DNA of 64,000 nt from the NCBI RefSeq assembly GCF_030646115.1, contig NZ_JAUSMX010000014.1, forward strand, positions 124,001-188,000. Direction: 5' to 3'. The translations under genes and the position numbers were made by a program. Numbering within the stretch: the stretch's first letter is position 1; every line of letters starts with the position of its first letter. Positions 1 through 64,000 of the stretch are shown here, piece after piece. Origin of the DNA: Fluviicoccus sp. GTDB taxonomy: Bacteria > Pseudomonadota > Gammaproteobacteria > Pseudomonadales > Moraxellaceae. The notes beneath the pieces were generated by a model that worked only from the letters and a program-made list of their open reading frames with translations, was not told where the DNA came from and did not search any database.

Positions 1-32
1 AGCGATACGAAGAGCTTGGCCGAATCTCGGAA

Positions 33-1208
33 GTGATGAAGTCCGCGGTCAGTCTCTGGTTTTTCCGGTTTCCTGAGCCGGTTGAGCAGGCCTTCATCCG
101 CAGGCGCGTGGAAGACAGCCAGATGATCATCCGTGTCGGCAGGCTTTATCTTTTGGTGATCGTGGGCTTGTTATTTCTGAAAAATATCCTGATGCACCAG
201 GATTTATTGTCAGCCAATCATTATCAGTTGATTAAAACCGCTTATGTGCCTTTGGGACTGGCTGTTTGTGGAATCATTGTTGGTCATCGCATCCCGTTCA
301 TTAATCGGCATTTGTATGCCTTCATGATCATTTTTGGTGCGCTGGCAGTTTATGCCATTACTATTTCCGCCTTTCTCATTCATCAACCGCTCTTTGCAGG
401 GATGGTTGCCATCTATGTGGCTGTCACCATTTCACTGGTCACATTCGGGCTTCGCATTGTCATTTATCACTATGCCCCATTGATGCTGTTGACTGGTGGT
501 TTGGCCGTACTAACCGCCTTGTTGAATCATTGGCCGCTGAGCCCCATGCTGTTCCTGCATTATTATGTCCTCTTTTCGTTCGTGATGCTGGCGCTGGCGG
601 CCATCACGGAGCGTCGTGAGCGCAAGGCATTCTTGCAGGGTCTGATGCTGGATATCCAGACAGATCGCCTGCAAACGCTGAATGAGCAGTTGGCGAAGCT
701 GGCTCAGCATGACGGGCTTACCGGCCTTTATAATCGACGGGCCTTCGACACATTCCTGGAAAGGGAATGGGATCACGCACTGCGTGACCGCAAGACCTTA
801 TCTGTATTGTTTCTGGATGTGGATTTTTTCAAGCTCTATAACGATGCTCTCGGGCATTCTGCCGGCGATTTATGCCTTCAGAAAATCGCGCAGGCCCTGA
901 GCAAAGCACTGCATCGTTCGATTGATATAGTGGCGCGTTATGGCGGAGAGGAGTTTGTTATACTGCTTCCTGGGACAGATGCGGCTGGGGCTGAGGAAAT
1001 ATCCCGTCGGATCATGGAAAGCATCCGCAGTACGGCCATACCGCATCCGCAATCAACGGTAGCGACTTCAGTGACTCTGTCTATTGGCATTTCAACCCGC
1101 GTTCCGCAGCCATCAGGAGTCGCCGGCAGTCTGGTTCGTGAAGCCGATATGGCCTTGTATCAAGCCAAAAACCAAGGACGCAACCGGTTCGTGTGTTTCC
1201 GGGATTAA
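33..1208 (+). CDS. Membrane-anchored GGDEF diguanylate cyclase
   Basis: Hydrophobic N-terminal half, then GLYNRRAF...LDVDFFKLYND and RYGGEEF active-site motif; start GTG 33 or ATG 36. Confidence 0.9.
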   Translation: MMKSAVSLWFFRFPEPVEQAFIRRRVEDSQMIIRVGRLYLLVIVGLLFLKNILMHQDLLSANHYQLIKTAYVPLGLAVCGIIVGHRIPFINRHLYAFMIIFGALAVYAITISAFLIHQPLFAGMVAIYVAVTISLVTFGLRIVIYHYAPLMLLTGGLAVLTALLNHWPLSPMLFLHYYVLFSFVMLALAAITERRERKAFLQGLMLDIQTDRLQTLNEQLAKLAQHDGLTGLYNRRAFDTFLEREWDHALRDRKTLSVLFLDVDFFKLYNDALGHSAGDLCLQKIAQALSKALHRSIDIVARYGGEEFVILLPGTDAAGAEEISRRIMESIRSTAIPHPQSTVATSVTLSIGISTRVPQPSGVAGSLVREADMALYQAKNQGRNRFVCFRD

Positions 1209-1220
1209 GCAGTGCTTGGC

Positions 1221-1652
1221 TTAATCCGCCTTCGCCCCTTCAGAAACATATTCCAGTATTTCCTGCCAGTACTCCCAGTCGGTGTGTTCCTGATATTCAA
1301 TATCCAGCGGGTAATGTTGGCGGCCGGCCAGCAACTGGTTCATCTGCTTGATGAAGCTGGGATAGCTCCTGGTGTAATAGCACCATTCCCGCTGTCCGTC
1401 GCCGGTAATGATATGCACCATGAAGTGTTCCACACCATCATCCAGCGGCTCCAGCAACTCCTCGAAAGCCTGCATTTCCTTCAGCAGATGCGCATCAGGC
1501 AATTCGTCATCAAAAATCCATTCAATGACGACAACCGTCGAAAACTCCTCCGGATCGGCGCCCTCAGGCGCATGTTGCCGCACACTGTAGATCTTTTTTG
1601 AGCCGTCCTCGTAATCCGCTGCTGCGGTCAGCCACTCTTGCTCCATCATCAT
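1221..1652 (-). CDS. DUF695-like protein
   Basis: 143-aa ORF; C-terminal YPLDIEYQEHTDWEYWQEIL resembles the DUF695 family; exact start among three consecutive ATGs unclear. Confidence 0.7.
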   Translation of the reverse strand: MMMEQEWLTAAADYEDGSKKIYSVRQHAPEGADPEEFSTVVVIEWIFDDELPDAHLLKEMQAFEELLEPLDDGVEHFMVHIITGDGQREWCYYTRSYPSFIKQMNQLLAGRQHYPLDIEYQEHTDWEYWQEILEYVSEGAKAD

Positions 1653-1721
1653 TCTCCGGAAACCCTGCCTATTTCAGAAACCTTAGGCGAGTCCGGCGGA
1701 ATTTGCACACTTAATTCAGGG

Positions 1722-3650
1722 TTATTGCGCCGGTGTTTCCATCGGGTATTGCTGCAGGTGCTGCTCGAAGCCCTCCAGCGTCATTTCACCCACGACACGG
1801 GCTTCAGTCCGTTCCTGACCATCCTGGAAAAACAGCACGGCGGGCGGCCCGAACAACTGGAAGCGCTTCAGTAAATCCCGCGAGGCAGGAGTGTTGTCGG
1901 TAATGTCAGCCCGCACCAGTTGCCAGTTCTGCAGTCGCGCCAGGGTTTCCGGGCGGGAGAAAATTTCCCGGTCCATGACTTTGCAGCTGACACACCAGTC
2001 GGCATAGAAATCCAGCAGCAGCGGTTGCCGGGCACTGCGGGATGTTTCCAGCAAGGCATCCAGTTCCATGCTGTTGCGGATGGTGCGGAATGCGGTGGCA
2101 GAAGACGGAGTTGCCGCTCCTTGCCCCAGATGCTGCAGCGGTTGCAGCGGGTTGGAGCCGCCGCTGGCTGCACCCGCCAGCAGGGCAGCCGCCCAGATCA
2201 GGCCGGTATAGGAGAGGGTGCGCCACACCACCCGCCATTTTCCGCCCCAAAGATTCAGCCAGAAGGCCGTACCAGCGCAGAGCACTGCCCACAGGAACAG
2301 GCTTGCCGGGCCGGGCAGCATGCGGTTCAGCAGGCTGATCGACACCCCCAGCAGCATCACGCCGAAAGCCTGCTTGACACGGTTCATCCACAAGCCGGAC
2401 TTGGGCATGAAGCGGCCTTCACTGGCGCCCAGAATCATCAGCGGCGTGCTGAGCCCCAGCCCCAGCGCAAACAGGGCGGAAAAACCCATCACGACATTGC
2501 CCTGGGCGGACACCGTCAGCAGCACTCCGGCCAGCGGGGCGGAGACGCAGGGCGAAACCACCAGCGCTGAAAAGAAACCGATGACCATGGTTCCGGCATA
2601 GCTGCCGGCTTTGCCCTTGCGGCTGAGTGCATCCAGATGATGCTGCGCGGCGGATGGCAATTGCAGGTGGAACACATCGAAGCTGGCCAGTGCCAGCACC
2701 GCGAACAACAGGCTAAACACCACAAGCACCGCAGGATGCTGCAGCCACAGCGCCAGGTTGGCCTGCCCGCCGAATAACGAAATCAATGCCCCCAACGTGC
2801 CGTAACTGCAAGCGACACCGATACCGTAAGCCAACGCCAGCAGAAAGCCCTGCCGGGCGTTACCCGCATGCTGGCGCGCCACCAGCCCGGCGACAATGGG
2901 CAGCATGGGCAGCACACACGGCGTAAAAGCCAGCCCCAAACCCAGCACCCACAGCGTCAGCAAGGCCAGCAGCGGCCGGTCTGCCAGATTGAACTGATCG
3001 GGTACCGCCGGCGCCGGTGTAGGTATGATGCCTGGATCCTGGTTTTCGGCCGGAGCAGCGTCCGTCTGGCTGATGCCGGTATCCTCTTCCACGTCATAAG
3101 TAATGGTGGGCACGATGGTGGGGATGGGAATACTGACATCCTTTGGGGTAATGCGGATGTCCGGTGTGCGTGCGGAAGCGCTGACGGAAATCACCTGGGA
3201 TTGCGGCGGATAACACAGCCCGGCCTCGGCGCATCCCTGCCAGCCTACCTGCACCTCGCCCTGACCGTTCAGGTGCAGGTTTACCAGCACATCGCTGTGA
3301 TAGACCTGCACCCGGCCGAACTCGGCATCATCCTTCCATTCCGGTGGATGATTGAATCCGGCCTCACCGACAATGACATTGCCGCTCTTGACCTGAAACC
3401 GGAAACGGTCCTTGTACAGGTAGTAACCGGGCGCCACGACAAACTGCAAGGACAACGCATCGCCCTGCGGTTCCGCCAGCAGCCGGAAAGCTTGTTCAGC
3501 AGGCAGGAAGTCCCGCTCATTGCTTTTGATGCCTGTGAACGAAGGCAATGCGCCCCCGTCAAATCGTTTCAGCTCGGCCGCGCCGGCCACCGGGTAAAGC
3601 ACTAGCCATGACAGGACAAGTATGATTAGCTGCAACACATGTTGTCTCAA
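1722..3650 (-). CDS. dsbD: Thiol:disulfide interchange protein DsbD
   Basis: Signal peptide, N-terminal DsbD domain, CcdA-like membrane region (LAFTPCVLPMLPI), C-terminal thioredoxin fold with DFYADWCVSCKVMD. Confidence 0.95.
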   Translation of the reverse strand: MRQHVLQLIILVLSWLVLYPVAGAAELKRFDGGALPSFTGIKSNERDFLPAEQAFRLLAEPQGDALSLQFVVAPGYYLYKDRFRFQVKSGNVIVGEAGFNHPPEWKDDAEFGRVQVYHSDVLVNLHLNGQGEVQVGWQGCAEAGLCYPPQSQVISVSASARTPDIRITPKDVSIPIPTIVPTITYDVEEDTGISQTDAAPAENQDPGIIPTPAPAVPDQFNLADRPLLALLTLWVLGLGLAFTPCVLPMLPIVAGLVARQHAGNARQGFLLALAYGIGVACSYGTLGALISLFGGQANLALWLQHPAVLVVFSLLFAVLALASFDVFHLQLPSAAQHHLDALSRKGKAGSYAGTMVIGFFSALVVSPCVSAPLAGVLLTVSAQGNVVMGFSALFALGLGLSTPLMILGASEGRFMPKSGLWMNRVKQAFGVMLLGVSISLLNRMLPGPASLFLWAVLCAGTAFWLNLWGGKWRVVWRTLSYTGLIWAAALLAGAASGGSNPLQPLQHLGQGAATPSSATAFRTIRNSMELDALLETSRSARQPLLLDFYADWCVSCKVMDREIFSRPETLARLQNWQLVRADITDNTPASRDLLKRFQLFGPPAVLFFQDGQERTEARVVGEMTLEGFEQHLQQYPMETPAQ

Positions 3651-3671
3651 GGAAAACTCCGGGAACCGACC

Positions 3672-4478
3672 ATGAATGCCAATTTTATAAAATACGCCGT
3701 AATGGGGTTTGGCGCATTACTGCTTGTGTTAATCCTCAATCCGTTTGTCGTGATTGGCGCGGGTGAGCGCGGGGTGGTGATGAATTTCGGTGCGGTGCAG
3801 AAGGAAATCCTGGGGGAAGGCCTGCATCTGCGGGTGCCGATCATGCAGAAAGTCGTGATCATGAATGTCCAGGTTCAAAAAGGTGAAGGGCAGGGCGATG
3901 CCGCTTCCAAGGACTTGCAGCAGGTCACGACCAATGTCGCCATCAATTACCATCTGGACCCGTTAAAAGTGGCGCATGTTTACCAGACCATCGGTAACTT
4001 CGCGGCCGTGGGCGACCGCATGATCCTCCCGGCGGTTTCCGAGTCCGTCAAGGCCGCCACCGCCCAGTATACGGCGGAGGAGCTGATTTCAAAGCGTCAG
4101 GAGGTTCGCGAGAAAATCCGCAACCTGCTGCTGAACCGACTGGCTAATTACGGCGTCATTGTCGACGATTTCTCCATTGTTAATTTCGCCTTCTCCAAGG
4201 AGTTCAGCAACGCCATTGAGTCCAAGACCACGGCTGAGCAACTGAAGCTGAAAGCCGAGCGCGATCTGGAGCGTATCCGCATCGAATCCGAACAGAAAAT
4301 GACGCAGGCCCGCGCCGAAGCCGAGGCGCTGCGCGTGCAAAAGGAAAATGTCACCGAAAACCTGATCAAGCTGCGCCAGATTGAAATGCAGCAGCGCGCC
4401 ATTGAAAAGTGGGACGGCAAGTTGCCGCAAGTCACCGGCGGCGCCACGCCTTTCATTGATTTGCGGAATGCCCAGTAA
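3672..4478 (+). CDS. Prohibitin / SPFH-domain membrane protein
   Basis: N-terminal TM helix then GERGVVMNFG...GLHLRVPIMQKV and coiled-coil C-terminus typical of prohibitin/HflC family. Confidence 0.88.
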   Translation: MNANFIKYAVMGFGALLLVLILNPFVVIGAGERGVVMNFGAVQKEILGEGLHLRVPIMQKVVIMNVQVQKGEGQGDAASKDLQQVTTNVAINYHLDPLKVAHVYQTIGNFAAVGDRMILPAVSESVKAATAQYTAEELISKRQEVREKIRNLLLNRLANYGVIVDDFSIVNFAFSKEFSNAIESKTTAEQLKLKAERDLERIRIESEQKMTQARAEAEALRVQKENVTENLIKLRQIEMQQRAIEKWDGKLPQVTGGATPFIDLRNAQ

Positions 4479-4493
4479 GCGGAGTGGCGTTGG

Positions 4494-4515
4494 CGACGGA
4501 CATTTCTGTCGTTTT
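4494..4515 (+). terminator. Possible intrinsic terminator after prohibitin gene
   Basis: CGACGGA-CATT-TCTGTCG stem (one G-U) followed by TTTTA. Confidence 0.45.
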
Positions 4516-4608
4516 AGAACATTGACCCGCTTCTGCGAATGAATCACATTATCGGGCAGTGATTTTCATGATGGCTTAACAGGGCTGAGACCCGGCAAGG
4601 ACCCTCTT

Positions 4609-5823
4609 ATGTGGCAAGAATTCCAGGCTAACATGTGGTTGTACATTTCCATTCCCTTCATCAGCGGTTTGATTGGCTACATCACCAAGGTGGTGGCCAT
4701 CGAGATGATGTTTTCGCCGCTGGAGTTTATCGGGATCAAGCCGTTTTTCGGCTGGCAGGGCATTGTGCCGCGCAAGGCGGTGAAAATGGCGACCATCTCC
4801 GTAGAGTTGATGACCACGCGGCTGATTACCGCCGAGGAAATTTTTGCGCGCCTGGACCCCAAACGGATCGCCAAGGAAATTGAAGCGCCGATGACGGCGG
4901 CGGTTGAGGAGATCGTCTATGACGTGGCCCAGACCTACAAGCCGGGCTTGTGGGAGGCCATGCCGGATTTTGCGCGGTCGAAGATCGTGAAGAAAGTCCA
5001 GGCGGAAGCGCCTGCCGTGGTTGAGGCGGTGATGGCCGAGGTGCAGAAAGATGTCGGCAAGTATTTCGACATCAAGCACATGGTCATCAGCAACCTGTTG
5101 AAAGACAAACGGATGCTGAACGACATCTTCAAGAAGGTGGGGCGTCAGGAATTCAAGTTCTTCAGCAATGCGGGCTTTTACTTCGGCTTTGGCATCGGCC
5201 TGATCCAGATGGTCTGCTGGCTGATCTGGCACCAGGGCTGGATGCTGCCGGCCTTTGGCGGTTTCGTCGGCTTTTTCAGCGACTGGGCGGCCCTGCAAAT
5301 GATGTTCCGGCCGCTGGAGCCCCGCAAGTACCTGGGAGTCACGGTGCAGGGGCTATTCCTGCGCCGTCAGCAGGAAGTGGCCCGTGACTATGCCGCCCTG
5401 ATTTCCAAGGAGTTGCTGACCCCGGCCAACATGATCGAAGAGCTGTGTCGCGGTCCGTTGTCCGACCGCATCATGGACTTGCTGCACCGCCATGTCCGGT
5501 TGATGATCGACAACCAGTCCGGCATGGTCAAACCGCTGGTGGTGTATGCGGTCGGCACCCAGCAGTACATCGCCATGAAGTCGAATGTGGCCCAGAAGAT
5601 CATGGCGCAACTGCCGGAAACCATGAAGCACATGGAGTCCTATGCCGAGGATGCCATGGATATCCGCAACACGCTGGTGGAGCGCATGCAGCGCCTGACT
5701 CCGACCGAGTTTGAGGGCATGCTGCGTCCGGCCTTCAAGGAAGACGAGTGGTCACTGATTGCCGTGGGCGCGGCGCTGGGTTTCATGGTCGGTGAATTGC
5801 AGGTGCAGTTCATGTTGCATTGA
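4609..5823 (+). CDS. DUF445 family membrane protein
   Basis: 404-aa ORF with GLIGYITKVVAIEMMFSPLEFIG and a second similar GFFSDWAALQMMFRPLEPRKYLG motif, hallmark of DUF445. Confidence 0.85.
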   Translation: MWQEFQANMWLYISIPFISGLIGYITKVVAIEMMFSPLEFIGIKPFFGWQGIVPRKAVKMATISVELMTTRLITAEEIFARLDPKRIAKEIEAPMTAAVEEIVYDVAQTYKPGLWEAMPDFARSKIVKKVQAEAPAVVEAVMAEVQKDVGKYFDIKHMVISNLLKDKRMLNDIFKKVGRQEFKFFSNAGFYFGFGIGLIQMVCWLIWHQGWMLPAFGGFVGFFSDWAALQMMFRPLEPRKYLGVTVQGLFLRRQQEVARDYAALISKELLTPANMIEELCRGPLSDRIMDLLHRHVRLMIDNQSGMVKPLVVYAVGTQQYIAMKSNVAQKIMAQLPETMKHMESYAEDAMDIRNTLVERMQRLTPTEFEGMLRPAFKEDEWSLIAVGAALGFMVGELQVQFMLH

Positions 5824-5883
5824 GGCAGCCGCCATGCAAAGGAACGGGGAGTTGCAGCTCCCCTTGTTTGGGTGGGGAATGGC

Positions 5884-6348
5884 ATGAGCAAGCGGTTGTT
5901 GATCGTCGCCCACACCCCGTCCCCCAATACGCAACAACTGCTGCAAGCCATGCTTCGCGGCGCACATCATCCGGACATCAACGATGTTTTCGTTGTTCAT
6001 AAGCCGGCCTTACAGGCAGTTCCCGATGACATCAGGGCCTGCGACGCCATCCTGCTCTTTACCACAGAAAACCTCGGTTACATGAGCGGCGCGCTCAAGG
6101 ATTTTTTCGACCGCTGTTATTACCCGGTGCTGGAAGAAAAGCAGGGGTTGCCCTGCGCCATCGTCATTCGCGCCGGCCATGACGGTACCGGCACCCGCCG
6201 GGCGCTGGACACCATTCTGACCGGGCTGCGCTGGAAACAGGTGCAGGAGCCGCTTGTGTTGCGGGGCGAATGGCGCGATGGGTTCATTGCCGAGGCGGAG
6301 GAGGCGGGGTTGTATATGGCGGCCGGGCTGGAAGCGGGGGTATTCTGA
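5884..6348 (+). CDS. Flavodoxin-fold NAD(P)H-dependent oxidoreductase family protein
   Basis: MSKRLLIVAHTPSPNTQQLLQAM and TTENLGYMSGALKDFFDRCYYP typical of flavodoxin-like reductases. Confidence 0.8.
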   Translation: MSKRLLIVAHTPSPNTQQLLQAMLRGAHHPDINDVFVVHKPALQAVPDDIRACDAILLFTTENLGYMSGALKDFFDRCYYPVLEEKQGLPCAIVIRAGHDGTGTRRALDTILTGLRWKQVQEPLVLRGEWRDGFIAEAEEAGLYMAAGLEAGVF

Positions 6349-6647
6349 TACGGTAATTTCCCATACGATCATCCGGTAAATGAAGGTGAATTTCCCCGCA
6401 AACCCTTGCCATTGCAGCACATCCGTCTTTATCTTACCATCGTAAGAATAATGACCGGCAGTCCACAAAAGACTGCCAAAACCACCACCGAGTGTCATAC
6501 ACTTAGCCGCGCCCAAGCGACGAGCGTCCACTAAGTGCCGTCGCCAGCCAGAATCGCGCGCCCGGTTTGCCGCATGTCCTTCTTGGGCATCGTTCGCAGA
6601 CCAGCTTTTCAGTGTGCCATCCAACACAAAATTATGGAGACTTCGGC

Positions 6648-9988
<3,341 letters not shown>

Positions 9989-10018
9989 AGAAAACTCGCC
10001 TTTTACCGAAGGCTAGCG

Positions 10019-10051
10019 ACCCCGTTGCCCACAAGGCGACGGGGTTTTTTA
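10019..10051 (+). terminator. Intrinsic terminator downstream of fadBA
   Basis: CCCCGTTGCC-CACAA-GGCGACGGGG then TTTTTTATT. Confidence 0.85.
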
Positions 10052-10112
10052 TTGGGTGCATGGAAGGGTAAACTCCTCTCGCGCCACCAAACTTCCACAA
10101 AGAGAAGAATGT

Positions 10113-10640
10113 ATGAAAACCCTCAACCTGATTCCCGGATGCTTGTTCGTTGTGGCTTCAGTGACAAGTGCCGCCGAGCAGCCACGGCATCAATTCCATT
10201 TGGGGGCCGGAGCGCTGTCTGCCCCCTATGTCGCGGTGTGGATGGGCAACGCTCTGGTATCCGGACTCAGCAATGGCCAGATTGATGATCATGTTTCCAG
10301 CACGGGAACACGTAGCGGCGGTTACAGTTATCGCCTCAATTCAAATACCCGGTTGGGAACCTCCTATGTGCGTGAAAAGATCAATGGCAGCACCCTGAGA
10401 TCCTGGCAATTGGATTTTCAGCATGATTATGTGCCGAATCCAGGCTACACCGCCTACTCGGGATTGTCCTTGAGCCGGGTGGCGATCAAGCATCAAAATG
10501 GAGATGCGACGGACCATGCAACCGGCTTCCAGCTGGATCTGCTGGGCTTGCGTAAGGAATCAGGACCACTTTATGGCTATCTGGCGCTGGGCGTGGGGTT
10601 TGAAGGCGGCCTGCATGGCGGCTTGGGCGTGCAGTTCTAG
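10113..10640 (+). CDS. Predicted exported protein, possible outer-membrane beta-barrel
   Basis: Signal peptide-like N-terminus, alternating polar/hydrophobic strands, terminal ...GLHGGLGVQF ending in aromatic Phe; no family recognised. Confidence 0.6.
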   Translation: MKTLNLIPGCLFVVASVTSAAEQPRHQFHLGAGALSAPYVAVWMGNALVSGLSNGQIDDHVSSTGTRSGGYSYRLNSNTRLGTSYVREKINGSTLRSWQLDFQHDYVPNPGYTAYSGLSLSRVAIKHQNGDATDHATGFQLDLLGLRKESGPLYGYLALGVGFEGGLHGGLGVQF

Positions 10641-10698
10641 CAGGAAATCCCGGAGTTGGGGCCAGACAGCATCAAGCCCAAACCCGATGGATTGGTTC

Positions 10699-12084
10699 TC
10701 AGATAACGCGAGAAAACCGTTTTTTAGCTTCCGCGCCTTGCAGGTAGGCATCAAAAACCATGCAGATGTTGCGGATCAGCAACCGCCCGCGCGGCAGCAC
10801 CTGGATATGCCCGTCATTCAGGCTGAGGAGCCCGTCGGCCGCCATGCCTTGCAACTGTTCCTGCTCCTTGCAGAAGTAATCCTCGAAGCTGATGCTCCAG
10901 GCATGACCCATCGCCGCCATGTCCACCCTGAAGTGGCAGATCAGTTCGGTAATGATGGCTCGACGCAGCTTGTCATCTTCCGTCAGCTTTACACCCCGGT
11001 ACACCGGCAGCTGTCCGGCGCTGACCCGTTCATGGTATTCCTCAAGGGTCTTTACGTTCTGGCTGTAGGTGTCATCCACCATGCCGATGGACGTAATCCC
11101 CATGGCCACCAAGTCGCAACCGGCATGGGTGCTGTAGCCCTGGAAATTGCGGTACAGCGTGCCGTGTTCCTGAGCCAGTGCCAACTCGTCATCGGGTTTG
11201 GCGAAGTGGTCCATGCCGATATAGACATAACCTTCCGAGGTCAGCTTTTCAATGACGTATTGCAGGATCGCCAGCTTCACCGCCGGGGTGGGCAGCGTGG
11301 CTTCATCCATCTGTTTCTGCACCTTGAACAGATGCGGCATGTGCGCGTAGTTGAACACTGACAACCGGTCGGGTGACAGTTCCAGTATTTTTTCCAGAGT
11401 AACTGCAAAGCTGTCCACGGTCTGGAAGGGCAGGCCATAGATCAGGTCAATGTTGATCGACTTGAAGCCGTTCGTGCGTGCGGCATCCACCGCTTCAAAG
11501 GTTTCCCGGACAGACTGGATGCGGTTGACGGCTTCCTGCACCTTGGGGTCGAAGTCCTGTACCCCGAAGCTCATGCGGTTGAAGCCGAGCTTGCGCAGAT
11601 GGGCGATCTTGGCCGGGGTGACTTCGCGGGGATCAATCTCGATCGAGTAATCGCCTTCGTCGTTGTCGAGGAAGGTGAACTGGCCGCGTAACTGGTTCAT
11701 CAGCGCCGTCATTTCCTCATCGCTGATGAAGGTCGGTGTTCCACCGCCCCAATGCAGTTGCCGGACTTCCCGGCCGGGTGTAAACAGTTCTGCCTGCAAC
11801 TCGATTTCGCGGTGCAGGTCTTCCAGATAGGGCGAGGCACGCTTGCGGTTGGCGGTGATGATCTTGTTGCAGGCGCAGTAATAGCAAACAGTGCCGCAGA
11901 AGGGGAGGTGTACATACAGCGACAACGGGCGCGCTGCGGCATTGGACACGGCAATGGCTTCGCGATAGGCGTCTTCGCCAAAGCCTTCATGGAACTGGAC
12001 GGCGGTCGGGTAGGAGGTATATCGCGGCCCCGAGAGGTCGTAGCGTTGCAGCAGTTCGGGATCGAAAACCAAGGCGTTGTTCAT
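10699..12084 (-). CDS. hemN: Oxygen-independent coproporphyrinogen III oxidase
   Basis: Radical SAM CGTVCYYC motif, YTSYPTAVQF N-terminus, full HemN-like length. Confidence 0.94.
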   Translation of the reverse strand: MNNALVFDPELLQRYDLSGPRYTSYPTAVQFHEGFGEDAYREAIAVSNAAARPLSLYVHLPFCGTVCYYCACNKIITANRKRASPYLEDLHREIELQAELFTPGREVRQLHWGGGTPTFISDEEMTALMNQLRGQFTFLDNDEGDYSIEIDPREVTPAKIAHLRKLGFNRMSFGVQDFDPKVQEAVNRIQSVRETFEAVDAARTNGFKSINIDLIYGLPFQTVDSFAVTLEKILELSPDRLSVFNYAHMPHLFKVQKQMDEATLPTPAVKLAILQYVIEKLTSEGYVYIGMDHFAKPDDELALAQEHGTLYRNFQGYSTHAGCDLVAMGITSIGMVDDTYSQNVKTLEEYHERVSAGQLPVYRGVKLTEDDKLRRAIITELICHFRVDMAAMGHAWSISFEDYFCKEQEQLQGMAADGLLSLNDGHIQVLPRGRLLIRNICMVFDAYLQGAEAKKRFSRVI

Positions 12085-12184
12085 GGGGGGAATCCGGGTA
12101 GGAATTCCCTCTATTTTATAGGGGCTTGACGCTAAAGGGAAACTGTCCGGACGAAGGGGAAGGCCTGCACCGGACAGCTGTGTT

Positions 12185-13231
12185 TCACTCCTCGATAATA
12201 TCCTCATAGGGGACGAACGGTTGTGATGGGAGAATCTGCTCCGGGGTGATCACCTGGATCTGTGTGGCGCAAAAGCCCTTGTCATTGCGGCCCAGCAGGA
12301 AGCTCACCCGGTCGCCGACATGCAGAGAGGCAAAGCTGCGGTTCTTGACCTCGCTGAAATGGAAAAACACATTCTCCATGTTGTCGTCCGGCGTAATGAA
12401 GCCAAATCCGCCTTCTTTCAAACTCTGAATGGAGCCTTCATTGCGGATATCGCTGTGGGGCACTTGCAGCGTTTGGACTGCCGGAGTGCCGATCAGCGGC
12501 GGAAAATGCGTTGCCGGCGATGCATGATGATGGCCATTGCCGGAGCCGCCGAAACCAAAGCCGTTATTGAAGGCGCTCTGGTCTTCCTTGGGATACAGGA
12601 ACAGGTTGTTGATCTGGGCATCGCTGCGCAAGGAGCGGTCGTCAATCAACTGGTGCATCAATACCGGGTAGGTGGCCTCATCCAGCAGCACTTGGGCGGT
12701 GCGCGTCAGTTTCTGCATGTTGTTACGGTCGAGATATTCAAAGTCCCAGGCCAGCAGCATTACGCGGGTGTTTATGGTGTTCAGCTTGCGCAACAGTGGG
12801 CGGAAATCCCCGTCACAGGCGACCAACACCAGTACGTCAAACTGCTTGTAGATGGACAACTCATAGGCTTCCAACGCCAGCCAGACATCAATGCCCTTTT
12901 CGCCATCCGGGCCCAGGGGCAGGTAGTGCGTGGTCACGCCTTCGCGCATCAGCACTTCATCAAACAGCCGCTCTTTGAGCAGTAGGTCCCGCTGTTCGGC
13001 GTCCTGGGCGCGCAAGCGTCCCCGGAAATAATGGGCATCAACTATGTGGCAATAACGTACATCCGTGTTTTCTTCGGTGGCGACACGGTGCCGGATAAAG
13101 TCATGCAGGCCCGAGATGCTGATGCGGGATTTACGGTTGTGGTAGTACTGGTAATAATTACTGACATGCAGGAAAAAATTGCCGTCGTAGAAGATACCAA
13201 TCTTGGTGAAGTTTTTATGGCTGCTGGCCAT
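12185..13231 (-). CDS. NYN (PIN-like/DUF88) domain protein with C-terminal cold-shock domain
   Basis: N-terminal IGIFYDGNFF...VLVACDGDFRPLLRKL (NYN), Gly/His linker, then GSIQSLKEGGFGFITPDDNMENVFFHFSEV (cold-shock fold). Confidence 0.88.
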   Translation of the reverse strand: MASSHKNFTKIGIFYDGNFFLHVSNYYQYYHNRKSRISISGLHDFIRHRVATEENTDVRYCHIVDAHYFRGRLRAQDAEQRDLLLKERLFDEVLMREGVTTHYLPLGPDGEKGIDVWLALEAYELSIYKQFDVLVLVACDGDFRPLLRKLNTINTRVMLLAWDFEYLDRNNMQKLTRTAQVLLDEATYPVLMHQLIDDRSLRSDAQINNLFLYPKEDQSAFNNGFGFGGSGNGHHHASPATHFPPLIGTPAVQTLQVPHSDIRNEGSIQSLKEGGFGFITPDDNMENVFFHFSEVKNRSFASLHVGDRVSFLLGRNDKGFCATQIQVITPEQILPSQPFVPYEDIIEE

Positions 13232-13294
13232 GATGGCTCCTTTTTATTCATTTACCTATCTGTTTAAACCGCATTTCCGTGTTCGTTGTCTCAA

Positions 13295-13347
13295 TTAGCT
13301 GAATCATTCGGCTAAGGTTCCGGAGCGGGTGTCCGCTCCGGTTTTTT
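13295..13347 (+). terminator. Tandem hairpins plus U-tract oriented on + strand
   Basis: TTAGCTGAA-TCA-TTCGGCTAA (13295-13315) followed by CCGGAGCGG-GTGT-CCGCTCCGG (13320-13341) and T6 (13342-13347). Confidence 0.75.
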
Positions 13348-13352
13348 GCATA

Positions 13353-15272
13353 TTACAGTTCAATCTGGGTTCCCAGTTCCACCACGCGATTGGTGGGAAT
13401 CTGGAAGAAATCCGTGGCCGAAGCGGCATTTCGCGACATCGCCACAAACAGCATTTCCCTCCAGGGAGCCATGCCGCCTTCCACGCGAGGAATCAGCCGC
13501 TCGCGGGACAGGAAAAAGCTGGTGTCCATCATGTCAAATTCCAGCCCGAACTCCTGACAGTCGGAAAGCAGCGCAGGGACATCCGGCTGCTCCTTGAAGC
13601 CGTAATCGCCGGTAATCAGCCAGAAATTATGGGAAATCTGCTCGACCTTCAGACGGTGCCGGGCATCTACAAAGGGAATATCTTTGGTGCGCAAAGTCAA
13701 GAGGATGTTCCGGCTGTGGAGGATTTTATTGTGTTTCATATTGTGTAACAGGGCGTGCGGGACGTATTGGTGACTGCCGGTCATAAAGACAGCAGTGCCG
13801 TCAATTTCCTGAACCGGACCTGAGGCAATACTGTTGACGAACAGGTTGAGCGGCATGGTTTCATTGTTCAATTTCTCAAACAGGATTTCACGACCGCGTT
13901 TCCAGGTGATCATGACGGTAAAAGCAGTCATGCCAATCAGTAATGGGAACCAGCCACCTTGCAGGATTTTCATTGAGGTGGCGCCAAAGAAAGCGAAGTC
14001 GATGGCCAGGAAGGGCGCAGCTACGGCGACCGCCAGCCAGCGCGACCAACCCCAGAGGGTGACTGCAACAAAGGCGGCCAGCAGAGTATCGCAGATCATG
14101 GTCATGGTCACGGCAATGCCGTAAGCGGAGGCCAGGTTGCTGGAGGACTTGAAGGTCAGCACCAGAATGATGATGGCTCCCAGCAACAGCCAGTTCAGGA
14201 ACGGGATATAAATCTGACCGATTTCCCGGGCGGAGGTGTGCTGGATTTCAAAGCGCGGCAGGTAACCCAGTTGCACCGCTTGGCGGGCAATGGAGAACAC
14301 CCCGGAGATTACGGCCTGGGACGCGATGACGGTGGCGGCTGTGGACAGGAATATCAGAGGAATGATGAAAGCGTCCGGCGCCAGTTGGTAAAACGGGTTG
14401 TCAATCGATTCCGGATGCGCCAGCAGCAAAGCGCCCTGGCCGCAATAATTGAGGATCAGCGCCGGAAAGACCAGCCCGAACCAGGCATAGCGGATGGGTT
14501 TGCGTCCAAAGTGGCCCATGTCGGCATACAGCGCCTCGCCGCCGGTAACGGTCAGCACCACCGCGCCCATGGTAATGAAGGCAATCCAGGGATGCTCGCC
14601 GACAAAGGCGACCGCCCACAAGGGATTCACCAGATGCAGCACATCCGGGTGCTTGGTAATGTTCATGATTCCCAGCACGGCCAGGGTACTGAACCAGACC
14701 ATCATCACCGGCCCGAACATCTTGCCGACCGAGGCAGTGCCGTGACGCTGGATCAGGAACAGGCTGATCAGGACCGAAATGGTGATAGGCAGGACGAAAC
14801 GGTCCAGGCCCGGAGCGGCGACATTCAGGCCTTCAACGGCGGACAGCACGGAAATTGCCGGGGTGATGATGCCGTCACCGAAAAACAGTGCCGCCCCGAA
14901 CAGGCCGATGGCGACCAGCAAGCGGCGCTGCCAGTTTTCCAGACCCTTGTTGCGGAGACTCAGCGCCAGCAGCGCCATGATACCGCCTTCACCGTTGTTG
15001 TCGGCGCGCATGATGAAGGCAATGTATTTCAGCGAAACCACAATGGTGATGGACCAGAATATCAGTGACAGGATTCCCAATACATTGTCATGGGTAATGG
15101 CGATGCCATGGCTGGCATGAAAGCACTCCTTCAGCGCGTACAAAGGGCTGGTGCCAATATCACCGAAGACGATGCCCAGTGCGCCCAGGGTCAACACGCT
15201 CAGCGGTGTTTTGCCGGTGTCATGACCGTGAGGCGCAACGGTAGTCGGTGAGTCTGAATCTGGCGCTTGCAT
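13353..15272 (-). CDS. kup: Kup-type potassium uptake transporter
   Basis: TLGALGIVFGDIGTSPLYALKECF signature and overall Kup length/architecture. Confidence 0.95.
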   Translation of the reverse strand: MQAPDSDSPTTVAPHGHDTGKTPLSVLTLGALGIVFGDIGTSPLYALKECFHASHGIAITHDNVLGILSLIFWSITIVVSLKYIAFIMRADNNGEGGIMALLALSLRNKGLENWQRRLLVAIGLFGAALFFGDGIITPAISVLSAVEGLNVAAPGLDRFVLPITISVLISLFLIQRHGTASVGKMFGPVMMVWFSTLAVLGIMNITKHPDVLHLVNPLWAVAFVGEHPWIAFITMGAVVLTVTGGEALYADMGHFGRKPIRYAWFGLVFPALILNYCGQGALLLAHPESIDNPFYQLAPDAFIIPLIFLSTAATVIASQAVISGVFSIARQAVQLGYLPRFEIQHTSAREIGQIYIPFLNWLLLGAIIILVLTFKSSSNLASAYGIAVTMTMICDTLLAAFVAVTLWGWSRWLAVAVAAPFLAIDFAFFGATSMKILQGGWFPLLIGMTAFTVMITWKRGREILFEKLNNETMPLNLFVNSIASGPVQEIDGTAVFMTGSHQYVPHALLHNMKHNKILHSRNILLTLRTKDIPFVDARHRLKVEQISHNFWLITGDYGFKEQPDVPALLSDCQEFGLEFDMMDTSFFLSRERLIPRVEGGMAPWREMLFVAMSRNAASATDFFQIPTNRVVELGTQIEL

Positions 15273-15437
15273 GAATAATGTTCTCCGGAGGCCGGAAAGG
15301 GCCGTGAAGTTCGCTGTTTTATTAAGGAATTGGATGTCAGGGAGGGTTCGCGGCTGTTTGTTGACCAAGTTGGTGATTTTATCACTCTGCCGGAAATTTC
15401 CCCATGATTTCAGGCACTATTCAGTGTGAAAAAAGTT

Positions 15438-15466
15438 TTGCGTTTCCACAAACATTACGCTAATCT
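15438..15466 (+). promoter_or_regulatory. Candidate sigma70 promoter for tRNA-Ser
   Basis: TTGCGT - 17 nt - TAATCT located about 50 nt upstream of the tRNA. Confidence 0.5.
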
Positions 15467-15517
15467 TGCCCACCTCGCTTGGCGCACATGGTCAGGCGAC
15501 GGTTTATCCGGTTCTCC

Positions 15518-15608
15518 GGTGAGGTGTCCGAGTGGTTTAAGGAGCACGCCTGGAAAGCGTGTGTACGTTAATAGCGTACCGAGGGTTCGAATCCCTCTCT
15601 CACCGCCA
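15518..15608 (+). tRNA. tRNA-Ser (anticodon GGA)
   Basis: 91 nt with encoded CCA, acceptor GGTGAGG/TCTCACC, anticodon loop CCTGGAAAG, long variable arm, T-loop GGGTTCGAATCCC. Confidence 0.95.
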
Positions 15609-15614
15609 TATTCC

Positions 15615-15653
15615 ACAAAAAAGCCCGCCATGCAGATGGAGGGCTTTTTTGTT
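15615..15653 (+). terminator. Intrinsic terminator after tRNA-Ser
   Basis: AAAAAAGCCCGCC...GGAGGGCTTTTTT. Confidence 0.8.
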
Positions 15654-15655
15654 TT

Positions 15656-16687
15656 TCAGTTCGCCGCTTCCCAAACCTGTTGCAGGAAAGCCGGAATCCG
15701 CTGTTCCAGATAGTAGACCGGGCGCGCCATTGAGCCGCCGATGAAGCCGACATGGCCCCCTCGGGACGCCAGCTCAAAATGGATCGCCGGCGACAGCCGG
15801 TCCGTTGCCGGCACCACCCCCGGAGTCATGAACGGATCGTCGGTGGAGTGGATGATCAGCGTCGGTCGCTGGATATGCAGCAGGAACTGGTTCGGCGCGC
15901 AGCGCCGGTAGTAATCATGCACATCGGTGAAGCCGTGCAGCGGCGCCATCACCTGATGGTCAAAGTCCCAGAATGAAGTATAGGGCTGCGTGCCCAGCCG
16001 TTGGCTGATGAATTCTGCCTCGGCAGTGGCGCCAATCTCGCGGAAGTGCGCAATCTTGGCTTTCCAGAGGTTTTCCAGTCCGGTCAGCAAGTGCTTGCGA
16101 TAGAAACGGGACAAGCCCTGATTCATCCGGTCGGCGCATCCGGCCAGATCCAGCGGCGTTGAAACTGCTACGCCGCCCAGCAGGCGGGCATCGTTGCCCA
16201 GCTCCGCCAGGCTCTTCAGCACCATGCTGCCCCCCAGTGAATATCCCACCAGCGCCACCCGGCGCTGTTCGCTGTCCGCCAGCGTTTTGAACACGCTGAT
16301 GACATCGTCACTGGCGCCGGCATGGTAGGCGCGGGTGGCGCGGTTGGGAATCCGCGCACCCCGACAGTTGAGGGCGGCGCTGGGCCAGCCCATGGCGCCC
16401 AGCGCCTTTTGCAGGCCCAGTACGTAATGGGACTCACTGCTGCCGCCCAGACCATGCACAATCAGCACCATGGGCGCATCCGCCGCCACTTTGTGCGGCT
16501 GATGGCGGTCAAGAAAGACATGGTCGCCGTCCGGCAGGGTGATTTCCTGCCGGTGTCGTTCCACTTTGGGCAGGTTCCGGCGGTGGAGGGTGGCGAAAAC
16601 GGTCTGGACGTGCGCGTTTTCAAGTCCGGCCGCCGGACGGAACGGACTGCGGAAAAAGGAACGGGGAAAGACGTGACGCGGGCTCAT
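15656..16687 (-). CDS. YheT-like alpha/beta-fold hydrolase
   Basis: PAAGLENAHVQTVFATL, VLIVHGLGGSSESHYV, GYSLGGSMVLKSLAELG nucleophile elbow. Confidence 0.85.
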   Translation of the reverse strand: MSPRHVFPRSFFRSPFRPAAGLENAHVQTVFATLHRRNLPKVERHRQEITLPDGDHVFLDRHQPHKVAADAPMVLIVHGLGGSSESHYVLGLQKALGAMGWPSAALNCRGARIPNRATRAYHAGASDDVISVFKTLADSEQRRVALVGYSLGGSMVLKSLAELGNDARLLGGVAVSTPLDLAGCADRMNQGLSRFYRKHLLTGLENLWKAKIAHFREIGATAEAEFISQRLGTQPYTSFWDFDHQVMAPLHGFTDVHDYYRRCAPNQFLLHIQRPTLIIHSTDDPFMTPGVVPATDRLSPAIHFELASRGGHVGFIGGSMARPVYYLEQRIPAFLQQVWEAAN

Positions 16688-16862
16688 AACGGGGGTTCCG
16701 GGCAGGGCGCTGGACAGACGGGAGCTAACGCTAGCATGTGATTCCGGCAAAATGAATACATCCATCGCCGGAAAAGCTGCGTTATCATGTTCCGCTTGAT
16801 GCTCCGGCTCAGGGAAAACGGCCTGGCCGGGTGCGGAATCAGGGACAACTGACAGGTGCAAG

Positions 16863-17891
16863 ATGACAGAGCTTAGCAAACCCAGAGTCGCCGTATTGGG
16901 CGGCGGCAGTTTCGGCACGGTGATCGCCAATCTGGCTGCCGGTAACGGCTGTGAATCCACGCTCTGGTTGCGTGACGCCGATCTGGTCGAAGAAATGACG
17001 GCGTCGCATGAAAATACCCGCTATCTCCCCGGCTTCAAGCTCGATGAGCGCCTCCGGTTCAGCAATGACTTGGCCGAGGCCGTCAGTGAGGCGGACCTGG
17101 TGTTCGTGGCCATTCCCAGCAAGGCATTCCGCAAGGTGGTGCAGGCGGTGCGGCCGCATCTGGCGCCCCGGCAGATGCTGATCAGCATGACCAAGGGCAT
17201 CGAGGCGGAAACCTTTGCGCTGATGAGCCAGATTCTGCGCGAAGAAGTTCCGGATGCCCGCGTCGGTGTGTTGAGCGGCCCCAATCTGGCCAAGGAAATC
17301 GCGGCCCGTATGCCCGCCGGCACCGTTATCGCCAGCATCGATCCCGAGTTGCGCACCACCGTGCATACGGCGTTGGCCTGCCCGTATTTCCGGGTGTTTG
17401 CCAATACCGACATCTTTGGTGTCGAGCTGGGCGGAGCCCTCAAGAATATTTATGCCATCGCCACCGGCATGGCGACCGCGCAGAAAGTGGGTGAGAACAG
17501 CCGCAGCATGCTGCTGACCCGTGCCCTGGCGGAAATGAGCCGTTTTGCGGTGCAGATGGGCGGTAACCCGCTGACTTTTTTGGGACTGGCGGGGGTAGGG
17601 GATTTGTTCGCCACCTGCAATTCGCCGCTCAGCCGCAATTACCAGGTGGGTTTTGCCCTGGGATCCGGCAAAAAACTGGCTGATATTGTCGCCGACCTGG
17701 AACAAACCGCCGAAGGCATCAATACGATTTTGCAGGTGCGCCGGCAGGCTGACAGGCTGGGGGTGTATATGCCCATTGTGACCGGCCTCTATGAAATCAT
17801 TTTCAACGAAAAACCGTTGTTTGAAGTGGCGGCGGCCATGATGAACAGCGGTCAGCGCAGCGATGTCGAATTTGTATTACCCAATCGGTGA
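16863..17891 (+). CDS. gpsA: NAD(P)H-dependent glycerol-3-phosphate dehydrogenase
   Basis: VAVLGGGSFGTVIANLAA, SGPNLAKEIAARMP, ELGGALKNIYAIATG motifs. Confidence 0.95.
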   Translation: MTELSKPRVAVLGGGSFGTVIANLAAGNGCESTLWLRDADLVEEMTASHENTRYLPGFKLDERLRFSNDLAEAVSEADLVFVAIPSKAFRKVVQAVRPHLAPRQMLISMTKGIEAETFALMSQILREEVPDARVGVLSGPNLAKEIAARMPAGTVIASIDPELRTTVHTALACPYFRVFANTDIFGVELGGALKNIYAIATGMATAQKVGENSRSMLLTRALAEMSRFAVQMGGNPLTFLGLAGVGDLFATCNSPLSRNYQVGFALGSGKKLADIVADLEQTAEGINTILQVRRQADRLGVYMPIVTGLYEIIFNEKPLFEVAAAMMNSGQRSDVEFVLPNR

Positions 17892-17897
17892 GTTTCC

Positions 17898-18362
17898 ATG
17901 CAAATCATTCTGGTAAGACACGGGGAGGCCGAACCCCTGAAACGGACCGACGCGGAGCGTAACCTGACCCTGGACGGCCTGCATCAGGCACAGCAGTCCG
18001 GAGCATGGCTGCTGAATCATCAGTATGTTCTGGACGGCCTTTTTTCCAGCCCGTATTTCCGGGCGCGCCAGACGGCCAATGAACTGTCCAACATCCTGGA
18101 AGTGCCGGTAACGCAAACGGATCGCATCACACCCGACCGTGATCCCCGGGAGGTGGCGGCGTGGCTGGATTCGCTGGAGTTGCCGGACGAGGCGGTGATT
18201 GCCCTGGTCTGCCATATGCCCCTTGTTGGGCGACTGGCAGGCTGGTTATGTGACGGTGTGGACGGGGGCGGGCGTTTTTCCCTGGCGGAAGTCCGGGTGA
18301 TTGAGTTGCCGTCCCCGGCTGCCGGACAGGGTAAGGCCATTGCCGGTTTTGTCCCGCACTGA
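17898..18362 (+). CDS. sixA: Phosphohistidine phosphatase SixA
   Basis: MQIILVRHGEAEP RHG motif, ~154 aa, histidine phosphatase fold. Confidence 0.88.
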   Translation: MQIILVRHGEAEPLKRTDAERNLTLDGLHQAQQSGAWLLNHQYVLDGLFSSPYFRARQTANELSNILEVPVTQTDRITPDRDPREVAAWLDSLELPDEAVIALVCHMPLVGRLAGWLCDGVDGGGRFSLAEVRVIELPSPAAGQGKAIAGFVPH

Positions 18363-18410
18363 ACACAGCACTTAGAGCGGAACTTCGGCGGCCGTGAAGC
18401 GGTCCGCCTC

Positions 18411-18623
18411 TCAGGAAGTCATGATGCGGCGCAACTTGATGCCGGCAATGCTGCACAGGTTGGCCCGGATTCCCCGCCGCTCGAACTCATTGCGCAATTC
18501 CTCGATCACGATTTTTTCCACTTCGCCTTCCACATCGGCCACAATCTTGCCCAGCAGGGCGGTCAGTGGCCCGCGATGTTCCTTGACCAGCTCATCCAGG
18601 TTGGTGATTTCAATCGTAATCAT
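18411..18623 (-). CDS. Small uncharacterised protein (70 aa)
   Basis: MITIEITNLDELVKEHRGPLTALLGKIVADVEGEVEKIVIEELRNEFERRG...; coding-like, no family recognised. Confidence 0.5.
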   Translation of the reverse strand: MITIEITNLDELVKEHRGPLTALLGKIVADVEGEVEKIVIEELRNEFERRGIRANLCSIAGIKLRRIMTS

Positions 18624-18776
18624 GGCAGTTGGTCGCTCGTGGGGACAAGTGTGCATGTTAGCATGGAGGGCTGCGCGCCATAAACCGCCATGATCCGTCG
18701 GCGGAATTTCCTTACAATTGGCCGATGGCCTGCGTTGGCCCTTTGCTACAATGTCCCGCGAATTACGGAGCCAGCC

Positions 18777-19088
18777 ATGCCCGCCTTGATGATCATAATC
18801 GCTACCGCCGTGCTGTCGAGCGCCCTGACCCTGATTGTCGGAGGCTGGCTGGTGCGCCGGTTCTGGGAGCGGGAGATGGAAGTGCGCTTCCGGCAATTGC
18901 ATGATGATATCGGACGCACCGTGGAAACCCGGGTGCGCCGCGCCGTGACCGAAAGCCTCAGCGACCCCCGTCCTTCGGACATGTTGCGTGAAACCACCTG
19001 GAAGGCGGCCAAGTCAGGCTCCGATCTGCTCAGCGACAGCCTCAGCAACCTGATCGGGAAATGGCGTCGACAGACTGACGACGCGTAA
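18777..19088 (+). CDS. Small membrane-anchored hypothetical protein
   Basis: N-terminal TM helix (LMIIIATAVLSSALTLIVGGWLV) and charged C-terminus. Confidence 0.55.
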   Translation: MPALMIIIATAVLSSALTLIVGGWLVRRFWEREMEVRFRQLHDDIGRTVETRVRRAVTESLSDPRPSDMLRETTWKAAKSGSDLLSDSLSNLIGKWRRQTDDA

Positions 19089-19103
19089 GGGGAGAGGGCG
19101 AAC

Positions 19104-19787
19104 TCAACCGAGGGCGTAGGCAATCCACACGCCGATGCCGCCCCCCAGTGTCAGCAGCAACAGAACCAGCATGAAACGGATGTAGTTCAACTGCGTCTGC
19201 AATTGCGCCTCAAGGCTCTTGAGCTGGTTTTGCTGATGAACCAGATCCACCCGCAATTCCGCGACTTCCTCACGGGTCTGGCGGATCAGGTCGGGAATCG
19301 GCTGCAGGTCAGCCAGCCAACTCAAGTCCTGTTCACTCAGCTTCTGCCACAGCATGTTCAGCGGCCAGTGATTCTTCAGCCACATGCCGGCGGCAGAGCG
19401 CACGTTCAGACCCTGCATCAGCAGGCGCAGGTTGTCCGTCACCGCCTCATCGCCCCAGATGTTCAGCTGGCCCTTGGCCTCAAGGTTCATCTCGCTTTCC
19501 AGCCCCAGAAAACTCCAGACCAGATCACGGACGCGGCCACTGAGACGCACCTGAACTTCGCCAGGGGCTTGTGGAGAGATTTCAATGCGGTCGCTGGAAA
19601 ATTGCAGGTAAAAAACCATGTAGGGTGAAAAGGTCTTGACGCGCACTACCAAGCCTTCCAGCGGCGCAATATGCTGTCGCCGTTCCGGATCAAGCTCCAT
19701 GAAGGAATTGAGCATGCTTTCCAGGCTGTTCAACCAGAAGTAGGAGAGCGTGCCGGCGTGCGGGGCGTATTCTTCTCGTACAGTCAT
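19104..19787 (-). CDS. SCP2-like (UbiJ-like) lipid-binding protein with coiled coil and C-terminal TM helix
   Basis: YMVFYLQFSSDRIEIS...VRLSGRVRDLVWSFLG...LNIWGDEAVTDNLRLLMQGLNV resembles UbiJ/SCP2 pattern; C-term LMLVLLLLTLGGGIGVWIAYALG helix. Confidence 0.65.
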   Translation of the reverse strand: MTVREEYAPHAGTLSYFWLNSLESMLNSFMELDPERRQHIAPLEGLVVRVKTFSPYMVFYLQFSSDRIEISPQAPGEVQVRLSGRVRDLVWSFLGLESEMNLEAKGQLNIWGDEAVTDNLRLLMQGLNVRSAAGMWLKNHWPLNMLWQKLSEQDLSWLADLQPIPDLIRQTREEVAELRVDLVHQQNQLKSLEAQLQTQLNYIRFMLVLLLLTLGGGIGVWIAYALG

Positions 19788-19969
19788 CTTGTCGTCATGA
19801 ATGCGATGGTTTTTATTTTGCCCGAAGGGCGGCGAACATCTCTTATAACGTCACTCGTCCCGGAATGCAAAAGCTTGTGGTGATAATTTTGTCTGACAAT
19901 TTTTGCTGATGCCGTTCTTGCTCATGCTAGCATAATCCGTTTACAGAATAAGCATTCCGGGGGAACTCC

Positions 19970-20392
19970 ATGTCTAGCGAAAAAAAAGGGACTGAAAAGT
20001 CCGCCAAGATGACGCCAGTCACCGATCTCCGCAAGTATACCCAGCAAATCTGGCTGGCCGGTCTGGGTGCGTTTTCGCGCGCCGAGGAAGAAGGCGGCAA
20101 GATGTTCGACAACCTGGTCAAGGTTGGCGAAGAGCTGGAGGCCAAAACCCGTGACATCGCCGACACAACCGTGGGTACGGTGGCAGACGCGCGCGACAAG
20201 GTGCTGGAAAAAGCCAGCGATACCCGTGAAAAGGTGGAAAAAGCTTTCGATGACAAACTGTCGGCGGCGCTCAATCGCCTGGGTATCCCCACACATCGTG
20301 AGTTGGACTCCGTCAACCAGCGTCTGGATACCCTGACCCAGGTGCTGGTGGAATTGACCGAACAAATGAAAAAGAACCAGCAGGGCAAGTAA
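19970..20392 (+). CDS. Phasin family (polyhydroxyalkanoate granule-associated) protein
   Basis: YTQQIWLAGLGAFSRAEEEGGKMFDNLVKVGEELE motif of PhaI/PhaF-type phasins. Confidence 0.88.
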   Translation: MSSEKKGTEKSAKMTPVTDLRKYTQQIWLAGLGAFSRAEEEGGKMFDNLVKVGEELEAKTRDIADTTVGTVADARDKVLEKASDTREKVEKAFDDKLSAALNRLGIPTHRELDSVNQRLDTLTQVLVELTEQMKKNQQGK

Positions 20393-20408
20393 GCCCTGTT
20401 GGTTGACC

Positions 20409-20442
20409 AAAGCCCCTGCAAGCCAGTGTTTGCCGGGGCTTT
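20409..20442 (+). terminator. Intrinsic terminator after phasin gene
   Basis: AAAGCCCC...GGGGCTTT inverted repeat between convergent genes. Confidence 0.65.
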
Positions 20443-20449
20443 GTCGTTT

Positions 20450-21391
20450 CTACTGCTTCAGGTTGCGGTAATGGCTGAATATATCGCGCAGGGTGTAGCG
20501 GGGTTTGAAGTTGAAGGTGGAGGCGAACAGGCTGCCGTCAATGGTGGCCGCATATTTGAAGTAGTTGATCAGGTGCGGGGGGAACAAAGGTTTCCCCAGA
20601 AGGCGCGACAACACGCGCGGGGCGGCAGCGGGCAGGGAGGGCACCGGCAGGGTCTTGCAGCCGCAAAGCTCCACCGCCGTCTTGTAGGGCACGCAGTCAT
20701 CCGGCGCCACGTTGTAGATACCGGGATGATTGCCTTCAAAAGCGGCGACAATGGCGTCAGCCATGTCCTCCAGATGAATGAATTGCATCATCGGGGAAAA
20801 CCCCATCAACACCGGCACCCGGTCCTGCATCAGTAGCTGGCTGAGCGTGTTGTTGACGCCGGGGCCGACAATATTGCAGGGGCGCAACAGGGTGATGTTG
20901 AGTTCGGGATACTTCCACAAGTAGATCGTCGCCAGGTTCTCCAGTTCCACTGAGTCCACCAGATCCATGGTGATGCCCGCCGCTTTCAACGGCGAACTTT
21001 CGGTCAGGTAGGCGGGGTTGAGCGGGTGGGCTCCGTAGACAAAAAACGTCGACATCACCAATGTCTGGCCAACGTTGTACTTGCGTGCCAGGTCCAGCAG
21101 GCGCTGGCTGCCGAGGACATTGGCGGCGTAGCGGCCTTCCCGGTTGTTCTCATGGCTGCCGATGCGCCCCAGATGAATGATGCTGTCAAAGGCGTACTCG
21201 CGGAAAAGATCTTCAAACTGGCGTTTGTTGAAGTCAACACGATGGCTGGGGATGTCCTCCGGCATGCTGACCTCGCGCCGCGAGTCGCAGACGATTAGAT
21301 TGTACCGGCCGTGCAGCCGGGAAATGACCTGCTGGGCGAGTGCACCGGCGGCGCCGGTAATGAGAACGGTCTTGAGACTGCTGTCGGTCAT
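20450..21391 (-). CDS. NAD-dependent epimerase/dehydratase (extended SDR)
   Basis: VLITGAAGALAQQVISRL Rossmann motif and SDR-extended architecture. Confidence 0.85.
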   Translation of the reverse strand: MTDSSLKTVLITGAAGALAQQVISRLHGRYNLIVCDSRREVSMPEDIPSHRVDFNKRQFEDLFREYAFDSIIHLGRIGSHENNREGRYAANVLGSQRLLDLARKYNVGQTLVMSTFFVYGAHPLNPAYLTESSPLKAAGITMDLVDSVELENLATIYLWKYPELNITLLRPCNIVGPGVNNTLSQLLMQDRVPVLMGFSPMMQFIHLEDMADAIVAAFEGNHPGIYNVAPDDCVPYKTAVELCGCKTLPVPSLPAAAPRVLSRLLGKPLFPPHLINYFKYAATIDGSLFASTFNFKPRYTLRDIFSHYRNLKQ

Positions 21392-22206
21392 GGTGTCTTT
21401 CCCTGTCCCCGTTGGTCGAGGCCTTGTTGTATCAATTGACGGATCTTGTGGCGAACCACCTCGACTTTATGTTCCAGGTCGTCTTCGCACTGGATAGGGC
21501 CGCTGAAATACAGAGGCTCGCCAAAGTGCAGGGTGATTTTGACAGGCAGCGGCAAGGGCGGCGCTACGGCCACATAGGGCAGTCCCAGCCGTTGCGCCAG
21601 CCCCTTGAGGTTGCCGAGCATCGGCAGGGCCTCTTCACAGCCGACCACTCCGACCGGGATGATCGGCGTATTGGTGTCAATGGCAATCTGCATGAAGCCG
21701 CAGCCGAACCGCTGCAACTGGTAACGCTTGCCGAAGCCCTTGCCGGTGCCGCGCACACCTTCCGGGAAAATGATGACGGCCTCTTCCTGCTTCAGCATAT
21801 CCAGGCAGTTGACCGGCTCTCCCACCACCGCGCCGATGGCATTCACAAAGTTGCCGAGATACGGCAGGTCGGGGAAGAAACGCTCGATCATGGCGCGCGG
21901 CACACGCGGACCGAAGGGATTGGTCAGCATGCTGTAGCCAAGCAGCGCACCGTCCATCGGCAGATAACCCGAATGGTTGGGGACAATCAGCACCCGGCCC
22001 TGAGCCGGGATGTTTTCCCGGCCGAAGGCCTCCACCCGGAAATATTTCTCGTAGAACGGTCGCGCCAGGGCGGCGGCCATGTGGCTGGTGGGGGAGTGGT
22101 AGCCCCAGCGGTCGTAGCCCAGGCTGCCCAGCGGTTTGCGGGCGCGGTTGAACGCATCTTTCAGTTCCCGTGGCAGCAAACGCTTTTCCAGGGTTTCATA
22201 CAGCAT
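21388..22206 (-). CDS. PlsC-like acyltransferase
   Basis: VLIVPNHSGYLPMDG (NHxxxxD) and IIFPEGVRGTGKGFG motifs; 4-nt overlap with the SDR gene. Confidence 0.88.
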   Translation of the reverse strand: MLYETLEKRLLPRELKDAFNRARKPLGSLGYDRWGYHSPTSHMAAALARPFYEKYFRVEAFGRENIPAQGRVLIVPNHSGYLPMDGALLGYSMLTNPFGPRVPRAMIERFFPDLPYLGNFVNAIGAVVGEPVNCLDMLKQEEAVIIFPEGVRGTGKGFGKRYQLQRFGCGFMQIAIDTNTPIIPVGVVGCEEALPMLGNLKGLAQRLGLPYVAVAPPLPLPVKITLHFGEPLYFSGPIQCEDDLEHKVEVVRHKIRQLIQQGLDQRGQGKTP

Positions 22207-22318
22207 GGCAATCCCTCCTCAGGTCTGTCACAATCCTAACAACAACGCGGGGAAAGTGTTAAGGGGTTAGCAAAGCGGAATTTTCTTCACGGATTGACGA
22301 ATGGCTACGGTCTTTAAC

Positions 22319-22348
22319 TTGACCCTGATGCAAGCCGGTTGCTATAAA
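22319..22348 (+). promoter_or_regulatory. Candidate sigma70 promoter of hupB
   Basis: TTGACC - 18 nt - TATAAA (GC extended: TTGCTATAAA). Confidence 0.6.
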
Positions 22349-22422
22349 TGGCAACCTGTTGCGGCGCTTCTGTTGCCGCCCGAATCTCTGCCACGCCATC
22401 AAAGCAAAAACAAGGGGAAGAA

Positions 22423-22695
22423 ATGAACAAGTCCGAATTGATTGACGCCATCGCCACCTCTGCCAATCTGACCAAGGCAGATGCCGGCCGGGCACTGGAC
22501 TCCGTCACTGCCGCCATTACCGATGCCCTCAAGGCCGGTGATTCGGTGACTTTGGTGGGTTTTGGCACTTTCGGTGTCAAGGAGCGCGCTGCCCGCACCG
22601 GCCGCAATCCCAAGACCAATGAAAAAATTGAAATCGCTGCCCGCAAGGTTCCCGATTTCAAGGCCGGCAAGGGTTTGAAAGACGCCATTGCCTGA
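22423..22695 (+). CDS. hupB: HU family DNA-binding protein
   Basis: [11 protein letters not shown]...[26 protein letters not shown], canonical HU; upstream of ppiD. Confidence 0.96.
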
Positions 22696-22715
22696 CGGCC
22701 CGGTTGTCCAGCCTG

Positions 22716-22747
22716 AAAAGCGCGCCCACTTGGGCGCGTTTTTGTTG
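22716..22747 (+). terminator. Intrinsic terminator after hupB
   Basis: GCGCGCCCACTTGGGCGCGTTTTTG. Confidence 0.8.
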
Positions 22748-22771
22748 TTTACACTACCAAGGTGGAGTTAG

Positions 22772-24664
22772 ATGGAAGCCTTTCGCGAAATGATCAAGGG
22801 CCGGCTGGGCAAATTCATGCTGGCCCTGCTGATGCTCCCGTTTGCCCTGGCGGGCATAGAGTCCTATTTTGGCGGCGGCGGCGCCAGCCCGGCAGCTACG
22901 GTCAACGGTGAGGATATCCCCCTGGCCACCCTGGACAATGCGGTGGAGAAACAGAAGCAGGATATTCTGGCTAGTCTGGGCCCGGGCGCCGATGCCTCCA
23001 GGATTGATAACAAGGTGTTGCGTGAAGAATTGCTGAAAAAGCTGACGGAAGATGTGTTGCTCAAACAACGTGCGCGCAAGGCCGGATTCATTGTTTCAGA
23101 TGCGGATATCGGCAAGATCATTGCCGAAGAGACATCCTTTCAGGAAAACGGTGTTTTCTCCCAGAGCCGATATGAGCAAGTGCTGCGCGGCGTCGGCGAA
23201 GATCCAGCAACTTTCCCCCAGCGGGCGAAAGAGCGTATTGCCCAGCGCCAGTTGATGACCGGCATTGTGCTGACAGGCATTGCATCGGGTAAGGAAGTGG
23301 AACGCCTGAACCTGCTGAATACCCAGCAGCGCGACATCCATGTCGCCACCATGACCGCCTCCCGTTTTCTGGGTACGGTGCAGGTTACCGATGCCGATAT
23401 TGATCAGGAATACCGCAAGCACCCCGATCTTTATACTTCTGAAGACAAGGTAACGGCTGAGTATGTGGCGTTGACTCCGGAACACTTTCAGGCGGCGGCG
23501 ACCGTCTCCGAAGCGGATATTGAACAGCGTTATGCCGAGCGACTGAAGTCTTTGGAAAGCAGTGAACAACGCCAGTCCAGCCATATCCTGCTGAAGGTGG
23601 ATGACAAGGTCAAGGATGCCGATGCTCTGGCCAAAATCCTGGCCCTTGAAAAGCGTGTTAAGGCAGGTGAGGATTTCGGTGCTCTGGCAAAAGAATTTTC
23701 CCAGGATACCGGTTCAGCGGCCAACAATGGCGATCTGGGTCTTTCCAGTCGCGGCATGTTCGTGCCTGAGTTCGAGAAGGCGCTGTATGCCCTGAAAGTG
23801 GGGGAGGTTTCAGCCCCCGTCAAGAGCCAGTTCGGTTATCACCTGATCAAGTTGACGGCTATCCAGAAAGCGCCGGTTCCGGCCATGGCCGATATCCGTG
23901 CGGAGCTGGAAACCGAGGCCCGTCAGGGCAAGTCCGAAGACCTGTTTGCCGAAGCAGTGGACAAACTGGATGCTCTGGCCTACGAGTCCTCTGACTTGAA
24001 GGATCTGGCAGCCGCTTATCAACTGCCGGTGGAAGTTACGGCTCCGTTCAGTCGCAAGGGTGGCGAAGGCGTAGCGGCGGATCGTAAATTCCAGCAGTCG
24101 GCTTTTAGTGATGACTTGCTGAAAGATGGCAAGAACTCGGCGGGCATTCGCCTGGATGACCGCCGCATGGTGTGGTTGCGGGTCAAGAACCATGAAGCCG
24201 CGCACTTGCTGCCGCTGGCGGAAGTCGCACCCCGTATCCGTTTGGCGTTGCAGTATGACAAGGCGTCTGCCATGGCCAAGACCCAGGCTGAATTGGCAGT
24301 CAAGGAACTGGCGGCGGGCAAGTCACCTGCGGATGTGGCGGCTGCCTTGCAGTTGCAGTGGATGGACTTCCCGGGTATCAACCGTCAGGCGACGGCCCCC
24401 GGCCAGGATATCCTGAAACTGGCCTTCCGCCTGCAGGCTCCCAAGGCGGGCGCCTGGTCGGCGGGTCTGCGCCAGATGGGCAAGGATTATGCCGTAGTGG
24501 CGTTGAGCCGGGTCCAGGAAAACACAGCACCGCTGACGGCCGAACTTCGCAAGCAGATCATGCAGAACCAGGCAGGTGTGAACGGGCAGCAGGAATTGAT
24601 GGACTATGTGCAGTACCTGCGCGGCGAGGCGAAGATCGAGCTGATGAAGTCTGCTGAACAGTAA
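22772..24664 (+). CDS. ppiD: SurA N-terminal / parvulin peptidyl-prolyl isomerase PpiD
   Basis: N-terminal TM anchor, parvulin domain SSHILLKVDDKVKDADALAK...FGYHLIKL, next to hupB. Confidence 0.93.
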   Translation: MEAFREMIKGRLGKFMLALLMLPFALAGIESYFGGGGASPAATVNGEDIPLATLDNAVEKQKQDILASLGPGADASRIDNKVLREELLKKLTEDVLLKQRARKAGFIVSDADIGKIIAEETSFQENGVFSQSRYEQVLRGVGEDPATFPQRAKERIAQRQLMTGIVLTGIASGKEVERLNLLNTQQRDIHVATMTASRFLGTVQVTDADIDQEYRKHPDLYTSEDKVTAEYVALTPEHFQAAATVSEADIEQRYAERLKSLESSEQRQSSHILLKVDDKVKDADALAKILALEKRVKAGEDFGALAKEFSQDTGSAANNGDLGLSSRGMFVPEFEKALYALKVGEVSAPVKSQFGYHLIKLTAIQKAPVPAMADIRAELETEARQGKSEDLFAEAVDKLDALAYESSDLKDLAAAYQLPVEVTAPFSRKGGEGVAADRKFQQSAFSDDLLKDGKNSAGIRLDDRRMVWLRVKNHEAAHLLPLAEVAPRIRLALQYDKASAMAKTQAELAVKELAAGKSPADVAAALQLQWMDFPGINRQATAPGQDILKLAFRLQAPKAGAWSAGLRQMGKDYAVVALSRVQENTAPLTAELRKQIMQNQAGVNGQQELMDYVQYLRGEAKIELMKSAEQ

Positions 24665-24680
24665 AGTCTTACGCTGTAAT

Positions 24681-24714
24681 AAAAAACCCGCCAATCAATC
24701 GGCGGGTTTTTTTA
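24681..24714 (+). terminator. Intrinsic terminator between ppiD and fabI
   Basis: AAAAAACCCGCCAATCAATCGGCGGGTTTTTTT; A-tract on the other side makes it potentially bidirectional. Confidence 0.88.
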
Positions 24715-24730
24715 TTGTAGTGCAACAGCC

Positions 24731-25519
24731 TCAGCTTTCCAGCGGCGGCATGGCGGTGGTGTTGAAGCCGCCGTCCACATAGAGAATTTCCGCACTGATA
24801 CCGGATGCCAGATTCGAGCACAGGAAGGCGGCGGCATTGCCGACTTCTTCAATGGTGACATTGCGGCGCAGCGGGGTGGCTGCTTCGTTGTAGGCCAGCA
24901 TCTTGCGGAAGTTCTTGATGCCGCTGGCCGCCAGCGTACGGATAGGACCGGCGGAGATGCCGTTGACGCGGACACCCAAGGGGCCGAGGCTGGAGGCCAG
25001 ATAGCGGACATTCGCTTCCAGCGAGGCCTTGGCCAGACCCATGACGTTATAATTGGGCAGGACGCGCTCCGAGCCTTGGTAGGTCAGGGTGATGACGCAA
25101 CCCTGGTTCTTCACCAGCATGGGCTTGCCGGCCTTGGCCAGCGCCAGCAGGCTGTAGCTGCTGACATCGTGGGCAATACGGAAGCCTTCGCGGGTGGTGA
25201 CATCGACAAAGTCCCCTTCCAGTTGGTCGCCGGGGGCAAAGGCCACGGAATGGACCAGCCCGTCCAGCCCTTCCCAATGACTGCCGAGTGCGCTGAAGAC
25301 GGCGTCGATTTCAGCATCATTGCCGACATCACACGGAAAAACCAGGCTGGAGCCGAAACCGGCCGCGAAGTCCTCGACCCGCGACTTGAGCTTGTCATTC
25401 TGGTAAGTGAAGGCCAGCTCTGCGCCTTCGCGGTGCATGGCGGCGGCGATGCCGTAGGCAATGGAAAGCTTGCTGGCGACACCGACGATCAAAACCCGTT
25501 TGCCGGACATGAAACCCAT
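24731..25519 (-). CDS. fabI: Enoyl-ACP reductase FabI
   Basis: [22 protein letters not shown] and Y-x6-K type active site ([19 protein letters not shown]). Confidence 0.95.
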
Positions 25520-25661
25520 GTTGGATGCTCCTGTTGTTCACGATTGGTTGGCGATCGGGGACAAATAACCTGTCCAGTCGCCGGATATAGTCCGGCGGCT
25601 CCGAAAGCCGACCCGGAGTGTGCCACAAACGAAAGTAGTTGCACCACGTCCATCCGGGACT

Positions 25662-27293
25662 TTATCCGGCAGCCGGCAGATCTCCGGCGAAAGCAGCTTT
25701 CATCAACTGACGGGTGTAGTCCGAGTAAGGGCGGTGGAAAATATCGTCCGCCAACCCGGTTTCCACCAGTTCGCCATGACGCATCACCAGCACCCGGTGG
25801 CTGACCGCACGTACAACTTTCAGGTCATGGCTGATGAACAGGCAGGAGAATCCCAGTTCTGCCTGCAAGCGCCGCAGCAGCAGTACAATCTGCTTCTGCA
25901 CGGTACGGTCCAGCGCGGAAGTGGGCTCATCCAGAATCAGCAGTTTCGGTTTCAGCACCAGGGCGCGGGCAATGGCAATGCGCTGGCGTTGTCCGCCGGA
26001 AAACTCATGCGGATAGCGGTGGCGGGTTTCAGCGTCCAGTTCCACGGCTTGCAAGGCTTCAATCACGCGCTGCTCCTGCACCTCCGGGGAAAGGCCCAGC
26101 AGTTCCAGACCTTCCGCGACGATCTGGCTGACACTGAGCCGGGGACTGAGGCTGCCGTAGGGGTCCTGGAACACGATCTGCAAGTCCTTGCGCATGGACC
26201 GGAAAGCATTCTGTGATAAGGCCTGCACTTCCTGCCCCATGAATACGATGCGGCCGTCGGTGATGTCCGTCAAACGGGTGACAGCGAAAGCCAGCGTCGA
26301 TTTGCCGGAACCGCTTTCGCCGACCACGCCCAGGGTTTCTCCCTGCCGCAGTGACAGCGACAGGTTGCTGACCGCCTTGATATGACCGGATACGCGTCGC
26401 AGAAAACCCTTGCGGATGGGGAACCAGATCCGCAGGTTATCAATCGCCAGAATTTGAGTTGCGCCTTCGGGAACCGGGGCGGGATGCCCTTCGGGCTCAG
26501 CGGCCAGCAATGTGCGGGTATAGTCATGTTGCGGATTGGCAAACAGGCTGAGGGTCGTATTGATCTCGACCAACTGTCCCTGCTGCATCACGCCGACCCG
26601 GTCGGCAAATCGCCTAACCAAGCCAAGATCGTGCGATATCAGCAGCACCGACAAGCCGTGCTTCTGTTGCAGGGATTTCAGCAGTTCCAGGATTTGTTCC
26701 TGAAGCGTCACATCCAATGCCGTCGTGGGTTCGTCGGCTATCAGCAACGCCGGGCGGTTGGCCAGCGCCATGGCGATCATCACCCGTTGCCGCTGGCCGC
26801 CGGAAAGCTCGTGGGGATAACTGTTGACGCGTTTTCCCGGGTCGGGGATGCCGACTTCCCGCAGCAGTTCCACGGTGCGCCCGCGAATCTTGGCGGCCGT
26901 GTCCGGATGATGCTGCATCATGATTTCATCAATCTGGCGGCCGATGATATGCAGGGGGTTCAGCGAGGTCATCGGCTCCTGGAAAATCATGCTGATGCGG
27001 TCGCCGCGTATTTCCTGCAACCGCTTGGCCGATGCCGTCAGCAGTTCTTCATCTTCCAGCCGGATGGAGCCGCTGAACCCGGCATTGCCCGGCATCAGCT
27101 TGAGGATGGACAACGCGGTCAGCGATTTGCCTGAGCCGCTTTCACCGACAATCGCCAGCATCTCGCCGCGTTCGACAGCAAAGCTCACCTGACGCACTGG
27201 TTCGGTTTCGCGGCCGTTGCCGGAAAAGCGGACGCTCAGCCGATCGATGGCCAGCAGCGGGCCGGACTTATTGCTTGCGGGGGTCGAAGGCAT
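25662..27293 (-). CDS. yejF: Duplicated ABC transporter ATPase YejF
   Basis: Two complete ABC cassettes with Walker A GESGSGKS and LSGGQRQR / FSGGQRQR signatures; operon with yejEBA. Confidence 0.92.
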
Positions 27294-28287
27294 CGCGGGT
27301 GGCCTCTCCAATGAAAACGAGCAGGGTCAGCAGCGTGCCCAGCGTCAGGAAAGCGGACAGTCCCAGCCAGGAAGCGCTCAGGTTGTTCTTGCCCTGGGCG
27401 ACCAGTTCACCCAGCGACGGTGAGCCGACCGGCAGGCCGAAGCCGAGGAAGTCCAGCGAGGTCAGCAGGCTGATGGCGCCGGTAAAGATGAACGGCAGGT
27501 AGGACAGCGTGGAAACCATGGCGTTGGGAAGGATGTGCCGGAACATGATCTTGCTGTCGCTGAGCCCCAGCGCCCGCGCCGCCCGAACGTATTCCAGGTT
27601 GCGGCCGCGCAGGAACTCGGCGCGCACCAGACCGGTCAGTTCATGCCAGGAGAACAGCAGCATCAGCCCAAGCAGCCACCAGAAGCTGGGTTGCACCAGA
27701 CTGGCGAGGATGATCAGCATGAACAGCATCGGCAGGCCGGACCAGATCTCGATGATGCGCTGGCCGGCCAGATCGACCCAGCCGCCGTAGTAGCCTTGCA
27801 GCGCCCCGGCGGCAATGCCGATGACTGAACTGCCCAGCGTCAGTGTCAGCGCAAACAGCACCGAGATGCGGAAACCATAGATGATGCGCGCCAGCACGTC
27901 GCGCCCCTGGTCGTCGGTGCCGAGCAGGTTTTCAGCCGAGGGAGGGGCGGGGGCAGGCACGCTGAGGTTGTAGTTGATGGTGCGGTAGCTGTAGCGGACC
28001 GGCGCCCACAGAATCCAGCCTTTCTCTTCGATGAGACCGGCCACGAAGGGATCGCGGTAATCCGCGTTACTGGCCAGTGTGCCGCCGAAGACGGTTTCGG
28101 GATAGTCCTTCGCCACCGGGATGTAGAGGCTGTTATTGAAGGACACCAGCAACGGTTTGTCGTTGGCGATCAGTTCGGCAAAGAGGCTGAGCCCAAACAG
28201 GAGGATGAATATCCACAGTGAGGCATAACCGCGACGGTTGGCCTTGAAGTTCTGCCAGCGGCGCTGGTTGACGGGAGTCAAGGTCAT
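27268..28287 (-). CDS. yejE: ABC transporter permease YejE
   Basis: Binding-protein-dependent permease motif HELTGLVRAEFLRGRNLEYVRAARALGLSDSKIMFRHILPNA. Confidence 0.92.
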   Translation of the reverse strand: MTLTPVNQRRWQNFKANRRGYASLWIFILLFGLSLFAELIANDKPLLVSFNNSLYIPVAKDYPETVFGGTLASNADYRDPFVAGLIEEKGWILWAPVRYSYRTINYNLSVPAPAPPSAENLLGTDDQGRDVLARIIYGFRISVLFALTLTLGSSVIGIAAGALQGYYGGWVDLAGQRIIEIWSGLPMLFMLIILASLVQPSFWWLLGLMLLFSWHELTGLVRAEFLRGRNLEYVRAARALGLSDSKIMFRHILPNAMVSTLSYLPFIFTGAISLLTSLDFLGFGLPVGSPSLGELVAQGKNNLSASWLGLSAFLTLGTLLTLLVFIGEATRDAFDPRKQ

Positions 28288-28289
28288 GA

Positions 28290-29381
28290 TCAGCCCCGGC
28301 CCTCGAAGTCAATGCGCGGGTCGATCCAGGTGTAGACCAGGTCGCTGATGATGCGCAGGATAAGTCCCAGCAGGGTGAAGATGAACAGCGTGCCGAAGAT
28401 GACGGGGTAATCGCGGTTGATGGCGGACTGGAAACTCAGCAAGCCCAGACCGTCCAGGTTGAAGATGATTTCAATCAGGAACGAGCCGGTGAAAAAGATG
28501 GACAGCAGCGCCGACGGGAAACCGGCAATGATGATCAGCATCGCGTTGCGGAACACATGGCCGTAGAGCACCTGGTTGTCGTTAAGACCCTTGGCGCGGG
28601 CCGTGACGACATACTGTTTGTGAATTTCGTCCAGGAAGGAGTTCTTGGTCAGCATGGTCAGGGTGGCGAAACTGCCGATGGTCAGGCAAATGGTGGGCAG
28701 CACCAGATGGTGAGCGTAATCCAGCGCCTTGCCGAGCGGGCTCAGTGAGTCAAAATTGTCGGAGACCAGCCCCTGCATGGGGAAGACCTGCCAGTAACTG
28801 CCGCCGGCAAACAACACAATCAGCAGGATGGCGAACAGGAAGCCAGGAATGGCATACCCGACAATGATCAGGCTGCTGGTGGTGATATCGAAGCGGCTGC
28901 CGTGGCTGATGGCCTTGCGGATGCCCAGCGGGATGGAGATCAGGTAAACCAGCAAGGTGCTCCATAACCCCAGGGAGATCGATACCGGCATTTTCTCAAG
29001 AATCAGGCCGGTTACACTTTTGTCGCGGAAGAAGCTCTGTCCGAAGTCAAAGCGCAGGTAGCTGGTCAGCATCAGCCAGAAGCGTTCAGCAGGCGGTTTG
29101 TCGAAGCCGTACTGCTTTTCCAGATCCTTGATCAGTTCCGGGTCCAGGCCCTGCGCGCCGCGATAGGGGCTGTCCTTGCCCTGGCTGTTGCCGCCGGAGG
29201 TCATGTCGCCCGACGCGCTGCCGCTGACCGGATTGCCCCGGGTATCCAACCCCTTGGCCTTGGCAATCGCCTGTTCCACCGGGCCGCCCGGCGCCGCCTG
29301 CACAATCACGAAGTTGATCAGCAGGATGCCCAGCAGGGTGGGGATGACCAGCAGCAAACGCCGCAGGATGTACGACAGCAT
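28290..29381 (-). CDS. yejB: ABC transporter permease YejB
   Basis: [38 protein letters not shown]-terminus and permease EAA-like motif. Confidence 0.92.
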
Positions 29382-29393
29382 CAGGCTTCTCCG

Positions 29394-31211
29394 TTACTGC
29401 TTGCCTTGGGCGGCGCGGATACGCGCTTGTTTGGCGGCATTCGCCCACCAAAAATCCAGACCGGGGGAGTACTTCGGTTTGACAGCCGGTTGTTCCAGGT
29501 AGTCCCAGTAAGCAATGCGGTAGCTGCGGTTGTGATATTGCGGGATGACCAGATGATTCCACAATAAAACCCGGTCAAGCGCCCGGGTCGCCGTCACCAG
29601 TTCTTCACGGGTGCGGGCGCCGACGATGCGGTCAACCAGCGCGTCCACCGCCGCACTCTTGATGCCGCTCAGGTTATGGCTTCCCGGAATACCGGCGGAC
29701 TGGGAACCCCAATAGCCGCGCTGTTCGTTGCCGGGCGACAGCGACTGGGCGAAGCCTTCCACCACCATGTCGAAATCGAACTCGCGCTCACGATTGATAT
29801 ATTGCGAAGAATCCACCGGACGGATGCTGACTTCGATCCCCAGTCGCGACAGGTTTTTGACAAAGGGTTCGACGATGCGCACGAACTCAGGCTGCACCAG
29901 CAGGATCTCGAATTTGAAGGGCTCATTCTTGGCGTTGACCAGCTTGCCGTCCCGAATGTTCCAGCCGGCGCTTTGCAACAGTTTCTGCGCCGCCATCAGG
30001 TTGGCGCGGACGTTGCCGCTGCCGTCGGATTTCGGAGCCTGATAGGGGGTGGTGAAGACCTCCGGCGGCAATTGCGCCTTGAAAGGATTCAGCAAGGCCA
30101 GTTCGGCGGGCGAGGGCAGTCCCTTGGCCGCCAGTTCGGAGTTGTCAAAATAGCTCTGGGAACGGCTGTAGGCATTGAAGAACAGATTGCGGTTGCTCCA
30201 TTCAAAATCGAACGCATAGGCCAGCGCCTGCCGCACCCGGCGATCCTGGAATAACGGCCTGCGGAGGTTATAGACAAAGCCCTGCATTCCGGCCGGATTG
30301 AGGTTCGGTTGTTCAAACTTCTTCACCAAACCCTGCTGTACGGCCGGGAACTTGTATTCGGTGGCCCAGGTCTTGGCTTTGGACTCGACCAGAAAATCAT
30401 ATTGGCCGGCTTTGAAGCCTTCGAAGGAAACGGTGATGTCCTGGTAATACACAAACCTGATGGTATCGACATTGAACTTGCCGCGATTGACCGGCAGGTT
30501 GGCTGCCCAGTATTTGGGATTGCGGGTGTATGTCGCCGACTTGCCCGGGTCCAGCCGCGTCAACAGGTAGGGGCCGCTCCCCACCGGAATATCCAGATTG
30601 GTGCTGTTGAAGGTGTGCTTGCTCCAGTAGTTTTTCGGCAGAATCGATTGCTCACCCACAATCAGCGACAGCTCACGGTTGTTCTTGTTTTTGAACGTGA
30701 ACTTGACCCGTTGCTTATCCAGCGCCTCCACCTTGCTGATCTCGCTGTAATAGTTGCGCAAGTTGGGAGCGCCTTCCTTGCGGATCAGGTCGAAAGTAAA
30801 AGCCACATCTTCCGCCGTCACCGGTGACCCGTCGCTGAAACGGGCGGCGGGATTCAGGTGATAGGTAATCCAGCTCGGGTCTTCAGGATCACGCTCAATC
30901 TTTTCCGCCAGCAGGCCATAGCGGGAAAACGGTTCGTCAAGCGCCGCCACGGTCAGGGAGTCGTAGATATAGTCAGTGCCTTCAACAGCGTTGCCCTTAT
31001 TGATGAAGGCATTGGTGCTGTCGAAGGTCCCCAGCGCCCTTAACCGCAGTTCCCCGCCTTTGGGTGCATCCGGCCGGGCGTAGCTGAAAGACCTGAAGTT
31101 ATCGGGCATGGCGGGTTTGCCGTGCAGGGCAATCGAGTTGCTGACGACAACAGCCGCATGGCTCATCGACACCGTCAGGGACAACAGGGTGGTGCACAAC
31201 AGCTTGTTCAT
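29394..31211 (-). CDS. yejA: Extracellular peptide-binding protein YejA
   Basis: Signal peptide; SBP family 5 features; upstream of yejBEF. Confidence 0.9.
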   Translation of the reverse strand: MNKLLCTTLLSLTVSMSHAAVVVSNSIALHGKPAMPDNFRSFSYARPDAPKGGELRLRALGTFDSTNAFINKGNAVEGTDYIYDSLTVAALDEPFSRYGLLAEKIERDPEDPSWITYHLNPAARFSDGSPVTAEDVAFTFDLIRKEGAPNLRNYYSEISKVEALDKQRVKFTFKNKNNRELSLIVGEQSILPKNYWSKHTFNSTNLDIPVGSGPYLLTRLDPGKSATYTRNPKYWAANLPVNRGKFNVDTIRFVYYQDITVSFEGFKAGQYDFLVESKAKTWATEYKFPAVQQGLVKKFEQPNLNPAGMQGFVYNLRRPLFQDRRVRQALAYAFDFEWSNRNLFFNAYSRSQSYFDNSELAAKGLPSPAELALLNPFKAQLPPEVFTTPYQAPKSDGSGNVRANLMAAQKLLQSAGWNIRDGKLVNAKNEPFKFEILLVQPEFVRIVEPFVKNLSRLGIEVSIRPVDSSQYINREREFDFDMVVEGFAQSLSPGNEQRGYWGSQSAGIPGSHNLSGIKSAAVDALVDRIVGARTREELVTATRALDRVLLWNHLVIPQYHNRSYRIAYWDYLEQPAVKPKYSPGLDFWWANAAKQARIRAAQGKQ

Positions 31212-31301
31212 GGGAATGATCTCTCCTGAAAACCGCAGACAGCCTTTTTGATAATGAAAACAGGGAATTGTGGCCGGGATTTTACGGGAGGAGCTTAGCA
31301 A

Positions 31302-31330
31302 AAAAAACCGCCGCGAATGCGGCGGTTTTG
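31302..31330 (-). terminator. Intrinsic terminator after mltD
   Basis: On minus strand: ACCGCCGCATTCGCGGCGGT followed by a run of T. Confidence 0.85.
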
Positions 31331-31345
31331 TGTGCTTCAGGCAAA

Positions 31346-33358
31346 TCAGCCCTTGGCCAGATACAGCACCAGATCCTGACCCGGTTTCAGGTTGCGTGAT
31401 CCTTTATTCCAGCTTTGCAGCTGGCTGACGGAAACCTTGTAGCGTTTGCTGATGGAGTACAGGGTATCGCCGCGACGAACTTCGTAACGCACCTGTTTCA
31501 CATCGTTCTTGCCACCCTTGTCACGCTTGGCGAGGCGCGATGACTTCTTGTCCTTTTTACCCTTGCTGCTGTCGGCAACCCGCTCATCACGGTTGTCATC
31601 CTTCTTGCTGCGGGCTTTCGGCTTGCTGTCCTCTTCCTCATCTTCCAGGCGGATGGTCAGGCGCTTGCCGGGACGAAGATTGTCGCTCAGCTTCATGTCG
31701 TTCCAGCGGGCCAGTTCCTTGGGGCTGACGTCATATTTGCGGGAAATGGCAAACAGGGTTTCGCCGGGGCGTACTTTGTGGATTTCAACGTTGCGGTCAT
31801 GGTCGCGGTCATTGCCCTTGGCGGCAACCTTCTTCCCGGACTTTTCAGACTTGTCGGCTTTATCCGCCTTGTCCGCTTTGGTTTTTTCCACCCGGTCGGA
31901 CTTGCTCTCGGCCGCTTCATCCTTGTCCTTGGCGGCAATCCGGGTTGTTAGGGCTTCGGGTTCATCAACCGTTGCCGCAGCTTCCTGTTCCAGAACGGTT
32001 TCGGCTTCGTAATCGGCTTCCTGCATCAACTGCGCCACGCGGGTTGCGGCCGGTGATTTGGAGCCGTCGTAGTAGTGGCCCCTGACTTTGGTTTGCCCAA
32101 CCACCAGCCATTGCCCCGCCACCAGTTTCTTCTTCTTGATGGCAATGCGCTTGTTCAGGTTACGCAGGCTTTTTGACGAGGTGTCAAAGCGATCGGCGAT
32201 TTTGGCCAGGGAATCGCCTTTCTTGGTCTTGTAGCGTTGCACGACCAGACGTTCGGCGGGAGGCAGGGAGGCCAGACGGTTGTCAAAATCAGCAGCGGTA
32301 TTGACCGGCACCAGGATGTGGTAGGACTCCTGAGGGTCGGTGGCCCAGCGCAGGAAGCCCGGGTTCAGTTGGTACAACTGCTTCAGTGTCAGCCCGGCAA
32401 TACGCGCCACGGCTTCCAGCTCTACCTGGCTGCGGGCCTTGACGGTCCGGAAGTGGGGCTGGTTGACAATCGGCTTGAGGGCGATGTTGAAAGCGCCGGG
32501 GTTCTTGATAATCTGGGCGACAGCCAGGAAGCGCGGGACGTAGGCTTCGGTTTCGGCGGGCAGGTCCAGCGACCAGTAATCGGTGGGCAGGCCGGCGGCG
32601 GCATTCTTGTTGATGGCGCGATCGACGGTGCCGGGGCCGGAGTTGTAGGCCGCCAGCGCCAGTTCCCAGGTGCCGAACTTTTTGTAAAGCATGCTCAGGA
32701 ATTCATAGGCGGCGCGGGTGGACTGCATCACATCACGTCGGCCGTCGTACCAGTAGTTCTGCTTCAGGCCGTAAATCTTGCCGGTGCCGGGAATGAACTG
32801 CCACATGCCTGCCGCCTGGGCTGGGGAGTAGGCAAAGGGGTCGTAGGAGCTTTCCACCACCGGCAACAACGCCAGTTCAGTCGGGATGCCGCGTTTTTCG
32901 GCTTCGGTGATGGTGTGGTACAGATAATGGCTGGCGCGGGCCGACATCCGGTCAATATAGTCTTGCCGCTTGGCAAACCAGTTTCGCTGCTGGGCAATAC
33001 GGGGATTCTCCTGGGACAGGTCCAGCCGGAAACCTGCGCGCATGCGCTCCCAGAGATTGCCGAATTTGGCCAAATCTTCAGGGCTGAGGGCCACGGCTTC
33101 CATCTCGGTCACGCCGAGCATTTCGTCAATATCGTCTTGGGTAAAGTCACTGCCGTCGGTGTCGTAATAGCCGGCCGGAGCGTTACTGAGGCCGTCACCC
33201 GGGCGGTTGGCAACAGCCACCGATGGAGAATCCGGTGTGGAAAAACGGGAGTCGGCGGATTTGCGGGGCTGCGAGGAACAGGCGGACAGAATCAGGCTTG
33301 CGAAGGCAAACGCCAGCACCAGTCGGGCGAATTTGCTGAGGTGAAGCCGGAATTGCAT
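31346..33358 (-). CDS. mltD: Membrane-bound lytic murein transglycosylase D with three LysM repeats
   Basis: Lipobox LSAC, ALLPVVESSYDPFAYSPAQAAGMWQFIPGTG catalytic region, C-terminal LysM repeats separated by charged linkers. Confidence 0.93.
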   Translation of the reverse strand: MQFRLHLSKFARLVLAFAFASLILSACSSQPRKSADSRFSTPDSPSVAVANRPGDGLSNAPAGYYDTDGSDFTQDDIDEMLGVTEMEAVALSPEDLAKFGNLWERMRAGFRLDLSQENPRIAQQRNWFAKRQDYIDRMSARASHYLYHTITEAEKRGIPTELALLPVVESSYDPFAYSPAQAAGMWQFIPGTGKIYGLKQNYWYDGRRDVMQSTRAAYEFLSMLYKKFGTWELALAAYNSGPGTVDRAINKNAAAGLPTDYWSLDLPAETEAYVPRFLAVAQIIKNPGAFNIALKPIVNQPHFRTVKARSQVELEAVARIAGLTLKQLYQLNPGFLRWATDPQESYHILVPVNTAADFDNRLASLPPAERLVVQRYKTKKGDSLAKIADRFDTSSKSLRNLNKRIAIKKKKLVAGQWLVVGQTKVRGHYYDGSKSPAATRVAQLMQEADYEAETVLEQEAAATVDEPEALTTRIAAKDKDEAAESKSDRVEKTKADKADKADKSEKSGKKVAAKGNDRDHDRNVEIHKVRPGETLFAISRKYDVSPKELARWNDMKLSDNLRPGKRLTIRLEDEEEDSKPKARSKKDDNRDERVADSSKGKKDKKSSRLAKRDKGGKNDVKQVRYEVRRGDTLYSISKRYKVSVSQLQSWNKGSRNLKPGQDLVLYLAKG

Positions 33359-33481
33359 GCCACAGTACTCCGATGATACCAAAAGTCGGCCGATTCTAGG
33401 GAGCCGGGTGGAATACTGGCAAGCCGGAAACCGGCATTATTCCGGTTGAACTGTAACGAAGTGCGGCAAAACGCTCGTATT

Positions 33482-34279
33482 TTAGCGGACTGGGGGTTTC
33501 CAGTCGTCCTTGTAACGGCGCAAGGCGGCAAAAACCTCTGAAGCAGCAGGGTTTTTTGCACTGTCGGGCAGTAACTCCGCCAGCCGCTCCTGAACGGAAG
33601 GCAATGCCGTGCGGAGAAAGGGATTGATGGCTTTTTCAACGGAAAGTAATACCGGCAAGGTCGGTTCGTCCCGGTTTCGTTTTAACAGGCATGAAAGCCG
33701 GTAATTTTGCAGGGCGATATTCGCCGGTTCAATATGCTGGGCGAATTGCAGGTTGGAGAGGGTATATTCGTGACTGCAGCAGATTTGCGTGTCGTCCGGC
33801 AAAGCCGCGATTAATTCCAGAGAGTGGAACAGCGACTGAGCGTCGCCATCGAAAATGCGACCGCACCCGCCGCTGAAGAGGGTGTCGCCGCAAAACAGTA
33901 TTTTATCAGACTCGTGGTAATAAGCCAGATGGTGCCGGGTGTGGCCCGGCAGCGTCAGGACTTGCCAGATCCCGGTGTCGCCGGTATCCAGCGTTTCGCC
34001 ACCATATAGCGTGTGAGTGACGCCTTCCACGCTTTCCGGGCCATAGACAGGAACCCCGGGGTGCATTTGGCGCAGTTCGGGCAGGCCGGCACAGTGGTCG
34101 GCGTGATGATGCGTGACAAGTACCGTCGCCAAGCGCCAGTCGTGTTCTTGCAAAACCTGTGAAAGCAGGGCGTAATCACCGGGGTCTACCGCCAGCACCG
34201 CCCCGGCAGGGGATATCCGCAACCAAAGATAGTTGTCGGCGAACATTGGAACCGGTTTCAACACATGCGGTTGGGGCAT
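33482..34279 (-). CDS. gloB: Hydroxyacylglutathione hydrolase (glyoxalase II)
   Basis: THHHADHCAGLPEL metal-binding motif and FCGDTLFSGGCGR. Confidence 0.94.
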   Translation of the reverse strand: MPQPHVLKPVPMFADNYLWLRISPAGAVLAVDPGDYALLSQVLQEHDWRLATVLVTHHHADHCAGLPELRQMHPGVPVYGPESVEGVTHTLYGGETLDTGDTGIWQVLTLPGHTRHHLAYYHESDKILFCGDTLFSGGCGRIFDGDAQSLFHSLELIAALPDDTQICCSHEYTLSNLQFAQHIEPANIALQNYRLSCLLKRNRDEPTLPVLLSVEKAINPFLRTALPSVQERLAELLPDSAKNPAASEVFAALRRYKDDWKPPVR

Positions 34280-34354
34280 GACAGCTTTACTCCATGACAG
34301 TTATTCCGGCAGCGTCCATAATCATCATAGTCCATTCAAGCGGGTATTGTTCCC

Positions 34355-35146
34355 ATGGAATTGCCTCATCTTTGGCAGCCGGCCTCGCGGCTGGACGTGG
34401 CCGGTTCGCTCTCCGCCTGGTTTGATTCCGAACTGGGGCGAGAGTTGCTGGTGGCGGAAAACCGACTGCTCGGGCATATCCTGCCCGATCTCTTCGGCTA
34501 TCATGCGCTGCAGTTGGGGCAGTTGGTGAGCGCCAACCTGCTGCTGGGCAGCCGTATTCGTCATCGTATTGTCGCTGATACGGCGTTGCAGCCGGTGGAG
34601 GGGTTATCGCCGTTACTGGCCCGTCCCGACAGTTTGCCGCTGGCCGACTCCAGTGTGGATGTCGTGGTGCTGCATCACTTGCTTGATGTCTCCGCCAACC
34701 CGCACGCCGTGCTGCGCGAGGCATCCAGGGTGCTGCTGCCGGAGGGGCATCTGGTGATCCTGGGGTTCAATCCCTGGAGCCTGTGGGGCCTGTGGCGCTT
34801 CTTTCGCATGCCGTGGGCGTCGACGCCGTGGTTGCGGCAGGTGCTCAGCCCGCACCGGATGTCCGACTGGCTGACCCTGCTTGACTTTGATGTGGTCGGC
34901 GTAGAGTCCGCCTTTTTCCTGCCGCCGGTGGATACCGCGCTGGTGCGGCGGCGGCTTTCCTGGCTGGAGCCGCTGGGCATGCGTTACTGGAGCCAGGGCG
35001 GGGCGTCCTATGCCTTGCTGGCGCGGAAACGGGTGTCGTGCCTGACGCCGTTGAGACTGCGTCAGCCATTGCTGCAATTGCTGCGTCCGGCGCTGCTGAC
35101 CGAAACCCGCAGCAGCCAGGACTCACATCAACAACGCGAAGACTGA
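34355..35146 (+). CDS. Class I SAM-dependent methyltransferase
   Basis: LPLADSSVDVVVLHHLLDVSANPHAVLREASRVLLPEGHLVILGFNPWS (methyltransferase 11 pattern). Confidence 0.85.
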   Translation: MELPHLWQPASRLDVAGSLSAWFDSELGRELLVAENRLLGHILPDLFGYHALQLGQLVSANLLLGSRIRHRIVADTALQPVEGLSPLLARPDSLPLADSSVDVVVLHHLLDVSANPHAVLREASRVLLPEGHLVILGFNPWSLWGLWRFFRMPWASTPWLRQVLSPHRMSDWLTLLDFDVVGVESAFFLPPVDTALVRRRLSWLEPLGMRYWSQGGASYALLARKRVSCLTPLRLRQPLLQLLRPALLTETRSSQDSHQQRED

Positions 35147-35152
35147 GCCTGC

Positions 35153-35599
35153 ATGAAGAAGATAGAAATTTACAGTGACGGCGCCTGTCGCGGCAATCCC
35201 GGTCCTGGCGGATGGGGCGCATTGCTGCGTTTCGGTGCTCACGAAAAGCGGCTGTATGGCGCTGAGACCCTGACCACCAATAACCGCATGGAGCTGATGG
35301 CCACGATCGAGGCGCTGCGCGCGCTCAGCGAGCCGTGCGAGGTGACGGTCTGGACCGACTCGCAATATGTCAAGAAGGGCATGACCGAGTGGTTGCCGGG
35401 CTGGAAGGCGCGCGGCTGGAAAACAGCGGCCAAGGAACCGGTGAAAAATGCCGACTTGTGGGTGGCGCTGGAAAAGGAAGCGGCGCGTCACCGGGTGGAC
35501 TGGCAATGGGTCAAGGGGCATGCCGGGCACGAAGGCAACGAAGAGGCGGACCGCCTGGCAAATCTGGCCATTGATGAAATGCAGGAAACACGCGCATGA
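35153..35599 (+). CDS. rnhA: Ribonuclease HI
   Basis: [26 protein letters not shown] and [19 protein letters not shown]. Confidence 0.97.
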
Positions 35600-36309
35600 G
35601 ACAAATCGTACTGGATACTGAAACCACCGGCATGAATCCGCTGGAAGGCCATCGCATCATTGAAATCGGTTGCCTGGAGCTGGAGAACCGGCGGTTGACC
35701 GGTCGCACCTTCCACCACTATCTGCAACCGGACCGGCTGATTGACCCCGAGGCGATCGCCGTCCATGGCATCACCGATGAGTTCCTGATCGGCAAACCGC
35801 GTTTTCAGGAGGTTGCCGCCGATTTTGTCGAATTTGTGCGCGGCGCTGAACTGGTCATCCATAACGCGGCGTTTGACCTCAGCTTCATGGATCACGAAAT
35901 GAAGCGGCTTGATCCGGAATTCGGTTCTTTCCGCGCCATTTGCGCTGTGCTGGACACCTTGCTCATGGCCCGGCAAAAGCATATCGGGCAGAAAAACACG
36001 CTCGATGCGTTGGCGAAGCGTTACTTCGTCGATCACCGCCAGCGCAGTTACCACGGCGCGCTGCTGGATGCCGAAATTCTGGCCGATGTTTACTTGGCCA
36101 TGACCGGGGGGCAGGTGGGTCTGGGCCTCCAGGAGGAAGGGGATGAGGGCGACGGCCAGGAAACCGTCCGGCCCCTTCCGGCGGGCCGCAAACCGCTGCC
36201 GATTGTCCGCGCCACAGAGGAAGAAGCCGCCGCACACGCCGCGCGCCTCGATATTCTTGACAAATCCTGTGGCGGAACCTGCATTTGGCGTCAAGAAGGG
36301 CTGGCGTGA
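35596..36309 (+). CDS. dnaQ: DNA polymerase III epsilon subunit
   Basis: [25 protein letters not shown] exonuclease motif; overlaps rnhA by 4 nt. Confidence 0.95.
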
Positions 36310-36390
36310 CGGCGGTAAAACCATTATTTTAGGATCGATAATGACAGGCGATAGCCATTTCCCCAACCCGAATAATACAGGAAGGAATCC

Positions 36391-38064
36391 ATGCTTCCGA
36401 AGATCGATGTAAGCGCGCTGAATCTTATCAAGTCCGAAATAGACGTTTCCCTGGCCCAGATCGAAGGTTCGCTGAGCGCCTTTGTCGAGGACAATACCAA
36501 CAACGGGCCGTTGGGCGAGTGTGTCGACGCCATGCAACAGGTCTGGGGGGCGCTCCGGCTGATCAATCTCCAGGGCGCCGCCGAACTGGCCGAACTGCTG
36601 TTCGCCTTGCTGCGGCAGATCAACGAACTTCAGGAAAATACGCCCGAACGCTATTTCTCCGCACTCGGCAACGGCATGATGGTCATGATCCGTTATCTGG
36701 AGTACGTGCAGATCAAGGCGATCAGCGTCCCGCAATTGTTGCTGCCCTCCATCAATGACTGCCGTCGCGTGCTGTCTGTTCCCGAGTTAGGGGAAGGCTA
36801 CTTTCTGGATGTGCCGTTCCTGCCCGAAACCCCGGCCGTTTTGCCGCTGGATCTGGAACCGGCCCGGGAAATGGCGCTGGCGCACCGCATCCGCCACATG
36901 TACCAGATCGGCTTGCTGAACCTGTTGCGTGATCAGGCCGAACCCCTGCATTACCATTTGATGTCCCGCGCTCTGGAGCGCGCTGCACAACTCTGCGCCG
37001 GCCGGGCCCAGTCCCTGCTGTGGTGGGTGGGCGAGGCGGTGCTGGAAGCGTTCTCCGGCGGTGTTGAACTGACCCAGGGCCGCAAGCGGTTACTGGCCCA
37101 GATGGAGCAGCAGCTGCGTCTGCTCAGCCTGCCGGGCGGTGCCTCACAGCCGGTTGACATGACGGTATTGGCCAATGCACTGGCCATTGTCGGTCTGGGT
37201 GAGTCGGGCGGCAAGGTGCTGGAAGTCCAGCAGGCCTTCGACCTGGCCGACAACTGCATTTCCCAGAGCCAGCTTCAGGCGCAGCATGACTCCATGTTCG
37301 GGCCCGGTGGCTCGGTCATCAAGACGGTGGCCACCGTCTTGAAAGATGAAATCGCCCACGTCAAGGATGTGCTGGATATCATTGCCCGCGGCGCCCAGCA
37401 GGAAGAGGAAAGTTATCAGACAGTGGCCGATGAAATCACCAAGGCCTCCCAAACGCTGGTCATGCTGTCACTGAACGACGTTGCCGGCGCCATGCGCCGT
37501 CAGGCGGATATCGTGCGCGGCTGGCATGAGTTCCCCGGTGAGCAGGACTTGAACACTCTGGTGGATGTGCTGCTGCAGGCGGACAACTCTGTGGCGGCGC
37601 TGGACAAGGAAATGTCGCCGGGCAACCAGACGGTGGTCAACAATTCGCGTATCTCCATCCACCAGTTGGACGAAGCCCGCGCCATGCTGGTGGCGGAAAG
37701 CCGCGCCGGTATGTCGCTGGTGAAGCGCGCCATCCTGTCGTATCTGGAGTCGCAAGGGGACTCCCTGCATCTGGCGAATGTTCCCGCCACCCTGCAATCC
37801 ACCAGCGGCGGCTTGTCCTTCCTGATGGCGGACCGAGGCTCGGGTGTGCTTCGTTCTTGCGCTGCGTTTGTGGATCGTCTGGTCAACTCCAAGTCGATGC
37901 CGCCGATGTCTGTCATTGAGACCTTTGCGGATGCCATTGCCTGTGTGGATTATTATCTGGAAAGCCTGGAAGTGAACAAGCCGGTCAGTGACAATGTTTT
38001 TGACATTGGCGAGGAGAGTGTGGCAGAACTGGGCTTTCCCGTTCTGAACCGACAGGCTGCCTGA
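36391..38064 (+). CDS. fimL: FimL-like twitching/chemotaxis regulator (ChpA N-terminus-like)
   Basis: 557 aa with Hpt-like helices, adjacent to nudC, dnaQ and rnhA as in Pseudomonas; assignment relies on synteny and size. Confidence 0.72.
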   Translation: MLPKIDVSALNLIKSEIDVSLAQIEGSLSAFVEDNTNNGPLGECVDAMQQVWGALRLINLQGAAELAELLFALLRQINELQENTPERYFSALGNGMMVMIRYLEYVQIKAISVPQLLLPSINDCRRVLSVPELGEGYFLDVPFLPETPAVLPLDLEPAREMALAHRIRHMYQIGLLNLLRDQAEPLHYHLMSRALERAAQLCAGRAQSLLWWVGEAVLEAFSGGVELTQGRKRLLAQMEQQLRLLSLPGGASQPVDMTVLANALAIVGLGESGGKVLEVQQAFDLADNCISQSQLQAQHDSMFGPGGSVIKTVATVLKDEIAHVKDVLDIIARGAQQEEESYQTVADEITKASQTLVMLSLNDVAGAMRRQADIVRGWHEFPGEQDLNTLVDVLLQADNSVAALDKEMSPGNQTVVNNSRISIHQLDEARAMLVAESRAGMSLVKRAILSYLESQGDSLHLANVPATLQSTSGGLSFLMADRGSGVLRSCAAFVDRLVNSKSMPPMSVIETFADAIACVDYYLESLEVNKPVSDNVFDIGEESVAELGFPVLNRQAA

Positions 38065-38867
38065 TGTTCGTCAACACTGTGGAGCCGGAGCAGGCGCTCT
38101 GGCTCCTGTTTCATGAAAACAAGCTGATCATTCATACCCCCTCCGGCGCATTGCTGCACCGGAGTCCGGGTTTACTGCCGTTCCCCTTGCCCGATTTCCA
38201 TGTCGTGGAGCAGACCGCCCACCGGCGGGTTCATGTCGCCCGTATTGCCGCCCCGGAGTTGCTGACGGAAGATTATGGTTTGCAGGGGCTGCGTGACCTG
38301 TTGCTGACCGGCACGACGGAGAATTTCCGGCTGGCCGCCACCGCGCTCCAGATATTGGAGTGGGACCGTAACCACCGTTTCTGCAGCCATTGCGGTGCCC
38401 CGACACAGCCGCACCCCAAGGGCGAGCGCGCCAAGGTCTGCACTGCCTGCCACTATGCCCAGTACCCGCGTATCCAGCCCTGCGTCATTGTCGCCATAAC
38501 CCGCGACGATCACATTCTGCTGGCGCGCGCGCAGCGATATGCGATTCCCATGTACAGTTTACTGGCCGGTTTCGTGGAAGTGGGGGAAACCCTGGAGGAG
38601 GCGGTTGACCGGGAAGTGGCGGAGGAGTCCGGGGTCACTGTGCGCGACCTGCGTTATTTCGGCAGTCAGTCTTGGCCATTCCCCGGCAACCTGATGCTGG
38701 CGTTCCGGGCGGAATGGGATGCCGGCGATATCGTGATCCAGGAAGAAGAAATTATGGATGCGCAGTTTTTCCACTACCGCAACCTGCCCATGATTCCCCC
38801 GCCGGGCAGCATTGCCCATGATGTGATCATGGCGGCCGTGCAGGAATTGACAGCGCGCTACGGCTAG
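38064..38867 (+). CDS. nudC: NAD+ diphosphatase (Nudix)
   Basis: Zinc ribbon CSHCG...CTAC and Nudix box GFVEVGETLEEAVDREVAEESGV. Confidence 0.94.
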   Translation: MFVNTVEPEQALWLLFHENKLIIHTPSGALLHRSPGLLPFPLPDFHVVEQTAHRRVHVARIAAPELLTEDYGLQGLRDLLLTGTTENFRLAATALQILEWDRNHRFCSHCGAPTQPHPKGERAKVCTACHYAQYPRIQPCVIVAITRDDHILLARAQRYAIPMYSLLAGFVEVGETLEEAVDREVAEESGVTVRDLRYFGSQSWPFPGNLMLAFRAEWDAGDIVIQEEEIMDAQFFHYRNLPMIPPPGSIAHDVIMAAVQELTARYG

Positions 38868-38903
38868 GCCCGCAGGCTGAGTCCTTTAAACTTGGAGTCT
38901 TTA

Positions 38904-39947
38904 ATGGTTGTTGACTTGCTGCTGCAATATGGATTGTTCCTCGCCAAGGCCTTTACCGTGGTCGTGGCGGTCATGTTCATCATCATCACTATCGCCAACC
39001 TGAGCGAGCGCCGTCGCAACAGCGATGACGACGGTGATATCGAAATCATGCGGATTAATGAACGCTACGAGCACTATGCCAATGTATTGCGCATGGCCGT
39101 GTTTGACAAAAACAAGCTCAAGGCCTTTTTCAAGGCGGAAAAAGAACGCGAGAAGGCTGAATCCAAGCCCAAGGCGGATGCTGCACCGGCCCGCCGCCGT
39201 ATTTTTGTGCTCAATTTTCATGGCGATATGCGGGCATCGGCCACGGAAAACCTGCGTCAGGAAATAACGGCCGTGCTGACTCTGGCCGAGACCACCGACG
39301 AGGTGGTGGTGAACCTGGAAAGCCCCGGCGGCATGGTGCATGGCTATGGTCTGGCTTCTTCCCAACTGGCGCGTATCCGCCAGAAGAACATTCCGCTGAC
39401 GATTTGCGTGGACAAGGTGGCCGCGAGCGGCGGTTACATGATGGCTTGCCTCGGCAACCGCATTATTGCCGCGCCGTTTGCCATTGTCGGCTCCATCGGC
39501 GTCGTGGCGCAGATTCCCAACTTTCACCGCTTGCTGGACAAGTGGGACATTGATTTTGAAGTACTGACTGCCGGGGAATACAAACGGACGTTGACGGTGT
39601 TTGGAGAAAATACCGATGCCGGACGCGAAAAATTTGTGGAAGAGCTTGATGACACCCATGCGCTGTTCAAGGAGTTCGTCAAGGATTACCGCCCCGCGCT
39701 GGACATTGCCAAAGTGGCTACCGGCGAGCATTGGTATGGCTCCCGCGCCCTCAGCCTGGGATTGGTGGATACGCTGATGACCAGTGATGAATACCTGTTG
39801 ACGGCCAGCCGCGAAGCCGATATTTATGCCGTCCGCTTTGTACACAAAGTGCCCCTGCTGCAACGGGTCGGGCTGGTGGCAGCCTCCAGCGTGGATAAAG
39901 TGCTGCTGGGGTGGTGGGAACGCATCGTGCAGAAACCCCGTTACTGA
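38904..39947 (+). CDS. sohB: SohB-like inner-membrane S49 peptidase
   Basis: TM N-terminus, VDKVAASGGYMMACLGNRIIAAPFAIVGSIGVVAQIPNFHRLLDK. Confidence 0.93.
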   Translation: MVVDLLLQYGLFLAKAFTVVVAVMFIIITIANLSERRRNSDDDGDIEIMRINERYEHYANVLRMAVFDKNKLKAFFKAEKEREKAESKPKADAAPARRRIFVLNFHGDMRASATENLRQEITAVLTLAETTDEVVVNLESPGGMVHGYGLASSQLARIRQKNIPLTICVDKVAASGGYMMACLGNRIIAAPFAIVGSIGVVAQIPNFHRLLDKWDIDFEVLTAGEYKRTLTVFGENTDAGREKFVEELDDTHALFKEFVKDYRPALDIAKVATGEHWYGSRALSLGLVDTLMTSDEYLLTASREADIYAVRFVHKVPLLQRVGLVAASSVDKVLLGWWERIVQKPRY

Positions 39948-39972
39948 TTTTACTGTGCTTGGAGACGCCGCC

Positions 39973-41487
39973 ATGACCGGTTTTGCGGAATACGATCGCT
40001 ATGATGCCCTGGGGCTGGCGGACTTGGTCCGGCGCAAGGAGGTTTCCGCTGCGGAGTTGCTGGAGGAGGCGATTGAGCGCCGTAACCGCATCAATCCGTT
40101 CATCAATGCCGTGGTGCTGGACATGGACCGGCAAGCGCGGGCCACTCTGAGTCTAGTTCTCCCGGATGGTCCGTTTACCGGTGTTCCTTTCCTGATCAAG
40201 GATTTGCTGGGGGCCTATGCCGGTGTGCCCCTGACATCCGGCAGTCGGGCCTATCGTCATTATGTCCCGGATTACGACAGCGAGATGGTCCGCCGCTACA
40301 AGGCTTCCGGTGCGGTAATCTTCGGCAAGACCAATACTCCTGAATTCGGCCTGATGGGCGTGACCGAGCCTGAACTGTTCGGCATTACCCGCAATCCCTG
40401 GAATCTGGAGCGCACACCCGGCGGCTCCAGTGGCGGCTCTGCGGCTGCCGTCGCGGCAGGCATTGTGCCCATCGCCGGCGGTGGAGATGGCGGCGGCAGC
40501 CTGCGTATTCCGGCCTCGTGTTGCGGACTGGTTGGCTTCAAGCCCACCCGGGGACGAAATCCGCATGGTCCGGCGGTCACCGAACCGTGGTTCGGTCAGG
40601 TTCAGGAAGGCATTCTCTCCCGTTCCGTGCGTGATACTGCCGCCATGCTTGATGCCACGCACGGCCCTGATGTCGGCGCCCTGTATGCCGCTCCGCCCTT
40701 TACCGGCCGTTTTCTGGATGAAGTCTCCGTAGCACCCGGCCGCCTGCGTATTGCGTTCAGCCTTGAACCCTTGCTGCGGGACGGCAACATGGATGAGGAG
40801 TGTATCCGGGGCCTGCAGAACACCGTTCGCCTGTTGCAGGGGCTGGGTCATGAACTGGTGGAAGCGACGCCGGATCTGGACCGTCAGGCGCTCGCGGAAG
40901 GCTATTTGCTGCGCATTGCTGCTGCCACTGCCGGGGAGGTAGGCGAGGCGGAGCGCGTGCTGGGACGGCGTTTGAAACTGGATGATTTTGAAACGGAGAC
41001 CTGGTCGTTGGTGCGTCTGGGACAGTCGTTCACCGCCGGGGATCTGGATAACGCCAATCGCATTATTTATACCCAGATGCGGAGGTTTGACCGTTTCATG
41101 CAGGATTATGATGTGTTCCTGACGCCGACGCTGTCCGCAACCCCGCCGGGCTTTGGCGAGTTCCGGCTGAAGGGCGCTGAAAAACTGCTGGCACCTTTGG
41201 CCAAACGGTTCCCGGCCGGACCGCTGGTGCATCTGTTCCCGGTATTGTCGCGTCTGGCCGCGCAGAATTTCCAATGGGTGACATCGACCCCGGTCATGAA
41301 CATGAGCGGCCATCCCTCTGTTTCCCTGCCGCTGCACTGGTCCGCCGGCAATTTGCCGGTGGGGATGATGTTTACCGGCCGGTTCGGGGATGAGGCCACG
41401 TTGTTCCGACTTTCCGGGCAGTTGGAGTCGGCTGCCCCCTGGTTTGAGCGCCGGGCGCCGGTGCATGCGGGTAATGGCCTTAAATGA
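39973..41487 (+). CDS. Amidase signature family protein
   Basis: [74 protein letters not shown]. Confidence 0.94.
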
Positions 41488-41579
41488 CAGGTTTATTGGC
41501 ACCTTGGAGCCTATAACGACGGGTGGGTCATTGGTGATACTGCATGCATTGCAGCGACACATAACCAGAGGAATTCGCC

Positions 41580-42440
41580 ATGTCCACTTCCAAGACCGTG
41601 ACCCCGGCCGGCACCCCGAACATTCCCGTACGACGCATGGACTTTGAGTTCGATGACGCCATTCCCTTGTACTGGTTTGATAACAACCCGTTTCTGACCA
41701 TGTTGCTCACCGGCTTGTCCTGCACCTTCCCGGAAGGGGAGCGCATGTTCATGCGCGCCGTGCGCCATTATCAGGACCGGATCAGCGATCCTGACCTGCA
41801 AAAGGAAGTCCGGGCGTTCATCGGTCAGGAAGCCCATCATGGCAAGGAACACGAGACCTTCAATGCCCTGATGGCACGTAAGGGACTGCCCATCGACCAG
41901 ATCACCGCCTTTGTCCATGACGGCATTGCCCAAGAGGAGAAGATGTTCTCCAAGGAGCGCATGCTGGCCAAAACCTGTGCGCTGGAACACTTCACCGCCA
42001 TGTTCGCTGAAACCATCCTGGAGCATCCGGAGTTTCTGGATGCGGTTGATGAACGCTTGCGTCCGCTGTGGCTGTGGCATGCGGTGGAAGAAAGCGAACA
42101 CAAAGCCGTCGCCTTTGATGTCTATCAGCAGCAAGTGGGCAGCTACTGGACCCGCACCAGTGAAATGGCCATGACCACGGTCATGTTCAGCTTCTTCACC
42201 GGCTTGCATACGGTGCAGTTGCTTCGCCATCAGGGTGAGTTGGGCAACCTCCGCTCCATCGCCCAAGGCATTGGCAAGCTGGCCGGCCCCAAAGGTTTCT
42301 TTCGCGGCATGCTGCCACGCTATCTGGCTTACTACCGCCCGGATTTCCATCCCAACCAGGTGGACAGCCGCGCCTTGAGGGATAAGGGGCTGCGGATGCT
42401 GAAGGGCTACCTGGGCGACAAGTTGTCCTTGGCGGCCTGA
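41580..42440 (+). CDS. Predicted metal-dependent hydrolase (PF10118-like)
   Basis: FIGQEAHHGKEHETFN and WHAVEESEHKAVAFDVY His/Glu-rich helices. Confidence 0.8.
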   Translation: MSTSKTVTPAGTPNIPVRRMDFEFDDAIPLYWFDNNPFLTMLLTGLSCTFPEGERMFMRAVRHYQDRISDPDLQKEVRAFIGQEAHHGKEHETFNALMARKGLPIDQITAFVHDGIAQEEKMFSKERMLAKTCALEHFTAMFAETILEHPEFLDAVDERLRPLWLWHAVEESEHKAVAFDVYQQQVGSYWTRTSEMAMTTVMFSFFTGLHTVQLLRHQGELGNLRSIAQGIGKLAGPKGFFRGMLPRYLAYYRPDFHPNQVDSRALRDKGLRMLKGYLGDKLSLAA

Positions 42441-42511
42441 GACATTCCGCCTTCACAAAGAAGCAACGATTCCTAGCGGTTACGGTGAATTACCGCCTGT
42501 ACCGTCGACGA

Positions 42512-42559
42512 GATTCTCTGTCACAATGCGTTACAAATTGACGTCTGTGACAGGGAATC
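42512..42559 (+). promoter_or_regulatory. Inverted repeat covering the RBS of the AI-2E family transporter gene
   Basis: GATTCTCTGTCACA (42512-42525) and TGTGACAGGGAATC (42546-42559): 14-bp arms with one G-U type mismatch, 20-nt spacer, right arm contains AGGGA just before ATG 42563. Confidence 0.7.
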
Positions 42560-42562
42560 CCG

Positions 42563-43609
42563 ATGGTGACCAATATCTTTTCCCAGAGCCGCAATGCCCG
42601 TTTCCTGGCCTTTGCCTTTGTCGGCGGCATTTTTCTGCTGTCGGTAAAAATGGGATTGCTGGTGCCGCTGTATTCCGGCCTCTTGGCCTATGCGCTGGTC
42701 CTGAAAACCTCCGGCACCATTGTTGACGAGAAAATCCGTTCCGCCCGTTCGAAGTGGGTGGCCACCGCCCTGGTGGCGACCCTGGTGGTCATCGTGTTGA
42801 TGATTGCCGGGGCAGTGATCCACGTCCTGCTTAAAGCCACCACCGATGTGCATGACCTGTTGCTGCGGATGAGTGAAATCCTGACCTCGGCGCGAAGCTG
42901 GTTGCCGGAGCGGATGAGCCAGGCCATTCCCCAGCAGAGTGAACTGCTCAACAAAATATCGGAATGGCTGCGTACGCATGCCGCCGAAATCGGCACTTTC
43001 GGGCTGGGGGCGTTGAAGGGGGTGGGCTATGTGCTGTTCGGGGTATTGCTGGGGGCGATGGTGGCGGTGTCCGATGCGACCCGTAATGCCCCGCTGGGTC
43101 CGGTCAGCCGCCGTCTGCTGCAACAGGTGCAGGGCCTGCGGGAGTCCTTCTGGCGGGTGGCCTCGGCCCAAATCCGCATTTCCGCGTTGAATACAGCGTT
43201 AACTGCGACGTATCTGGTGGTGGTGCTGCCACTATTTGATCTCTCGCTGCCATTGACCAAGACCCTGATTGCGGTCACTTTTCTGGCTGGCTTGCTGCCG
43301 GTGATCGGCAACCTGATTTCCAATACCGCGATTACGGTTATCAGCCTGAGTGTGTCATTTGAGGTGGCCGTGGCGTCGCTGGTGTTCCTGATCCTCATCC
43401 ACAAGCTGGAATACTTCATCAATGCCCGGATTGTCGGCACCAGCATCAATGCCCGCGCTTGGGAAATCCTGCTCTGGATGCTGGTGATGGAGCGCTTGTT
43501 CGGGCTGGCTGGCGTGGTGGCGGCGCCCGTCTTTTATGCCTGGTTCAAGGAGGAGTGGCATTTGTGGGACCGGGTGATTGAGCAAGAGGTTAAAATGGGA
43601 GGCAGGTAG
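42563..43609 (+). CDS. AI-2E/PerM family transporter-like membrane protein
   Basis: Multiple TM helices, LLPVIGNLISNTAITVISLSVSFEVAVASLVFLILIHKLEYFINARIVG characteristic of AI-2E transporter family. Confidence 0.88.
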   Translation: MVTNIFSQSRNARFLAFAFVGGIFLLSVKMGLLVPLYSGLLAYALVLKTSGTIVDEKIRSARSKWVATALVATLVVIVLMIAGAVIHVLLKATTDVHDLLLRMSEILTSARSWLPERMSQAIPQQSELLNKISEWLRTHAAEIGTFGLGALKGVGYVLFGVLLGAMVAVSDATRNAPLGPVSRRLLQQVQGLRESFWRVASAQIRISALNTALTATYLVVVLPLFDLSLPLTKTLIAVTFLAGLLPVIGNLISNTAITVISLSVSFEVAVASLVFLILIHKLEYFINARIVGTSINARAWEILLWMLVMERLFGLAGVVAAPVFYAWFKEEWHLWDRVIEQEVKMGGR

Positions 43610-43649
43610 GGCGGCCACACAAGCGCAACATTATTACGGAAGTTGATGA

Positions 43650-43678
43650 TTGCCGGTCTCAACCGGCTTTGCTATAAA
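43650..43678 (+). promoter_or_regulatory. Candidate promoter with internal palindrome
   Basis: TTGCCG - 17 nt - TATAAA; spacer/-35 contains GCCGGT-CTCA-ACCGGC (43652-43667). Confidence 0.5.
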
Positions 43679-43736
43679 AAACCGTCGGCAGCCTGTCGTT
43701 GCCGACATTGCCCACGCTTCAGCCGGAGAAGAATGC

Positions 43737-43949
43737 ATGAACATCAACAATGCCCTGGACAAGGAATACGAAAGCAAGACCCTGAAAGAAATTGCCGATG
43801 CGCCGGTTTCCGCGCTGCAAGGCGTCAGCGAAGCGGATGCCGAGAAACTGAAGGCCGCGTTCAACGTCAAGACCATTCGGGATCTGGCCAAGCTGAAATA
43901 CGTGGCCTGGGCGCAGGCCATCGTCACGCTGGCCGATACGGAAGAGTAA
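43737..43949 (+). CDS. Small conserved-looking 70-aa protein with HhH-like segment
   Basis: MNINNALDKEYESKTLKEIADAPVSALQGVSEADAEKLKAAFNVKTIRDLAKLKYVAWAQAIVTLADTEE; good RBS, promoter and 3' hairpin. Confidence 0.7.
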   Translation: MNINNALDKEYESKTLKEIADAPVSALQGVSEADAEKLKAAFNVKTIRDLAKLKYVAWAQAIVTLADTEE

Positions 43950-43964
43950 GCCACGCCGCTGTAT

Positions 43965-43985
43965 CAGGGGGACTTCATCCCCCTG
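43965..43985 (+). terminator. Strong hairpin downstream of 70-aa gene
   Basis: CAGGGGGA-CTTCA-TCCCCCTG perfect 8-bp stem; only a weak U-rich tail. Confidence 0.5.
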
Positions 43986-44104
43986 TCTCCCCTTGTATTC
44001 CGCTACTCCCACGCTAACACCACCCACCCGGTTTTATTGACACGCCGTTCATCGGGCGTTGGCTGTCGTCTGTTTGTGAAGTGATCTCCATTTCGTGCAT
44101 ACTA

Positions 44105-44116
44105 TGACAATTGTCA
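44105..44116. promoter_or_regulatory. Perfect 12-bp palindrome upstream of desaturase
   Basis: TGACAATTGTCA, 74 bp before the start codon. Confidence 0.45.
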
Positions 44117-44189
44117 CTGGTGAAAACCGATCGCTTGTGATGGCCAGACTCCAAACAACAATATCTGCGGAAAAACCGGGTAGAACGCT

Positions 44190-45017
44190 GTGACGCTTGA
44201 AGAAATTTATCAGAAGAACAAGACGGTAGAGGGAACCTTGCTGAAATTCCGTGCGGATCGCGGGCCGGTGTCATTCATTTATGCGGTGTTTGCCGTGCAG
44301 TTGCTGGCCTGGTGGCTGCTGCCGCTGTGGGGTGCTGTCGTGGCAGGCATCTTGCTGTTGCCGTTTCTGGGCAGTTGCGCCATTTATAACCATCACCAGC
44401 AACACCACAATGCTTTCCTGTCGCCGTTCCTGAACCGGGTGTTCGAGACGGTGCTCGGTACGCAAACCATGATTACGTCCTATGCCTGGGTTTTGCACCA
44501 TAATTTCGGGCATCATCCCAATTATATGAACCAGCCGCCCGATGCCGATGAAGACGAGTCGCGGTGGGCGCGCCGCGACGGCTCAAAAATGGGGCGCATT
44601 GAGTACACGCTGAACCTGTTGTTCCGGGCGTCCTATGACAGCATCATGGTGGGAATTCGCAAGCGCCCCAAGGCCTTGCGGGCATTTGTACTGATGTTCA
44701 TTCCCTATCTGGCATTGCAGTTCGCGCTGGCCTGGGTGAACTGGCAGAATTACCTGGCGGTATTTTTGGCGCCGTCATTCTGCATGCTGCTCTATGTCTA
44801 TGACCTGACCTACGAACACCACAGCGGTCTTTACACCAAGAACCATTTTGAAGCTTCACGCAACCGGGTGGGGCGCTTGTATAACATCCGTACCTGCAAT
44901 CTGGGATATCACACCGCGCACCACATCAAGCCCTACATTCATTGGTCGTTGCTGCCGTATTATCACGAGCTGATCAAAGACAACATACCTGAGCGGTGTT
45001 ACGTCAAGTGCCGCTGA
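44190..45017 (+). CDS. Fatty acid desaturase family protein
   Basis: Histidine boxes HHQQHH, HHNFGHH and HTAHH plus TM segments. Confidence 0.88.
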   Translation: MTLEEIYQKNKTVEGTLLKFRADRGPVSFIYAVFAVQLLAWWLLPLWGAVVAGILLLPFLGSCAIYNHHQQHHNAFLSPFLNRVFETVLGTQTMITSYAWVLHHNFGHHPNYMNQPPDADEDESRWARRDGSKMGRIEYTLNLLFRASYDSIMVGIRKRPKALRAFVLMFIPYLALQFALAWVNWQNYLAVFLAPSFCMLLYVYDLTYEHHSGLYTKNHFEASRNRVGRLYNIRTCNLGYHTAHHIKPYIHWSLLPYYHELIKDNIPERCYVKCR

Positions 45018-45024
45018 GCTTCAA

Positions 45025-45048
45025 GCGCCGGAGTAATCCGGCGTTTTG
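45025..45048 (+). terminator. Intrinsic terminator after desaturase
   Basis: CGCCGGA-GTAA-TCCGGCG-TTTT. Confidence 0.8.
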
Positions 45049-45157
45049 CTGTCCGGGTTGCATACTGGCGGGGAGTAAGGTCTGAAACTTATTTGACCCC
45101 CTGCGGATGCCAATAGATACTTAACGGATTCATCCTCTAAATCGGCGGCCAAGCCAG

Positions 45158-46315
45158 ATGCTGAGCTTTGTGGACCCCCGGACACTGATTCTGGTCATCG
45201 GCCTGGTTCTGCTGTGCAGAGCTTTGGTGCTGCTCTATGTGTGGCTGGTGCAGCGTAAGTACCCGCCGGCCAGAGACTGGGCCATTGGCACCTTGGCCTG
45301 TGCGTTTGGCGGTCTGCTGGCCGGTCTGAGGGGCTTGATTCCTGCCTGGATATCCGTGGTGATGGCGCATGCCTTCCTTATACCCGGAATGATGCTGATT
45401 GACTGCGGCATTATCCGGGCGGCGGAAGTAAAGCCGCCGTGGCGCACGGGTTTGGTTATTTCCGGTCTGGCGACGGCGGTTATTGCCTGGTTTTTCTGGG
45501 TTGATCCGGATTACGGCAGCCGCATTGTTGTCTTTACAGCCGCCGTGGTTTTGTTTGACCTTTATACCGCGCTGGTTTGCCTGGGCAACGCTCAAGGCAG
45601 CCGGGTCGCCACCTTCCGCATTCTTGCCTTGCTGTTGTTGGCTCTTTCTGCCTCCAACATCTGGAAAACAAGCCATATCCTGACAGAAGGTATTGAATCC
45701 ATCCTTTCATCCTCCCCGGCCAATGTGCAGTTTTATCTGGTGGTCACCGCCTATGCCATGATCACCACCAGTTTGTGCGTCTTGCTGACAGCGCAGAAGT
45801 TGCAGGAGGAACTGGACAGCCAGGCGCGCCGCGACTCCCTGACCAAGGCCTTCAATCGCCGCGCCATGAATGAGTTCTGTGAGCGCGAGTGGTCGCGGTC
45901 CGCGCGGCATACCTACCCGTTATCTTTCCTCATGGCGGACATTGATCATTTCAAACGCTTTAACGATGACTATGGCCATGCGGTGGGTGACCTGGCATTG
46001 GCAGCTGTATCTCGGACAGCCGAACAGGCGTTGCGCCCGGAGGACATCTGGTGCCGCTATGGGGGAGAAGAGTTTGTGGCGTTGCTGCCGCATACCGGCG
46101 GCGAGCAGGCCAAAGCCGTGGCCGAGCGGCTGCGCGCTGCTCTGGAAGAGATGACGATTGAGGCTCCGCAGGGACCTATTCGGCTGACGGTCAGCATTGG
46201 TGTGGTCGAGCGTTCAATGGAGCATCAGGACTGGAATGAAGCGGTTGAGCATGCCGACCGGGCGCTGTACAAAGCCAAATCGTCCGGGCGGAATTGTGTG
46301 GTATTGGGGGAGTAG
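45158..46315 (+). CDS. Membrane GGDEF diguanylate cyclase
   Basis: Multiple TM helices then DSLTKAFNRRAMNEF...MADIDHFKRFNDDYGHAVGD and RYGGEEFVALLP. Confidence 0.92.
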   Translation: MLSFVDPRTLILVIGLVLLCRALVLLYVWLVQRKYPPARDWAIGTLACAFGGLLAGLRGLIPAWISVVMAHAFLIPGMMLIDCGIIRAAEVKPPWRTGLVISGLATAVIAWFFWVDPDYGSRIVVFTAAVVLFDLYTALVCLGNAQGSRVATFRILALLLLALSASNIWKTSHILTEGIESILSSSPANVQFYLVVTAYAMITTSLCVLLTAQKLQEELDSQARRDSLTKAFNRRAMNEFCEREWSRSARHTYPLSFLMADIDHFKRFNDDYGHAVGDLALAAVSRTAEQALRPEDIWCRYGGEEFVALLPHTGGEQAKAVAERLRAALEEMTIEAPQGPIRLTVSIGVVERSMEHQDWNEAVEHADRALYKAKSSGRNCVVLGE

Positions 46316-46370
46316 CGGCAGTGTCTGAGCCGAAGTTGTGACGGGGCGGTGTTTGACGCCCCAACGGCTT

Positions 46371-46760
46371 TCAGGCCGGTGAGCCGGTTGCTGCCTGATA
46401 GATGCACAGCAGTCCGCAAACCGCCAGCAAGCCAAAAGTAAGCACGGTTCCCCAGAAGCGTCCAAAACCAAACTTCGGGCTGAAGGAGAGCGCATAGCCG
46501 TGCAGCAGGCGGGAGACCAGCAAGGTCGCGCCCAGCACATGCAGCAGCCAGGCCGGGAAATGACCCACTTCCAGAAAACCGATCATCAGCAAGATCAGCG
46601 GTACATATTCCGCAAAGTTTCCGTGTCCCCTTATGCGGCGCAGCATTTCCGGATCACCGCCGTCCCCCAGACTGATGGTGTGGCGCTTTTGCACCACACG
46701 GGCGCTGAGGGCCAGGAACCAGAGCGCCAGCAGGCCGGCGTAGAGGGGGGTGATGATCAT
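46371..46760 (-). CDS. MAPEG family membrane protein
   Basis: IRGHGNFAEYVPLILLMIGFLEVGHFPAWLLHVLGATLLVSRLLHGYAL motif. Confidence 0.88.
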   Translation of the reverse strand: MIITPLYAGLLALWFLALSARVVQKRHTISLGDGGDPEMLRRIRGHGNFAEYVPLILLMIGFLEVGHFPAWLLHVLGATLLVSRLLHGYALSFSPKFGFGRFWGTVLTFGLLAVCGLLCIYQAATGSPA

Positions 46761-46938
46761 GATGGGACTCGTTGTGTTCGGTTATTGGAATCAGGGATTG
46801 GACCGAGGATAGCCCGGCCGGGCCTGAAATGCACTGTATTCGTCTCTCGACGCGCTTGCGGATCGGACGTAATCTTCCCTGAGGTTTTTCCCCTGTGCTG
46901 TGTACTCATCCATTTTTTTCAGGCAACGGAGCGCTTTC

Positions 46939-47796
46939 ATGAAATCTGTCATTTCCCTGCAATACCCTTTGCTGGCATTGGTCTTATCCCTGGGGCTGTC
47001 GGCCCCGGGGTGGTCGGCCGAACGTGTCAATGTACGCGGTATTCCGGCAGATACGCCGTTTATTGCCAATACCCGCTGTTATCTGCCTTTTGTCTGTATC
47101 CGCAAGGGTGAGGAGACTCCCGGCTTTGAGTTCGGGGTTTACGGGCGGCCGAAGTTTGCGCCGGGTGACGTATTGCTGGCCGGTGGCGGGCGTTTGTCCG
47201 GTCGCGTTGCGCTGTTCCAGAAAGGGAATGACTGGGAATTTGTGCGGCATGCGGCGCTGGTGATTCCGGAGGGTGAAACGGATGCTTTTTATGTGGGGCC
47301 GGGGGATGCGGTGATTCTGCGTCAGCAAGGCAAGGAGGCGATGGATGTCTATGACAGTTATGGCGGCCTGTATCTGAAGCGATTGATTTCCGGGCCGTTG
47401 CGTTTGTCCTATAACCCGGTAGCGGGTACGTCGCACTCCCTGTCGAGCTTTGTGTCGCCGGTGGTGCTGGATGACCTGCAACAGCGCGCGGCGGCGGAGA
47501 CACTGTTGCAGCAGTTGAAGTCCGGCAAGAGCGTGCGCGAGAGCATGGAGGTGGCGAATTTGAAGCAGTCGGTGATCAACGCGATTGGCAGCATTGAGAT
47601 CACGGACAAGGAATATCTGGTCTATAACGAGGCGACGAAGGAAACGCTGGCGATTAATGGAGATAACTACAGTCAGAAGATGGGGGCGGTGTTTGCGGCT
47701 TGTCCGAAGGCGGATGCGGGGGAGGTGAAGGGGTTGCTGAAGTCGATGAAGAGGATTGAGGCGGCGGTGGGGTATTGGAATAGCGTGTGTTTGTAG
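46939..47796 (+). CDS. Hypothetical exported protein
   Basis: Signal peptide LALVLSLGLSAPGWSA, 286 aa, no family recognised. Confidence 0.65.
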   Translation: MKSVISLQYPLLALVLSLGLSAPGWSAERVNVRGIPADTPFIANTRCYLPFVCIRKGEETPGFEFGVYGRPKFAPGDVLLAGGGRLSGRVALFQKGNDWEFVRHAALVIPEGETDAFYVGPGDAVILRQQGKEAMDVYDSYGGLYLKRLISGPLRLSYNPVAGTSHSLSSFVSPVVLDDLQQRAAAETLLQQLKSGKSVRESMEVANLKQSVINAIGSIEITDKEYLVYNEATKETLAINGDNYSQKMGAVFAACPKADAGEVKGLLKSMKRIEAAVGYWNSVCL

Positions 47797-47807
47797 CAGT
47801 CTGAACA

Positions 47808-47841
47808 GCCCTCCCTCTCGGACAAACCGGGAAGGAGGGCC
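47808..47841. terminator. Hairpin between convergent genes
   Basis: GCCCTCC...GGAGGGC 7-bp inverted repeat between the hypothetical gene and metH stop codons. Confidence 0.5.
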
Positions 47842-47847
47842 AATGCC

Positions 47848-51540
<3,693 letters not shown>

Positions 51541-51614
51541 GGCAGATGGCGTCGGGGGCAAAACAAAAAGGGGGTGTATTCTAGCAAATTCGCGGGATGC
51601 TGTCGTGCAGTGAC

Positions 51615-51639
51615 ATAACCTACTAATCTACTAGGTTAT
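51615..51639 (+). promoter_or_regulatory. Candidate IscR type-1-like operator upstream of nfuA
   Basis: ATAACCTACTAATCTACTAGGTTAT, a 25-bp imperfect palindrome overlapping the expected -35 of a promoter with -10 TATACT at 51652-51657. Confidence 0.65.
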
Positions 51640-51686
51640 GCAGAAAAGCGTTATACTTTACAAAACACTCCATGAGACCCGTGGTT

Positions 51687-52292
51687 ATGAGTAATCTGAA
51701 CATCAGTATCACTGAAGCAGCCCAGGGCTATCTGCGCGAATTGCTGGCCAAGCAGAACAGCGATGGCATTGCCGTACGCATCTTTGTCGAAAATCCCGGT
51801 ACGCCGCGCGCTGAATGCTGCATGGCCTATTGCACGCCGGGTGAAGAGCTGGTGGATGATATCCGCATCCCCATGGATGGATTCACCACATTTATCGAGT
51901 TCAAGAGCGAACCCTATCTGCAAGATGCCGTCATTGACTACAACAAGGACCGTTTCGGCGGCCAGCTAACGTTCAAGGCGCCCAAGTCCAAGGTGCCGCA
52001 GATCGGGGAAAGCAGCAGCCTGGAAGAGCGCATCAACCATGTGCTGTTCAGTGAAATCAACCCCGGCCTGGCCGCGCATAACGGCAATGTCAGCCTGCTG
52101 GAAGTCTTCAATGACGAAAAGGAAGGCATGACCGCTGTGTTGAAGTTCGGCGGCGGCTGTCAGGGCTGTTCCGCCGTCGACATGACCTTGAAGCAGGGTG
52201 TTGAAACGACGCTCAAGGCCAGCATCCCCGAATTGCAGCGCGTGGTGGACAGCACCGACCACACGGTGACGGATAACGCCTACTTCCGTTGA
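51687..52292 (+). CDS. nfuA: Fe-S biogenesis protein NfuA
   Basis: Degenerate A-type domain plus Nfu domain with [19 protein letters not shown] CxxC. Confidence 0.95.
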
Positions 52293-52324
52293 GGCTTGTT
52301 CCAGTGATCTGTTGAAAAGAGCTT

Positions 52325-52349
52325 CCCTCTCCCAAGGTCGGGGAGAGGG
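52325..52349. repeat. CCCTCTCCC...GGGAGAGGG hairpin
   Basis: Perfect 9-bp inverted repeat with 7-nt loop after nfuA; single copy noticed in this window. Confidence 0.5.
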
Positions 52350-52467
52350 TCAATACTTTGTATTTTGCTGGTTCCTCCGGCAAGCTGAAACCATCGGTCA
52401 GCGCTTCTCCAGCCGCAGGGTGTGTTAAAGTCAGGTCACAATAACGCGGTCACCTGCAGCCCGACCC

Positions 52468-54066
52468 ATGAATAACAGCGTCAACGGCAAGGCATTCCTG
52501 TCCCGGCCCGGCCGGCTTACGGTCTGGATCGTGCTGTGGTTTGCCGTCTGGCTGACCGGCTGCACCTCTGTCAATCCCAAAGTTCCCCGCCCCATTACCC
52601 AGACCTTCATTTCATATGGCTCAACGCCCTTGCGTGACTGGACCGACAGCTTGTCCCTGGCTTCAGGGGAGTCTGCCTTCCATTTAGTCAGCACCGGCCG
52701 TGACGCCCTGTCAGCCCGCCTGGCCCTGATTGATCAGGCGGTCAACAGCATCGACATGCAGTATTACATGGTTCGCGATGACAGCAGCACGCAGCTGCTG
52801 ATTCATCATCTGTTACTGGCGGCGGATCGGGGTGTGCGCATCCGCTTGTTGGTGGACGATATCTACGGGCTGAAACGCGACTATATCCTGGCGACCCTGA
52901 GTGCGCATCCCCGCATAGAAATACGTGTTTTCAATCCGTTTCTGGCCCGGGGTAAAGTCAATCCGTTGCGGATTCTGGAGTTTTTCCAGAAGTCCTCCCT
53001 CAACAAGCGCATGCACAACAAGTTGTTGGTCGTGGACAACGCGGCATTGATTGTGGGTGGCAGAAATCTGGGTAATGAGTATTTCGACAGCGAGGCGGCC
53101 ACGGAATTTACCGATCTCGATGTCCTGGTGCTGGGGCCGGTTGTCTTTCAGGCATCGTTGAGTTTCGATGAATACTGGAATCACCAGTTGGCCATTCCGG
53201 TTCGGGCCTTCCTGCGGGAAATGCCCACGGAAGAACATCTGGAAGTCATGCGTTTCCGGCTGCAAAAGCTGATGATGAGTTTGCAAGACAACGATTATCA
53301 GGCGCAGTTTTCCAAGAACCCTTTGGGCCAAGGCATCGCCCGGCATCAGTTGACCTTAAGCCATGGCCGGGCGCGAATGCTCTATGACCGGCCGGAAAAA
53401 ATCATGAGCGAGGCCAAAGGCTTGTTCAAAGGGGTGCATATGGCCGCCGAGCTGTACCCGGTGCTGGATAAAACCAGGGAAGACACCTTGCTGATCTCCG
53501 CCTATTTTGTGCCGGGCCCGCGTTTGCGGGAGAGGCTGGCGGCGCTGGTGACGCGGGGCGTGCGGGTGCGGGTGTTGACCAACTCTCTCGCGGCCACCGA
53601 TGTCGCCTATGTGCATGGCGGCTATTCGCGCTGGCGGGGGGAATTGATCAGGTCAGGTGTTGAGCTCTATGAGATGCGGCCCCTGAAACGGCGGCCGGTG
53701 GCATCGTTTCACCTGATCGGCAGTTCCCAATCCAGTCTGCATGCCAAGGCCATGATCATGGATGCGCAGCGGGTATTTATCGGCTCGATGAATCTGGATC
53801 AACGTTCCATTTATCTGAATACGGAAACGGGCATTCTGATCGACAGTCCGGAGTTGGTGAAGGAACTCCGCGCCAGTTTTGAGCGCATGATGCTCCCGGA
53901 CCGCAGTTATCAGGTGTATGCCAATCCCGACGAGCCCGGACGGCTCCTGTGGTGGGGTGCGCCCGCCGGTAAGTCCGAGGTGCTGCACCGAGATCCGGAA
54001 GCCGGATTCTGGAAACGCTGGCAAGCGGCATTCCTGGGGAAAATCATTCCGGAGAAAATGCTGTAG
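52468..54066 (+). CDS. Phospholipase D / cardiolipin synthase-like lipoprotein
   Basis: Lipobox VWLTGC, two HKD motifs (MHNKLLVVDNAALIVGGRNLGNEYFD; LHAKAMIMDAQRVFIGSMNLDQRS). Confidence 0.9.
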   Translation: MNNSVNGKAFLSRPGRLTVWIVLWFAVWLTGCTSVNPKVPRPITQTFISYGSTPLRDWTDSLSLASGESAFHLVSTGRDALSARLALIDQAVNSIDMQYYMVRDDSSTQLLIHHLLLAADRGVRIRLLVDDIYGLKRDYILATLSAHPRIEIRVFNPFLARGKVNPLRILEFFQKSSLNKRMHNKLLVVDNAALIVGGRNLGNEYFDSEAATEFTDLDVLVLGPVVFQASLSFDEYWNHQLAIPVRAFLREMPTEEHLEVMRFRLQKLMMSLQDNDYQAQFSKNPLGQGIARHQLTLSHGRARMLYDRPEKIMSEAKGLFKGVHMAAELYPVLDKTREDTLLISAYFVPGPRLRERLAALVTRGVRVRVLTNSLAATDVAYVHGGYSRWRGELIRSGVELYEMRPLKRRPVASFHLIGSSQSSLHAKAMIMDAQRVFIGSMNLDQRSIYLNTETGILIDSPELVKELRASFERMMLPDRSYQVYANPDEPGRLLWWGAPAGKSEVLHRDPEAGFWKRWQAAFLGKIIPEKML

Positions 54067-54096
54067 AGGTAATGGCTGATCAGGTTCAGACCGGCA

Positions 54097-54888
54097 TCAA
54101 TAGAATACGAACTTGATGCTCAAGGCCATCAGCGTCAGGCCCAGCAGGGGGCGGATCACCGGTTCCGGCATGCGTGAGCTGAGATGGGTGCCGGCAATAA
54201 TGGCCGGGATGGAGCCGATCAGCAGCATCGACAGCAAGTGATAATCGACATTGCCCATCTTGGCGTGTGCCAGACCGGCCACCAGCGTCAGGAACACCGC
54301 ATGGGTGACATCGGTGCCGATAATCTTGATGGTGGAAAGCGCCGGGTACAAGCTCAACAGCACCACCACGCCAAAGGCGCCCGCACCCACGGATGACAAG
54401 GTAACCAAAACCCCCAACGCAATCCCCATCAGCACCGTGGACTGGGTATTGTTGGCGGAAACCCAGGCGCGGAAGCGGCTCTTGACCGGATTGGCGTCAT
54501 GGAATTTCTGCAGTTGGTTCTTGAAGACGAGTGACAGCGCGGTGACCATCAGCATCAGGCCCAGCGACACAGTCATGACGCCCTTGTAGTTGTTGGCATT
54601 GCCAAAAAAGGCGTGCAGCGCCCAGGCCGTCAGCAGTGAGGCGGGAATGGAGCCCAACGCCAGCCAGCGCACGACCGACCACTCAATGTTTTTTTTCTGG
54701 AAATGAACCACTGAGCCGCTTGACTTGGTGATAGCGGCATATAGCAGGTCCGTGCCAATAGCCGTATGCAGGGGGACGCCCATCATGGTCAGCAGCGGCG
54801 TCATCAGCGAACCACCGCCCACGCCGGTCAAGCCGACACACAGGCCAACCAGTGCTCCGGCCAGTATAAAACCCAGATCAGGGGACAT
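54097..54888 (-). CDS. TauE/SafE family sulfite exporter-like permease
   Basis: GALVGLCVGLTGVGGGSLMTPLLTM and second-half repeat with VGAGAFGVVVLLSLYP. Confidence 0.92.
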   Translation of the reverse strand: MSPDLGFILAGALVGLCVGLTGVGGGSLMTPLLTMMGVPLHTAIGTDLLYAAITKSSGSVVHFQKKNIEWSVVRWLALGSIPASLLTAWALHAFFGNANNYKGVMTVSLGLMLMVTALSLVFKNQLQKFHDANPVKSRFRAWVSANNTQSTVLMGIALGVLVTLSSVGAGAFGVVVLLSLYPALSTIKIIGTDVTHAVFLTLVAGLAHAKMGNVDYHLLSMLLIGSIPAIIAGTHLSSRMPEPVIRPLLGLTLMALSIKFVFY

Positions 54889-54991
54889 AAGCAGACCTTT
54901 CATTCAGATGCGCGTAATGTAGGCTTTTGGGGATGGCATCAGAAGTGAAAAGAAGTTATATAGTTATAACTGGATGGAATTAGAGATGGTT

Positions 54992-55969
54992 ATGAAGTTA
55001 CAACAATTGCGGTATATCGTTGAGGTGTCACGGCAAAACCTGAATGTATCTTCCGCAGCACAAAGCCTTTTCACCTCCCAGCCGGGAGTCAGCAAGCAGA
55101 TCCGATTGCTGGAGGATGAATTGGGGGTGGAAATTTTCACCCGCAGCGGGAAGCATTTTACCCAGGTGACTCCGGCTGGCAAGGAAGTGCTGGCTCTGGC
55201 GAAGGAAATGCTGCGTCAGGCCGAGAATATCCGGCAAGTAGGGGAGGAGTACAGTAATCCCCGCAAGGGACGATTGGCGATCTCGACCACGCATACCCAG
55301 GCCCGCTATCGCCTGCCTTCGGTGATTGCATCGTTCCGTCATCATTTTCCGGATGTTTCGCTGCATTTGCAGCAGGGAACACCGCAGCAGATCGCGGCCA
55401 TGGCCTCCGATGGTACAACGGACTTCGCCATTGCCACTGAAGGCATGGAACATTTTTCCAATCTGTTATTGCTGCCCTGCTACCAGTGGAACCGTACCGT
55501 GGTGGTGCCGAAAGACCACCCGTTGGCGTGCAGGACCGATCGACTGACCATAGAAGATATCGCCTCATGGCCCATCGTCACCTATGTCTTTGGCTTTACC
55601 GGCCGTTCGGTGCTGGACGATGCCTTCCGGAAACAGGGCTTAACCCCCAATGTCGTTTTTACCGCGACCGATGCCGATGTCATCAAGACCTATGTGCGTT
55701 TGGGGATGGGTATCGGCATTATTGCGCATATGGCGTATGAACCGGAGCAGGACACCGATCTGGTGGCGCTGGATGTCAGCCATCTCTTCCCGCCCAGCAC
55801 CACCCGCATGGCCTTCCGGCGCGGCATGTGGCTACGGGGTTTCATGTATGCATTTATTGAGGAGTTTTCGCCGCATCTGACCCGCAGGCGGGTTGAGGAA
55901 GCCATTGCCGCCGGAGATCAGGACGCTGTCGATGCTTTGTTCCGGGATATCCCGCTTCCGGTCTTTTGA
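54992..55969 (+). CDS. cysB: LysR-type transcriptional regulator CysB
   Basis: MKLQQLRYIVEVSRQNLNVSSAAQSLFTSQPGVSKQIRLLEDELGVEIFTRSGKH is characteristic of CysB. Confidence 0.94.
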   Translation: MKLQQLRYIVEVSRQNLNVSSAAQSLFTSQPGVSKQIRLLEDELGVEIFTRSGKHFTQVTPAGKEVLALAKEMLRQAENIRQVGEEYSNPRKGRLAISTTHTQARYRLPSVIASFRHHFPDVSLHLQQGTPQQIAAMASDGTTDFAIATEGMEHFSNLLLLPCYQWNRTVVVPKDHPLACRTDRLTIEDIASWPIVTYVFGFTGRSVLDDAFRKQGLTPNVVFTATDADVIKTYVRLGMGIGIIAHMAYEPEQDTDLVALDVSHLFPPSTTRMAFRRGMWLRGFMYAFIEEFSPHLTRRRVEEAIAAGDQDAVDALFRDIPLPVF

Positions 55970-55977
55970 CCGGAAGC
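55954..55977. terminator. Strong hairpin containing the cysB stop codon
   Basis: GCTTCCGGTC-TTTT-GACCGGAAGC perfect 10-bp stem spanning the TGA at 55967-55969. Confidence 0.6.
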
Positions 55978-55992
55978 TAAGCAGCGAGCGGC

Positions 55993-56682
55993 TTAGGGGG
56001 CCAGTTCTATGGATCCCGAAACCTGGACGTTAAGCCGGCTTTCACCGCCGGAATATTCGGCGGCGGGTGCATCCGCCGTCATTTCCATTTTTGCGGCGCG
56101 CATGTTGTATAGCGGTTGTGGCGAAGGTTGGTTGGCGGTTCCCAGATTCATTTGCACCAGCTTGTAGGATTTGGCGTTCCACGCTAGCCGGATGCGGTCG
56201 GCCCGCAGGCGGAAAGCTTGCACCGCCTGTTCAATCAACTGGTTTTCCAGTTCCCGGCGTGTGGCGGGCGCCACACTGAAGTTAAGGCCGTTCAGTTGCA
56301 GCGAACCTTGCAACTGGCTGATCAGTTCTCCGGCTGCTTTGAAGTCCTGACTTTCCAAGCGGATTTCCGCGCGGCCGCGCCAGCTTTCCAGTTTGTTCTT
56401 GTCGGAGTAGATCGGCCAGGTTTGCTGGTTGCCCGAAGTTAGCTTGACCGTTTTGTAGGCCAGGCCCAGCTTTAGGGCGTCGTTGATTTTTTGCGTCAGT
56501 TCCCGTGCCAATACAGTCGGATTCTTGTTGCTGCTTTCCAGGCTGAGGTTGGCCGTCAGCAGGTCATTGGGGGCGACAGCCTCGACTTCCGTCTGGAAAT
56601 CAATACGGTTTTGAACCGGAGTTTCAGCCAGGGCGGGCAGGGATACGGCCAGCAAGCAACTGGCAAGGATGAGCATTTTCAT
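55993..56682 (-). CDS. SIMPL-domain (DUF541) periplasmic protein
   Basis: Signal peptide; LTANLSLESSNKNPTVLARELTQKINDALKLG...and C-terminal beta-rich SIMPL pattern. Confidence 0.72.
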   Translation of the reverse strand: MKMLILASCLLAVSLPALAETPVQNRIDFQTEVEAVAPNDLLTANLSLESSNKNPTVLARELTQKINDALKLGLAYKTVKLTSGNQQTWPIYSDKNKLESWRGRAEIRLESQDFKAAGELISQLQGSLQLNGLNFSVAPATRRELENQLIEQAVQAFRLRADRIRLAWNAKSYKLVQMNLGTANQPSPQPLYNMRAAKMEMTADAPAAEYSGGESRLNVQVSGSIELAP

Positions 56683-58151
56683 GATTCTGGATTCTCGTGA
56701 CCGGTATTGGTGGAAGAATGACGACGATGCCGTGAGCGGTGTTGTCCCGGCTCGGCTTTAGCTTGATGCGACTGCAACTCCATACCTGTTGCAATGCAGG
56801 CGAAGGCGCAGAGCAGGGTAAACATCAAGGCGTTGGCCGGAATCTGCAAATTGAAGTCAACCCAGGAGTGAATCATCAGGCTGATAATGCCCATCATGGC
56901 GGCAAAGCCTGCGCCCTTGAGGATGGCGGTATGCCGGGATCGCTGTGCAACAATAGCCAGGCGGAAGGCATGAACGACGATCAAGCCGAACAGCAGGGCT
57001 CCTATGACTCCGTATTCAATGGCGATTTGCAGATAGTCATTGTGGGTTAAATCGTAATCATAAAATATCTCCCCGGTTTTGAAGGAGTCAAAGGTGCTGG
57101 CGAATGCCCCCGCGCCAACCCCGGTAATCGGAACCTCCTTCAACATATCAATGGCAGCTGAAAAGACATAAGTTCGTTCCTCTCTTTCCATCGTGGTTTG
57201 TTCCAGGCGCGCCGCCAATCTATCCAGGCCGAACCAGGCTCCCAAAATCAGGGAGTCAATGGCGATGAGGCTGCTGAACAGAATGACCATGGCGGTGCTG
57301 CGTTTGTGACGGGCATAGAGAAACAAGCCAATGACGGCGGAAATACCCAGACTGGCAAAGAATGCGCTGTTACCCATGCGGGAGTGTGTCAATACCAATG
57401 CAACGACCATCAACCCCAGGAAAATCCGCAGCCGTGCCTTTCCGCTCATCAATGTCGCCAAAAAACGGCGGAGCATGGCCCGCCAGCCGCTATCAGTGTC
57501 ATTGTTCTGAATCATGTGAGTCAGCAACAAGCCGACACCGATTGCGAGGCACATCTCCAGATAGCCTGCCAGATGGTTCCGGTTGGCAAAAGTACCACTG
57601 GCCGATCCGGATTGCTGCGGACGATACAGGATGCCGAACAAGTCATAACCCTTGCCTCCTAATGTCACCATGACACCATAACTGGCCTGGAGCACCCCGC
57701 AGACAACCAGTAGCTCACATGTGCGCTGGAGACGGGCTGGTGTGTTGATCAGGTTCAGAGCCAATGTGAAGAACATGGCATAGGCAATGCTCTCCATTGT
57801 CTGGAACAACGTGGCCCCGATATCCATCGAGAGGGGGTGCCAGTATGCAGAATCTGGATATGGAAGGGCGCTCAAGGCCTCCCGCCATGATGGAGGCAAA
57901 GGGATTAACTGTATCAGGCTCCAGAGCGGTATCAACCAGAACAGGATGATCATATCGCGGTTGCGACTTGCAATCGTCAGGGTAGGGGTATTTTCTGTGT
58001 CCGATTGACGGCTGCGGTAAATCAGCCAGAGGGCGAAGAGCACTCCAACCCAAGTCTGAAGCAACGACAATGACCAGAAACGATTACTTGCAAGCGGGAG
58101 CGGGGCCCAGACCAACAGTCCAAGCAGACTGACATAAAGGGCTCGTTCCAT
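56679..58151 (-). CDS. O-antigen ligase / Wzy_C family polytopic membrane protein
   Basis: About 10-12 TM segments, GTFANRNHLAGYLEM and GVGAGAF periplasmic-loop motifs; 4-nt overlap with SIMPL gene. Confidence 0.88.
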   Translation of the reverse strand: MERALYVSLLGLLVWAPLPLASNRFWSLSLLQTWVGVLFALWLIYRSRQSDTENTPTLTIASRNRDMIILFWLIPLWSLIQLIPLPPSWREALSALPYPDSAYWHPLSMDIGATLFQTMESIAYAMFFTLALNLINTPARLQRTCELLVVCGVLQASYGVMVTLGGKGYDLFGILYRPQQSGSASGTFANRNHLAGYLEMCLAIGVGLLLTHMIQNNDTDSGWRAMLRRFLATLMSGKARLRIFLGLMVVALVLTHSRMGNSAFFASLGISAVIGLFLYARHKRSTAMVILFSSLIAIDSLILGAWFGLDRLAARLEQTTMEREERTYVFSAAIDMLKEVPITGVGAGAFASTFDSFKTGEIFYDYDLTHNDYLQIAIEYGVIGALLFGLIVVHAFRLAIVAQRSRHTAILKGAGFAAMMGIISLMIHSWVDFNLQIPANALMFTLLCAFACIATGMELQSHQAKAEPGQHRSRHRRHSSTNTGHENPES

Positions 58152-58205
58152 GATGTACCAGAGCGATGATCAGAAGTGGATGCAGGATGGAGTATTCAAA
58201 CAACA

Positions 58206-58232
58206 AAAAAGGGCCGCGAAGCCCCTTTTTTG
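58206..58232 (-). terminator. Intrinsic terminator after the small Gly-rich gene
   Basis: AAAAAAGGGCCGCGAAGCCCCTTTTTT; U-tract possible on both strands. Confidence 0.75.
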
Positions 58233-58245
58233 CAACAGCAATAGA

Positions 58246-58611
58246 TTACAAGATTGAGGCTAAACCGCCACCACCACCATTAGTGCCACCGAAACCGGTA
58301 GTAATAGTGATTTGACCACCGAAGACGCGATAACCTTGACCGTTTACACCCGTGAAATTACCGGTAACACCCTTGCTAAGGCGAAACGCAGCAACAATCT
58401 GGCGCTCGGCTGCACTTCCTGCAATAAGCTGACCAGCGCTTGCGGCTTCGGCAGCAGAGCATTGACCGTTATCAACAGCAGACTCCATGGCAGTCTTCAG
58501 GTCTGTACCACCGGTCACTGCTTGCTGAACTTCAGGGCAACCCGTTGCAGCAAAAGCAGAGGTGAAGGGAAGCAGGGCAACAATGGCGATTCCCAGCAGT
58601 TTGCGATGCAT
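58246..58611 (-). CDS. Small secreted protein with Gly-rich C-terminus
   Basis: Signal peptide MHRKLLGIAIVALLPFTSAFAA, two Cys, tail TTGFGGTNGGGGGLASIL; good RBS AAGGAG. Confidence 0.72.
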   Translation of the reverse strand: MHRKLLGIAIVALLPFTSAFAATGCPEVQQAVTGGTDLKTAMESAVDNGQCSAAEAASAGQLIAGSAAERQIVAAFRLSKGVTGNFTGVNGQGYRVFGGQITITTGFGGTNGGGGGLASIL

Positions 58612-58695
58612 AATGTATACTCCTTGAGCAAATTACCTTGCGGCTATACCGGAATGCTAAAATAATCTCCGGACTGTTGCAAGAATAAAAATGTA

Positions 58696-59088
58696 TCAGG
58701 TGTTAAAAGAAAGGCCGCTAAAATCTGCAAGACTGTTGACACCCGCAACATCAATCCATAAGGCCGGCTCGAATCCTATCACAAGAGCGCCGATTTCACT
58801 ATGAAGCACCAGCGGTCGGCGGATAAGTGACAGGTTTTGCAGGATAATCGCACGGGCTTGGCCCGGATCAGCCATGGCTTCTGCTGTCAGCGCCAGCTTC
58901 CGCCAGGTTGTGCCCTGGCGATTGATCAGTTTTTCCCAGCCGAACCGTTCCAGCCAGTCATTGAGGGTGGGTTCATCCAGCCCTTGTTTCTTGAAGTCGT
59001 GAAAGTGATAGGCGATGTGACGGTCATCAAACCATTTCAGGCTTTTTTTGACCGTATCGCAGTTGCGGATGCCGTAGATCGTGATCAT
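58696..59088 (-). CDS. ArsC/Spx-family (YffB-like) reductase-like protein
   Basis: MITIYGIRNCDTVKKSLKWFDDRHIAYHFHDFKKQG; neighbour of dapD. Confidence 0.88.
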   Translation of the reverse strand: MITIYGIRNCDTVKKSLKWFDDRHIAYHFHDFKKQGLDEPTLNDWLERFGWEKLINRQGTTWRKLALTAEAMADPGQARAIILQNLSLIRRPLVLHSEIGALVIGFEPALWIDVAGVNSLADFSGLSFNT

Positions 59089-59132
59089 TTGATGTCCGGA
59101 CCGGGGGTGATGCCGGTCCGTTCCCTGTAATT

Positions 59133-59954
59133 TCAGTCAGCGCGCAACAATTCGTTCAGGCCCACCTTGCTGCGGGTCTGCGCATCCACCTTTTTGACGA
59201 TGATGGCGGCATACAGGCTGTACTTGCCGTCCTTCGAGGGCAGGTTACCCGGCACCACCACCGAGCCGGCAGGTACGCGGCCGTAATGCACTTCGCCGGT
59301 TTCACGGTCATAAATACGGGTGGACTGCCCGATATAGACGCCCATGGAAATGACGGCGCCTTCTTCGACAATCACGCCTTCGACAATTTCCGAGCGCGCG
59401 CCAATGAAGCAGTTGTCTTCAATAATGGTGGGGTTGGCCTGCAGCGGCTCCAGAACGCCACCGATGCCGACGCCGCCTGAAAGGTGCACGTTCTTGCCGA
59501 TCTGGGCGCAGGAACCGACGGTAGCCCAGGTATCAACCATCGAGTTTTCATCAACATACGCGCCGATATTCACGTAAGACGGCATCAGCACCACATTGCG
59601 GGCAATGAAGCTGCCGCGACGGGCGACAGCCGGAGGAACCACGCGGATTCCGGCATCACGGAACTGGTCGGCGCTCCAGTCGGCGAACTTGGTGGGCACC
59701 TTGTCATAGAACTGGATGGCGTTGCCGCCGGACAGGGGCTCGTTATCATTCAGGCGGAAGGAAAGCAGCACCGCCTTCTTCAGCCATTGGTTCACCACCC
59801 ATTCACCATTGATCTTCTCGGCGACGCGGGCCTTGCCGCTGTCCAGCAGGTTCAGGGCCTCGGCGACGGCGTTACGCACGTCCTGGGGGGCATTCGTGGG
59901 GCTGAACTGCAAGCGGTCTTCAAAGGCCTGGGTAATCAGGTCGGCGAGTGACAT
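59133..59954 (-). CDS. dapD: 2,3,4,5-tetrahydropyridine-2,6-dicarboxylate N-succinyltransferase
   Basis: [14 protein letters not shown]...; left-handed beta-helix hexapeptide repeats ([47 protein letters not shown]). Confidence 0.95.
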
Positions 59955-60033
59955 GGCGGTCTCCGTCGTCATTAAGCTAAATAAGGAAAGCATTATAGCG
60001 GTTTTTATGCGCCAAACCGGTAGTGCTTCGCGC

Positions 60034-61215
60034 TTAAAGCAACGCCTTGATGCGTTCGGCCGCCGCGATGCAGTCTGTCTGTGAGGCCACCAGCGCCATG
60101 CGAACGCGGTTTTCGCCTGGATTGAAGCCGTCAATGGTGCGGCCGAGGTAGCGGCCGGGCAGTACGGTGACATGGGCCTGGCCATATAGCAGCCGGGCGA
60201 AAGCCTCGTCGTCGGTTGGTGTTTCCGCCCAGAAGTAAAACCCTGCATCCGGCATCTGCAATGGTAATACAGGATCAAGAATGTCTCGGAAGGCTTTGAA
60301 TTTCTGGCGGTAAAGGGAGCGATTCTGGATAACATGACCTTCATCCAGCCAGGCCATGATCGACGCCCACTGATGCTGTACCGGCATGGCCGAGCCATGG
60401 TAAGTGCGATAGAGCAGGTAAGGCTTCAGCAGCGAGGCGTCACCCGCGATAAAACCTGAACGCAGGCCCGGGACGTTGGAGCGCTTCGATAAGGAGTGGA
60501 ATACCACGCAGTTGCGGTAGTCATGCCGTCCCTGTTCTGCGCAAACCTGCAATAGCCCTACCGGCGGCTGTGTTTCGTCAAAATAGATTTCCGAATAGCA
60601 CTCATCCGAGGCGATGACAAAACCGTATTGGTCACTGAGTTCCAGCAGACGGACCAGGGTTTCACGCGGAATGACGGCGCCGGTGGGATTGCCGGGGCTG
60701 CAGATGAACAGCAGTTGCGTCTGTTCCCAGATGTCGGCAGGTACGGCATCAAAGTCGGGGATGAAGCGGTTGTCAGCGGTGCAGGGCAGGTACCAAGGCT
60801 CGGCGCCGGCCAGGAAAGCCGCGCCTTCATAGATTTGGTAGAAGGGGTTCGGCATTACCACCAAAGGACGGGCGTTGCGGTTGATCACGGCCTGGGTAAA
60901 GGAAAACAGCGCTTCGCGGGTGCCGTTGACCGGCAGGATCTGGGTTTCGGCATCCAGTTCGGTCAGGCGGAAACGGCGTTGCAGCCATGCGGCGATGGCC
61001 TGGCGCAGTTCCGGAATGCCCTTGGTGCTGGGATAGGTGGCTAGATGCCTGGCCTGCTGGTTGATGGTGCGCATCACGAATTCCGGGGAGGGATGCTTGG
61101 GCTCCCCGATCGACAGGGCAATGGGCTTTAGGTCCGCTGGCGGGGTCAAGTCGCTGAACAGTCGGGCCAGCTTTTCAAAAGGGTATGGGTGCAGTTGGCT
61201 CAAGTCAGGATTCAT
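60034..61215 (-). CDS. dapC: Succinyldiaminopimelate transaminase
   Basis: Class I/II aminotransferase with [23 protein letters not shown]-lysine motif; located between dapD and glnD. Confidence 0.92.
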
Positions 61216-63879
61216 TCAGTTCACCGTGTCCAGTTGGCTGCGTAGGGCGTTGGCCAGTTTCTCACAAAGGTCGGGGTTGGATATGGGGTGGCTGTCGCGG
61301 TCCGTGATAAAGAAAACGTCTTCCGCCCGTTCCCCCAGCGTCGCGATGCGGGCGTTCTGCAGGTTGACGCCGTGCTCCATGAAAATCAGCCCAATGCGGG
61401 CCAGCAGGCCCGGCCGGTCGAGGGTGATAACCTCCAGCACGGTTTGCTGACGGTGAATGTCGTTGCTGATGTTGACCATGGTCTTGACGCTGAAGTGCTT
61501 GAGTTGTCTGGGCAGGCGTTTCTGGACAATGGTCGGATATTGATCGGGGTGAGACAACGCCTTCTCCAGGTTAGCCTGGATGTATTCCAGCCGATCGGGG
61601 TCGGTGATCTGGGTATTGTCTTCGTCCAGCACAATGTAGGTGTCCAGTGAGTAGCGGTTCTCAGCGGTGATGATGCGGGCGTCAAGGACGGTCAGGTGCA
61701 GATGGTCCAGCGTTGCCACCGAGGCTGCAAACAGGTTGGGCAGGTCACGGGTGTAGACGAAGATCTGGGTGGCGCCTTCGAACTGCGTGCCATGGCTTTC
61801 CTTGATCGTGACCAACGGACGGGTATCGTCGCCATGGGCCAGGATGGCGGCGGTATGCCAGGCAATATCACTGGCGGATTCGCGCAGGAAATAGTCTTCA
61901 CCCAGACCGGTCCAGATTTCATTGATCCGGTTTTCATCGCGGCCTTGTTCATCCACCAGGATTTCCAGGGCGTTGATACGTGTTTCGTGAATCCACTCCT
62001 GACGATCCACCGGGTTGTTCAGTCCCCGGCGCAGGGCGCGGCGCGTCTGCTGGTACAGTTGCCGTAACAAGGAGGCGCGCCACGAGTTCCACAGTTTGGG
62101 GTTGGTGGCGCAGATATCCGCGACGGTCAGGGCATAAAGGTAGTCCAGATGCACCAGGTCGCCAACCTGGGCGGCGAACTTGTGAATCACTTCAGGGTCG
62201 GAGACATCCTGCTTCTGGGCAGTCACCGACATCAACAAGTGTTTTTGCGTCAACCAGGCCACCAGATTGGCTTCCCGCACGCTGAGACCGTGCGAGAGGC
62301 AGAATTCGCGGGCGTCCACTGATCCCAGGTCGGAGTGATCGCCGCCGCGACCCTTGCCGATGTCGTGGAACAGGCCGGCGATATACAGCAGTTCCAGCTT
62401 GGGCAGGCGCTGGGCGACTTCGGCCACCACCGGGAACTGTTCGGCGCCTTCCTGATAACGGAAGCGGCGCATGTTCTTGATGACCAGCAGCGTATGGGCA
62501 TCGACGGTATAGATGTGGAACAGGTCGTACTGCATCTGCCCGACAATGGCGCCAAAGGCGGGCAGGTAGGCGCCGAGAACTCCATAACGCTTCATGCGCC
62601 GCAGGGTGGAGAATAACGCATGCGGGGCCCGCAGGATGCTGATGAATAATTCGCGGTTGCGCGGATTTTGTCGGAAATCGTCGTTGATCTTGCGGGCTTC
62701 CACCATGATCAGGCGGATGGTGCTGGCGCGCACGCCCTGGATCAGGGTGTTTTCCGCCAGGATCAGGAAAATCTCCAGCAGCGCGGAAGGGTGCTTGGCG
62801 AAAACCTGATGATGCCGCACCTCGATGTGATTGTCCCGGAGCTGGAAATGGTCGTTAAGCGGGACGATCTCGCTGTCAGCTTCCGTTTTCAGAATGGTTT
62901 CGTCGAAATACTGCAATAGCAGTTCATTCAGCATCGACAGGTTCATGGCGGCGCGATAATAAGCCTTCATGAACTGTTCAACGGCGCGGTTGGCGTTACT
63001 GTCGGTGTAGCCCAGCAGGTTGGCGATGGTTTTCTGGTAGTCGAACAACAGCCGGTTTTCGTTACGCTTCGACAGCATGTGCAACAGGAATCGGATGCGC
63101 CACAGGAAAGCTTCGCCTTCCATCAGCTGCCGGTATTCGTATTCGGTGAGGAAGCCGTGGTTGACGAGGTCGTAGAGGGTGGTGGCGTCAAAATGACGCT
63201 TGGCCACCCAGGCGATGGTCTGGATGTCACGCAGGCCGCCCGGTGCGTTCTTGAGGTCGGGTTCGAGATTGTATTCCGTGAAGTTGTGCTTGCCATGCCG
63301 GGCCAGCTGCTCTTCTTTCTTGGCTTCGAAAAAGGCAGCGCCGGTCCATAGCGGTCGTGTCAGTTGCAACAGGCTCTGCCGCAGGTGGTCCGGGCCGGAA
63401 AGGGTGCGCACTTCCAGCAAATTGGTGGCGATGGTGATGTCCTGACCCACATTTTCCACGCACTCTTCCAGCGAGCGCACGCTGGAGCCGATATCCAGCC
63501 CCAGATCCCATAGCCTGGCGATAAAACCACTTATGGTTTCCTGTAGATCCGGCGACAGGCTTGGCAAGTTGTGCAGGATCAGCACGTCGATATCGGAGCA
63601 GGGGTGCAGTTCACCCCGGCCGTAACCCCCAACAGCCAGCAGGCTGATATCCGGCTGCCGTCCCAGACCGGCTCCGGACCAGACGTGATGCAGCACTTCG
63701 TCCACGGCCAGCGCCCGGGCCGAAACCAGCAGGCGCACGCAGGTGCCGTTGTCGAACTCGGTCTGCAACTGCTGATGGGCATCCTTGAGCAGGTCACGAT
63801 ATTGCGCTGTAGTCAGTGTGGCTGGCGCCAGACGGCTCTTGTCAAACAGACGCGGAACCAGCGTGGGAGGAGGTGACAT
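61216..63879 (-). CDS. glnD: Bifunctional uridylyltransferase/uridylyl-removing enzyme
   Basis: VGGYGRGELHPCSDIDVLIL nucleotidyltransferase, HD domain (FHDIGKGRGGDHSDLG), two C-terminal ACT domains. Confidence 0.96.
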   Translation of the reverse strand: MSPPPTLVPRLFDKSRLAPATLTTAQYRDLLKDAHQQLQTEFDNGTCVRLLVSARALAVDEVLHHVWSGAGLGRQPDISLLAVGGYGRGELHPCSDIDVLILHNLPSLSPDLQETISGFIARLWDLGLDIGSSVRSLEECVENVGQDITIATNLLEVRTLSGPDHLRQSLLQLTRPLWTGAAFFEAKKEEQLARHGKHNFTEYNLEPDLKNAPGGLRDIQTIAWVAKRHFDATTLYDLVNHGFLTEYEYRQLMEGEAFLWRIRFLLHMLSKRNENRLLFDYQKTIANLLGYTDSNANRAVEQFMKAYYRAAMNLSMLNELLLQYFDETILKTEADSEIVPLNDHFQLRDNHIEVRHHQVFAKHPSALLEIFLILAENTLIQGVRASTIRLIMVEARKINDDFRQNPRNRELFISILRAPHALFSTLRRMKRYGVLGAYLPAFGAIVGQMQYDLFHIYTVDAHTLLVIKNMRRFRYQEGAEQFPVVAEVAQRLPKLELLYIAGLFHDIGKGRGGDHSDLGSVDAREFCLSHGLSVREANLVAWLTQKHLLMSVTAQKQDVSDPEVIHKFAAQVGDLVHLDYLYALTVADICATNPKLWNSWRASLLRQLYQQTRRALRRGLNNPVDRQEWIHETRINALEILVDEQGRDENRINEIWTGLGEDYFLRESASDIAWHTAAILAHGDDTRPLVTIKESHGTQFEGATQIFVYTRDLPNLFAASVATLDHLHLTVLDARIITAENRYSLDTYIVLDEDNTQITDPDRLEYIQANLEKALSHPDQYPTIVQKRLPRQLKHFSVKTMVNISNDIHRQQTVLEVITLDRPGLLARIGLIFMEHGVNLQNARIATLGERAEDVFFITDRDSHPISNPDLCEKLANALRSQLDTVN

Positions 63880-63884
63880 GGAGG

Positions 63885-64000
63885 TTATCCCTGAAGAAAG
63901 GCCAAGTCCTCATCGGGACGGGCGGTAAGCACTTCGACACCGGTATCGGTCACCAGGATGGTGTGTTCCCATTGGGCGGAGAGTTTGTGATCCTTGGTGA
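63885..64000 (-). CDS. map: Methionine aminopeptidase C-terminus (partial, runs off window)
   Basis: Translated end ...TKDHKLSAQWEHTILVTDTGVEVLTARPDEDLAFLQG* adjacent to glnD. Confidence 0.9.
   Translation of the reverse strand, partial: TKDHKLSAQWEHTILVTDTGVEVLTARPDEDLAFLQG

Follow-up and report, generated by a model that had tools for sequence, protein, structure and literature searches.

In the fold-back inhibition of the IS10 and IS50 transposases, mRNA that reads through from outside the element folds over the ribosome-binding site (RBS), and mRNA from the native promoter does not; the pairing arms derive from the transposon ends. In phage T4, the long transcripts of gene e (lysozyme) are kept silent; short mRNA that is translated well comes from late promoters situated in the DNA that encodes the 5′ strand (PMC3014915). 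Promoter transcripts of the homing-endonuclease genes I-TevI, I-TevII, I-TevIII, segB, and mobE likewise lack the 5′ part of an RBS-hiding hairpin (PMC2988022). Here we analyze the leader of a membrane protein gene in a 64,000-nucleotide stretch of the Fluviicoccus sp. genome (the window, whose numbering is used throughout), for which an arrangement of this kind is the best explanation that we can offer, though a tentative one.

The gene (42563–43609, + strand) encodes a 348-aa member of the AI-2E family (PF01594; Pfam E-value 1e-10; 41.8 bits, above the gathering cut-off of 34.3). Four orthologues that are 69–72% identical were found, in an Agitococcus MAG (L016), a Moraxellaceae MAG (L017), Agitococcus lubricus (L018), and a Moraxellaceae genome (L020), and the start codon is consistent with orthologues of 348 aa. 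The source genome groups with the Moraxellaceae, the family that holds the closest orthologues; no relatives were found in the viral contigs searched. Upstream and codirectional lies a gene for a predicted metal-dependent hydrolase (PF10118; 41580–42440, + strand; Pfam E-value 6.7e-89). The two genes are separated by 122 nt in which no terminator-like site was found, and the hydrolase gene is a possible source of transcripts that read through into the transporter gene. The gene order is the same in L017, where a PF10118 neighbor again precedes the AI-2E gene with no terminator between them, and in L020, where the C-terminus of the hydrolase is readable upstream and a terminator takes the place of the hairpin described below. 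This intrinsic terminator-like site (L020:1364–1383) consists of an 8-bp stem and a T run. Downstream of the transporter, the window carries a fatty-acid desaturase-type gene (PF00487; 44190–45017).

The earlier note on this DNA proposed a hairpin that sequesters the RBS of the transporter gene, and all eight of the sequence words on which it built are present in the places assigned to them. The left arm, GATTCTCTGTCACA (42512–42525, + strand), and the right arm, TGTGACAGGGAATC (42546–42559, + strand), which includes the Shine–Dalgarno (SD) sequence AGGGA, are 14 nt long with a 20-nt spacer; they match at 13 of 14 positions by Watson–Crick pairing and at all 14 as RNA if one U-G pair is included. 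Without gaps, the arms lengthen to 17 nt at 88% (42509–42525 and 42546–42562). In the predicted RNA fold they are continued by an inner stem and by an outer helix, the 5′ strand of which, TACCGTCG (42500–42507, + strand), pairs with 42561–42568 across the ATG. The fold has a z-score of −4.5, reaching about −5 to −6 near the start codon, and in the predicted folds of all transcripts beginning at 42509 or farther upstream the SD is fully sequestered.

The strength of this structure was gauged by the opening cost, defined as the predicted energy needed to free positions −15 to +6, computed for a long leader and for a promoter-proximal leader. With the long leader, the transporter gene has a predicted cost of 25.9 kcal/mol, the highest among 256 sampled genes (mean 9.1, sd 3.9), as befits a gene e-type helix that hides the SD and AUG on long transcripts. 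With the promoter-proximal leader, the cost is an ordinary 7.8 kcal/mol (genome mean 8.2). The difference of 18.1 kcal/mol again ranks first of 256, by a statistic that was devised after the folds had been seen. A hairpin over the RBS is thus predicted and exceptional for the genome, and that part of the earlier proposal stands; the mutually exclusive helices that went with it are not populated at any temperature from 20 to 55°C, as discussed below.

Orthologous leaders can be aligned convincingly only at a block that coincides with most of the left arm in the window. The motif TCTCTGTCA[C/G/A]AAT is kept in three of the five leaders, 42–48 nt before the ATG. In the window it lies within a conserved 13-nt block, TCTCTGTCACAAT (42515–42527, + strand; −48), with counterparts TCTCTGTCAGAAT in L016 (−44) and TCTCTGTCAAAAT in L017 (−42); TCTCTGTCANAAT is kept at these three positions with or without a pairing partner. 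The block reads as a presumed extended −10 element of the sigma-70 type, TGT-CANAAT, which in the window is TGT-CACAAT with its hexamer at 42522–42527, and most of which falls within the left arm. The TCTCTGTCANAAT site is the top-scoring promoter in the window, L016, and L017 regions, and in L016 and L017 the sequence TTGTC(G/T) (TTGTCG/TTGTCT) lies 16 nt upstream of the hexamer. L020 has TGTTAAGAT at −37, with the second-best promoter score. In this genome, the 120-nt stretches preceding genes contain TG-N-(C/T)-A-N-AAT 8 times, against 1.4 expected, with two on the opposite strand. The candidate in the window has no good −35 element, its score does not exceed that of shuffled sequence, and the case for it is made by conservation and position, not by score. 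No better promoter was seen upstream of TGTCACAAT (42519–42527), which is the only plausible promoter candidate here and is conserved in orthologues. Judged by the distance to the −10 element, transcription would start at A42533 or A42535 (+ strand), downstream of the left arm.

Two further sequence similarities were noted. The SD region GGAATC is common to the window and L017. A 13-mer shared by the window (42530–42542) and L018, GTYACAAATTGAC, was considered as a motif and dropped because its genome count equals that of the reversed-pattern control. TCTGTCACAAT has just one other copy in the genome, elsewhere in the window at 22224–22234. An ORF whose sequence looks like that of an HU-type DNA-binding protein (22348–22695) follows about 120 nt later, and the copy is possibly another extended −10 promoter.

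From the computed repeat, its fold and rank, the conserved −10-like block, and the lack of a terminator-like site between the genes, we infer how promoter use, transcription start, and read-through may combine at this locus. The transporter's own sigma-70-type extended −10 promoter, TGTCACAAT, would sit inside the left arm. As the promoter largely coincides with that arm, its transcripts would lack it: the native mRNA would begin at ~42533–42535, with an RBS about as exposed as that of the average gene and a start site that is ordinarily accessible. RNA polymerase reading through from the metal-hydrolase gene would produce mRNA with both arms, on which the hairpin would hide the SD and AUG, so that the transporter would be translated poorly. 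Because the left half is the likeliest promoter, silencing by the hairpin is probably limited to transcripts that enter from upstream. With native mRNA open and read-through mRNA silenced, the element would thus uncouple the transporter from the neighboring hydrolase gene. A promoter-in-arm fold-back hairpin directed at read-through mRNA is the explanation that we favor, with confidence somewhat short of an even chance.

The pair of arms found in the window is not conserved in the four orthologues. The accessibility of their start sites was compared as well. In L017 the opening cost is 22.7 kcal/mol with the long leader (first of 70 ATG genes, second of 108 overall) and 13.3 with the short one, and the difference of 9.4 ranks second of 108 and first of the 70 ATG genes. 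The predicted L017 hairpin pairs the shared left block with a right arm of another sequence, UGACAUGAGGGCUG, which covers the AUG, in the same layout as in the window. The costs in L016 are 13.8 and 4.8 kcal/mol, a difference of 9.1 (second of 152; first of 116 ATG genes), and in L018 and L020 the differences are slightly negative. A stricter test used the energy of the duplex that the upstream region forms with the start region. By this measure the window ranks first to third of 160, and L017 ranks first of 70 ATG genes with a shuffle p value of 0.005–0.02 in the main settings (fourth of 70 and p = 0.07 in the widest setting), values for which survival of correction for four orthologues is not clear. 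L016 ranks only 11th to 44th of 116 ATG genes; its stem GCCCTCAT/ATGAGGGC, which resembles the others by opening energy but not by duplex energy, fails as a third case and is not counted as support. As L017 is a single case among four tested and the statistic was chosen after the folds were seen, we regard the support that L017 and L020 lend to the fold-back model as suggestive. The layout is absent from L018, L020, and most distant homologues, and no start-site hairpin was found in the −60 to +15 region of distant AI-2E homologues. One distant homologue, L042, has a raised difference in opening cost between the long and the short leader (16.2 vs 6.2 kcal/mol).

The strongest rival, which we consider somewhat unlikely, is that the complementarity between a conserved −10 region and an SD sequence is a coincidence of this lineage and that the hairpin has no function. 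Such chance pairing has to be weighed since the left block is kept even where its partner is missing: L016 has it in the absence of the window's pairing sequence, and the arms as a pair are not conserved in any of the four orthologues. Nor are inverted repeats matching at 13 of 14 positions rare in themselves, although most of those in the 339 kb of the genome that were scanned are terminators and repeat elements. Against coincidence stand the 14-bp arms together with their inner and outer stems, placed exactly where the opening cost ranks first of 256 genes, the finding that, of 1500 shuffled leaders, only one holds a comparable repeat, and the differently built hairpin on the same left block in L017. 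Among the other repeats of the genome, long dispersed inverted repeats with common arms GTAGGTCGGGCTTCAGCCCGAC (L026:14780–14848 and L039:13849–13917) look like repetitive extragenic palindromes, and a second dispersed family (CCCCCTTTCCAAGGGGGC...) occurs at L032:8116–8363 and L039:16550–16603.

The earlier note also allowed that the palindrome might be a DNA operator, and this alternative, although possible, is improbable. A repressor bound to CTGTCACA-N20-TGTGACAG, across the −10 element and the start site, would block the promoter; the perfect 8-bp half-sites on either side of the putative start, and their location over the promoter, would suit such a role. The 20-nt gap between the half-sites is larger than would be expected of a simple dimer operator, and the palindrome is absent from the four orthologues and occurs once in the genome (3.9 Mb), with no recurrence at other genes, so that an operator serving a regulon is rejected and one with a single target is what could be meant.

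A translational switch, whether riboswitch, thermosensor, or sRNA target, has equally poor prospects. Its transcript would start upstream of 42500, and a signal would open the hairpin; the full sequestration of the SD in transcripts starting at or upstream of 42509 is in keeping with this. A sensing leader needs both a start upstream of 42512, a region that shows no better promoter, and an alternative fold, of which none is predicted. In the 182-nt leader, the main arms are paired with a probability of 0.99 at 20, 30, 37, 45, and 55°C, and the start-site helix is not predicted to melt at any of these temperatures. The competing pairings put forward by the earlier note do not fare well: GATTCC/GGAATC exists as sequence and has a predicted probability of 0.0000, with a penalty of 10.6 kcal/mol if it is forced; the words of the ACGGT/ACCGT stem are likewise present and its probability is 0.00; and the GCGGT/ACCGC stem, whose words are also real, comes and goes with the amount of flank that is folded. 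In the thermodynamic model there is no switch. No Rfam family matches at the gathering score (a microRNA model on the opposite strand gave the single hit, which is weak and below threshold), neither Rfam nor the four orthologous leaders reveal a conserved aptamer with covariation, no conserved sensor domain is seen in those leaders, and our literature search found no paper pairing 'AI-2E family transporter' with 'riboswitch'. Lacking an alternative fold and an Rfam match, the riboswitch and thermosensor readings are unsupported. The earlier note had named unconserved arms and a start downstream of 42526 as outcomes that would tell against it; the arms are indeed unconserved in the four orthologues, and the only plausible promoter would start transcription at ~42533–42535. 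This makes a switch that senses a ligand or temperature unlikely, and what remains of the original reading is a hairpin confined to read-through transcripts.

A broader form of the fold-back model, which we consider doubtful, is that, in this Moraxellaceae lineage, hairpins insulate codirectional neighbors from one another at the translational level where no terminator lies between them, with the promoter of the downstream gene serving as the left arm. The arms would have been rebuilt with different sequences in each species (the window, L017, and perhaps L016), with a terminator as substitute in L020. If so, the lineage would hold a recurrent, fast-evolving chromosomal form of gene e-type fold-back control. 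Should the fold-back model hold for the window itself, it would show on a bacterial chromosome what is known chiefly from phage T4 and transposases: promoter DNA that, when transcribed from upstream, silences its own gene. It would also caution against taking every RBS-sequestering leader for a riboswitch, and a comparison of start-site accessibility in long and short leaders would offer a simple screen for more cases.

Set beside the known systems, the proposed element differs from IS10 and IS50, whose arms come from the ends of the transposon; in the leader of the window we noticed no transposon feature. It shares with I-TevI and its group a promoter position that would spare its transcripts the 5′ part of the hairpin (PMC2988022), in other genes and other hosts. 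In T4 gene e, an SD/AUG helix forms on long read-through transcripts and promoters lie in the region of the 5′ strand (PMC3014915), the place taken here by a presumed, conserved extended −10 element in the left arm without a −35 element. Gene e belongs to a phage and follows the timing of early and late promoters, whereas the element described here lies on a bacterial chromosome and would be served by a putative sigma-70 extended −10 promoter.
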